Origin: a virus
DNA: 35,340 bases
Direction: 5' to 3' (one strand)
Virus record (IMG/VR): IMGVR_UViG_3300028806_000027
Span: 1 to 35,340 of that record
In this document: one piece after another, positions 1 through 35,340 of the stretch
Position numbering within the stretch: the first letter of the stretch is position 1
How the letters are laid out: the number at the start of each line of letters is the position of its first letter
The notes under the pieces: generated by a model
The model's input: only the letters and a program-made list of their open reading frames with translations
Database searches by the model: none
Told to the model about the DNA's origin: nothing
Position numbers and translations under genes: made by a program

Positions 1-121
1 TCATGTGTCTTTTTTCGCATTTCTGGTCTGGAATGCTTAGATACATGGTTCCATAAACTCGTAGAACTGGTGCGTTATCGTCAAAGTTCTTTAGCTCTTC
101 CTTGAGTTCTCTCACATTCAT
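1..121 (-). CDS. Small phage protein, N-terminal part (runs off left edge)
   Basis: Forty codons are visible from an ATG at 119-121, beginning MNVRELKEELKNFDDNAPVL, and the frame is open at position 1. An AGGA ribosome site lies just upstream, and the start is 3 nt after the stop of the RecT-like gene, so it is the last gene of the recombination operon. The N-terminus (ELxEELxxFDDxAPV) resembles a widespread family of small phage proteins of unknown role. If the window is circular, its C-terminus is the segment at 35280-35340. Joining the two needs one extra base, which could be missing from the A6 run at 17-12 (minus-strand reading) or from the junction. Confidence 0.7.
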   Translation of the reverse strand, partial: MNVRELKEELKNFDDNAPVLRVYGTMYLSIPDQKCEKRHM

Positions 122-124
122 ATT

Positions 125-967
125 TTATCCTATTAATTGCGCTACAAAATCATCAACTTGTTCAGATGCTAATTTCTCAACGTGAGTAACGTTAAAGTTT
201 TTCAAGACTTCATCACGTCTTTGATTACTTATATTATTCTCTATGAGAAATTCTTTTACTACTGTTAATTCATCAATAGTCATTGCTGTGAGAACTGGCG
301 TGTCGTCTTCTCTAGTTTCTGATAATGGCTCTTCTACAGCAGCCTTGTTTTTCTCTACTAAAGCCTTTAAATCTTCTTTAATACCATTATTTTTATCTTT
401 CGGCGTGATATCTTTTAGATCGTAATCCTGGACTTCTTCAGCCATCCGTACGCCTCCTAATGCATCAGCAAAACTATCTCTTAAAGCAAAGCCGCGTGCG
501 CGCATTTGCAACATCCGAGACGGATAAGAAGTCCACGGCCCTGCTTTACCCCATAGATTAGCAGTTACCGCATCCTGAATAGTAAATAAATTAGACACTT
601 CAGTTCTACCTCGTCGTTTTACTATACATTCATAGCCTATAGTTTTTTTATCTTGGTCTAAAATCTTATGTTCTTTGATATCTTCAAAATCCGGATGACC
701 AGAACATACAGCTAGCATTCCATCACCGTATAATGCCGGTTTACCATTAATAACGGCTATATTTTGTACTGCAGCGAGCGGAGACAGGCGCAGACTTCTA
801 CCCATTTCCATGGCTATCAAAACATCCTGCGGCTTATTCGCGTAGGCTTTAGGAACCATCGCAGACTTAGAAATCATATTAGCCATTCTAAAAGCATGCT
901 CAAAATTCTTCGGTGATAAAAATGAATTATCGTTATCGTGTGTAGTTATAGTTATTTCATTACTCAT
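125..967 (-). CDS. recT: RecT-family single-strand annealing protein
   Basis: This 280-residue protein resembles the RecT family of phage annealing proteins, which coat ssDNA and pair it with its complement in recombination-dependent repair and replication. The recognisable stretch is residues ~45-170: DVLIAMEMGRSLRLSPLAAVQNIAVINGKP is followed by GDGMLAV, a beta-rich segment GYECIVKRRGR, and WTSYPSRMLQMRARGFALRD near 145-165. The acidic C-terminal third is low in recognisable motifs and may bind partners. The start has AAAGG upstream and lies 1 nt from the preceding stop. A RecE-like nuclease two genes upstream makes this a RecE/RecT-type exonuclease-annealase pair. Length fits the family. 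Confidence 0.85.
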   Translation of the reverse strand: MSNEITITTHDNDNSFLSPKNFEHAFRMANMISKSAMVPKAYANKPQDVLIAMEMGRSLRLSPLAAVQNIAVINGKPALYGDGMLAVCSGHPDFEDIKEHKILDQDKKTIGYECIVKRRGRTEVSNLFTIQDAVTANLWGKAGPWTSYPSRMLQMRARGFALRDSFADALGGVRMAEEVQDYDLKDITPKDKNNGIKEDLKALVEKNKAAVEEPLSETREDDTPVLTAMTIDELTVVKEFLIENNISNQRRDEVLKNFNVTHVEKLASEQVDDFVAQLIG

Positions 968-968
968 T

Positions 969-1172
969 TTATTTACCTTTATTTTTAGTTATTAATTTCA
1001 TTAATTTATATGCAGATTTTATTTTTATACGTTTAGCCTTTCTTTCAGTCATATCCGCATCTTTAAGAATATCTTTGATAATGCGCATTATAATATGTTT
1101 ATAATCTTCTACTAAAGTATTGATAAGATTCTGTATTTGTTCTGCATTATAAGGTCTATCTAGATCAATCAT
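969..1172 (-). CDS. Small basic protein between RecE- and RecT-like genes
   Basis: A 67-residue protein beginning MIDLDRPYNAEQIQNLINTL with a lysine-rich tail (ERKAKRIKIKSAYKLMKLITKNKGK). It has a strong GAGG ribosome site 7 nt before ATG and 1-2 nt gaps to both neighbours, so it is translated within the recombination operon. It is mostly predicted helical. I do not recognise the family. The basic tail could contact DNA or a recombination partner, but that is inference. Confidence 0.7.
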   Translation of the reverse strand: MIDLDRPYNAEQIQNLINTLVEDYKHIIMRIIKDILKDADMTERKAKRIKIKSAYKLMKLITKNKGK

Positions 1173-1174
1173 AA

Positions 1175-2062
1175 TTAATCCTCATTGTTAGCATAATTCG
1201 GTATAGTAAGTATTTGCGAATTATATCCCGGCCAATCCCCATTGTCAAGGCAGATTGCTAGCTTTTGCATTGAATTATTAAATTGATTCATCCCGTGGTT
1301 GATAGCTTCATCATCAAGTATATAATAAACGCATGGATATCCTGGTGTCTTCTCAACACAATAAAATACGAACTTTTCAAGCGTAATACCGACAGACGCT
1401 AAACCAGCCCTGATAATCGCTGCTTGCATAAAATAACCGCTGCTGTGTGCAGTTGCTTGGAATGCTCTGTAGCTTGCATCTTTAGCCGTTTTAAGATCGG
1501 TTACTACTGACCCTACCCAGGCATCAGGACGACACTTAACTTGTAAGCCAGTAGGCCCATGCGTGAAATAAATACTATTCTCAGTTTTAACATTAGTAAA
1601 TAAATCTTGCCCCATTTTATCATTCAGAACAGCTTTAGCAGTAGCTTTTGCCTCGGCATATATGTCACTTGCTATAACCTCTTTGCCTATAGACATTCTA
1701 TTAAATTTCTCTTTAAATGCCTGATTGATTGCAATTGTTTCTTCACGTGCTTTTTTTTGTCTTTCGTATTTATCGCGCCCTACATCTCTGAGTAATTCTA
1801 CTTTAGGTAAAGCTATATCGTTAGGTTCGACAATATACCTATCAGCAAAACTCGTAGGTTCAAGCACTAAAGCGTGTACTAATTCCCCAAGCTTCATACA
1901 TTTAGTTGATTTTTGTTGAACTGCGTCAGGATTAAGGTATTTGTTCCAGTAATGCCAAGGGCTACGTTTAAACTCCCAAAGCGCGCTGCGTGATAAACCT
2001 TCGCTTGTGTGATATTCGGCATTAGATATAGCGTGAACACCATTGTTTAATTTCTGTTTCAT
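1175..2062 (-). CDS. RecE-like PD-(D/E)XK exonuclease (DUF3799 type)
   Basis: Putative phage exonuclease related to the C-terminal nuclease domain of RecE/exonuclease VIII, which would generate the 3' single strands used by the RecT-like protein. The frame is open back to 2173, but I choose the ATG at 2060-2062 (MKQKLNNGVHAISNAEYHTS) because AGGAG lies 8 nt upstream and the longer N-terminus reads through the operator region. Family marks: LSRSALWEFKRSPWHYWNKYL near the N-terminus, GELVHALVLEP, then the nuclease core CRPDAW and VVTDLKTAKDAS with the D...DxK residues, and a later YFMQAA helix. It is 295 residues and first in the minus-strand operon. Confidence 0.82.
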   Translation of the reverse strand: MKQKLNNGVHAISNAEYHTSEGLSRSALWEFKRSPWHYWNKYLNPDAVQQKSTKCMKLGELVHALVLEPTSFADRYIVEPNDIALPKVELLRDVGRDKYERQKKAREETIAINQAFKEKFNRMSIGKEVIASDIYAEAKATAKAVLNDKMGQDLFTNVKTENSIYFTHGPTGLQVKCRPDAWVGSVVTDLKTAKDASYRAFQATAHSSGYFMQAAIIRAGLASVGITLEKFVFYCVEKTPGYPCVYYILDDEAINHGMNQFNNSMQKLAICLDNGDWPGYNSQILTIPNYANNED

Positions 2063-2085
2063 TGTATTTTCTCCTTTGTTTAGTA

Positions 2086-2105
2086 TATAGCAATATGTTG
2101 CTATA
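2086..2105. promoter_or_regulatory. Operator-like palindrome TATAGCAA-TATG-TTGCTATA
   Basis: Perfect 8-bp inverted arms (2086-2093 and 2098-2105) with a 4-bp spacer, placed between the divergent RecE-like and Cro-like genes. A third half-site TTGCTATA is at 2142-2149. This is the layout of a repressor operator. The likely ligand is the Cro-like product of the adjacent gene. Confidence 0.65.
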
Positions 2106-2151
2106 GCTATAATTGCATAAGTAAAACTATAATGCAATAGCTTGCTATAAT
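2106..2151. promoter_or_regulatory. Divergent promoter region with TATAAT boxes
   Basis: On the plus strand TATAAT occurs at 2108-2113, 2128-2133 and 2146-2151, the last overlapping a TTGCTATA half-site. ATTGCAT (2112-2118) and ATGCAAT (2132-2138) form a second inverted repeat. No convincing -35 is spaced correctly for any single box, so the exact start sites are unclear. The whole stretch is best read as the control region for both directions. Confidence 0.45.
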
Positions 2152-2205
2152 TTAATTTCCTTGTTATAGTCATCCTGAAAATAAAACATTAATTAAGATA
2201 TATAT

Positions 2206-2421
2206 ATGACTCCTGAAGAAGTAAAAGAATATTTTAGTACAACTTATAATTTCCAAAAAGTTACCAAAATGTCAAATAACACGTTATGCAACTGGCTAAA
2301 GTGGGGATATGTGCCTTATCTATCTCAAAAGAAAATAGAAATCCTAACGAATAGCAAGTTAATCGCTGAATGGCATCCAAAAGAATTAGAAGTAAGAGAG
2401 AAGGGGTATAGTCATGATTGA
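2206..2421 (+). CDS. Cro-like small HTH regulator
   Basis: A 71-residue protein with the shape of Cro/YdaS-type phage regulators: MTPEEVKEYFSTTYNFQKVTKMSNNTLCNWLKWGYVPYLSQKKIEILT. The HTH covers residues ~14-40 (SNNTLCNWLKWGYVP is the recognition helix and turn), followed by a helix SQKKIEILTNSKL and a basic-acidic tail. It is transcribed divergently from the RecE-like gene with palindromic operators in between, as expected for a regulator of early genes. The ribosome site is poor (no clear AGGA before the ATG). It overlaps the next gene by 8 nt. Cro-like is an inference from pattern and position. Confidence 0.62.
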   Translation: MTPEEVKEYFSTTYNFQKVTKMSNNTLCNWLKWGYVPYLSQKKIEILTNSKLIAEWHPKELEVREKGYSHD

Positions 2422-2563
2422 TTTTAAAATTGGCGATGAGGCTTTTTTTTTACGTAACATAAGATTTGACAGTGACACAGATATATCCGAAATAATTTTA
2501 AAATTTGAAGAAGTTGAATCATGCCATGATTTAGACTATCTGAATAAAAATCCAGGTGTTTAT

Positions 2564-2783
2564 TATCCGCGTCGTAAGACCTCGTGCTTTAGGTCGAGGA
2601 TATAAGACGCGAGTAAAAAAGTTTGCAAAGTAAATAATCTTTGCTATCCTGGTTCTTGTCGCCGATAACCAAGACGATCTACCGCCGGGCAGGCGGGATG
2701 TAATGCTTGTGGAGTGGAATGCATAAGCACCACTGTGAAGCAAGAACCGGAATCACCTTCCTTTAGGTCGGTGAGGATGTCAA
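2564..2783 (+). mobile_element. Non-autonomous IS200/IS605-like element, copy 1
   Basis: The sequence from 2570 to 2783 recurs at 14052-14265 with only two mismatches. The left subterminal hairpin is CCTCG (2580-2584) with CGAGG (2595-2599). The right hairpin is TCACC (2753-2757) with GGTGA (2770-2774). Both loops contain CTTTAGGT. The right hairpin is preceded by GAAT (2750-2753), and the element ends in TCAA (2780-2783), the same guide and cleavage tetranucleotides described for IS608. The left boundary is either 2570 (start of exact repeat) or 2564 (after GTTTAT, a TTTAT-type target as reported for IS606). No tnpA or tnpB is present. Confidence 0.72.
2651..2783 (+). ncRNA. Omega-RNA-like scaffold (copy 1), candidate
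   Basis: This region matches the position of a TnpB guide RNA: the 3' end of a tnpB-like frame plus the right end. A closing stem GGTTCTTG (2651-2658) with CAAGAACC (2741-2748) encloses the hairpin CCGCC-GGGCA-GGCGG (2682-2696) and a TGCTT/AAGCA plus GTGG/CCAC stem. The plus frame at 2661-2726 reads ADNQDDLPPGRRDVMLVEWNA then stop, like a TnpB C-terminus. If expressed, the guide would be the flank starting at 2784 (attaaatcaaaacaag). Expression is not shown. Confidence 0.5.
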
Positions 2784-2829
2784 ATTAAATCAAAACAAGA
2801 ATGCATAGATGCTTTCAAACGGAGATTAG

Positions 2830-3021
2830 ATGAACTTTAAAGAGGGCGATATAGTTTATTATTTTGTGCCGAATAAAGTAGATTTTAAACTAAAGGTTAA
2901 AATATTTATGATTATTGTTAATGATGATCTTGATGACGAGTATTTATGCAAGGATCTAAAAACTAATTCTGTTTTTCATGTATCTAGCCGCGATTTAAAA
3001 ACTTTAAAAGAAGTTGGATGA
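2830..3021 (+). CDS. Small F-K-x-G-D family protein
   Basis: A 63-residue protein, MNFKEGDIVYYFVPNKVDFK..., with GGAG 5 nt before ATG. Its N-terminus FKEGDIVYYF closely matches FKAGDIVYWF of the gene at 17135 and, more loosely, FKIGDEAFFL of the interrupted gene upstream, so these may be paralogues. The alternating hydrophobic pattern suggests a small beta-barrel (SH3/KOW-like) fold. Role unknown. Confidence 0.7.
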   Translation: MNFKEGDIVYYFVPNKVDFKLKVKIFMIIVNDDLDDEYLCKDLKTNSVFHVSSRDLKTLKEVG

Positions 3022-3024
3022 GTT

Positions 3025-3245
3025 ATGAATAATAACAGAGTTATTGTTTTAAGCAAAAAAAGGTATTAGAATCAGAGAATTGGATCGGGGCATGGCGGAA
3101 AATGTACCACACCCCAACAGAGTATTTTAATTTTAACATTACGTTTGCCGATCCTCAAGACCATTTTTTAAATATCTTATTACCAAGGAAAGATAGATGC
3201 CTGACTTCATGGAAGAACTTGCAGAAATGGAACTCGCAGAGATGA
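3025..3245 (+). pseudogene. Small gene with a frame break at an A7 run
   Basis: The ATG at 3025 opens MNNNRVIVLSKK and stops after 14 codons at 3069. One extra A in the A7 run at 3055-3061 makes the frame continue as VLESENWIGAWRKMYHTPTE and on to a stop at 3243-3245, giving a coherent ~72-residue product rich in aromatic residues. Alternatives are a real inactivating indel, a sequencing error, or minus-one slippage on the A run. The start follows the previous stop by 3 nt. The tail overlaps the next small gene. Confidence 0.5.
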
Positions 3246-3337
3246 AAGAGTTATTAGCAGCCCTAGAGCACGAAATAACTTTTACCCCGACCGATATATC
3301 CCTAGACGAATTAAACACAATAGAGAGGCTCTCATGA
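3197..3337 (+). CDS. Tiny acidic helical protein
   Basis: A 46-residue ORF, MPDFMEELAEMELAEMKELL..., with GGAA upstream and a 4-nt ATGA overlap with the next start at 3334. This coupling and the strongly helical acidic N-terminus support it as a real gene. Function unknown. Confidence 0.55.
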   Translation: MPDFMEELAEMELAEMKELLAALEHEITFTPTDISLDELNTIERLS

Positions 3338-3546
3338 AGAAAATACCACTACCAATTTTAAAATCTATAAGCGTGATCGAAAACACACTAAAAGAGATAA
3401 GAGAAGATCTAATATCTGAAGACCAGGCGGAAGTTCTACGCGCCCAACTTCAAAGTATAACCCTAGCTAAATACATTAATGATTGGTTCGATGACCAACT
3501 CATGGATAATTTAGAGATGTATAACAAAATGAAGGAGTCTGACTAA
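3334..3546 (+). CDS. Small helical protein of unknown function
   Basis: A 70-residue, acidic, mostly helical protein (MKKIPLPILKSISVIENTL...). Its start overlaps the previous stop (ATGA), and its stop abuts the next ATG directly (TAAATG). GAGAGG serves as ribosome site. It lies in the plus-strand early cluster between the regulator and the replication gene. No family recognised. Confidence 0.68.
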   Translation: MKKIPLPILKSISVIENTLKEIREDLISEDQAEVLRAQLQSITLAKYINDWFDDQLMDNLEMYNKMKESD

Positions 3547-3786
3547 ATGGAGCCTTATCTTTCGAATTTATCATACTTTGAGATAAGACGCTTTCAAGCA
3601 GAGTCTAAAAAGTTACTACAATTAACTGAAGATTTTTTAACATCGATAGATCATATGCATTTAGAAGCACTCCTAAAGCGTCCTAATCATAATATTGTAG
3701 ATGCAATTAGGTTACGCGACGGACTTAATATTGTATTATCGATACTTAATGACGAATTAGAAATGAGAAGAAAACCTGCAAATTAA
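3547..3786 (+). CDS. Small helical protein of unknown function
   Basis: A 79-residue protein (MEPYLSNLSYFEIRRFQAES...), preceded by AAGGAG and starting at the base after the upstream stop. Two long helices are likely (residues ~8-35 and ~52-75), a form common in small phage inhibitors and adaptors. I do not recognise the family. Confidence 0.68.
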   Translation: MEPYLSNLSYFEIRRFQAESKKLLQLTEDFLTSIDHMHLEALLKRPNHNIVDAIRLRDGLNIVLSILNDELEMRRKPAN

Positions 3787-3807
3787 ATTATAAAAAGGAA
3801 GGAAGTT

Positions 3808-4017
3808 ATGCCATGTGAACCTATATTTATGGTTATCGGTCTTTGGCTATTATTCGCTAATATCGGGTTAATGATTATAGCTTACAAACATCATCAAGAA
3901 CTAGATATGATGTATACTCAGACGATTAGATTTACTAATTTAATTGACGACTTTTTAGTGCGCATCAAAGTACTAAATGATAAGATTAGTAAGTTAGAGA
4001 AAAATGAAAGTAGCTAG
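3808..4017 (+). CDS. Small membrane protein with coiled-coil tail
   Basis: A 69-residue protein with one N-terminal membrane segment (residues ~5-26, PIFMVIGLWLLFANIGLMII) followed by YKHHQ and a cytoplasmic or periplasmic helix with heptad-like hydrophobics (IDDFLVRIKVLNDKISKLEK). GGAAGGAAG lies before ATG. The shape fits a small membrane anchor (exclusion, lysis accessory or regulator). Nothing decides which. It is the last gene before the hairpin-rich gap at 4018-4212. Confidence 0.65.
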   Translation: MPCEPIFMVIGLWLLFANIGLMIIAYKHHQELDMMYTQTIRFTNLIDDFLVRIKVLNDKISKLEKNESS

Positions 4018-4036
4018 TCATGGAACCAGCTACTTT
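4007..4036 (+). terminator. 9-bp hairpin over the end of the small membrane gene
   Basis: AAAGTAGCT (4007-4015) and AGCTACTTT (4028-4036) are perfect complements with a 12-nt loop, spanning the stop codon at 4015-4017. There is no long U-run after it, so it may be a weak terminator or an mRNA-stabilising hairpin. Confidence 0.4.
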
Positions 4037-4112
4037 GCTAATAGGGAATTAGGCAATAATCACAATTATTATATGTCAGAATATAGTAGAAAGAAAGGGA
4101 CTTAAAAATAAA

Positions 4113-4136
4113 AAAGGGCAGTTTTAGCTACCCTTT
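4113..4136. terminator. Bidirectional terminator-like hairpin
   Basis: AAAGGG (4113-4118) pairs with CCCTTT (4131-4136). The flanks are A-rich on the left and T-containing on the right (AAATTTGTT), so it could stop transcripts in either direction. The better U-run (TTTTTTATTTTT) is on the minus strand. Confidence 0.5.
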
Positions 4137-4158
4137 AAATTTGTTAATGGGCCCGGCA

Positions 4159-4201
4159 GCCCCCCAACAGTTGGCATTATAGCACACTACTGTTGGGGGG
4201 C
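4159..4201. repeat. 13-bp perfect GC-rich inverted repeat upstream of replication gene
   Basis: GCCCCCCAACAGT (4159-4171) and ACTGTTGGGGGGC (4189-4201) are exact complements around a 17-nt AT-rich loop. It begins 12 bp before the first possible start of the replication protein. No U-run follows. In an AT-rich genome this is a striking structure. Candidates are an origin element bound by the replication protein, an operator, or an attenuator. Confidence 0.6.
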
Positions 4202-4212
4202 AAGATAAATTT

Positions 4213-5313
4213 GTGCTATTTGAGAAATATTTTATGTCCACTCCACAAAATCAAAAATCTCTGATTAATAATAAATCCAAACATAGCTTCGATGTTGAGG
4301 TTGCTTCAAAAATAGGCATTCAATGCGCTATAGTTTTAAGTGATATATGCAACTGGGTGAAATGGAATCAAGACGAAGGGAAGCAAGATAACTATCACCA
4401 CGGTAGATTTTGGAGTTATCGTAGTTATCCGGCCTTTGTTAAGCATTTCCCTTACTGGAACGAAAGACAAATCAGAACAATTATTGAAAAATTACTAAAA
4501 GAAGAGTTATTGTTAGTTGGTAACTTTAATAAATTGAAGTACGACCGCACTTCCTGGTATACCCCTTCTGACAAAGGCTTAAAAATTCTCGGAAGATTAA
4601 TTGAAGACTCCCAAATTGACACATCCGATGAACACTCGCCCCGCGAAGATGCTAATTTTGAAAAACCTTCTGAACCCACATCACCACTCATCTGTCAAAA
4701 AAGTCAGATGGAAGAGACTAAAAAGTCAGATGAAAATGACGAAAATGACAGACCTATACCAACTCTACCTTCAACTCTCCCTTCATCTCAAAGATCTACT
4801 ACTACTACTAGAACTCCGGAATTTAAAAATTTCAGTGAAGTAGTAGTAGAGGTTTTGAATAATGATAAGACAACTAAATTAGATATTTCAGAATTAGTTG
4901 ATTATGGATTTGATGGAACACATATCAACCAACTAATAAACTTTCATTATCAAGGCAGACAGGTATTGCATGACAGGATTCAACAAGCACTCAATAATTT
5001 TGTTTTTTATCTAAAACAAGGCTCTAATGCAGAAAGAATCGCTGACAAACCGAGTTATTTTTTTAAAACTTTCAATTCTACGGGCTTCTTTCCTCCACCG
5101 CCTCCCTTTCCATCTAATAAAAATGGCTCTAATAAACCTAAAGAAGCCACAGTAGATTCATTTATGATTTTTGATAAAAAATATCAAGCATGGACAAGCA
5201 ATTTAACGAAAGAAGAACTTGCAGAAATCCACGAAGTGTCAAATAAAAACATTCCTATGCAATCTAGGTTACGTACTTATTTTAGAAATAATATTTGGAA
5301 AGAGCAATCATGA
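4213..5313 (+). CDS. Winged-helix phage replication protein
   Basis: Likely replication initiator or organiser. Residues ~25-125 have the pattern of the winged-helix domain found at the N-terminus of phage replication proteins: SFDVEVASKIGIQCAIVLSDICNWVKWN, then RFWSYRSYPAFVKHFPYWNERQIRTIIEKLLKEELLLVGNFNK (written in parts: YPAFVKHFPYWNERQIR, then IIEKLLKEELLLVGN). A low-complexity Ser/Thr/Pro linker (~130-205) leads to a C-terminal helical domain (~210-366) like those that recruit helicase or its loader. The start may be GTG at 4213 or ATG at 4234 (GAG upstream). A 13-bp inverted repeat sits just before it. The next gene overlaps by ATGA. No DnaA-like or Walker motifs are seen. Confidence 0.7.
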   Translation: MLFEKYFMSTPQNQKSLINNKSKHSFDVEVASKIGIQCAIVLSDICNWVKWNQDEGKQDNYHHGRFWSYRSYPAFVKHFPYWNERQIRTIIEKLLKEELLLVGNFNKLKYDRTSWYTPSDKGLKILGRLIEDSQIDTSDEHSPREDANFEKPSEPTSPLICQKSQMEETKKSDENDENDRPIPTLPSTLPSSQRSTTTTRTPEFKNFSEVVVEVLNNDKTTKLDISELVDYGFDGTHINQLINFHYQGRQVLHDRIQQALNNFVFYLKQGSNAERIADKPSYFFKTFNSTGFFPPPPPFPSNKNGSNKPKEATVDSFMIFDKKYQAWTSNLTKEELAEIHEVSNKNIPMQSRLRTYFRNNIWKEQS

Positions 5314-5561
5314 GTTCAGAATCAATAAACATATTAAACAACTTCTTCAGACATGCCGAAAAAATCAATTTAGAGCTGTTAGAGGGCGACAAAAGGTATT
5401 TAAGATGTCTAGCAATGGCTGCAAAACCAGACCGCCTTAGAAACGCTCTAATTGCGTATATCGACCATTGGCAAAAAGCTATGCAAAATGAACTTAACGA
5501 AAATAAAAAGCAGGGCGAAGGAAGAAGAGCAGCTAATAATTATATTAGGGATGCTATATGA
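5310..5561 (+). CDS. Small helical protein, replication operon
   Basis: An 83-residue protein starting MSSESINILNNFFRHAEKIN. The ATG overlaps the replication gene's TGA (ATGA), and GGAAAG lies upstream. Helical with a basic C-terminal half (KKQGEGRRAANNY). Its position directly after the initiator is where P22-like phages often carry helicase-loader or primosome helpers, but it is too short and featureless to assign. Confidence 0.66.
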   Translation: MSSESINILNNFFRHAEKINLELLEGDKRYLRCLAMAAKPDRLRNALIAYIDHWQKAMQNELNENKKQGEGRRAANNYIRDAI

Positions 5562-5803
5562 CTGAACATAGATTTAACACAAGCAAAAAGAAATACACGC
5601 TTGAGCGGCTTTTCGCCATGATTTGGGTTGATGGACTAACTCCCAAGTACAGAAAAGAATATTCAAAGCATATGTGTAAATGCAAGAATTATGAAAGAAA
5701 TATCCCCGCAGTTGAAAAACTGTATGATTATTATATGTTATATAAATGGCCAATAGCTGATGAGAAATTACAAAAGCTGATAAAGAAATATAAGGGAATT
5801 TAA
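5558..5803 (+). CDS. Small basic protein, replication operon
   Basis: An 81-residue protein, MTEHRFNTSKKKYTLERLFA..., ATGA-coupled to the previous gene, with GGGA upstream. It is rich in Lys and Tyr and has two Cys (MCKCKNYER), too few for a zinc site alone. It could bind nucleic acid. Last gene of the replication group, followed by a ~100-bp gap holding an operator and promoter. Confidence 0.66.
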   Translation: MTEHRFNTSKKKYTLERLFAMIWVDGLTPKYRKEYSKHMCKCKNYERNIPAVEKLYDYYMLYKWPIADEKLQKLIKKYKGI

Positions 5804-5889
5804 ACGCCGAAATCGGGTATACGTCATCTATATAGTTACGCTATTTTCTTATTGTAGTATGATTGTATAGGTAGCATTGTAGTCTAAAC

Positions 5890-5937
5890 TATCACGGTGA
5901 TATTTTAATTGACAAATCATTATGACTTTTCTATCAT
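5890..5937 (+). promoter_or_regulatory. Sigma-70-type promoter with palindromic operator upstream
   Basis: TTGACA (5909-5914), a 17-bp spacer and TATCAT (5932-5937) make a near-consensus promoter for the gene at 5972. The 13-bp palindrome TATCACGGTGATA at 5890-5902 lies immediately upstream of the -35 box, a usual place for a repressor or activator site. The promoter overlaps a possible TTG start at 5909, which argues for the later ATG. Confidence 0.65.
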
Positions 5938-5971
5938 CATCCCATTATTAACTAATCTTAAAGTGATTTTT

Positions 5972-6325
5972 ATGCATCAAGAAGAACTACTAGCTAATTA
6001 TCCAAATCTAACTATAAGAAAATTAGAAAATGAAGTTAAGAGAAATGGTTTTATTTATAAGTTAGTCGAGCGCGCAAATCACAGATGTTTGTATGCGCAA
6101 TATACTAAACTTGGTACGATTAACTCTTATGAGGTTTTTTTAACGAAACTGGGGGATATCAATAAAACGAAAGAAAGCTTTGCAAAACTTAATAATACCG
6201 TTTTTGAAGATACCGGTAACAAAGAATATTACGAAATATTCCCACGTGATGAGGAATTCGGTAAAAGAGCCTGGACTTATCCCAATCTTGAACTTGCAAA
6301 AAAAGCGTACGATTCAAAAGGGTAA
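5972..6325 (+). CDS. Protein of unknown function with its own promoter
   Basis: A 117-residue protein from ATG 5972 (MHQEELLANYPNLTIRKLEN). The frame is open from TTG 5909, but that codon is the -35 box of the promoter, so the internal ATG is preferred even though its ribosome site is weak. The sequence reads as a compact alpha/beta domain (YKLVERANHRCLYAQYTK, then NSYEVFLTKLG) with an acidic, aromatic C-terminus. It has a dedicated promoter/operator and stands alone between the replication group and a convergent minus-strand operon. That is typical of an accessory or host-interaction gene. No family recognised. Confidence 0.62.
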   Translation: MHQEELLANYPNLTIRKLENEVKRNGFIYKLVERANHRCLYAQYTKLGTINSYEVFLTKLGDINKTKESFAKLNNTVFEDTGNKEYYEIFPRDEEFGKRAWTYPNLELAKKAYDSKG

Positions 6326-6377
6326 GCCCTTGAAAATAGTTCTTTTTCTAAGTATTTAATTACGATTAAACTTAAAG

Positions 6378-6599
6378 TTATGTACGCATTGGTATTGATA
6401 GTGCTAAATATAGCTTGCCTTTAATCATATCTCTGGTTTCTGCAAGCCTATTACTTTCATGATAGCTATACGCATTTGCCACTGCTATTAGTTTGTTAAG
6501 CACCACGGGAACAGTTGCCTGGGGAACAGTTTGTGTGTTATTAACAACCTTAACACTACAACTGTTCCCGGTTCCTACTCGTGATAACCCTCGTCTATC
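6378..6599 (-). pseudogene. Open frame without a start codon, probably the 3' part of the gene at 6718
   Basis: Reading minus, a stop-free frame gives LSRVGTGNSCSVKVVNNTQT and on through VLNKLIAVANAYSYHESNRL to IPMRT and a TAA at 6378-6380. It has no ATG, GTG or TTG with a ribosome site at its beginning. One extra T in the T6 run (A6 at 6600-6605 on the plus strand) fuses it to the upstream 47-residue frame, giving ~113 residues. It may be the true C-terminus of that protein or a decayed remnant. Confidence 0.4.
6506..6570. repeat. Cluster of GGGAACAGTT sites, direct and inverted
   Basis: CGGGAACAGTTG at 6506-6517 has a perfect inverted partner CAACTGTTCCCG at 6559-6570, and a third copy GGGAACAGTTT lies at 6522-6532, 15 bp after the first. 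Spacing and symmetry suggest protein-binding sites, but the region also lies in the start-less minus-strand frame. Confidence 0.5.
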
Positions 6600-6718
6600 A
6601 AAAAATCATTTTCCATGTATGTTACAAATTCCATCATCCTATCGCACTTGCAGTTATCATACCCACAATTGCACCAGTCGAGGTGCTCGTCCCCGTGCGG
6701 CTCATTGAGATTAAGCAT
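6575..6718 (-). CDS. Tiny Cys-containing protein
   Basis: A 47-residue frame, MLNLNEPHGDEHLDWCNCGY..., with the cluster WCNCGYDNCKC (four Cys within ten residues) that could bind a metal. GAGG lies 6 nt before ATG, and the ATG overlaps the end of the upstream gene by 8 nt, both good signs of translation. It may continue in the start-less frame below it after a one-base correction. Function unknown. Confidence 0.55.
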   Translation of the reverse strand: MLNLNEPHGDEHLDWCNCGYDNCKCDRMMEFVTYMENDFLIDEGYHE

Positions 6719-6845
6719 GAGTCACCTCACTAACCCTGGCTAATACTCCAGTGTCTAACATGAGATAAAACTGAGTGTCACCAACTACGTCAAGCCAATT
6801 TTCTTTGCTGTCCTTAATTCTTCCGTATACGTAAGAGATTTTCAT
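6711..6845 (-). CDS. Small protein of unknown function
   Basis: Starts at ATG 6843-6845 (MKISYVYGRIKDSKENWLDV), chosen because AAGGA lies 8 nt upstream. The longer frame from 6908 has no ribosome site. 44 residues, likely all-beta (VYGRIKDSKENW, DTQFYLMLDTGV). It belongs to the minus-strand operon starting near 7214. Confidence 0.55.
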   Translation of the reverse strand: MKISYVYGRIKDSKENWLDVVGDTQFYLMLDTGVLARVSEVTHA

Positions 6846-6953
6846 TTTTCGATCCTTCGAAAAGATTTGCTTAAATGCAGTATATTTGATTATAATATTA
6901 TTGTTCATTATATATTTTTGTATATTGTAATTTTAGTTTAGATATCCATATAT

Positions 6954-6986
6954 CATGTGCTACCTTTGCCCGTAGCACATGTTTTT
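6954..6986 (+). terminator. Rho-independent terminator, plus orientation
   Basis: CATGTGCTAC (6954-6963), an 8-nt loop and GTAGCACATG (6972-6981) are followed by TTTTT (6982-6986). The U-run is on the plus strand, so it would stop plus transcripts reading through the minus operon. It ends at the stop codon of the zinc-ribbon gene. Confidence 0.7.
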
Positions 6987-7125
6987 AGAATGGACATTCG
7001 TCTAGTGCTAAATTATCTAGACAATCCCAGCAGACTAACTCGCAATTATTCGCCGGGTGTATTTCGCATTCTGCATCGTCAGCATCTTTTATTTCTTCGC
7101 ATTCAAAACATCTATACATACTCAT
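6985..7125 (-). CDS. Tiny zinc-ribbon protein
   Basis: A 46-residue protein, MSMYRCFECEEIKDADDAEC..., with two CxxC pairs (CFEC at 6-9 and CWDC at 32-35) plus extra Cys at 20, 28 and 44, a zinc-ribbon arrangement. GGAG lies upstream. It starts 3 nt after the end of the membrane-peptide gene. Small zinc proteins of this kind act as phage regulators or host-protein binders. The target is unknown. Confidence 0.66.
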   Translation of the reverse strand: MSMYRCFECEEIKDADDAECEIHPANNCELVCWDCLDNLALDECPF

Positions 7126-7127
7126 TT

Positions 7128-7214
7128 TTATTTACTCCAGTTTTCTATCGCGTAATAAAGTACTAACCCAGTTGCTAGTGCTATTGTTATTGCTAAGTGA
7201 ATTGTTAGAATCAT
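7128..7214 (-). CDS. 28-residue membrane peptide
   Basis: MILTIHLAITIALATGLVLY followed by YAIENWSK: one hydrophobic segment with a polar C-terminus. AAAGG is upstream, and the gene sits first behind the near-consensus promoter at 7272-7299. The context and ribosome site make translation likely. The size fits a small membrane modulator or toxin-like peptide, but there is no family evidence. Confidence 0.58.
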   Translation of the reverse strand: MILTIHLAITIALATGLVLYYAIENWSK

Positions 7215-7271
7215 TTTTATTTACCTTTCTTTTGTGTTAATCTTAGAGCTGATGTATCAGTTCATATTTGT

Positions 7272-7303
7272 ATTATAGCATCCACTTGCTATATGTCAAG
7301 TGG
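7272..7303 (-). promoter_or_regulatory. Near-consensus promoter with overlapping operator
   Basis: On the minus strand TTGACA (7294-7299) and TATAAT (7272-7277) are separated by 16 bp. The inverted repeat CCACTTG (7282-7288) and CAAGTGG (7297-7303) overlaps the -35 box and spacer. The octamer TTGCTATA, seen in the RecE/Cro control region, is at 7286-7293. This is a strong repressible promoter for the minus-strand small-gene operon. Confidence 0.75.
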
Positions 7304-7307
7304 TTGA

Positions 7308-7337
7308 GTGAAATAATTCAAATATTCTGTGAAATAA
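7308..7337. promoter_or_regulatory. Two GTGAAATAA direct repeats 21 bp apart
   Basis: GTGAAATAA occurs at 7308-7316 and 7329-7337. The 21-bp period is two helical turns, placing both sites on the same DNA face between the divergent small operon and the small-terminase gene. It may bind an activator for the late plus-strand genes. Confidence 0.4.
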
Positions 7338-7369
7338 ATTATTAGTTAGTTATATAAGGGGCGTCAACG

Positions 7370-7879
7370 ATGAGCCAGGATGCTGAGTTAGATCGGTGGG
7401 GCAGTAAATACAAAGATGGGATGTGTGATGAACTCATTGAGATGTTTTCTAAAGGCAAAACACAAGCTCAGTTTTGTGCCAAACATTCAATAGCCACTGA
7501 TACTTTCCAAAAATGGCGTAAGAGCCACAAAGCATTCGATAAAGCATGTGAGTTAGCTCATAATAAAGCACGTGATTATTATGATGAGATGCGTCATGAA
7601 AACATGTTAGATCCGACTGTAAACTGGGGTACATTTAATAAAATGTATAGTGCTCGCTTTAATGTAGCTGACAAACGCACAGTGCGCGTGAAGGGCCTCG
7701 GCAAAGCAAAAGATGAGCGTGAAATGCTCAAATGCTTAAACAAAGCAGTCGATGAAGAAGAATTAACGCCCGATGAAGCACAAAAACTATCATCCCTGAT
7801 AGATATTAGTTTGAAGGTTAAGCAGACTTGTGAATTAGAAGATAGAATTGTTACTCTTGAGAACGGTCAGAAAACTTAA
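7370..7879 (+). CDS. Small terminase-like HTH protein
   Basis: 169 residues. An N-terminal HTH at ~25-65 (ELIEMFSKGKTQAQFCAKHS, then IATDTFQKWRKSHKAFDKAC) is followed by a helical segment ARDYYDEMRHENML and an acidic C-terminal helix region. The same order is seen in phage small terminases that recognise the packaging site and form rings. GGGG before ATG serves as ribosome site. It opens the plus-strand packaging/structural region and overlaps the convergent gene at 7876 by 4 nt. The large terminase is ~4 kb downstream with accessory genes between, so the assignment rests on the HTH pattern and position. Confidence 0.65.
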   Translation: MSQDAELDRWGSKYKDGMCDELIEMFSKGKTQAQFCAKHSIATDTFQKWRKSHKAFDKACELAHNKARDYYDEMRHENMLDPTVNWGTFNKMYSARFNVADKRTVRVKGLGKAKDEREMLKCLNKAVDEEELTPDEAQKLSSLIDISLKVKQTCELEDRIVTLENGQKT

Positions 7880-8175
7880 ACATGCTTCCAGCTTGCAATC
7901 AACATACCTAATGCAAACAAAACCAACGGCATACATATAGCACCGATTGCTAAGTTATATAAATTATGTATTTTAGTATCTATTTTCATATCTAGATTTT
8001 GTATTTTAGTATCAATTTTTGTATCTAGATTCTGTATTCTTACATCTAATCTTTCGATAGCTGCTTCAATACTAGAAAATTTACTATTTTGCTCTGATAA
8101 ACGTAGCTCGTGATGTCTAAGTTTTACTTCATGTTGTATCCATGCCTCATCGTGGATCGGTTCTATTGTGCTCAT
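7876..8175 (-). CDS. XhlA-like coiled-coil membrane protein
   Basis: 99 residues. The N-terminal half is soluble helix. Residues ~40-70 repeat IQNLDTKIDTK / IQNLDMKIDTK / IHNL as a coiled coil, and one membrane segment (~75-95, AIGAICMPLVLFALGMLIAS) ends in WKHV. This order (coiled coil then C-terminal membrane helix, ~90-100 residues) matches XhlA-type haemolysin/holin accessory proteins. It is a monocistronic minus gene among plus genes, with GAGG upstream and its own control region at 8211-8251. A holin-like or superinfection-exclusion role is possible. Confidence 0.55.
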   Translation of the reverse strand: MSTIEPIHDEAWIQHEVKLRHHELRLSEQNSKFSSIEAAIERLDVRIQNLDTKIDTKIQNLDMKIDTKIHNLYNLAIGAICMPLVLFALGMLIASWKHV

Positions 8176-8218
8176 ATTATTTACCTCTTTTTTTGTTTGA
8201 ATTAAGACTATAATATCA

Positions 8219-8248
8219 TAGCAAACTACTTACATGAAGCGATTGCTA
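8219..8248. promoter_or_regulatory. Operator-like TAGCAA ... TTGCTA repeat
   Basis: TAGCAA (8219-8224) and TTGCTA (8243-8248) form an inverted repeat with an 18-bp spacer, upstream of the minus-strand membrane gene. TTGCTACAATTTAATTT at 8243-8259 nearly repeats TTGCTATAATTTAATTT at 2142-2158, so the two control regions share more than the half-site. Confidence 0.45.
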
Positions 8249-8394
8249 CAATTTAATTTATCCCCGTTTTTTGTGCATAACTACATTAAGAATAGCGAAA
8301 ACCCTTTATATTATACTGACTTAAGAGTTTGTAAAGTTATTGATCAAAACTACTAAGCATGTTAATCTATATATCTTTTTATATTGGATAATAT

Positions 8395-8601
8395 ATGTCA
8401 TATGAATTTAAGTATATAACCACAGACCTTAATGAAGAAATCACTTATAAAATAAATAAAACTGATGGGATACTTAATTTATTATATTTTTTTGAGGAAT
8501 TCTTAATAGCTTCAGGTTATAGTGAAAGTACGGTTGAAGAAGTTATAAAAGAATATTTGGATGATACCCTTAAATATAATATCACTCCCAATTCGGAATA
8601 A
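8395..8601 (+). CDS. Small acidic protein of unknown function
   Basis: 68 residues, MSYEFKYITTDLNEEITYKI..., very acidic with a helical C-terminal half (STVEEVIKEYLDDTL). Weak GGAT ribosome site. Convergent with and overlapping the nuclease gene by 20 nt. No family recognised. The upstream gap (8252-8394) is AT-rich and shows no other gene. Confidence 0.55.
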   Translation: MSYEFKYITTDLNEEITYKINKTDGILNLLYFFEEFLIASGYSESTVEEVIKEYLDDTLKYNITPNSE

Positions 8602-9013
8602 CTGCTCCTAGTTTATTTTTTAACTCTGTATATTCTTTCTTACCGACTACATCTAGCCTAATCTTTGGATAATACTTAGCCATTCGCCTAATCTTTGTGC
8701 GGCTTTTGCTATCCATGAATCCTTTTACTTCTATATAGCGTGGCTCACTATCTTGCTTATCCCAAATCTTAAAATCAGGTAAATAGCTTCTAACCCCACG
8801 CTTAATTGCATTAAACCAGAAAACATCAGGCTCAAACTCCCATTTGTAGATAATCTTTTGTTTGATTAAGAAATTTAAATAGCGGGCAAAATTCGCCTCC
8901 CAGCCGCTGCGGAAATGTATATCTCCCAAATCGGAACGTTTACCTTGGTGCGCTGTAAATGTTTTAGGAATTCTTCTTGTCCTAAAAGGTTTTTTGAATT
9001 TGATACATGCCAT
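8582..9013 (-). CDS. DUF1064-like PD-(D/E)XK endonuclease
   Basis: 143 residues with the DUF1064 pattern: SGWEANFARYLNFLIKQKII (residues ~36-56, conserved Glu), YKWEFEPDVFWF, then RSYLPDFKIW with the catalytic Asp, and YIEVKGFMDSKSRTKIR with the E-x-K of the PD-(D/E)XK nuclease core, followed by MAKYYP. Proteins of this type often replace RusA-like resolvases in phages and are thought to cut branched DNA before packaging. AAAGGA precedes ATG. It is on the minus strand, opposite its neighbours, and shares the divergent region 9014-9081 with the gene at 9082. Confidence 0.78.
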   Translation of the reverse strand: MACIKFKKPFRTRRIPKTFTAHQGKRSDLGDIHFRSGWEANFARYLNFLIKQKIIYKWEFEPDVFWFNAIKRGVRSYLPDFKIWDKQDSEPRYIEVKGFMDSKSRTKIRRMAKYYPKIRLDVVGKKEYTELKNKLGAVIPNWE

Positions 9014-9036
9014 AATAGTCCTTTATTGGATGTGGT

Positions 9037-9053
9037 GTATTATTATATAATAC
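9037..9053. promoter_or_regulatory. Palindrome in divergent promoter region
   Basis: GTATTAT (9037-9043) and ATAATAC (9047-9053) around TAT, containing TATAAT, lie midway between the divergent nuclease gene and the gene at 9082. It could be an operator or paired -10 elements. No clean -35 was found. Confidence 0.35.
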
Positions 9054-9081
9054 AACTGAATATAATAATTGAGGTAGTGTT

Positions 9082-9405
9082 GTGACAGATAAAAGATTTA
9101 CAAATGAGAGATGCTCTGCAATCATTGATGCGATTGCGCATCATATACCGCACGATTTGGCTGCTGAGGCCAACGGCATATGCTATACAGAGTATTATGA
9201 CTGGCTTGAAACGGGTAGGGCGCATATGTTAGATGGCGTGGAAACTAAATATGCAAAATTTTATCAAGACATTAAGCGAGCTGAGATGCAAGCTATTCGT
9301 TCACATTTAGATATAATGAATGCTAGACCGGAACATTGGGAAGCACACGCTTGGATACTTCATCACAGATGGCCGCAATATTTTAATCAAAAGGAAACAG
9401 AATAA
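9082..9405 (+). CDS. HTH protein, second small-terminase candidate
   Basis: 107 residues from a GTG start with GAGG 6-8 nt upstream. It has a homeodomain-like HTH: RCSAIIDAIAHHIPHDLAAE, then ANGICYTEYYDWLETGRAHM, followed by a helix rich in Ala/Glu (YAKFYQDIKRAEMQAIRSHL) and the terminase-small-type ending EHWEAHAWILHHRWPQYF. That C-terminal pattern (W..A.W.L.RR.P..F) is common in phage DNA-binding small terminase subunits, arguably more so than in the gene at 7370. One of the two is probably the packaging subunit. Confidence 0.6.
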   Translation: MTDKRFTNERCSAIIDAIAHHIPHDLAAEANGICYTEYYDWLETGRAHMLDGVETKYAKFYQDIKRAEMQAIRSHLDIMNARPEHWEAHAWILHHRWPQYFNQKETE

Positions 9406-9408
9406 ATC

Positions 9409-9528
9409 ATGAAAGATAAGAAGAAAGAAAGTAAGAAAGAAGACGCACATAAGAAACATGAAAAGCATTTGATGGAAAAGCCAAAAGCTATGAAAGCAAA
9501 GATAAAGAAAAAGAAAGATTGCCCATAA
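9409..9528 (+). CDS. 39-residue lysine-rich protein
   Basis: MKDKKKESKKEDAHKKHEKH..., nearly half Lys. It lies 3 nt after the HTH gene's stop and is followed 10 nt later by the next ATG, in an operon-like run. It could neutralise packaged DNA or be a disordered adaptor. Ribosome site is weak (AAGGA 10-13 nt away). Confidence 0.5.
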   Translation: MKDKKKESKKEDAHKKHEKHLMEKPKAMKAKIKKKKDCP

Positions 9529-9538
9529 GGAGATTATC

Positions 9539-9724
9539 ATGAGTGGAAAATATGTTTCGGACAAGCCTGATGGCTATATGAGAACACGTAACAATGTTTA
9601 TCTTGAGCGTGAAACAAAGCTTCAAGACAGAACATTCAGAGAACAAGGGGCATTGCGTAATTTGCCGCCACAAAGCAAGAAAAATTACGGTAAGAACGAT
9701 CTGCGAATAGACAAAGACAGATAA
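9539..9724 (+). CDS. Small charged protein of unknown function
   Basis: 61 residues, MSGKYVSDKPDGYMRTRNNV..., with a strong AAGGAG site. Highly charged and probably flexible (ERETKLQDRTFREQG, PPQSKKNYGKNDLRIDKDR). It may be a minor virion or packaging accessory given its place before a fibre gene. No family recognised. Confidence 0.62.
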   Translation: MSGKYVSDKPDGYMRTRNNVYLERETKLQDRTFREQGALRNLPPQSKKNYGKNDLRIDKDR

Positions 9725-9753
9725 TTAGCTCTAGACAAACATAGGTCTCTCTC

Positions 9754-9783
9754 TTATAGTTATGGTGAAATTAATAACTATAA
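9754..9783 (+). promoter_or_regulatory. 10-bp inverted repeat just upstream of the collagen-like gene
   Basis: TTATAGTTAT (9754-9763) and ATAACTATAA (9774-9783) are perfect complements with a 10-nt spacer. The repeat ends 1 bp before AGGGA, the ribosome site of the gene at 9798. It could act as an operator or as an mRNA hairpin affecting translation. Confidence 0.5.
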
Positions 9784-9797
9784 AAGGGATATTTACT

Positions 9798-10685
9798 ATG
9801 TCTACTAACATGAAAGGATGTTGTACAGGACCTGCGGGCCCGGTCGGTCCGCAAGGCGTCCAAGGATTGCAAGGTCCATCTGGCGCGGATGGTGCAGCAG
9901 GTGCTCAAGGGCCGGCTGGTCTAAATGGTGCTCCGGGTGTGAACGGAGTAGCTGGACCAGTCGGCCCGATGGGTGCTGCTGGCGTCAACGGAGCTAATGG
10001 CCTTAATGGTGCTAATGGTGCTCAAGGCCCACAAGGTGACCAGGGCGCAGCTGGCGTTAATGGCGCAGCCGGGTTAAATGGTGCTCCTGGCTTAGCTGGC
10101 TTGCCAGGTGCTCAAGGCCCGATGGGATTACAAGGCCCTCAAGGGTTACAAGGTTTACAAGGCGTTCCTGGTGACTGTGTTAACTGTCCGTGCGAGGGCG
10201 CAGGCGTTGAATATGCAGAAGTTTACTCTAATGCTATTCAAAATCTAGCGGTTTCCCCTGGACTTAATATGCCCGGTGGTGTTGTAATATTAGAAAAAAC
10301 TGTGGTGGCTACTGCTAATATAGACGTCTCCAAGGCAGCTACAACAGGTCAAATCACGGTAAACCGAAAGGGTTGGTATGATGTTGCGACCGGTATTTGC
10401 GGCGCCTTAAATCCTGTGCCTTCTCCGTTGCCATGCTGGACATTGTCGTTGTTTAAAAATGGCGTATTAGTTCCAGGATCAACATTTGCTAATCAGACTA
10501 TTAGTCCCGAACAGGCATCTAATGAGATTGTTGCAGATGTTTATTTATATTGTGCAGCTGGTGACGTCTTAGCTTTAGCAAGTACGAGTACAAATCCGGT
10601 AATCTTATCATCTCCTACGCTAGGCACTAATGCTCAGCCGTCTTGTGGTTATTTAAAAATCAGTTCCCTTCAGCTTGACGTCTAG
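9798..10685 (+). CDS. Collagen-like fibre protein
   Basis: 295 residues from ATG 9798 (GGGA upstream, the start at 9762 lacks a site). Residues ~10-125 are Gly-X-Y repeats ([23 protein letters not shown] types) that form a collagen triple helix. A Cys-rich hinge follows ([12 protein letters not shown], with CC near the N-terminus too). The last ~160 residues look like a C1q/BclA-type beta domain: [20 protein letters not shown], then [16 protein letters not shown] and [14 protein letters not shown], which trimerises and may bind sugars. Phages use such proteins as head or tail fibres and decoration. It sits among packaging genes rather than with the tail cluster and is flanked by a hairpin on each side. 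Confidence 0.85.
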
Positions 10686-10693
10686 TTAAATTA

Positions 10694-10727
10694 ATATCCG
10701 GCTTTATATTGTTATAAAGCCGGATAT
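10694..10727 (+). terminator. 15-bp perfect hairpin after the collagen-like gene
   Basis: ATATCCGGCTTTATA (10694-10708) and TATAAAGCCGGATAT (10713-10727) with a 4-nt loop TTGT. There is no run of T's, but the stem is very stable, so it probably ends or protects the collagen-like mRNA. Confidence 0.65.
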
Positions 10728-10769
10728 ATATAATAATATCATTAGTTTATTTAAAAAAAGGTTATTAGT

Positions 10770-10961
10770 ATGGCTAAAGATAACAAATGGATTGAGAAAG
10801 CATTGCCACCATCTAGTAAGGGTAAGTTACATAAGAAACTTGGCGTAAAACAGGGCGATAAAATCCCCGAAAAGAAGCTAAAAGCAGCAGAAAAGAAAGG
10901 CGGTAAACTGGCTAAAGAGGCCAACTTAGCACAAACTTTAGGTAAAATGAAGAAAAAATGA
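10770..10961 (+). CDS. Small basic conserved phage protein
   Basis: 63 residues: NKWIEKALPPSSKGKLHKKL, then GVKQGDKIPEKKLKAAEKKG and LAQTLGKMKKK. This KGxLHKxLGVxxGxKIPxKKL pattern recurs in many tailed-phage genomes as an uncharacterised small basic protein near the packaging/structural genes. It may be DNA- or RNA-binding. AAAGG upstream. ATGA overlap with the next gene. Confidence 0.72.
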   Translation: MAKDNKWIEKALPPSSKGKLHKKLGVKQGDKIPEKKLKAAEKKGGKLAKEANLAQTLGKMKKK

Positions 10962-11146
10962 TGGGAATGATTCAAAATAGATTAGACGAATTCAATATGT
11001 GTGCAGAAATGTTAGAGATTAATGCTATTGAATTGAATAAATGGATGGAATGCATAGCTACAACTTTAACTGAGCGTGCAAAAAAGAGCATACACAAGCC
11101 AGGGGTTTATGTTTTTAATATGTCTATTGATGAAATCAAGGATTAG
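10958..11146 (+). CDS. Small protein of unknown function
   Basis: 62 residues (MMGMIQNRLDEFNMCAEMLE...), helical, ATGA-coupled to the previous gene. ATG 10961 and 10967 are alternative starts. No family recognised. Confidence 0.58.
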   Translation: MMGMIQNRLDEFNMCAEMLEINAIELNKWMECIATTLTERAKKSIHKPGVYVFNMSIDEIKD

Positions 11147-11151
11147 TAGAT

Positions 11152-11340
11152 ATGATAACTATCTTAAATTCATGGGTTGAGAAAACCAAATCTAAAAAAA
11201 AAGCTGAAACTGCCCCAGCTTATGAAAAGTCGGTTTATCGCAATGACTTTGCACAGCAGACTAGAAAACCTGATAAACGTAGCACGCCGTGTCTTAAAAT
11301 GACAATGAACCGGTCAAACTCAAGTACTTTTAGGAAGTAA
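11152..11340 (+). CDS. Small basic protein of unknown function
   Basis: 62 residues, MITILNSWVEKTKSKKKAET..., Lys/Arg/Ser-rich and apparently disordered. Five nt after the previous stop, two before the next start, so part of the run leading to the large terminase. No family recognised. Confidence 0.55.
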   Translation: MITILNSWVEKTKSKKKAETAPAYEKSVYRNDFAQQTRKPDKRSTPCLKMTMNRSNSSTFRK

Positions 11341-11341
11341 T

Positions 11342-11530
11342 ATGATGAATGATTGGATTGATGTTAAAGATAGATTGCCAGCTGATGGCGATGAAGTTAT
11401 AGCTTTTAATGGCAATAATGTAGGGGCATTGACTTATTTTAAGAGAGAGAATCTCTGGTGTGATTACCACAGCTATTATTGGCCAAAAGTAATATATTGG
11501 ATGCCTTTGCCTCCGCTACCAAAGGAGTAA
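11342..11530 (+). CDS. DUF551-like small protein
   Basis: 62 residues with the DUF551 signature: WIDVKDRLPADGDEVIAF at the N-terminus and VIYWMPLPPLP at the C-terminus. DUF551 proteins are common in phages and have no established function. AGGAAG lies before ATG. Short intergenic distances place it in the pre-terminase operon. Confidence 0.78.
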   Translation: MMNDWIDVKDRLPADGDEVIAFNGNNVGALTYFKRENLWCDYHSYYWPKVIYWMPLPPLPKE

Positions 11531-11536
11531 TATAAT

Positions 11537-11731
11537 ATGCAATGCAGACAATGCAATTATCCCGAAAGCCATGTAGTCATGACTACAAAAGATGATAGAC
11601 GCAATCAGTTATTGCGTAGGCGTGAGTGCATTAAATGCGGTGTACGTTTTACTACTCAAGAAGATTTAAGACTAAGTGGTAGTGGTCAAGACTATAAAAC
11701 TATACCTCCCAAATCGGTATTAGACAAATGA
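11537..11731 (+). CDS. NrdR-like zinc-ribbon protein
   Basis: 64 residues that match the N-terminal zinc ribbon of NrdR: CRQCNYPESHVV, then LRRRECIKCGVRFTTQEDL, with Cys pairs at 3/6 and ~32/35. NrdR's ATP-cone domain is absent. It may be a minimal DNA-binding regulator or a virion-associated zinc protein. AAGGAG precedes ATG. Its stop overlaps the large terminase start (ATGA), so the two are co-translated. Confidence 0.75.
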   Translation: MQCRQCNYPESHVVMTTKDDRRNQLLRRRECIKCGVRFTTQEDLRLSGSGQDYKTIPPKSVLDK

Positions 11732-13281
11732 GCCTCTCAGATTTCAAGAAAAGAACTGCAATGCTAGAAGAGTCTAAAAACAAATCAACTGAAATACAAT
11801 TAACAATAAAAGATAATAGCATGATAATTCATGCAGGTGGCGGGGATAAAATATATGTACCGACAGCAACAGGTAATGTGGCTCATAATAATGATTTTTT
11901 TGTGCGTGTTATTATGGGACCTTACGGCAGTGGTAAAAGCACATGGGCAGCTACTGAAATCGTTAAACGAGCTTGTGAAGTCCCTAGATGGTATTCTGGA
12001 CGCAGAAAAAGCCGCTGGGGAATCGTACGCAATACAAGCGGCGAATTACAAAGTACAACGCTAGCAACATGGCTGGCATGGTTTGATGACTTGGGCGATG
12101 TAAGAAAAAGACAAAAGCCTATCCTGACTTATGAGCATTGTTTTAATGATGGCAATGGCGTAGTTGAATTAGAGCTTTTATTCATTGCATTAGATAGACC
12201 AGAGGATGTGCGTAAGATTAAATCGCTAGAACTGACGGGATGTTATATTAATGAATTGTCAGAGGTTCCCAAAGCTGCGTTAGCTCACATGAAAGGTCGT
12301 GTTAATCGCTATCCATCCAAAGCTTTTTGTTCACAACCGTATTGGTCTGGAATTATTGCAGATAGTAATCCTTGCGAAGATGACCACTGGATATACAAAG
12401 ACTTTGAAGAAAAACATACAGAACATCATGTTCTCTTTAAACAACCGCCTGGGTTGCTCAAAGACGAAAATGGTAAATGGGTACGCAATCCGAACGCAGA
12501 TAATGCCAATCATTTACCAGATAATTATTATGAAATGTTGGCAGCTGGTCAGTCTGAGGATTTTATTAAAGTATTCTGTTTAGGAGAATGGGGAACGGTT
12601 GGATTTGGCAAGCGTGTCTATCCTGAATTTAATCCTGACCTTCATGCTGTACAGGCATTAGAAGCAATCCAAGGTGAAAAATTAATAGCGTCCTGGGATT
12701 TTGGTTTAACCCCAGCATGTGTTATATCACAATTATCGGCGCGTGGTCAGCTGATGGTATTAAAAGAATATGTGGGTGACGGAATGGGCATTAGAACATT
12801 TGCTGAATCTATCGTTATACCTGGATTATTAAGAGATTTTCCATATTGTAAGGTAGGAATATCTGTAGCAGATCCAGCTGGAAATGCGCGCAATGAAATT
12901 GTAGAAGAAATGTCCTGCATTGGGGAATTATCATCATTAGGTATACCAACAACAAGTGCTAGAACAAATGATATTGACCCTAGATTAGGTTCAGTCAGAT
13001 ATTTTTTAAATAAGATGATTGATGGTAAACCAGCATTTATATTAGATAGAAAAAATTGCCCTACCTTATTTAAAGGATTTGTTAAAGATTATGTATATGC
13101 TAGGCTAGCTGTGAGTGGAGAAGAGCGCTTTAAGGATAAACCAAATAAAAATATGGCTTCTCATCCTATGGATGCGTTAGGTTATGCTTGCCTCGAAGTA
13201 GCAAGTGATAGGATAATGGCTGATAAAATGGTTGGTAAGGAATCAGAAAATATGTTCAATCCGGTCTTTCGATGGCAGTGA
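11728..13281 (+). CDS. terL: Terminase large subunit
   Basis: 517-residue packaging motor. The ATPase domain shows Walker A (GPYGSGKS, residues ~69-76), a following WAATEIVKRA helix, and a Walker B-like block (SLELTGCYINELSEVPKAAL, ~171-190). The C-terminal nuclease domain starts at LIASWDFGLTPACVI (conserved Asp ~330), includes VGISVADPAG and ends with SHPMDALGYACLE. Length is normal. ATGA overlap with the zinc-ribbon gene. Its last codons, FRWQ-stop, are repeated after the downstream HNH gene, which suggests the HNH gene inserted at the end of terL. Confidence 0.93.
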   Translation: MSLSDFKKRTAMLEESKNKSTEIQLTIKDNSMIIHAGGGDKIYVPTATGNVAHNNDFFVRVIMGPYGSGKSTWAATEIVKRACEVPRWYSGRRKSRWGIVRNTSGELQSTTLATWLAWFDDLGDVRKRQKPILTYEHCFNDGNGVVELELLFIALDRPEDVRKIKSLELTGCYINELSEVPKAALAHMKGRVNRYPSKAFCSQPYWSGIIADSNPCEDDHWIYKDFEEKHTEHHVLFKQPPGLLKDENGKWVRNPNADNANHLPDNYYEMLAAGQSEDFIKVFCLGEWGTVGFGKRVYPEFNPDLHAVQALEAIQGEKLIASWDFGLTPACVISQLSARGQLMVLKEYVGDGMGIRTFAESIVIPGLLRDFPYCKVGISVADPAGNARNEIVEEMSCIGELSSLGIPTTSARTNDIDPRLGSVRYFLNKMIDGKPAFILDRKNCPTLFKGFVKDYVYARLAVSGEERFKDKPNKNMASHPMDALGYACLEVASDRIMADKMVGKESENMFNPVFRWQ

Positions 13282-13292
13282 GATAACTAATA

Positions 13293-13895
13293 ATGAAATG
13301 TTCAATAGATATATGTGATAGAGAAGCTAAAAAGAGAAATCTTTGCCTTGCGCATTATGAAAGATTCATAAGGAATGGAGAAGATTTTGATAGGTCGCCA
13401 ATTGTAGATGTTAAATGCATGAAATCAAAGTTTACATCCAAAATTGGGATGCCAAACGATAATGGTTGCATGGAATGGCTGGGATGGAAAAACAAACATG
13501 GTTATGGGAAGTTCAGTGTAGGTTCTAAATACGCATTTGCACATAGATATTCGTATGAATTTCATATTGGTGCGATACCAGTTGGATTGTTTGTTTGTCA
13601 TTCGTGCGATAATCGTGGGTGTGTAGCACCGCAGCACTTATGGTTAGGAACTAACATAGAAAATCAACAAGATATGCGGAATAAAGGAAGACAAAATCAT
13701 CATAGAGGGCCATTACCCAACATCCAGGGATTAAAGCATATCAATGCCAAACTAACTGAAGACAAAGTTAAAGATATAAAAATTAAACTACTCAAAGGCA
13801 TTAAAGGGACAATAATCGCAAGAAAGTATAATGTATCTGATCAGACCATATATGACATAAAAAATGGCAAAAATTGGAAGCATGTCAATATTTAG
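13293..13895 (+). CDS. HNH homing-type endonuclease
   Basis: 200 residues. The N-terminus has a zinc-knuckle-like CSIDICDREAKKRNLCLAHY, typical of phage HNH proteins. The HNH_3-type core runs NGCMEWLGWKNKHGYGKFSV, YAFAHRYSYEFHIGAIP, VCHSCDNRGCVAPQHLWLG and NIENQQDM (His ~110 and the CHSC...CVAPQHL zinc/active region). The C-terminus has a DNA-binding HTH (GTIIARKYNVSDQTIYDIKN). It begins 12 nt after terL with a weak ribosome site, the usual place for free-standing homing endonucleases that cut the neighbouring gene in related phages. Confidence 0.88.
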   Translation: MKCSIDICDREAKKRNLCLAHYERFIRNGEDFDRSPIVDVKCMKSKFTSKIGMPNDNGCMEWLGWKNKHGYGKFSVGSKYAFAHRYSYEFHIGAIPVGLFVCHSCDNRGCVAPQHLWLGTNIENQQDMRNKGRQNHHRGPLPNIQGLKHINAKLTEDKVKDIKIKLLKGIKGTIIARKYNVSDQTIYDIKNGKNWKHVNI

Positions 13896-13905
13896 ATGGC
13901 AATAA
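13882..13905 (+). repeat. Second copy of the terL 3' end
   Basis: ATGTCAATATTTAGATGGCAA then TAA reads MSIFRWQ-stop, against the terL ending NPVFRWQ-stop. The DNA at 13891-13913 matches 13267-13289 at 19 of 23 positions, including the bases after the stop. It overlaps the HNH stop in another frame. It looks like the displaced original terL end, left behind when the HNH gene arrived with its own copy. Confidence 0.6.
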
Positions 13906-14044
13906 AATAACTATGTTTACAATTTATAAAAAACAAAGCCCCAATAAAATTAGAGATATAAATATTGCTATTGAGTATCATAATACTGGCCAAAGTCTAC
14001 GTACGATAGGGGATAAATATGGTATGTCCAGTTCTAGAGTTTAT

Positions 14045-14265
14045 CATAATACGTCGTAAAACCTCGTGCTTTAGGTCGAGGATATAAGACGCGAGTAAAA
14101 AAGTTTGCAAAGTAAATAATCTTTGCTATGCTGGTTCTTGTCGCCGATAACCAAGACGATCTACCGCCGGGCAGGCGGGATGTAATGCTTGTGGAGTGGA
14201 ATGCATAAGCACCACTGTGAAGCAAGAACCGGAATCACCTTCCTTTAGGTCGGTGAGGATGTCAA
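14045..14265 (+). mobile_element. Non-autonomous IS200/IS605-like element, copy 2
   Basis: From 14052 to 14265 it is identical to 2570-2783 except for two single-base differences (A for G at 14060, G for C at 14131). Left hairpin 14062-14081, right hairpin 14235-14256, GAAT at 14232-14235, end TCAA at 14262-14265. It is in the same orientation as copy 1 and is also preceded by GTTTAT (14039-14044). No transposase is encoded. Confidence 0.72.
14133..14265 (+). ncRNA. Omega-RNA-like scaffold (copy 2), candidate
   Basis: It carries the same GGTTCTTG/CAAGAACC closing stem (14133-14140, 14223-14230), internal hairpins and tnpB-like terminal codons as copy 1. The sequence that would serve as guide starts at 14266 (cgatttaaaatgctaa) and differs from copy 1, as expected for insertion-site-defined guides. 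Activity would need a TnpB supplied by the host. Confidence 0.5.
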
Positions 14266-14328
14266 CGATTTAAAATGCTAAACTTAGCGTAAACATTAAC
14301 TTATTAACACCGTAAAGGAGTGATTCAA

Positions 14329-14589
14329 ATGACTACCCAAGCAGCAGTCGATCTGATATTAAATTTTGCAGGCCAGAACAATGAAGTTGTGCCAAGATTA
14401 GGTAGATTATATGCCCCTAATAATACATTGTCTCAAGTCTCAACAGCTGGGTTCCTAGATGCTTATTTAAAAGCCAATAGCAACCCACTTTTAGCTACCG
14501 ATTTGGTTGCAGCTGTTGCAAGCAATGGCACGCAATGGTATAAATGTGTATTTACTGCAGGATCTTGTCAGTTAACTGTTTTACCATAA
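14329..14589 (+). CDS. Small protein of unknown function before portal
   Basis: 86 residues from ATG 14329, with AAGGAG 8 nt upstream (the GTG at 14320 lies in that site). MTTQAAVDLILNFAGQNNEV, later LSQVSTAGFLDAYLKANSNP and a C-terminal WYKCVFTAGSCQLTV. It is Ala/Asn-rich, neutral and likely folded, and could be a virion protein. No family recognised. Confidence 0.68.
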   Translation: MTTQAAVDLILNFAGQNNEVVPRLGRLYAPNNTLSQVSTAGFLDAYLKANSNPLLATDLVAAVASNGTQWYKCVFTAGSCQLTVLP

Positions 14590-14609
14590 ACCAAAGAGGA
14601 GTAGTAGTA

Positions 14610-14831
14610 ATGAACTTAAGTCAAGCCCTAGAAGAGTTACAAGCCGGTAAATGTATGTCTCGTGAAGCGTGGTTATATGACGATGGGTATTTAAAGATTT
14701 TACCGGGCATGAGCGATGTCTGGAAAATTATGTTAAAACCTAATGCAGGCAATTACATCTTTACTATAGCCGATTTACAAGCAACGGACTGGAAAGAGTT
14801 TGAGTTAGCAGAGGTCCACACTAACGATTAG
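14610..14831 (+). CDS. DUF2829 / Tad2-like protein, candidate anti-defence
   Basis: 73 residues with the DUF2829 pattern: NLSQALEELQAGKCMSREAW at the N-terminus and FTIADLQATDWKEFE at the C-terminus (family form: F..AL..L..GK.v.R..W ... y....aDLlA.DWe). Tad2 proteins, which belong to this family, sequester the cyclic-nucleotide-like signal of Thoeris and some CBASS defences. AGGAG lies before the ATG. The longer frame from 14544 is rejected. Whether this member keeps the ligand pocket cannot be judged by eye. Confidence 0.7.
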   Translation: MNLSQALEELQAGKCMSREAWLYDDGYLKILPGMSDVWKIMLKPNAGNYIFTIADLQATDWKEFELAEVHTND

Positions 14832-14860
14832 TGTAATCATCTAAATAATAAGGTTATAGT

Positions 14861-17083
14861 ATGGAAACTATTAGCGATCAAATGCCGGTTGATGAAATTG
14901 AAGCAATCAACGAGAAGTTATTTGAGAGACTTTCAGATGCTGGAATTGATGAAGCTGAAGTTTTAAGAAAATGCCGTGAGGATTTGGTGCTTTGGGACGG
15001 CTATTTTGATGAGAATGTGGTACGTGGACGCGATGACATGAACTTTCTTTTACGCGACCAGTGGTCAGCTGTAGAACGTTCCGAATTCTCCCGACTATTT
15101 AAGCCTGCTATGACATTTAATAAGCTCTATGATGTTACTAAAAAGATAGCTGGAGAGCAGAGAAAGAACAAACCAGACCTAATGGTTCGTTCGCTAACTG
15201 GTAAATCTAAGCAGCAGCAGATTGATATGAGAGCTGATTTAGTACGTACTATTGCCTATCGTAATCAGAATGACTTAGTGTATCAAACAGCATTTAAATC
15301 AGCTCTGACGATGGGTTTTGGGGCTTTTGAGATATGTCTTGATTACGAAAGCCCCACTTCATTTAAACAAATGGTAAAATATGAGCTAATCCCTGATGCT
15401 GCACGTACGAGTTTCGACCCATGCGCCATGAAGCCACATAAAGGAGACGGTAACTTCTGTTCACGCCAGTATCTATATACCAAACAGGAATTCTACGCTA
15501 CATATCCGCATGTGATGAATCCTGTGTCATATTCTGATCCACGCTCTCTCTTAGACTTCCAGTGGGAAACTAGAGATACTATTGTTGTTTGTAAATATAC
15601 ACGTAAAGAATGGTTCCCCGTGAAACTATTTTTGTTATCTGACGGTCAAAGCGTAACAGAAGATGAATGGGAAGAAATGCAAATTAATCTTAAATTTAAA
15701 GAAAAATTGGCTGATTCCTCTGAGGTAGTAGGAGATATAATCCGAAAAGGTATTCCGCGCATAATCGGTGAGCGCATGAGTAAAGATTATTTTATTCGCC
15801 AATATGTATTAACTCAGAACCAGGTAATAGAGTTTACAGACTGGCCGAGTAGACATCTACCGATAATATTTGTTGATGGCGATAGCAATTATATTAATGG
15901 CAAGCAATACACACGTTCATTTATTCATGAAGCGCGAGATTCCCAAAGATTTGTCAACTATGTAGGGTCTGAAATTGCCGCAGAAATTAAGAATCGCAGA
16001 CGTGAGCAATGGCTTGGTACACCTGATAACATTCTTGGAAACGAACAACTCTGGCGTAATCCTGAATTGCAATCAGGTATATTAATAGCTAAACCAGACC
16101 CTAAAACAGGAATGATGCCGACTAAGCAGCCACCGTGGGAGCTCTCACAGACCTTATTGCAACAGTTCCAGCGTGGTTGCCAGGACATGCGCGAAATTCT
16201 AGGATTTTCAGAGAATGAGCAGCTACAAGGTCACGATATGTCGGGGAAAGCTCGGCGAGAACGTAAACTCGAAGGCTCGATGTCTGCTTACGTATGGTTT
16301 GATAACTTAAACCAGGCTGTTGAGCAGGGTGGAAGGGTAGTACTAGACTTATTACCAGTGATAATTGGTGACTTCGAACGGTCAATGGTTGTATCTAAAG
16401 CGGATGGACGCACCGAATCATTAACTTTAAATAAACAAGTTGGTGAATCAGATGATGGCGAACCGATGCGGGAGAATGTGCTAGATAGTGGCGATTATGA
16501 TATTGAGATTGATGTTGGTCCGAGCTTCGCTGTGCAACGTGATATTGCGTTAGAGTACTTTCAAAATACTACTGCACAGAATCCACAGGTATTTAACCTC
16601 ATTGCCGATCTATGGGCTGATAACTTAGATATACAACAACGTGATCAGGTGAAGGAAAGATTAAAAACTTTAGTTCCCCCAGAAATAATAGCGCAATCTG
16701 AAGGGAAACCCCCCCCACCTAAACAACCTAATCCACAAGAAGTTGCTATGCAACAGCAAATGCAAATGATGCAAGAAGAAATGAAGAACAAGCAGGCTGA
16801 GGTTCAAATTAAGATGCAAAAATTGCAACTTGAACAAGAAGAACTTCAATTGAAGAAAGCCGAAATGTTATTAAAAGCTCAAAAGGTACAACTTGATAGC
16901 CAATTAGATATCTATAATCATCAAGCTAATCTAGAGAAGACTAGATTAGCTCATGGATTAGATAAAGAAAAAGCAGAATCTAAATTTTCAGGCGATTTAG
17001 CAAAAGTATTAGCTGATTTGCATAAACAAGAACGACAACACGATCATGAGAAGCATTTAGAAAAAAATAATTCTACTGATTAA
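14861..17083 (+). CDS. Portal protein, P22 gp1-like
   Basis: 740 residues, the size of P22-type portals, which form the dodecameric DNA channel at one capsid vertex. Family-like stretches include FLLRDQWSAVERSEFSRLFK, PAMTFNKLYDVTKKIAGEQR and KNKPDLMVRSLTG near the N-terminus, ALTMGFGAFEICLDYESP, and RQYVLTQNQVIEFTDWPSRH in the core. The last ~120 residues are a Gln/Lys-rich coiled coil (QQQMQMMQEEMKNKQAEVQI) comparable with the long helical barrel of P22 portal. AAGG before ATG. Followed by scaffold and coat as in P22. Confidence 0.92.
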   Translation: METISDQMPVDEIEAINEKLFERLSDAGIDEAEVLRKCREDLVLWDGYFDENVVRGRDDMNFLLRDQWSAVERSEFSRLFKPAMTFNKLYDVTKKIAGEQRKNKPDLMVRSLTGKSKQQQIDMRADLVRTIAYRNQNDLVYQTAFKSALTMGFGAFEICLDYESPTSFKQMVKYELIPDAARTSFDPCAMKPHKGDGNFCSRQYLYTKQEFYATYPHVMNPVSYSDPRSLLDFQWETRDTIVVCKYTRKEWFPVKLFLLSDGQSVTEDEWEEMQINLKFKEKLADSSEVVGDIIRKGIPRIIGERMSKDYFIRQYVLTQNQVIEFTDWPSRHLPIIFVDGDSNYINGKQYTRSFIHEARDSQRFVNYVGSEIAAEIKNRRREQWLGTPDNILGNEQLWRNPELQSGILIAKPDPKTGMMPTKQPPWELSQTLLQQFQRGCQDMREILGFSENEQLQGHDMSGKARRERKLEGSMSAYVWFDNLNQAVEQGGRVVLDLLPVIIGDFERSMVVSKADGRTESLTLNKQVGESDDGEPMRENVLDSGDYDIEIDVGPSFAVQRDIALEYFQNTTAQNPQVFNLIADLWADNLDIQQRDQVKERLKTLVPPEIIAQSEGKPPPPKQPNPQEVAMQQQMQMMQEEMKNKQAEVQIKMQKLQLEQEELQLKKAEMLLKAQKVQLDSQLDIYNHQANLEKTRLAHGLDKEKAESKFSGDLAKVLADLHKQERQHDHEKHLEKNNSTD

Positions 17084-17134
17084 ATTTTAAATATGCGTAA
17101 GCTGATTCTAATATTTCAAAGGAATAAATAAATA

Positions 17135-17356
17135 ATGGAATTCAAAGCTGGCGACATAGTATATTGGTTTGCCTTTGACGAGGACAGGATTGTCGGGGTA
17201 AATGAAGATGTGATTATTGCTTTTATCAATAAAAAAGCATTAATGATGAAAGCCGATCATCTTGTGCCATTATCTCTTTTATTTAAAAGCGAAATAGTTT
17301 GCGAAGATGCAAATACTAGAAGCTTCTCAATTTTAAATACACGCCCTCACTTATAA
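17135..17356 (+). CDS. Small F-K-x-G-D family protein (second copy)
   Basis: 73 residues, MEFKAGDIVYWFAFDEDRIV..., with AGGA upstream. Its N-terminus matches the early gene at 2830 (FKEGDIVYYF). The rest differs and includes KKALMMKADHLVPLSLLF. It interrupts the portal-scaffold order and may be a transferred or duplicated accessory gene. Role unknown. Confidence 0.62.
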   Translation: MEFKAGDIVYWFAFDEDRIVGVNEDVIIAFINKKALMMKADHLVPLSLLFKSEIVCEDANTRSFSILNTRPHL

Positions 17357-17443
17357 ATATTCTAATCAAGTCATACCAATAAGGTGTAATTCCATATAAT
17401 ATATGCCATAATGGTATTAACAAGAATTCTTTCTTAGGGTTTC

Positions 17444-17461
17444 AAGTCAACCGTATGACTT
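17444..17461 (+). promoter_or_regulatory. Hairpin in the portal-scaffold gap
   Basis: AAGTCA (17444-17449) and TGACTT (17456-17461) flank a 6-nt loop. CTTAGGG occurs on both sides (17434-17440 and 17459-17465). The 143-bp gap (17357-17499) has no gene. It may hold a regulatory site or leader for the abundant scaffold/coat mRNA. No good promoter was found. Confidence 0.35.
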
Positions 17462-17499
17462 AGGGCATATTAAGTGTCAGATGTGGAGCATAGATTTTT

Positions 17500-18315
17500 A
17501 TGAGTGAAGATACAAACGCTTTAGCCGAAAGTTTAAGCGGCGATAATGAAAATGATGTTAGGAATGATAGTCAGGGCCCAGGGGAAACCGAAGAGCTAGC
17601 AACTTTAGAGGAATCTAACAACGGTCTTGGCGATGATCCTCATAGCATTAAAAAACGCTTAGGGATGCAAGCTAAAAAACACCAGCGCGAAATGCGGGAA
17701 ATGCGGGATCAAATGTCCCAAATGCACGCAATGATGCAAGGTGGTAATAATGCTAATCCCAACGCATCAAGTTATCAGCCAGAACCTTATCCGTCGCCAG
17801 GCCAGCCTAACCCGCCAGCTATGTCGGAACAGGATAAAATACAGTATGCGGTACGCCATGCTTTAGGAATGCGAGAGCACGAACAAAGACAGGCAGAAGA
17901 AGCCCAAAAGCAGGCTCATGTACATAAGCAATATAAGCGCTTAAATGATGAGTTTGATAAGGCTTCTGACAAGTATGAAGACTTTGACGAAGTGGTTAGA
18001 GGGGATGACGTCCCGTTTACAGAGCACGTTAGAGATGCTTTATTACTCGTTAATAATCCCGTAGAGGTAGCTTATAAATTAGGCAAAAATCCATCTGAAC
18101 TCCAAAGAATATCTAAACTCCATCCTTTAGATCAGGCAAGAGAAGTTAATAAACTTTCATTTTCTCTGATGGGTGGCACAAGTGGAAAAACCCAGTCATC
18201 CAGAACAACGCCATTGGGCAATGTCAGAGTAAATCCAGGAGCTTCTCAAGCCGTTACGGACAAGACCCCTGTTTCTAGTATTAGATCCAGGATGAAGGCT
18301 GGCGACTGGAAATAA
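17500..18315 (+). CDS. Scaffolding protein
   Basis: 271 residues, acidic, Gln/Glu/Met-rich and largely helical or disordered, as scaffolding proteins are. N-terminal acidic tail, helical REMREMRDQMSQMHAMMQGG (~67-86), a Pro/Asn linker, a long helix QRQAEEAQKQAHVHKQYKRL, and a basic C-terminal end (SSIRSRMKAGDWK) where P22 scaffold binds coat. It is assigned from position between portal and coat and from composition, since scaffold sequences diverge too far for motif recognition. The ribosome site is distant (GGAG 12 nt). Confidence 0.8.
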   Translation: MSEDTNALAESLSGDNENDVRNDSQGPGETEELATLEESNNGLGDDPHSIKKRLGMQAKKHQREMREMRDQMSQMHAMMQGGNNANPNASSYQPEPYPSPGQPNPPAMSEQDKIQYAVRHALGMREHEQRQAEEAQKQAHVHKQYKRLNDEFDKASDKYEDFDEVVRGDDVPFTEHVRDALLLVNNPVEVAYKLGKNPSELQRISKLHPLDQAREVNKLSFSLMGGTSGKTQSSRTTPLGNVRVNPGASQAVTDKTPVSSIRSRMKAGDWK

Positions 18316-18362
18316 AATAATTATAGCCATTCGCCATTTAATTTTAAATGGAGACCTATAGA

Positions 18363-19580
18363 ATGACTACTGTTAACCAATTTATTACAACTGATTTGGT
18401 ATCTAATACCGCTCTGGCTATGTTTGCGAATAACGCACCATTTGTCATGACGGCCTCAAGAATTTACCAAGACGATTTCGTTTCATCTGGCTATAAAATC
18501 GGTGATACCTTACAGGTAAGAAGACAAAACCACTTTATTGTTGGCGATGGAAGTGTCGCAACACCTCAGTCAATTATAGAAACTGTGGAAACCATTGTTG
18601 TTAACCATCAATATAATGCTTTGATTGCTTATACCATACAGGATTTATCTTTAAGAATTGAAGACTTTTCCCGTATATTTATAGCACCTGCTATCCAAGA
18701 AATTATTACGCAGATGGAAAAAGATATAGGTTCTGCCGCTGAGCAAGAACTTAATTTCTTCACTGGTACTGCTGGCGTAGCTATTAACTCTTTTACCACC
18801 GTTGATACGGCTGGAGCTAAATTATTAGAGCAAGGTGTTAATATTGCATCCGATGCTTATCTAGCTATGACCGTTAGAGATGGCTCAAGCTTAAAAGGCG
18901 CATTATTAAACAACTTCACTCCTGTATTCAACGAGGATATAGTAAGGAGCTCTGCAATTGGCCATTTATCTTATTTTGATATTTTCCAATCTCAAAATAT
19001 TAAACGCCACACCGCAGGAGCTGGACCAACTCTTTACTCAGCTGATACGTTACTTGTTAATGGGGCGGTATCATCTGGATCAACTATTATTCTCAGTGGG
19101 GCTACTGATAATATTACTAATTATTTTGTGGTTGGGGATGTAATTTCTATCGCCGGGGTTGATTCGGTGAACCCTGTTGGTCGTGGTGATACTGGCCAAA
19201 ACATGCAATTTGTTGTAACTGCTAACGCAAGCTCTAATGGTAGTAATGCGGTAACGCTATCTGTTGCTCCGAGCATTATATCTGATACTACTAATCCAAA
19301 TCAAAACGTTACTAATGCAGTACCAACAGGTGCGGCCGTAACGGTAGTAGGATCGCATAATGTAAATGTAGCCTATCCGTCAAGAGGGCTAGATATCGTG
19401 TGCCCACCCCTCTATAAGTTGCAGGTGCCCTATGCATCCGTTGCGGTTGATCCTGAAACAGGATTGTCATTAGCGGTGACACAAACTGGAGATATACTAG
19501 GATATCAAAACTATATGCGTTTAGACTTATTATGTGGCTTCTTATGGCATCCACAATACGCAGTGAGAGTATTATCATAA
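18363..19580 (+). CDS. Major coat protein, P22 gp5-like
   Basis: 405 residues from ATG 18363, chosen because GGAG sits 9 nt upstream. The ATG at 18348 is part of that site. P22-coat family marks: NTALAMFANNAPFVMTASRI near the N-terminus, KIGDTLQVRRQ, and the helix AIQEIITQMEKDIGSAAEQE. The middle insertion (~225-310, GSTIILSGATDNITNYFVVG) corresponds to the inserted I-domain region, and the end LRLDLLCGFLWHPQYAVRVL in form (YMRLDLLCGFLWHPQYAVRV) is typical. It follows scaffold directly. Confidence 0.92.
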   Translation: MTTVNQFITTDLVSNTALAMFANNAPFVMTASRIYQDDFVSSGYKIGDTLQVRRQNHFIVGDGSVATPQSIIETVETIVVNHQYNALIAYTIQDLSLRIEDFSRIFIAPAIQEIITQMEKDIGSAAEQELNFFTGTAGVAINSFTTVDTAGAKLLEQGVNIASDAYLAMTVRDGSSLKGALLNNFTPVFNEDIVRSSAIGHLSYFDIFQSQNIKRHTAGAGPTLYSADTLLVNGAVSSGSTIILSGATDNITNYFVVGDVISIAGVDSVNPVGRGDTGQNMQFVVTANASSNGSNAVTLSVAPSIISDTTNPNQNVTNAVPTGAAVTVVGSHNVNVAYPSRGLDIVCPPLYKLQVPYASVAVDPETGLSLAVTQTGDILGYQNYMRLDLLCGFLWHPQYAVRVLS

Positions 19581-19592
19581 AAGGAGATAGAC

Positions 19593-19823
19593 ATGTTAAC
19601 TTGTGTTTATCATGCCCTGGGTAATATGATCGTAGTTGAAGATGACGAAGCTCAACGCCTGTTTGATACAGGCGTTTGGTTTAACAGTCCTAAAACAGCA
19701 CGTGAATATAAAGCTAAAGTTGAGCAAGACATTTTAAACGAGAAGGCTCAAGAAAAGCTACAACTAGCAAAGCTTAATGACAGAATCAAAGATAAAGTAA
19801 AGGGGAAGAAAAATGAAAGATAA
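19593..19823 (+). CDS. Small protein after coat
   Basis: 76 residues, MLTCVYHALGNMIVVEDDEA..., then DTGVWFNSPKTAREYKAKVE and a Lys/Glu helical tail. AGGAG before ATG. P22-like phages often carry a small neck or head-associated protein here. The fold seems to be a small beta domain plus helix. Overlaps the next gene by 11 nt. Confidence 0.65.
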   Translation: MLTCVYHALGNMIVVEDDEAQRLFDTGVWFNSPKTAREYKAKVEQDILNEKAQEKLQLAKLNDRIKDKVKGKKNER

Positions 19824-20043
19824 TAAAAAAGTTGAGTCTAACAATGCATTTGTAAGACGCGAAGAAGCTAAGTTAAAAACCATGATGGGCGGACGTCCTA
19901 AAATGAAAGCTGAAATGGAAAAGTTCAATGCTTATATGAGCAATGATGGCATGGCAGCTGAAGATTTTGGTCGCAAGCTATGCAGTGGACTTGATGATGC
20001 TTTCCCAGCTAACTTCAACTCAGCAGTTGACCATTTAAAATAG
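19813..20043 (+). CDS. Small helical protein after coat
   Basis: 76 residues, basic N-terminus (MKDNKKVESNNAFVRREEAK) and helical middle with KLCSGLDDAFPANFNSAVDH at the end. GGGG upstream. Translationally overlapping with the previous gene. Ends the coat transcript, since a strong terminator follows 9 nt later. No family recognised. Confidence 0.65.
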   Translation: MKDNKKVESNNAFVRREEAKLKTMMGGRPKMKAEMEKFNAYMSNDGMAAEDFGRKLCSGLDDAFPANFNSAVDHLK

Positions 20044-20051
20044 GTAGGTGG

Positions 20052-20085
20052 AATCGACATATGCTCTCCCATATGTCGATTTTTT
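20052..20085 (+). terminator. Strong rho-independent terminator
   Basis: AATCGACATATG (20052-20063), a 6-nt loop and CATATGTCGATT (20070-20081), then T's to 20085. It is a textbook intrinsic terminator that separates the coat group from the tail group. This implies a further promoter or partial read-through for the tail genes. Confidence 0.85.
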
Positions 20086-20112
20086 ACTCTTATTTATACA
20101 TGAGGGAAGGTC

Positions 20113-20859
20113 ATGCCGCAAGTTACAAAAACAGTAAACGACCTGATAATTAATTCACTCTACTTACTAGGTGAGCTAGGAGTTGGAGAAGCACCTGACT
20201 CATTCATGCTTTCATCAGGACTTGAACTTGTTAACGAACTTCTAGATAAATTTGCATCTGATAGTATCTACATCCCTTACCTGACAGAACTTAGTTTTAA
20301 TATGGTGGCTCAACAAGCAACATATATAATCTCTGATATTATCACTGCGAACCCTACGCCGGATGTCAAAGCCGATAGAATTGTTGATTTATCTTTTGCT
20401 AACTATTATGTTCCAAGTGACGGTCAAAATATTGTTTATCCGTTAGATATTATTAATAAAGCTCAGTATTTCGGCGTAACACGCCTGCCCATACTCTATA
20501 CTCGCCCTGCATTTGTATATCTTGATAAGCAAGCTTTATATAGTAGCGTGACATTTTATCCGGCTCCAGACCAGCCCTATCCCTGTTTGCTAGGGGTTAA
20601 AAGCATGCTTGATAGCTTGATAGCGAATCAAAGTTTATCAGAATTACCACCATTTTATTACGGCTTCTTAAAATATTGTTTAGCTAGAAAGTTCCGCTCA
20701 TATTATCCATCCGGGAACTGGAATGAAACAGCAGAAGAAGAATACCAAGATTATTTTAATATTATTAAAAATGCGAATGAAACAGATCTTACTATTAGAC
20801 CATCTGCAGTATTAAGTAGGCCAGAGCCATTCTACTGGCAAAATATATTAGCATATTAA
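20113..20859 (+). CDS. Tail accessory factor, P22 gp4-like
   Basis: 248 residues. Family features: TVNDLIINSLYLLGELGVGE near the N-terminus, LELVNELLDKFASDSIYIPY, and the C-terminal LPPFYYGFLKYCLARKFRSY followed by AEEEYQDYFNIIKNANE. gp4-like proteins bind beneath the portal and close the head after packaging. P22 gp4 is shorter (~166 residues). The extra length lies in the middle (YPLDIINKAQYFGVTRLPIL). Position before the gp10-like gene supports the call. GGAAGG before ATG. Confidence 0.82.
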   Translation: MPQVTKTVNDLIINSLYLLGELGVGEAPDSFMLSSGLELVNELLDKFASDSIYIPYLTELSFNMVAQQATYIISDIITANPTPDVKADRIVDLSFANYYVPSDGQNIVYPLDIINKAQYFGVTRLPILYTRPAFVYLDKQALYSSVTFYPAPDQPYPCLLGVKSMLDSLIANQSLSELPPFYYGFLKYCLARKFRSYYPSGNWNETAEEEYQDYFNIIKNANETDLTIRPSAVLSRPEPFYWQNILAY

Positions 20860-20860
20860 T

Positions 20861-23005
20861 ATGAAAAAAGATTACGACATAGTCGGTAGTTATGATAACC
20901 AGCGTTACAGTACGATTAACGCTGAGAGATCTATTAATCTATTTGAATATATGGATCCTCAAGGTAAACGGCCCAAGACTCTATTATCTACCTCAGGGTT
21001 AGATAACGCTGATTTAAACTTTGGTACCGAAACTGGGGGAGCTAGAGCAGCATTTGTATTTAATAATGCCGTTTATCAGGTTTTTGGTGCTAATGTCTAC
21101 AAAACGACCGGAGTAACCGGCTCTTTAATGACTGTTAAAATCAACACTACAGTACTCACCAACACGGCCGGGTATGTAGGTATAGATGCTAATCAATATC
21201 AAGTAATTTTTGTCGATGGCACATTAGGCTATATTTATGATACTACGCCAGGAAATCTTGCCCCATGGCAACAAATTACTGATACTGGTTTTCCCGCGAA
21301 CCCATTGGATGTCTGTTTTTTAGATGGCTTCTTTGTCGTAGTAGCTGGCGGCACAAATACATTCCAACTTTCCGCATTTAATAATGGTTTGGTTTGGAGT
21401 GGCGGAATAGGCAGCGGGATTTCATTTACAGCCAGTTCAAGTATCCTCACACTTTCTGGAAGTAACGCTAACTTTGCTACGGGTGTTCCTGTTACATTCT
21501 CAACAACAGGCAGTGTAACATTTACCGCAGATACAACTACCAGCATTCTCACATTAAGTTCGAGCAATCAAAATTTCCCAACTGGAACACCGCTTATATT
21601 TACTACTACAAGCGCGTTGCCAAGTCCATTAATGGTATCTACTACCTATTACGCAATACAAGTTGGAGTCCCTACGACTAACCCAGGAACAATTAGAGTG
21701 GCCACAACGCTTGCTAACGCAACGGCTGGAACATATATCACGCTATCCACTATAGGAAGCGGTACAAATACTATTAATGCTAGCAGCGCATTACCTCCTC
21801 CTTTATCATCTGGCCCACCGCAAACTTATTATGTAATTAATATTCCGAGCATGGATAATAATACTATTCAAGTTGCCTTAACCTATGCTGATGCGATAGC
21901 TGGACTTGCGTTAACCCTGACTGGTAATGGAACCCCGCCGAATACTATTACAGTTGCTGGTCAATTGCAACTCGGTAGTATAACGTCACATCCGGGTACA
22001 ATTGTTGGTTGCGATACGCTGCATAGAAGATTATTTTTATTTTCTCAAAACTTCACAGAAGTTTGGGAGAATTCTGGACTAGGAAGCAATCTACCGTTTC
22101 GGCGTAATAATTCTTTACTAATGGAAGTCGGCACGCCTGCGGTAGGAAGTATTCAAGTAGGATTTGATCAAATGTATTTTCTAGCGCAAGATAAAGACGG
22201 TTTAGCCGGCGTGATGGGCGTTAAAGGTACTGAATCAGTATTAGTGAGTAACAGAGCGTTGGATTATCAGCTAGGGCAATACGCTGAAACTACAGGCGTC
22301 TCAGATGCTAGAGGCATTCTTATCAAAGAAAACGGACTTATATTCTACCGTTTAAACTTTACTGCATCTAATCATACCTTTGTGCTTGGTGTGAGCATGA
22401 GCACGCCGGAGGAGCCTAAATGGCATGAAGAAGAAGTTTTAAACTTTAATCGTCATCCAGCTCAAACTCATTTCTATTTCCAGGGTACTAACTATTACGG
22501 TGATTATAGCCAGGCAGTTTGTTATATAGTTGATGATACAGTTTCAACTAACAATGGCCAACAGATTAGACGCACTAGAATCGGTCGCCAAATGACCCCG
22601 GAAGGCTATAACAGGTTAAGAATTGATAGATTCCAGGTTGATTTACTTCAGGGTTCTGTACAAATAGCACAAATAGTTCCTATTAATTTATTAACCGAAC
22701 TTTCGCAGCCAATCCTCACTGAATCGGGAATAAATATTATATTGGAAGATTCCGGTACAAGTGATGGTGGTAATTTTACTAACCCACAAGTTTATTTATC
22801 GATTTCCAAAGATGGCGGTCAAACTTATGGCTATAGGTTACCAGCTAACATGGGTCAAATTGGTCAGCGAACTTATAGAACAGTTTGGAGAAAGCTAGGA
22901 ACTACGCCTAGGGGACAGGGATTCGTTCCTAAGATAGAGTTCTTTTTCCCAATACCATTTATCATCCTAGGCGCGGCCTGGGATTTTGAAGATATGCCGG
23001 AGTAA
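20861..23005 (+). CDS. Tail hub / DNA stabilisation protein, P22 gp10-like, with insertion
   Basis: 714 residues. P22 gp10-like parts: YDNQRYSTINAERSINLFEY and a TxGL start, propeller-like repeats VYQVFGANVYKTTG and QVIFVDGTLGYIYDTT, then CDTLHRRLFLFSQNFTEVWE (residues ~384-403) and NRLRIDRFQVDLLQG, ISKDGGQTYGYRLPA near the end. Between NGLVW (~179) and LGSITSHPG (~371) there are ~190 extra residues made of repeats (SILTLSGSNANFATGVPVTF and SILTLSSSNQNFPTGTPLIF, then two YYxI...TIxVA modules). The insertion explains the length over P22's ~470. It could add an adhesive or host-contact domain to the hub. Confidence 0.85.
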   Translation: MKKDYDIVGSYDNQRYSTINAERSINLFEYMDPQGKRPKTLLSTSGLDNADLNFGTETGGARAAFVFNNAVYQVFGANVYKTTGVTGSLMTVKINTTVLTNTAGYVGIDANQYQVIFVDGTLGYIYDTTPGNLAPWQQITDTGFPANPLDVCFLDGFFVVVAGGTNTFQLSAFNNGLVWSGGIGSGISFTASSSILTLSGSNANFATGVPVTFSTTGSVTFTADTTTSILTLSSSNQNFPTGTPLIFTTTSALPSPLMVSTTYYAIQVGVPTTNPGTIRVATTLANATAGTYITLSTIGSGTNTINASSALPPPLSSGPPQTYYVINIPSMDNNTIQVALTYADAIAGLALTLTGNGTPPNTITVAGQLQLGSITSHPGTIVGCDTLHRRLFLFSQNFTEVWENSGLGSNLPFRRNNSLLMEVGTPAVGSIQVGFDQMYFLAQDKDGLAGVMGVKGTESVLVSNRALDYQLGQYAETTGVSDARGILIKENGLIFYRLNFTASNHTFVLGVSMSTPEEPKWHEEEVLNFNRHPAQTHFYFQGTNYYGDYSQAVCYIVDDTVSTNNGQQIRRTRIGRQMTPEGYNRLRIDRFQVDLLQGSVQIAQIVPINLLTELSQPILTESGINIILEDSGTSDGGNFTNPQVYLSISKDGGQTYGYRLPANMGQIGQRTYRTVWRKLGTTPRGQGFVPKIEFFFPIPFIILGAAWDFEDMPE

Positions 23006-23007
23006 CT

Positions 23008-23307
23008 ATGGCAAGAGATTTCGATAACTTTCCGACATATGATCAATTAACCAACAAAGGTGATTATCTAAGTGGTATATGGTCAGACTTCTTTGCCACT
23101 TTTGTGCAAACTTTACAAGGATATTTAGGTCAGAATGGAATGTTTGTTCCGGTGCTAACTGTGGCTCAACAAAACTTGATTCAAAGCCCGCAGGAGGGCC
23201 AGTTGGTTTATATTGTCGATTCTAATACGCCAACGCTGCCAAGGACTGCCCAACTGCAGATTTGGCAAGTAGTGGCTGGTGTAGGACAATGGACAGTAAT
23301 TGTTTAA
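23008..23307 (+). CDS. Small tail-associated protein
   Basis: 99 residues: ARDFDNFPTYDQLTNKGDYL at the N-terminus, then IWSDFFATFVQTLQGYLGQN and a beta-rich C-terminal part (QEGQLVYIVDSNTPTLP, LQIWQVVAGVGQWTVIV) like short fibre-tip modules. GGAG 6 nt before ATG, 2 nt after the gp10-like stop. In P22 this slot holds the tail needle gp26, but this protein lacks the long coiled coil, so the role is open. Confidence 0.68.
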   Translation: MARDFDNFPTYDQLTNKGDYLSGIWSDFFATFVQTLQGYLGQNGMFVPVLTVAQQNLIQSPQEGQLVYIVDSNTPTLPRTAQLQIWQVVAGVGQWTVIV

Positions 23308-23361
23308 AGATTTTAGTGTATTATTAACATATAATGTTAGTAAATTTTAAAGGATTAGATT

Positions 23362-23913
23362 ATGTTCGGACTTTTTGGATCAGATAAACCGTACAATGAT
23401 GCGATGGAACAGTATCAAAATAACATGAATCAGGCGCAAGGAGTACAACAGCCTTGGCTCCAGGCCGGACAAGGGGCTATTGGTGACTATCAGAAGTGGT
23501 TACGAGGCCAACAAAACCCTAGTGGTTTTATTAATAATTTAATGAAAGACTATCAACAAAGTCCATATAATCAATATTTGCAACAAGAAAGCCAGAACGC
23601 TGGGATAAATGCTGCATCAGCTAGTGGATTAACTGGAAGTACGCCATTCATGCAGCAACAGCAACAGAATGCTGGAAATATTGCTCAGGGCGGCATGAAT
23701 GACTGGCTAAAAAACGTTCTTGGCATTAATACGCAATATGGCGAAGGTCAACAAAACTTAATGAAAGGTGGCCAGACCTCAGCAAATGCCCTTAGTGGGC
23801 TGTTTCAAAATAATGGACTAAATGCAGCCGGATCTACTTTTGGTGCCGGTCAAGCGCGTGATCAAGATATGAGTAATCTTTTTGGCTGGATTGCCAAGAT
23901 GTTTTTTAAGTGA
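23362..23913 (+). CDS. DNA ejection protein, gp7-like
   Basis: 183 residues, Gln/Asn/Gly-rich: FGLFGSDKPYNDAMEQYQNN, PWLQAGQGAIGDYQKW, and TPFMQQQQQNAGNIAQG, closing with NLFGWIAKMFFK, an amphipathic end. Composition, size and place before two larger ejection proteins match P22 gp7, a virion protein delivered into the cell with the DNA. AAAGG before ATG. Confidence 0.7.
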   Translation: MFGLFGSDKPYNDAMEQYQNNMNQAQGVQQPWLQAGQGAIGDYQKWLRGQQNPSGFINNLMKDYQQSPYNQYLQQESQNAGINAASASGLTGSTPFMQQQQQNAGNIAQGGMNDWLKNVLGINTQYGEGQQNLMKGGQTSANALSGLFQNNGLNAAGSTFGAGQARDQDMSNLFGWIAKMFFK

Positions 23914-23922
23914 GGATATAAC

Positions 23923-25113
23923 ATGAGCTGGTTACCAACACCTAAAATGCCAGGCCCGGGAGGAAGTTTAGTAGAGGCTATTAATGCTATTAGTGAAATG
24001 CAAAAACAACATCAGGTACAGAAATATTATGGCCCTAATATTCAATCCGAAATGGGTTATAGAAATGCGTTAACGCAAGGTCAAAATATAGAAAATGAGT
24101 ATATGCCAGAAAAATTACGACAAGCTAATGCTTTTGCTGGATTACAAAATCAATATTATGGCCCCAAGGCTCAAGCTGAGATAAACTACAGTAATGCTCT
24201 TACAAATAAATACAATACGATGGTCCCTTTAGAGGCAAAAGAGTTAGAATTAAAGAATACATATTATCCTGATGTGACAAAGTCAAATATAGGTCTTAAC
24301 AATTCTCTTGTTAAGCTGAGAGAAGAGGGAGGAAGTGGATTAGGTGTTGGTGGAAAAGAAGAGTTAAATTTTCAAAAATTTGTTCATAAAGATAACCCGC
24401 ACTTAACCCCAGAGCAGGTTTATGAGGCATCTAATGTTGTACGTCAAGGGGGGAATCAATTATCTGATGGGACCAAGTTAAACCCAATGTCAGCAGCCAC
24501 TCAATCATCTTTGGATAGAGTAACTAAAGCAGGAACTACCGCACCGATCCTAACCGGAAATATAAAAGCTAAACAAGCAGAAGCGGAATTAGCTGTTTTA
24601 AATAAGTACGCCCAAGAAGCCTTAAAACCTTATGGCACTACATATGGGGGGAAATCTCCTCAGCAGATTTTAGATAGTTTTAAATCCGATGAAAAATCAC
24701 AAATACAATTAGGCAGATTTATTGCAGCTCAAGCCTTAAATTATGAAACAGCACAAAATAGGATTAAATTAGCAAACGGACAACCTGGTGTAACAGCTAC
24801 AGAAGAATTAATGAGAATATCAGGACAACAAATAGAAGGAAATTTTCCAAAATTAAGTCAAACAGCAAGACAAGAGGCGGCTAGATACCTGGATGAGGCA
24901 TTAGCGAAAGGCTTAGAAGCAAGACAAGCCGTTCCTATTGGAGCATCCACAACACAGCAAGCAAATAAAAAAGAATCTAATAATAAAAAAGAACCTGACG
25001 ATTTAAGCCTTATGTCTGATAATGCGTTAGAAAAATTATATTTGGAACCTGATACAAGTGAAGCAACAAAATTAGTTATCGAAGCAATAGCAAAAAAAAG
25101 AAGAAAAAAATAA
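23923..25113 (+). CDS. DNA ejection protein, gp20-like
   Basis: 396 residues, Gln/Ala/Asn-rich and helical. The N-terminal ~130 residues hold three imperfect repeats built on YYGPxxxxExxYxNALT: KYYGPNIQSEMGYRNALT, QYYGPKAQAEINYSNALT and TYYPDVTKSNIGLNNSLV. The middle resembles virion-internal proteins (AETELAVLNKYAQEAL-like helices, LGRFIAAQALNYETAQNRIK), with a Lys-rich end. It follows the gp7-like gene and precedes the gp16-like gene. TAATG overlap with the latter. Function is from order and composition. Confidence 0.7.
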   Translation: MSWLPTPKMPGPGGSLVEAINAISEMQKQHQVQKYYGPNIQSEMGYRNALTQGQNIENEYMPEKLRQANAFAGLQNQYYGPKAQAEINYSNALTNKYNTMVPLEAKELELKNTYYPDVTKSNIGLNNSLVKLREEGGSGLGVGGKEELNFQKFVHKDNPHLTPEQVYEASNVVRQGGNQLSDGTKLNPMSAATQSSLDRVTKAGTTAPILTGNIKAKQAEAELAVLNKYAQEALKPYGTTYGGKSPQQILDSFKSDEKSQIQLGRFIAAQALNYETAQNRIKLANGQPGVTATEELMRISGQQIEGNFPKLSQTARQEAARYLDEALAKGLEARQAVPIGASTTQQANKKESNNKKEPDDLSLMSDNALEKLYLEPDTSEATKLVIEAIAKKRRKK

Positions 25114-27035
25114 TGGACTTATACGATAGGATCCAAGAGCATAAAGCCAAAGCCCCTAAAAGTTCAGAAAGCTCATTATATGATCGTATTCAAGAACATA
25201 AAGAGAATGAGAGTAATAAAGAGACTGATTACTCTTATTCAGCTGCAGAGGGAAGAGAGCATAGGCAAGAAGCGTTAGAATATCTTAAAGAACCTTTGAT
25301 ATCTGCATTAAATTTTGGGCAAACAATTGGTAAATATACTAACCCATTAGAATATATTTGGCCTCAACCAAATATTGATTGGAGACAAGCTACTGGCGGG
25401 GTACCAGAAGAAAAAAGAAATTTCGGACATATGGCGGCTGGTTTCGTTCCAGAGCTTGCAGCAACTTTAGCCGTTCCGCAGGCAACCTTAGGGCCTCGGG
25501 CCGTTGCTGCACTTGGCCGCTTCGGTGCCCCGGCAGCGAGAGTTGCTTTAAACAGTTTAGCTCAAGGCGGAATTGGAGCGGCCTTTAATTCTGAAAATCC
25601 TTTAGGTGCTGGAATGGCTGGAACAGCCACCTCATTACCATTTGCTATTATTAATGAATTATCTAAACATTCTCACCCGTTAGTGAGACAAATAGCAAGA
25701 TTAGGCAGCAAAGCAGGATTAGGTTACGCGGCTCATGAAGTAACAAAAGGCGTTACAGGTTCAGAGGCCGCAGCTGATACAGCGGCTATTGCTACTACTT
25801 TAGGCATGAGCCGGCCAGGTTTAAATGCTTTGGCTAGAAAGATTAATAGAGGTAGACAAAATCCATTGCAAGAACAAGCTTTGATGGAGGCAGGGGAAAG
25901 ATTAGGCATTCACGTTAAACCATCAGAAGCAAACCCAACGTTTTATATGGGACAACAAGTAGGAAACGTCGGTAAAACTTCCGGTGGATCTGTTAAATTA
26001 GCTGAAAATCAAGCCGAAAGAACAAGACAAGAACAAGACGCTATTCTTCGTCTATTTCATACCATTTCTAGTCCAGAAGCAGAAGACCAGATATCAGCAT
26101 TATATGACAAGGCTGGTAAAACCATAGTGCCTGAAAAATACACACATAAATACGAAGGCAAGCCAGTACGAAATAATTATGTTGAAACCAAAGAAGGTGA
26201 TAAATATGCTAAGAAAGATTTATTTGCTGAAAAACCGGGACAAAATTTTGTGGAAACTCCAGAGGGAGAAATAATTCTTAAAAAGGATTTAATAGAAGAA
26301 GCTACCGGTAAAATAAAAGGTGGTAAAGCAATCTTTAGAGAAGCGATTAAACAATTAGAAAACGACGTGACCTATCAAGATATTTTAAAAAACACACCTA
26401 AAAATAGTATTGAATATTACAACCAAGTTAAAAGAAAGCTTTATGCTATGGAGCGTGCAGCAAAACGCGGAGATAAGCCAGATTTGACCTCCGCAGCTAA
26501 TATAAAGAAAGTAAGAAAACAGATGACTAAAGATTTAGATAAATATTCTGATGAATACAAAGAGGCACGTGAATTATCAGAACTTAAAAAGGTTAAAGAA
26601 GGATTAATAAAAGCATTTAATAAAAAACCGTTAACAATGGCGAACATGGCTCAGGTATTAGGTGATAAGGCAGAATTTGATAAATTAATAGCAAGCACAA
26701 GGAATGCGCCTAAAGCACAACAACAATTAAGAGACATGCAATTATTGGCGCAGCATATGGGTGGCAAAAATTTAGATGCCAAAGCTGGCGAGAGAATGGC
26801 CCAATTAGACACTAATATGGTAAAAAGCGCATATGATGCTATGAGAGTAGCGATTAATGAGCACTTTGGAGGTAATTTTGATGTAGCAGCAGTAGAGCTT
26901 ATGTATAATCCAAAATGGCGAGATGAAGTACATCGATTATCTCAGATTACAGATAGAGAAAAGCTAACATCAGAAGGATTGAACTTATTTGGAAAAATAT
27001 TAAGCCAAAGTGCTAGTAACGCTATTGGTGGTTAA
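25113..27035 (+). CDS. DNA ejection protein, gp16-like
   Basis: 640 residues. The N-terminus repeats LYDRIQEHK (residues 3-11 and 22-30). A hydrophobic Ala/Gly-rich zone (~100-230: MAAGFVPELAATLAVPQATL, GIGAAFNSENPLGAGMAGTA) could insert in the host membrane during ejection. The C-terminal half is helical and charged, with a tandem NNYVETKEGDKYAKKDLF / NFVETPEGEIILKKDL repeat near 350-390. P22 gp16 is ~609 residues and forms part of the trans-envelope channel. No lysozyme or peptidase motif was seen. Its start overlaps the previous stop by 1 nt. Confidence 0.75.
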   Translation: MDLYDRIQEHKAKAPKSSESSLYDRIQEHKENESNKETDYSYSAAEGREHRQEALEYLKEPLISALNFGQTIGKYTNPLEYIWPQPNIDWRQATGGVPEEKRNFGHMAAGFVPELAATLAVPQATLGPRAVAALGRFGAPAARVALNSLAQGGIGAAFNSENPLGAGMAGTATSLPFAIINELSKHSHPLVRQIARLGSKAGLGYAAHEVTKGVTGSEAAADTAAIATTLGMSRPGLNALARKINRGRQNPLQEQALMEAGERLGIHVKPSEANPTFYMGQQVGNVGKTSGGSVKLAENQAERTRQEQDAILRLFHTISSPEAEDQISALYDKAGKTIVPEKYTHKYEGKPVRNNYVETKEGDKYAKKDLFAEKPGQNFVETPEGEIILKKDLIEEATGKIKGGKAIFREAIKQLENDVTYQDILKNTPKNSIEYYNQVKRKLYAMERAAKRGDKPDLTSAANIKKVRKQMTKDLDKYSDEYKEARELSELKKVKEGLIKAFNKKPLTMANMAQVLGDKAEFDKLIASTRNAPKAQQQLRDMQLLAQHMGGKNLDAKAGERMAQLDTNMVKSAYDAMRVAINEHFGGNFDVAAVELMYNPKWRDEVHRLSQITDREKLTSEGLNLFGKILSQSASNAIGG

Positions 27036-27094
27036 GGTTGTGAAAGATCATAAAGAATAGCAATAACAATAAATGTTGCAAGTAATTCTACCAT
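27032..27094 (-). CDS. 20-residue hydrophobic peptide, antisense to the gene end
   Basis: MVELLATFIVIAILYDLSQP on the minus strand, with GGAG 9 nt before ATG and a promoter-like pair upstream. It could be a tiny membrane peptide, or the transcript could be a small antisense RNA to the end of the gp16-like gene. The evidence is the ribosome site, hydrophobic pattern and promoter. It is too short to be sure. Confidence 0.35.
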   Translation of the reverse strand: MVELLATFIVIAILYDLSQP

Positions 27095-27124
27095 GGTGAT
27101 TATCTCCACTTAGTTAAAAAGATA

Positions 27125-27153
27125 AGTATAATAGTTAGTAAGGTAGAAAGCAA
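27125..27153 (-). promoter_or_regulatory. Minus-strand promoter candidate
   Basis: On the minus strand TTGCTT (27148-27153) and TATACT (27125-27130) are 17 bp apart, in front of the 20-residue minus ORF. The 156-bp gap 27036-27191 holds no plus gene. TATAAT at 27127-27132 on the plus strand could serve the fibre genes, but no -35 fits. Confidence 0.4.
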
Positions 27154-27191
27154 GGATTATTTGCAAAATGAATAAAATAAAGGGTGAATAA

Positions 27192-28811
27192 ATGTCAATC
27201 TCTTATGTGTTAGGTGCCGAGCCAATATGGTACATTGTAAATAATAATGGGACACCGTCTGGTGGCGCGACACTTACAAGTTATGATGCGCTGACTGGAA
27301 ACGCTAAACCTATCTATATGAATGCTGAAGGCGCCGCGTGGGATAACCCGATTGATTTTGATCTGAATGGTACGAGTGGACCGTTTTATTTTGCGGTTGA
27401 TAGTGCAAATCCAAACGATGGGTATTTCCTTGTTGTTAAAGATGCGCAAGGTAATCCACTTTGGAGTGTAAATAACTATCTTCCAGCTGGAGGCGGAGGG
27501 GGCGGTGGTGGTGGCACAGATTATAGCCAAATTCTAAACTATATCACTAATGGGCCAATGATTAATCATATAGGTAATACGCAGATAACGCCGGCTGTGA
27601 GTCTTCCCATTAGTTTAGTAGTGGCTCCATCAAATCACAAAGGTTTTACTCCTTATACATCAGTCCCTATTATCGGAACTTATGGTGCATTAGGTCCAGA
27701 TATAATGTTCTTAAAAGGCTCTACCGTCAATCAAGATAATATACAATTTATGTTATTTGCTTTCTCTAGCTCGCCTATGGCAGCTGGAAGTTCTACTGAT
27801 ATAACCCCGGTAGATTTTTTACAATACCAATGCACAAGTTCTAACACTGGGGATGTCTATAAATGCTTCCAGTTTCCGATAACCCAAAAGGTTAAGAATT
27901 TATCTAATCAGAAAATGACTTTTAAAGTCTGGGCGATGGTGTCAACAGGCACACAAACTTTACCGGTTTATTTGAGGCAATATTATGGCTCTGGAACCGC
28001 TGCCACACCAGAATCAACGTCTACTCTTACATTAATAGGTAATTGTGCGGTAACAACAACATGGACAGCATTTTATCTAAACTTTACTGTTCCAAGTGTT
28101 GGCCTAAATTCAATCGGTACGCTAGGCTCCCAAACAGATGATGATGCTATATATGTTCAATTAGGAATGCCTTTAGATACAGCTGTTATAATCTCTTTTA
28201 CTAAGCCTGCATTGTATCTTGGAACTATTCAACCACCTCAAGATTTTAATACTTATGACCAGATAGATTCCGTTAACTCTACCGCTAGGACAGGAGATGT
28301 TAAGACAAGTTATCTATCGACGGCTCCTCTTGGTTGGATAGCGATGAATGACGGCTCTATTGGTAATACCGGTTCGGCTGCAACAATTCCAGCTGCAAAG
28401 GGTGCGCATGCTTTTGCTTTGTTTAAAACTATTTGGGATGGTGTATCGAATAATACTTATGCTCCAGTATCTGGGGGGAGAGGCTCTACAGCTTTAGCTG
28501 ATTTCTTGGCGAATAAGACTTTAACATTGCCACGTGCTTTAGGACGGGCTTTGGCTGGAGCTGGTTCAGGTTCAGGGCTTACGCCAACAACTTTAGGTGA
28601 ATGGCAGGGCCAAGAAACTGTCCTTCTGACGGGAGTAAATCTTCCATCTGGTACCCCGTTTAATAGTACAGGCTCTGGGACGGCTCTAATCACTCCTGAC
28701 GGCACTTATAATGTGCCAGCTAGTACTAGCAATGCATATTCACAAGGTGGCAATACTGCATTTTTTATTATTCAACCAACAACTTATTTTAATGTATTTA
28801 TCAAACTATAG
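27192..28811 (+). CDS. Tail fibre protein with collar-like C-terminus
   Basis: 539 residues. The N-terminal ~105 residues form a beta domain (WYIVNNNGTPSGGATLTSYD, FYFAVDSANPNDGYFLVVKD) probably attaching to the tail, then a Gly9 linker (~101-109). The central part (~130-380) is a beta-sandwich-like module (FQFPITQKVKNLSNQKMTFK, FKVWAMVSTGTQTLPVYLRQ). The C-terminus resembles phage tail-collar proteins: TAPLGWIAMNDGSIG, LTLPRALGRALAGAGSGSG and LTPTTLGEWQGQETVLL, ending FIIQPTTYFNVFIKL. GGG before ATG. Likely a receptor-facing fibre. Confidence 0.8.
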   Translation: MSISYVLGAEPIWYIVNNNGTPSGGATLTSYDALTGNAKPIYMNAEGAAWDNPIDFDLNGTSGPFYFAVDSANPNDGYFLVVKDAQGNPLWSVNNYLPAGGGGGGGGGTDYSQILNYITNGPMINHIGNTQITPAVSLPISLVVAPSNHKGFTPYTSVPIIGTYGALGPDIMFLKGSTVNQDNIQFMLFAFSSSPMAAGSSTDITPVDFLQYQCTSSNTGDVYKCFQFPITQKVKNLSNQKMTFKVWAMVSTGTQTLPVYLRQYYGSGTAATPESTSTLTLIGNCAVTTTWTAFYLNFTVPSVGLNSIGTLGSQTDDDAIYVQLGMPLDTAVIISFTKPALYLGTIQPPQDFNTYDQIDSVNSTARTGDVKTSYLSTAPLGWIAMNDGSIGNTGSAATIPAAKGAHAFALFKTIWDGVSNNTYAPVSGGRGSTALADFLANKTLTLPRALGRALAGAGSGSGLTPTTLGEWQGQETVLLTGVNLPSGTPFNSTGSGTALITPDGTYNVPASTSNAYSQGGNTAFFIIQPTTYFNVFIKL

Positions 28812-28822
28812 GAGCCAAACAA

Positions 28823-29125
28823 ATGGCAGTTCAATTAGTAGTTCTACCCCCTTTAGACCCGAATATTTTTACAGGACCTACTAGGGTAATGGCTGGTGTT
28901 GGCCGTACTGGCACATCAACGCTAGATACTTACTATGGTCCAAATGGATCGGTAGAGTTTGCCCGCTGGTTGTATGTGGGCGTTACGGGAAATGTTAGTT
29001 ATACTAAATGGGACGGAACTGAACAGGTGCTTATAGGCATTGCAGCAGGTGTGTGGCATCCTATATACTCTATCAGGGTTAATTCAGATTCGACTACAGC
29101 TACTGATGTGGTATGGGGAAGCTAA
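28823..29125 (+). CDS. Small fibre-associated beta protein
   Basis: 100 residues, MAVQLVVLPPLDPNIFTGPT..., all-beta by pattern (FARWLYVGVTGNVSY, GIAAGVWHPIYSIRVNS). The ending resembles a short phage tail/head accessory protein that reports a WHPIY strand. AGGAG upstream, 12 nt after the fibre stop. Perhaps a fibre chaperone or adaptor. Confidence 0.65.
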   Translation: MAVQLVVLPPLDPNIFTGPTRVMAGVGRTGTSTLDTYYGPNGSVEFARWLYVGVTGNVSYTKWDGTEQVLIGIAAGVWHPIYSIRVNSDSTTATDVVWGS

Positions 29126-29175
29126 CAAGTTAGCCAATGTAATTGTAATAATTTTAATATTAATAAGGAAATAAA

Positions 29176-30441
29176 ATGACAACTTCAAATTCAGAATATG
29201 TATTCTCTCCGTGGTTAACGCCTGTACGTTTAGTGCAAACCTCTAACTTAGCCGGTACATACTATAACGGTCCGAATAACAACGGTGTTGGAGCAACATT
29301 TACTGTTGCCGCTTCATCATTAACTGTGGATAGTGTTGTTGCTGCGGTGGGTGATCGCATACTATTTATAGACCAAACATCAGGGTTTCAAAACGGTATT
29401 TATGTTGTCGAAAGTATAGGTTCAACTGTTGTGTTACAACGCGCTTTTGATCAACAAAACTTAGAGCAAATCCAAACAGGGCAATATGTATCAGTTAAAG
29501 GCGGCTCTGTAAATGGAGGCAGTATCTTTACAGTTATTGAGCCACGTCCGCAACAGTTAGGTGTTAGTAATATTGTTTATAGTAGCGAGCCTGCTTCAGG
29601 AGCTTCTGTAACATTTTCTGGCGGTCCGTCAGTGGCAAATGCTTTAGCCGTATTCTCCAATACAGCAGGGGATGTAAAGCCACAAACTACAACTTCTACA
29701 TTAGCTTATGGATTAACAGCAGCTACTGGAAATATACAAGCAACAACAGGAAATCTTGTTGCCGGTTCTTCAGGTAATTCCGGAACGGTTGGATCTTTTC
29801 CAGCAACATCTGCAGAGGGCGAACTATTACTTGCCGCTGTAAATAATGCTGCAGGTAACTTCAATACAACTATAAGTAATGCTGCTTCTGTTGCACAATC
29901 TCAAGTTGTATCTATTCCTGATTCTGGCTCTGCTACTGCACAATTTTTAGTAAAGGCTGCTCCATTAGTCAGTGGTAATTATGTAGTGGCTTCAGGAACT
30001 GGTGGCCTTGTCGTTGATTCTGGCGTCCCTGCTGGCGGATATGCTCAAGTTGCTTTAACTGCCGCGCAGTTTAATGGAATGTATGCGACGCCAGTTTTAT
30101 TAGTAGCTGCTCCAGGTGCTAATTTAATGATCGTTGTTGATAATATTGCTTTAGTTATGACTTATGGCTCCGCAGCATTTGCAGCTGGCGGCGTCGTGGC
30201 AGCTCAATATGATTCTACAGCAAATGGTGCTGGCGTCTTAGCGTCTACAACTGAAGCGGCAGCAGATTATTTCGCAACTGCTAGCACGGTATTTAAATTA
30301 AATCCTGGTGCTGTATTAGCACCATTTACTACATGTGCGAATAAAGGCTTATATCTAAGTAACGTCACGCAGGCATTTACTACCGGAAACTCTACGTTTA
30401 TCGTAAAAGTTAAGTTTCATTTAATAAGCACTAACTCATAA
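29176..30441 (+). CDS. Tail fibre protein
   Basis: 421 residues, Ala/Ser/Thr/Val-rich. Residues ~15-140 hold a beta module often found near fibre bases (LAGTYYNGPNNNGVGATFTV, VGDRILFIDQTSGFQNGIYV). Residues 191-260 (GNLVAGSSGNSGTVGSFPAT to PDSGSATAQFLV) are shared with the gene at 34078. The C-terminal part (AQFNGMYATPVLLVAAPGAN, then FKLNPGAVLAPFTTCANKGL) ends in a possible trimer tip, FIVKVKFHLIST. AAGGA before ATG. Confidence 0.75.
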   Translation: MTTSNSEYVFSPWLTPVRLVQTSNLAGTYYNGPNNNGVGATFTVAASSLTVDSVVAAVGDRILFIDQTSGFQNGIYVVESIGSTVVLQRAFDQQNLEQIQTGQYVSVKGGSVNGGSIFTVIEPRPQQLGVSNIVYSSEPASGASVTFSGGPSVANALAVFSNTAGDVKPQTTTSTLAYGLTAATGNIQATTGNLVAGSSGNSGTVGSFPATSAEGELLLAAVNNAAGNFNTTISNAASVAQSQVVSIPDSGSATAQFLVKAAPLVSGNYVVASGTGGLVVDSGVPAGGYAQVALTAAQFNGMYATPVLLVAAPGANLMIVVDNIALVMTYGSAAFAAGGVVAAQYDSTANGAGVLASTTEAAADYFATASTVFKLNPGAVLAPFTTCANKGLYLSNVTQAFTTGNSTFIVKVKFHLISTNS

Positions 30442-30581
30442 TGCAAGGTGCTTACGGCGGATTGATAATGATATTATTCTACGGGGGCGGCGGTTACGCT
30501 CCCGAAGAATTTTATTTAATAGCTCATACGAATTTTGATATCTTAACGCAAAATTCAGATAGGATTTTCATTCATAGATAA
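30441..30581 (+). CDS. 46-residue protein coupled to the fibre gene
   Basis: MQGAYGGLIMILFYGGGGYA, then PEEFYLIAHTNFDILTQNSD and RIFIHR. The ATG overlaps the fibre stop by one base (TAATG), so it would be translated by reinitiation. It is followed 9 nt later by the next fibre gene. Gly-rich and hydrophobic, unknown role. Confidence 0.5.
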   Translation: MQGAYGGLIMILFYGGGGYAPEEFYLIAHTNFDILTQNSDRIFIHR

Positions 30582-30590
30582 GGATAAGTC

Positions 30591-32465
30591 ATGGCTGGCA
30601 CGTTCATAGATGCTTTACCCGCAGTTAGTGCAGCACAGTTAACTGATGTTTTTCCAGTTGACCAATTGCCAGGACCAATTACCTATCAAGAATCAAACGC
30701 TCAGCTTTTGGCTTTATTTGAAGCAAATATTACAATTACAGATTCTAATTTTACCGGTACATTAAGTCCAACACATGGCGGGACGGGAATAAATAACGGC
30801 TCAAGTACATTGACACTTGGCGGTAATTTAACTACATCGGGTGCCTTTAATTCAGTTTTTACCATGACAGCAGCAACCAATGTAACTTTTCCTACTAGCG
30901 GAACTTTGGCTACAACTAGTTCCATCCCGTCGTTACCTTTATCGTTAGCGAATGGTGGCACCGGAGCAGGTTTAACAGCTAGTGCCGGCTCTATTGTTTA
31001 CTCAGGGGCAAGTGCTCTTGCTCTAACAGCGGCTGGAACATCAGGACAATTATTAAGTTCCGCAGGAACTGGGACACCATCCTGGACTACTGCTACATAT
31101 CCATCTACTACTACTATTAATCAAGTTCTATATAGTTCTTCTAGTAACGTTGTAGGCGGCATCACAGCGGCTGATAACGGTGTCATGATTAGTGGTACTA
31201 CGGGAATACCTTCCTGGCTCGCTAATTCAGGAACGCCCGGATATGTTCTAACTGCTAATAGCTCAGCTCCTGCGAGCTGGCAAGCAATTTCGGCTAGCGG
31301 TGCTATAACTACTATCGACGGTGATTCAGGAAGTGTTACACCATCAAGTGGAACGATAACCATTTCAGGGGGCACGACAGGCTTAACAACTAGCGGTACT
31401 TCCGCTACATTGAATTTAACAGGTACTCTTAATCTAGCTGGCGGAGGAACTAATCACGCTCTTACGGCAAGTGCAGGTGGCATAGTATGGAGTGATGCTA
31501 GTAAATTAAATATTCTAGCTGGCACTTCAGTTGCTGGACAATTATTATTATCCGGCAATGCAGCAACTCCAAACTGGAGCACATCCACATATCCCAGCAC
31601 TAATGCTGCAAATACATTGCTCTATGCTAGTTCGGCCAATACAATGGCAGCATTAGCAACTGCAACCACGGCGGTTTTAACAACATCAAGCAGCGTTCCT
31701 ACCTGGGCAGCTACACTGTCATTGGCATTAGGTGGTACAGGTGCCTCTTTGACTGGTAGTGCTGGAGGAATATTTTACATTAATGTTGGTAGCGTTGGTG
31801 CTATATTGGCTGGCACCGGTACAGCAAATAAGGCTTTGTTATCAGGTAGCAATGCAGCTCCGTCATGGAGTGCATATGCTTTTCCATCTACTTTGATGTC
31901 TAGTGGATTGATGTATGCCAACTCTAGCACATCTCTTACTACTCTTAGTCCAACAACCGATGCAGTACTGACATCCGACGGATCAGGAAACCCAAGCTGG
32001 AAAGCCGTTACAGATGGTCAAGTTATTATAGGTTCAAGTATTGGGATCCCAGCGGCAGCTACCATCACTGCTAGTACAGGAATTACTATAACTAATGGTC
32101 ATAATACGATTACCATCGCGACGAACGGTGCTGACCACTGGGTAGATCAATCTAGTTCTCCTGTTACAATGACTACAAATACCGGTTACACATCAGATGA
32201 TGCATCTTCATTAGTAACATTTACTTTACCGACAACATCAGCTATCGGTGATTTCGTTGAAATTGTAGGCAAAGGTAGTGGCTTATGGAAAATAGCTCAG
32301 GCGGCCGGTCAGCAAATACAAATAAGTCCTAATTCTACTACATCAGGCGCGACAGGTTATTTAGCGTCAGTGAATCAATACGATGCAGTAAAATTAAGAT
32401 GTGATACAGCAAATACAATATGGTCAGTGGTATCACAGCAATCAACAGGATTAACAGTTAATTAA
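30591..32465 (+). CDS. Large repeat-containing tail fibre
   Basis: 624 residues. The N-terminal ~45 residues (FIDALPAVSAAQLTDVFPVD, then QLPGPITYQESNAQLLAL) are also present in the gene at 34078 and probably anchor the fibre. Three long repeats of ~72 residues start at ~122, ~285 and ~381, with GGTGxxLTASAGxIxYSxAS, AGTxGxLLxSxxxxPSWxxxxYPS and LYxSSxN motifs. A C-terminal domain (~510-624) has the pattern W......TMTTNTGY....LVTFTLP...GD..EIVGKGSGLWKIAQ..GQQI, common at the tips of phage fibres. AAGGA upstream. Confidence 0.82.
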   Translation: MAGTFIDALPAVSAAQLTDVFPVDQLPGPITYQESNAQLLALFEANITITDSNFTGTLSPTHGGTGINNGSSTLTLGGNLTTSGAFNSVFTMTAATNVTFPTSGTLATTSSIPSLPLSLANGGTGAGLTASAGSIVYSGASALALTAAGTSGQLLSSAGTGTPSWTTATYPSTTTINQVLYSSSSNVVGGITAADNGVMISGTTGIPSWLANSGTPGYVLTANSSAPASWQAISASGAITTIDGDSGSVTPSSGTITISGGTTGLTTSGTSATLNLTGTLNLAGGGTNHALTASAGGIVWSDASKLNILAGTSVAGQLLLSGNAATPNWSTSTYPSTNAANTLLYASSANTMAALATATTAVLTTSSSVPTWAATLSLALGGTGASLTGSAGGIFYINVGSVGAILAGTGTANKALLSGSNAAPSWSAYAFPSTLMSSGLMYANSSTSLTTLSPTTDAVLTSDGSGNPSWKAVTDGQVIIGSSIGIPAAATITASTGITITNGHNTITIATNGADHWVDQSSSPVTMTTNTGYTSDDASSLVTFTLPTTSAIGDFVEIVGKGSGLWKIAQAAGQQIQISPNSTTSGATGYLASVNQYDAVKLRCDTANTIWSVVSQQSTGLTVN

Positions 32466-32479
32466 CAAATGGAGTTAGC

Positions 32480-33439
32480 ATGGCAACCACTAATGCAGTC
32501 GGGAACGGTCTTTCAGGTGCTACAGGAACAGGATTATTTGTGGGACAAACTTCACCGAGTCTAATCACTCCAGCTTTAGGCACGCCAGCATCAGGTACAT
32601 TAACTAATTGTACTGGATTACCAGTGGTAGGAGGAGGCACAGGGGATAGCGCTTTCCCTGCTTACACTTTAGTATGCGGCGGAACAACAACAACAGGAGC
32701 ATTGCAAAATGTTGCGTCTGTTGGTACGACCGGACAAGTCTTAACTTCTAACGGAGCAAGTGCCTTACCTTCATTTCAAACTAACCCGGCTGGAATTACA
32801 GCTTTAATTAATGTGCAGGTTTTCACTACAGGCACAGCAGCAACATCTACCACTACGGCTGGAACAACTGCCATTTTAGTAGAACTTGTAGGCGGCGGAG
32901 GCGGAGGCGGAGGTGCTGCTGGGGGTTCAGCAACCATTGCAATCGGAGGAGGGGGCGGCGCAGGCGGCTATGCAAGATTATATATCTCAACTCCTTCAGC
33001 CACTTATACCTATACTGTTGGAGGAGGTGGCGCAGGAGGAGTTGCAGGAAATAACGCCGGGACGACAGGAAGTACTACCACTTTTAGTGGATCTACTTTG
33101 CAAGCAACAGGTGGGGTAGGGGGTAGTGGAGGAGCTGCGACTGCCCAAGCTCTTTCTATCGCTGCAGGCGGCGGAGCTGGAGGAGTCGGTTCTAATGGAA
33201 CTATGAATCTAGCTGGACAGCCTGGAGGTGTAGGATTCTTCAGCAATGGCAATGCATATTCAGGCTCCGGCGGATCTTCTTATTTCGGAGGGGGGGCCAT
33301 TGCTCTTGTGACTACTAATGCCGGTGTTGCGGGCGGTAACTATGGCGGTGGAGGCTCTGGAGGTTTAACAGGCTCGGCCACTGGCAAAGCAGGAGGTGCC
33401 GGCTCAGGCGGCGTTATATTTATATGGGAATTCTCATAA
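32480..33439 (+). CDS. Glycine-rich tail-tip adhesin
   Basis: 319 residues. Residues ~1-100 carry the fibre motif FVGQTSPSLITPALGTPASG and GTGDSAFPAYTLVCGGTTTT. From ~140 the protein is Gly-rich with poly-Gly runs (VELVGGGGGGGGAAGG, GGGGGAGGYARLYIS, VGGGGAGGVAGNN, GGGSGGLTGSATG) as in gp38-like adhesins with polyglycine-II lattices, and it ends in a hydrophobic strand VIFIWEFS. It most likely makes the receptor contact. GGAG upstream. GC is locally higher because of Gly codons. Confidence 0.8.
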   Translation: MATTNAVGNGLSGATGTGLFVGQTSPSLITPALGTPASGTLTNCTGLPVVGGGTGDSAFPAYTLVCGGTTTTGALQNVASVGTTGQVLTSNGASALPSFQTNPAGITALINVQVFTTGTAATSTTTAGTTAILVELVGGGGGGGGAAGGSATIAIGGGGGAGGYARLYISTPSATYTYTVGGGGAGGVAGNNAGTTGSTTTFSGSTLQATGGVGGSGGAATAQALSIAAGGGAGGVGSNGTMNLAGQPGGVGFFSNGNAYSGSGGSSYFGGGAIALVTTNAGVAGGNYGGGGSGGLTGSATGKAGGAGSGGVIFIWEFS

Positions 33440-33440
33440 A

Positions 33441-33926
33441 ATGTTTATTATAGATAATCTGCAGCCAATACATGATTCAATATTCTACTCTCAAGATATA
33501 ATAGAAAAAGTGGAATATATTCCTTTAGATACATGGGTTCCCTATCGAGAATATGTTTTATATTCTACAAAAGTAGAAAATTTACAAGAGAATGATTTAT
33601 TGTCTATTACAACTGAATTTGAAGTGACTAATAATACTGGGATTAATCTTATGATTGCTTCAAGCGTTAAACTATGTGATTCTGCGACCTCAGTTAAAGG
33701 CAATATATTAATATCAGCTAATGGATTTAATGTTAGTCCTTCGATGCATCACGGAGTGATGACACATGCTAGACAAATAAAACTTAATAAAGATTACGGA
33801 GATAAATATGTAAATGTCATAATTGTTGCTGCGAGTACTGACGCAAAACCTATTCATAGATTAAAAATAGAAAAGGAATATGGACATTTAGATATTATGG
33901 TTTTCAAGAACAAGAACCAGGACTAA
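33441..33926 (+). CDS. Beta-rich protein in fibre cluster
   Basis: 161 residues from ATG 33441 (MFIIDNLQPIHDSIFYSQDI). The earlier frame opening at 33396 lies inside the adhesin. Likely a jelly-roll or sandwich (YREYVLYSTKVENLQENDLL, ITTEFEVTNNTGINLMIASS, then HHGVMTHARQIKLNKDYGDK). Codon use and AT content differ from the Gly-rich adhesin upstream. It may be a fibre chaperone or capping protein. Weak ribosome site. Confidence 0.68.
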   Translation: MFIIDNLQPIHDSIFYSQDIIEKVEYIPLDTWVPYREYVLYSTKVENLQENDLLSITTEFEVTNNTGINLMIASSVKLCDSATSVKGNILISANGFNVSPSMHHGVMTHARQIKLNKDYGDKYVNVIIVAASTDAKPIHRLKIEKEYGHLDIMVFKNKNQD

Positions 33927-33928
33927 AA

Positions 33929-34054
33929 ATGAACACAGATGAGCTGATAAAAGATATTAAAGAATTAATTTTAGTTTTAGAATTATTTTTAGAAAAAATA
34001 AATACTCATGAGCTAAGCGAATCTGATATAGACTATATAGGATGTGGCCGCTAA
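33929..34054 (+). CDS. 41-residue helical protein
   Basis: MNTDELIKDIKELILVLELF, then LEKINTHELSESDIDYIGCGR. A Leu/Ile-rich amphipathic or hydrophobic helix followed by an acidic end. It starts 2 nt after the previous stop, in an operon-like run. Unknown. Confidence 0.5.
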   Translation: MNTDELIKDIKELILVLELFLEKINTHELSESDIDYIGCGR

Positions 34055-34077
34055 AAAATTAATAAGGAAATTAAACC

Positions 34078-35100
34078 ATGTCAACTCCAGGCGTAAAAAT
34101 CAGCGCATTACCAGAGATTGTAGCTCCAGCACTTACTGATGTTTTCCCAGTAGTACAAGGAGGCGTCACATATAAAGAAACGTGTACACAATTAGCGGCT
34201 TTAATAGCCACAGCTACTGGCTTCGTATCGTATACGCCTCCTATCGTGGCAGGGCAGATAGCTGTTTTCACGAATACGACTGGGAATTTATCATCAGGAA
34301 CCGGCACAATTGTAAATCCAGGAGGCAGTATTCAAGCTGGACTATCCGGAACATCCGGCTGTTTTATTGCATACCCAAGCGTAGCGGCAAGTGGAACGTT
34401 AAGTTTATGTGCAGTTACAAATAGTGCCGGAGACTTTTCTACTACTGTTAGCAATAATAGCACTGTAGGACAAAATCAGGTTATTTATATCCCTGATGCC
34501 GGAGCCGGCACAGCTAATTTTGTTATAAATTCCTCCCTTACTGGACAACTTGTAACTACAACAAGTGCCTCAGCAACACCTACAATAAATTCTTTAGCTA
34601 CTCTTTTAACATTATCAGCTACTACATTGACAGGCGCCCAGGGTTACGGTATCGTTGGGCATGTAAATATGGTTGGAGCGTCTGCTGGAGGCTATGCAGG
34701 AGTTGACGGTACTTTAGTTGCTACCGGGATCTTATCTGGATCGACTCAGGCAACAGGCGTATACGGCAATATAACTTTAACCGGTGGCACTATTAACGGG
34801 GCTCTTGTATCTCCTGTTTTATCTGCTTATCTTGGTACATCTCCGACTACTACTGATGTGTCTAAAACATCCGGATTTGCCCATGTTAACGGTACTACTA
34901 TGGTTCTTAATTCAGTTATTTCAGCCGTAACGGATGCAACATATTTAATGAATTTACAAAATGTAAGCACATATTTTGCTACTGCCGGGGTTAGCTCAGG
35001 GAGTTGGGGAAATGGTACACCACCAACCCCTAGCAAGGTCTTAGCAATCAGGGTAGGCTCTACTACGTATTATTTGCCACTCGTGGCACAAAACACTTAA
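34078..35100 (+). CDS. Tail fibre protein built from shared modules
   Basis: 340 residues. Residues 8-43 (ISALPEIVAPALTDVFPVVQ) match the N-terminus of the fibre at 30591, and residues 83-150 (GSIQAGLSGTSGCFIAYPSV to PDAGAGTANFVI) match residues 191-260 of the fibre at 29176. The rest (YGIVGHVNMVGASAGGYAGV, LTGGTINGALVSPVLSAYLG) is a beta-rich domain also seen in phage fibre tips, ending VLAIRVGSTTYYLPLV. AAGGA upstream. A mosaic fibre. Confidence 0.78.
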   Translation: MSTPGVKISALPEIVAPALTDVFPVVQGGVTYKETCTQLAALIATATGFVSYTPPIVAGQIAVFTNTTGNLSSGTGTIVNPGGSIQAGLSGTSGCFIAYPSVAASGTLSLCAVTNSAGDFSTTVSNNSTVGQNQVIYIPDAGAGTANFVINSSLTGQLVTTTSASATPTINSLATLLTLSATTLTGAQGYGIVGHVNMVGASAGGYAGVDGTLVATGILSGSTQATGVYGNITLTGGTINGALVSPVLSAYLGTSPTTTDVSKTSGFAHVNGTTMVLNSVISAVTDATYLMNLQNVSTYFATAGVSSGSWGNGTPPTPSKVLAIRVGSTTYYLPLVAQNT

Positions 35101-35115
35101 TAATTGGAAGTATTC

Positions 35116-35283
35116 ATGACAACGATAGAATTACAAGACAGAATTAACAAATTAGCAAAAGAATTAGAACAAGCCTTTGCAGTTTACAATAAATTACTCG
35201 GACATCTCAGCGAAGCAAAATTTATGCTTGAAGAAGAATTGAAAGATGAGCAACGGCTCAATGATGCTCTGAAATCTGTTTAA
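35116..35283 (+). CDS. Small coiled-coil protein
   Basis: 55 residues, MTTIELQDRINKLAKELEQA..., heptad-patterned helix throughout (FAVYNKLLGHLSEAKFMLEE). GGAAG lies before ATG. Overlaps the convergent minus-strand C-terminus by 4 nt. Last gene of the fibre cluster. It could be an assembly chaperone. Confidence 0.58.
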   Translation: MTTIELQDRINKLAKELEQAFAVYNKLLGHLSEAKFMLEEELKDEQRLNDALKSV

Positions 35284-35340
35284 AGCTCTTCGAAGATAAA
35301 CAAGCATCTTCCCCGTGCATCATTATCTACGACGCCTATA
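35280..35340 (-). CDS. C-terminus of a minus-strand gene entering from the right edge
   Basis: The open minus frame reads IGVVDNDARGRCLFIFEEL then TAA at 35280-35282. It has no start in view. If the molecule is circular it is the C-terminus of the gene starting at 121, giving a ~60-residue protein after a one-base correction (MNVRELKEELKNFDDNAPVL ... RCLFIFEEL). Confidence 0.5.
   Translation of the reverse strand, partial: IGVVDNDARGRCLFIFEEL

Follow-up and report, generated by a model that had tools for sequence, protein, structure and literature searches.

What is a short, gene-less sequence with the ends of an insertion sequence doing at two places in a phage genome, and does it carry a guide RNA? 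The window, by which we mean the whole stretch of DNA analyzed here, is a complete virus record of 35,340 bp in which RecT/exonuclease VIII, terminase, portal, and major head genes are present. Its sole long repeat family is a 214-nt sequence (2570-2783 and 14052-14265) with 99% identity between the two copies; 212 of the 214 aligned bases are identical, and the two substitutions are at 2578 (G/A) and 2648 (C/G). An earlier note had described the first copy, at 2564-2783, as an IS605-like element. The element is real and these coordinates proved nearly exact, 2564 being the base right after a TTAT. We put the probability at close to 90% that it is a non-autonomous IS200/IS605 element, an internal-deletion derivative that is mobile via TnpA in trans and bears a TnpB omega-RNA scaffold. 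Elements of this kind are known as PATEs (palindrome-associated transposable elements), the IS605 counterpart of MITEs.

TTAT lies immediately 5′ of both copies, at an offset from the core of the left end (LE) of -12 in copy 1 and -13 in copy 2. All 15 distinct relatives that we collected have TTAT at offset -12. Since the TTAT at 2560-2563 has the same offset as in these relatives, we placed the start of copy 1 at 2564 (Table 1). The bases from 2564 onward belong to the element, because a gene-less (solo) element in the gammaproteobacterial genome G444 matches past the TTAT, reading TTAT followed by CATCCGTGCCGTAAAACC where copy 1 has TTAT followed by TATCCGCGTCGTAAGACC. The initial bases are CATAATA in copy 2 (14045-14051) and TATCCG in copy 1, a difference that simple transposition does not explain. 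In neither copy are the two tips inverted copies of each other, so terminal inverted repeats are lacking, and comparison of the left flank with the right reveals no target-site duplication.

Table 1. Coordinates of the two element copies, their parts and the adjoining phage features
Feature	Coordinates	Strand	Description and basis
Element copy 1	2564..2783	+	220 nt; repeat, boundary by TTAT and G444 solo element
Element copy 2	14045..14265	+	221 nt; after TTAT 14041-14044
TTAT flank left of copy 1	2560..2563	+	presumed TnpA cleavage site and TnpB transposon-adjacent motif
Left end (LE)	2564..2613	+	hairpin 2580-2599 with CTTTAG loop; BLASTN to LEs of full (L062, L076) and solo elements
Internal 58 nt	2614..2671	+	homologue not detected; contains hairpin
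Omega-RNA-like scaffold, copy 1	2672..2783	+	covariance model R1, 75.4 bits, E 9.5e-19
Omega-RNA-like scaffold, copy 2	14154..14265	+	R1, 75.4 bits, E 9.5e-19; identical to copy 1 scaffold
Right end (RE)	2749..2783	+	GGAATC, hairpin with CTTTAG loop, GAGGATGTCAA; 34/35 identical to REs in G444
Presumptive guide, copy 1	2784..2803	+	ATTAAATCAAAACAAGAATG, bases 3′ of element; position by analogy with ISDra2 reRNA (PMC8612924)
Presumptive guide, copy 2	14266..14285	+	CGATTTAAAATGCTAAACTT; sequence reading
Small phage gene interrupted by copy 1	2414..2840	+	direct sequence reading
Helix-turn-helix-like gene, 3′ end cut off by copy 2	13914..14044	+	homologues in L034, L011

The subterminal hairpins at both ends resemble those of IS605 elements. 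The LE hairpin reads CCTCG-TG-CTTTAG-GT-CGAGG. The right end (RE), with the sequence GGAATCACCTTCCTTTAGGTCGGTGAGGATGTCAA and its last base at 2783, has a hairpin at 2753-2772 that is preceded by GGAATC and followed by a TGTCAA tip, and the CTTTAG loop is common to the LE and RE hairpins. The features that the earlier note had singled out, namely matching hairpins, GAAT before the right hairpin, and a TCAA end, can all be read in these stretches (GAATC, TGTCAA, and the CTTTAG loops). Between the ends, the internal 58 nt gave no BLASTN match above noise. At 2625-2644, with an equivalent in copy 2, a hairpin with a T run after it resembles a minus-strand terminator and could halt antisense transcripts.

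Neither TnpA nor TnpB could be encoded in an element of this length, and profile searches of all six frames, which recovered the positive controls, found neither gene in the window, as had been claimed for the element from its letters. Neither protein is encoded in the related phage loci searched. What the element does contain is a tnpB-like frame, T-A-G-Q-A-G-C-N-A-C-G-V-E-C-I-S-T-T-V-K-Q-E-P-E-S, that aligns with ...LAAGHAVLACGVDAVATTVKQEPLAV and the stop codon at the C terminus of a 398-aa TnpB in genome G153 (L072). At the DNA level, this tail (element positions 136-179) matches the 3′ end of the same TnpB gene with 91% identity over 45 nt, bearing out the proposal that the last ~22 codons of a tnpB-like frame are preserved. 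Peptide searches with the tnpB remnant gave no match, and exact RE and codon patterns had no match in viral contigs. Scans of genome contigs with the VKQEPES codon string returned a lone match, in Sphingomonadales (L058), which we rejected as chance.

A closed RNA-like fold had also been proposed. The minimum-energy fold of 2564-2783 is more stable than those of dinucleotide shuffles (z -3.88; 1 of 200 shuffles was equally good), and the scaffold alone has a z of -2.5. We then searched with a covariance model, R1, built from 11 TnpB-linked RNAs only; neither the window nor any gene-less element contributed to it. Both copies scored identically (Table 1), and this model-based search confirmed the predicted scaffold in each, in agreement with the earlier note. 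A sequence-only model of the R1 alignment scored 52.3 bits, so structure adds about 23 bits to the score, although the weighting of the two models differs. In copy 1, the scaffold comprises P1 (2682-2696; CCGCC-GGGCA-GGCGG), P2 (~2704-2742), the RE hairpin, and the tip. P1 varies in a compensatory manner: CCGCC/GGCGG in the window, CCGTG/CACGG in the solo elements of genome G133 and in phage L064, and CCGTA/TACGG in phage L115. An extra segment between P2 and the RE that is common to many TnpB-linked RNAs is absent in the window and in L064. In the phage contig L115 (IMGVR_UViG_3300044606_000055), the end of a tnpB-like frame is followed by a scaffold of the window element's subtype. By eye, we also considered whether TGCTT/AAGCA and GTGG/CCAC might form an H-type pseudoknot; the nested P2 hairpin is favored both by the model and by minimum-energy folds, and we do not propose the pseudoknot. 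Because there is no tnpB in cis, we refer to an omega-RNA-like scaffold and not to a proven omega-RNA.

It is most improbable that the repeat is instead an unrelated structural RNA or a phage control region. No Rfam family reached its gathering threshold in the window (the best weak match, to HgcC [RF00062], was 15.8 bits against a gathering score of 50), and this could be taken in favor of an unrelated RNA. However, since the true TnpB-linked RNAs of L064 and L072 likewise fall below every Rfam threshold, the miss is uninformative. The homology to IS605 ends and scaffolds, the absence of the repeat from phage relatives, and the match to R1 all contradict an unrelated origin. The archaeal HgcC family resembles IS605 REs and TnpB omega-RNAs (30.2 bits for L064:2470-2548 and 24.7 bits for L072:1488-1568), and HgcC itself may be a TnpB guide RNA family.

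Relatives of the element were recovered in Pseudomonadota genomes and plasmids, both as full-length and as gene-less elements, the latter of about 190-350 nt. BLASTN at default thresholds in phages and plasmids returned nothing; lenient thresholds recovered the family, with the LE (first 40-45 nt) and RE matching plasmid-borne elements. A full IS200/IS605 element of Arsenophonus apicola (L062), with tnpA and tnpB, has ends in common with the window element, as do the gene-bearing elements L076 and L072. When 398 Pseudomonadota genomes were searched by pattern, tnpB elements whose RE is of this kind were found in G109, G133, G153, and G227. Elements with tnpA and tnpB, or with tnpB, thus share these ends, and the refuting outcome that the earlier note had named, a lack of such elements in any genome, did not occur. 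The BLASTN search that the earlier note had suggested for a parent succeeded only in part: gene-bearing elements sharing the ends were found, and a complete parent with all parts together was not. The nearest scaffold (91% over 45 nt) is in the class of G109, G133, and G153, and the nearest RE (34 of 35 positions) is in the gammaproteobacterium G444. The lack of a whole parent, the unmatched middle 58 nt, and the differing first bases count against the PATE reading, as do the unobserved empty site and the lack of a promoter belonging to the element.

The gene-less relatives vary in how closely they resemble an omega-RNA. Five gene-less copies, each 203-206 nt long, occur in genome G133; they are 90-100% identical to the copy used as query, have the same layout, and follow TTATCC or TTATTC. 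The E. coli IncI2 plasmid pL9-3 (L059 1501-1692, NZ_CP142047.1) carries a 192-nt gene-less IS605 element, and two Acinetobacter plasmids (L060 and L061) carry gene-less elements of 318 and 347 nt. With R1, the E. coli plasmid element scored 99.9 bits, the Acinetobacter elements 46-48 bits, and the G133 copies 22-34 bits. LEs like that of the pL9-3 element are present in many E. coli, Salmonella, and Klebsiella plasmids. In the class of G109, G133, and G153, R1 had 47 scaffold matches in 10 of the 78 genomes sampled, several of the weaker ones without detectable tnpB. R1 also shows that solo elements with such a scaffold are found repeatedly, in genomes unrelated to one another as well as in E. 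coli plasmids.

On direct reading, both copies appear to be insertions at unrelated sites, the empty site being unobserved at base level in relatives. The element is missing from 28 related phage records. The two parts of a small phage gene, 2414-2563 and 2784-2840, join in frame across copy 1, with ...NPGVY continuing into IKSKQECIDAFKRRLDEL and a stop codon. A homologue of this split gene, sought for an empty-site reading, was not found. If the insertion reading is true, the empty allele would resume as TTAT followed by ATTAAATC, i.e., TTTAT followed by ATTAAATCAAAACAAG. At the second site, the frame of the L034 homologue of the helix-turn-helix-like gene extends beyond the point at which copy 2 truncates it. 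Just upstream of copy 2 is an HNH endonuclease gene (13293-13895; PF13392, E 2.9e-9) that resembles homing endonucleases.

These sites bear on whether the element is a dead relic, a single insertion from a host that was copied by ordinary recombination and is now immobile and without a functional RNA. There are two copies only, their left-end bases differ, and the LE and RE stems contain mismatches. However, similar stem mismatches occur in full elements (such as the RE of L071), the tip and scaffold are intact, and the location of each copy at an unrelated site directly 3′ of TTAT is a signature of transposition. We therefore regard a relic as improbable. The RecT-like annealing protein and exonuclease VIII pair is encoded at 125-2173 and could favor recombination-based copying of inserted elements.

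The PATE reading implies the following history, for which the role of TnpA is drawn from IS200/IS605 biology (PMC8612924). An ancestor with tnpA and tnpB would have lost both genes by internal deletion, keeping the LE, the tnpB tail, and the RE, within which the omega-RNA scaffold of TnpB would be complete. The Y1 transposase TnpA, provided in trans by similarly ended elements of the host, would recognize the hairpins, excise the element as a single strand, and insert it 3′ of TTAT, giving two copies in the phage genome. We infer this mobilization in trans, a standard inference, from the anatomy, from what is known of PATEs, and from the presence of two copies at TTAT sites unrelated to each other. 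As both copies are oriented in sense with the flanking phage genes, read-through transcription would be expected to give an RNA ending in the scaffold and ~16-20 bases of flanking phage sequence. More speculatively, a host TnpB could load this RNA and cut empty alleles; the cleavage and retention through a host TnpB that the earlier note had envisaged are possible.

TnpB is thought to prevent the loss of IS605 elements by cutting the empty site. The element could be a working RNA-only parasite: the expressed omega-RNA, loaded by host TnpB, would cut element-free phage or sister genomes at TTAT plus guide, and repair would copy the element in, resulting in homing and retention. This would extend the PATE reading and is not its opposite. 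The scaffold is essentially intact and identical between the copies, both copies are sense to the flanking genes, and the phage encodes the RecT-like protein and exonuclease VIII. In addition, TnpB itself processes the 5′ ends of longer transcripts, and scaffolds of ~106 nt can be active (PMC10278001). Against this, a consensus scan found no promoter belonging to the element, and the guides have no target elsewhere in the window, in viral contigs, or in related phage loci. The near-identity of the two copies may reflect youth rather than selection, and the low scores and variable RE stems of the G133 solo siblings suggest drift once tnpB is gone. On balance, we consider such a parasite rather unlikely. 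Similarly, we consider it unlikely that the scaffold is a working stand-alone guide RNA that, charged by host TnpB, would drive the element's spread or retention, or would attack co-infecting phages with empty alleles, i.e., an RNA-only mobile element needing two trans-acting host proteins. The idea that TnpB is used in trans is nevertheless attractive and testable. A gene-less element with its ends and an intact scaffold in a phage would be a natural test of whether TnpB acts in trans for deletion derivatives, and the answer would indicate whether IS605 relics without genes travel passively or behave as guided parasites.

The hint that the element represents a new phage strategy was overstated, because IS605 end elements that lack TnpA and TnpB and keep the tnpB tail and RE have already been described (PMC7290912, PMC3119063). 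The PATE-like IS605 element of Halanaerobium hydrogeniformans has the same anatomy, with 28 nt of the LE including its hairpin, no tnpA, the final 58 nt of tnpB, and a whole 160-nt RE; it differs in being a single chromosomal copy in a bacterium and in belonging to another sequence family, and its description predates the finding that the RE encodes a guide RNA (PMC7290912). Haloquadratum walsbyi has many homogeneous PATEs that, like the window element, are short, transposase-free, and related to IS605 ends, with near-terminal palindromes and no target duplication, but they reside in archaeal chromosomes and the paper predates omega-RNA (PMC3119063). The solo elements that we identified (five in G133, and those in pL9-3, the Acinetobacter plasmids, and G444) likewise consist of an LE, a short middle, an omega-RNA-like scaffold, and an RE, are gene-less, and are flanked by TTAT; they differ in their length (192 to about 350 nt), in their location on chromosomes or plasmids, and, for the G133 copies, in scoring far lower as omega-RNA. 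As in the omega-RNA/reRNA of ISDra2 and others, which overlaps the tnpB 3′ end and the RE, the scaffold contains the RE hairpin and the guide would be the 3′ flank (PMC8612924, PMC10278001). In contrast to ISDra2, the window element has no tnpB in cis, its flank is TTAT rather than TTGAT, and TnpB binding is putative. TldRs, phage-encoded RNA-guided repressors derived from TnpB, are also phage-borne descendants of a TnpB/omega-RNA system; whereas TldR keeps the protein, in domesticated form, the window element has lost the protein and keeps the transposon ends (PMC13418256). The element is thus a further PATE, of a kind already known, and is notable for its residence in a phage and its intact guide scaffold.

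Follow-up and report, generated by a model that had tools for sequence, protein, structure and literature searches.

Background

Among the closest described systems are short derivatives of the IS200/IS605 insertion sequences. The PATEs of Haloquadratum walsbyi carry near-terminal palindromes of the IS605 type and are too short for a transposase (PMC3119063, 2011), and, according to the cited part of that work, they have neither inverted terminal repeats nor a target duplication, some of them being IS605-type elements after deletion of the core, with the ends beyond the palindrome as their most variable part. A PATE-like element of about 271 nt in Halanaerobium hydrogeniformans, described in the cited part of PMC7290912, consists of a left hairpin, no tnpA, the last 58 nt of tnpB and a complete right end. 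This is also the plan of the two elements reported here, although the Halanaerobium element occurs once, next to full elements in a bacterial chromosome, has other end sequences and is not discussed as an RNA in that part of the paper.

For the gene-less derivatives, mobilisation in trans is assumed (PMC7290912, PMC3119063). TnpA, which binds a hairpin at each end of the element, inserts it on the 3' side of a short motif (PMC7290912), and a right-end RNA, of which about 16 nt of flank are the guide, leads TnpB to DNA beside the same motif, i.e., to the element-free site (PMC8612924), as far as the cited portions of these works go. In ISDra2 the guide RNA of TnpB (reRNA) comprises the 3' end of tnpB, the right end and about 16 nt of flank beside the TnpA motif, a layout like that of the present elements; there the motif is TTGAT, tnpB lies inside the element and the function was shown by experiment (cited part of PMC8612924), whereas the elements described here have TTTAT and no tnpB. 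Gene-drive behaviour of tnpB-bearing elements has been reported in plasmids (PMC11870625), and homing to uninserted loci has been proposed for TnpB (PMC10278001), each in the cited part of the source.

Repeat pair and element boundaries

The window, i.e., the whole stretch of phage DNA analysed (35,340 bases), contained in a repeat search one direct-repeat family with two 214-nt copies at 2570-2783 and 14052-14265 (99% identity), which lie on the same strand at a spacing of 11,482 bp. By alignment, the internal differences between the 214-nt copies are exactly two, an A/G in the foot of the left hairpin and a G/C in the promoter-like box, and the flanks of the two copies are unrelated on both sides. 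The repeat search and the alignment thus agree with a preceding sequence-only reading, which had counted two differences in 214 bases at a distance of about 11.5 kb in the same orientation and had noted that the flank in the guide position differs between the copies. Chance is ruled out for a near-identical repeat of 214 nt. The remaining direct-repeat family of the window is a 33-nt tandem pair alone (7956-8021, 82% identical, within the minus-strand ORF 7876-8175), and no inverted repeats of at least 30 nt were found in the window.

The boundaries of the elements follow the rule of the family, according to which an element starts directly after TTAT and ends in TCAA. The autonomous elements of Arsenophonus apicola plasmids, which carry both tnpA and tnpB, start right after TTAT, nine bases 5' of CGTAAAACC, and end in GGATGTCAA. 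Among 51 distinct left-end contexts from viral contigs and plasmid loci, with repeats of one insertion counted once, TTAT stands 9 or 10 bases before CGTAA in 47, and four do not fit. In the window the distance from TTTAT to CGTAA is 9 bases in copy 1 and 10 bases in copy 2; TTTAT occurs at 0.29% of the plus-strand positions, so that two such placements by chance are unlikely, and the elements are therefore delimited as follows.

2559-2563, + strand: TTTAT insertion motif and presumed TAM of copy 1, present also in the uninterrupted gene of the related phage G007
2564-2783, + strand: element copy 1, 220 nt, delimited by the repeat, the alignment, the family boundary rule and the empty site in a related phage
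14040-14044, + strand: TTTAT insertion motif and presumed TAM of copy 2, by the TTAT rule of the family
14045-14265, + strand: element copy 2, 221 nt, from the first base after TTTAT through TCAA, delimited by the repeat, the alignment and the boundary rule

The start of copy 2 at 14045, as proposed earlier, is thus right by the family rule. Within these boundaries, 214 of the 220 or 221 nt are alike, the exception being the left tips, i.e., the first 9-10 nt, which read TATCCGCGT in copy 1 and CATAATACGT in copy 2 and, unlike the rest of the element, do not resemble each other.

Internal layout

From left to right, copy 2 is composed of the tip (10 nt; 9 nt in copy 1), the left hairpin region, an A/T-rich stretch with a -10-like box, GGTTCTTG, the scaffold, the right hairpin and GGATGTCAA.

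14055-14091, + strand (copy 1: 2573-2609): left-end hairpin region, laid out as the left ends of elements with tnpA and tnpB and paired in the DNA fold
14124-14132, + strand: weak extended -10-like box, TGCTATGCT (copy 1: TGCTATCCT)
14133-14140, + strand: GGTTCTTG, pairing with CAAGAACC at 14223-14230 in the DNA fold
14176-14265, + strand (copy 1: 2694-2783): scaffold of the omega-RNA type including the right hairpin (14236-14255), by the covariance models R1 and R2
2784-2799, + strand: putative guide position of copy 1 (phage flank), by analogy; 14 of the 16 bases match the empty site of G007
14266-14281, + strand: putative guide position of copy 2 (phage flank), by analogy with the reRNA and its flank of about 16 nt (cited part of PMC8612924)

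At its threshold, the promoter scan did not return the box at 14124-14132. An extended -10-like box is present in four of the six sequences compared, both window copies included, and its stricter form in three of the six; the box was picked after looking, and its shuffle figures are no test. A similar box of the Acinetobacter plasmid element (L069) lies outside the stretch scanned. The DNA fold of the whole element gave a z of -3.3, while the RNA fold of 14138-14265, a stretch that cuts the arm 14133-14140, is not exceptional (z -1.5).

Scaffold

The covariance model R1 was built, mostly on tnpB 3' ends, from seven sequences with the window excluded, namely six elements bearing or derived from tnpB and a short element of Arsenophonus nasoniae. 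Both copies were matched by R1 over its full length (37.3 bits, E 6.9e-9), partly on account of the right hairpin, and by the core model R2, from which the right hairpin was omitted, at E 6.7e-4, all these E-values being rough by the tool's own statement. The one further match of R1 in the window is weak and falls on the left hairpin of copy 1; full-length matches were absent from the 62 related-phage loci. R1 also matched an annotated TnpB gene that was not among its training sequences (L137) and other tnpB-bearing loci, in each case at the 3' end. In plain nucleotide alignment of the scaffold, one of eight comparators stood clearly above shuffles, with shuffles scoring as well in 3 of 500 cases for Arsenophonus and in 12 and 21 of 500 for the next two comparators. 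Searched as a protein, the presumed TnpB tail retrieved no TnpB; its five matches, all weak (E 2 to 7) and without a TnpB annotation, were in plasmids, and phages gave none.

No Rfam family matched at its cut-off. A sub-threshold match to the Rfam family HgcC at 14162-14278 (17.7 bits, E 0.056, with a cut-off of 50) was observed, and the 3' end of the HgcC consensus resembles a right end of the IS605 type; judged from sequence likeness, HgcC might be worth checking as a relative of omega-RNA.

Similar elements in plasmids and other viruses

The end hairpins of the copies match those of autonomous IS200/IS605 elements (tnpA and tnpB) on Arsenophonus apicola plasmids, and the element ends also match IS200/IS605 ends in other viral contigs. 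The A. apicola elements share with the window copies the left and right hairpins, the TTAT and TCAA boundaries and a scaffold similar to the 3' end of tnpB, but they carry both genes and a single tip in eight copies, whereas in the window copies the genes are absent and the tips differ. All eight plasmid left ends share the tip CAAATCCGC, and one of them is joined directly to a right end. This terminal-only remnant (L071, reverse strand, about 11716) is like the terminal-only elements of Haloquadratum in the cited part of PMC3119063. Tips are constant within groups of near-identical viral elements, and free tip variation as a general habit of the family was accordingly not borne out.

Short elements of the same plan were also encountered elsewhere. 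That of the phage-like plasmid pArsFIN15 of Arsenophonus nasoniae (L134, 224 nt; also L073) resembles the window copies in the succession of left end, extended -10-like box, scaffold and right end, in the lack of genes and in its residence on a replicon with a terminase gene, and differs in being single, clearly different in sequence and longer by about 36 nt of scaffold before the right hairpin. A gene-less element of the plan is carried by two viral records, L085 (244 nt, from 7393 onward) and L108 (reverse strand), and further ones by an Acinetobacter plasmid (L069, 327 nt) and by L126 (392 nt). The short elements of L134, L085, L069 and L126 are all matched by R1. Of the six positions at which the elements of L085 and L108 differ, four belong to one stem, as two compensating pairs. 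A stretch of an E. coli plasmid (L136) that lacks an annotated TnpB gene aligns with 97% of the A. nasoniae element at 70% identity. Elements of this plan were rare in the collection, scans at two gap sizes yielding one and two viral stretches. No near-identical copy of the window element was found in viral_contigs or genome_contigs by exact or degenerate core patterns, and in the 42 related phage records the element gave short matches only (best E 0.007).

Interrupted genes and empty sites

2414-2840, + strand: gene A, split by copy 1; 2414-2563 and 2784-2840 joined encode 68 aa, with homologues found
13913-14292, + strand: gene B (small HTH-like protein), probably split by copy 2; 13913-14044 and 14266-14292 joined encode 52 aa

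With copy 1 removed, gene A reads through 68 residues, while as present it enters the element and stops after 63. In the related phage record G007 (gene in locus L127) gene A is uninterrupted and aligns gap-free with the joined gene of the window, the protein across site 1 being ...SKFYFKSKQEAINAM... in G007 and ...PGVYIKSKQECIDAF... in the window. In the empty site of G007, TTTAT holds the same position, and of the 16 bases that follow, 14 match the flank of copy 1, the two mismatches being at guide positions 1 and 3; this is the best guide match among the related loci examined, and the G007 contig was the only match of a degenerate empty-site pattern in viral_contigs. The joined site aligns to the empty homologue without extra bases, so a target duplication is absent at site 1. 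Weaker homologues of gene A running across site 1 are found in L058 and L028 (E 0.004) and L009 (E 0.2). Gene A is interrupted by copy 1.

An element start at the first shared base (2570 and 14052) was considered and rejected, since the homologue of gene A is gap-free only with the cut directly after TTTAT, with which the family rule agrees; an open frame is also left by a cut at 2570, as worked out by hand, so the reading frame alone is not decisive.

Joined across copy 2, gene B yields SSSRVYRFKMLNLA, followed by a stop. The match of its homologues in L030 and L010 ends at the first restored residue, and TTTAT is absent at the corresponding position in both, so that site 2 rests mainly on the family rule and the interruption of gene B by copy 2 is probable. 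Thus, of the gene interruptions proposed by the sequence-only reading and the empty sites that it named for comparison, those of copy 1 are seen directly, with TTTAT kept in G007, while the interruption by copy 2 is derived from the boundary rule, and an empty site 2 did not emerge from the gene B homologues. The gene order near copy 2 is that of the relatives, from the terminase through gene B to the later gene at 14320. An HNH_3 endonuclease gene (13293-13895, + strand) lies between terminase and gene B, whereas in L030 and L010 gene B directly follows the terminase; from this arrangement, the HNH_3 gene looks like a second selfish insertion at about 150 bp from copy 2.

Genes of the phage

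The window encodes a terminase, a portal and major head proteins. The Pfam domain Y1_Tnp and the Pfam TnpB zinc domain were each found in none of 43 records, i.e., the window phage and 42 relatives, whose records are possibly fragments, and tblastn with the TnpA and TnpB of Arsenophonus had no match in the window or among the 62 related-phage loci, of which 42 entered the analysis as whole records and the other 20 as stretches only. The sequence-only reading was therefore correct in that no transposase is encoded.

A RecT-like annealing protein (125-967, - strand) and an exonuclease VIII-like protein (1175-2173, - strand) form a recombination pair of the phage's own, and these proteins could act as agents of repair or gene conversion. 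A collagen-like triple-helix repeat protein is encoded at 9762-10685 (+ strand). The only relative of the terminase in genome_contigs, 78% identical, is on a 34-kb contig, of a length like that of these phages, filed under a Planctomycetota MAG (L133), which is probably a phage contig binned with that MAG and hence no evidence of the host.

Identity and mode of spread

The copies are read as non-autonomous IS200/IS605 elements of the PATE kind with an omega-RNA scaffold, presumably mobilised in trans, with a probability of about 0.86 that covers identity and mobilisation in trans jointly and leaves guide-RNA function outside. The copies are not autonomous IS200/IS605 elements, neither TnpA nor TnpB being encoded. 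With the Haloquadratum PATEs the copies share the end palindromes, the lack of inverted terminal repeats and of a target duplication and a length too short for a transposase, and their insertion is motif-directed; the Haloquadratum elements belong to archaeal chromosomes and are not treated as guide-RNA carriers in the cited part of PMC3119063, whereas the window copies are in a phage. The features of the omega-RNA type comprise a sequence and structure like the 3' end of tnpB together with the right end, finishing at the element boundary. The layout required for a guide, i.e., TTTAT, element and flank, is present at both sites, and the use of the flank as a guide is suggested by analogy. The view of the repeat as a mobile element gains support from the ends of the IS200/IS605 type and the motif boundaries. 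The further expectation that two copies in one phage would be surprising without a transposase does not hold, gene-less derivatives of this family being thought to move in trans (cited parts of PMC7290912 and PMC3119063).

By the proposed course, an internal deletion would have removed tnpA and tnpB and kept the two hairpins, the possible promoter stretch and the scaffold, which would originally have been the 3' end of tnpB; the copies may have been moved as single strands ('peel and paste') by a TnpA of the host or of a coinfecting element. The differing tips, which stand against one tip in 8 of 8 autonomous relatives, count against the PATE reading. They also mean that the pair is not a simple copy, since identical tips would be expected if one copy had derived from the other by transposition. 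The simplest readings of two nearly identical bodies behind different tips are that gene conversion would have homogenised two related insertions, or that the copies came from a pool whose members vary at the tip, for which the variable ends beyond the palindrome reported for PATEs are a precedent (cited part of PMC3119063). Of the recent movement within the lineage or gene conversion that the near-identity had been said to imply, movement is thus left as one option only, and gene conversion stays among the options.

Under this identity, it is an evenly balanced prospect that the element is an inert passenger, the scaffold being a leftover of the deletion, with TnpA moving the element in trans through its hairpins and the RNA idle. 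Such a passenger is favoured by the need of TnpA for the ends only and by the existence of terminal-only elements (cited part of PMC3119063), as well as by the remnant at L071, in which the two ends are directly joined, the weak promoter box and the unexceptional RNA fold. On the other side, the scaffold fits R1 over the full length, the same part is kept in four independent-looking short elements, and the two compensating pairs in one stem between L085 and L108 suggest a maintained structure, though in another element.

A more active role is entertained tentatively: by analogy with TnpB systems, the transcript would be a guide RNA, with its guide taken from the phage sequence after TCAA, that directs a host TnpB to cut element-free phage copies at TTTAT and the adjoining flank, whereupon repair would insert the element and spread it among phages of the same cell. 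As guides, the two copies would use the 16 nt that follow 2783 and 14265, respectively, and each guide would match the empty site of its own copy. Scaffold, motif and flank stand in the required order, the gene drive in plasmids (PMC11870625) and the proposed homing (PMC10278001) offer precedents in the cited parts of these works, and the RecT-like and exonuclease VIII-like proteins could perform the repair; yet in the closest empty site, that of G007, two of the first three guide bases are mismatched, two unlinked copies could result equally from transposition, and TnpB is absent from the phage record. It is less likely than not that a guide RNA alone, with neither nuclease nor transposase, is a mobile gene drive in phages, in which guides from its own flanks lead a host TnpB to cut and recombination copies the element; two unlinked sites would then have been fixed in one phage and the bodies kept alike by gene conversion.

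A regulatory RNA or another repeat of the phage's own is very improbable, for all that the structured sequence stands in two copies on one strand, because the ends have their counterparts in IS200/IS605 elements of plasmids and of other viral contigs, the repeat is absent from the related-phage loci and gene A is interrupted. An assembly duplication, i.e., a short-read artefact across a 214-nt repeat longer than many short reads, was likewise rejected as very improbable, since the copies differ at the tip, at two internal bases and in the flanks, the sequences on either side of copy 1 join into one gene with an uninterrupted homologue, and the relatives have the genes near copy 2 in the same order.

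Significance

Gene-less elements with IS605 palindromes were already described as PATEs in 2011, and the combination of a tnpB tail with a full right end is on record (cited parts of PMC3119063 and PMC7290912). Less usual is that a single phage carries two such elements in which the guide-RNA scaffold can still be recognised. Meers et al. (Nature 2023) reportedly discuss gene-less IS200/IS605 elements with guide RNAs, and solo omega-RNA elements are therefore not claimed here as unreported.

Even if inert, the pair is a clean natural case with exact boundaries, an empty site with TTTAT in a related phage and a scaffold detectable without a nuclease gene, and the counts of tnpB genes understate the occurrence of such scaffolds. 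Should the RNA prove functional, TnpB would serve gene-less elements as a resource open to parasitism, and coinfecting phages would provide an easily tested setting for RNA-guided homing, with one transcript, one TnpB and one empty site.
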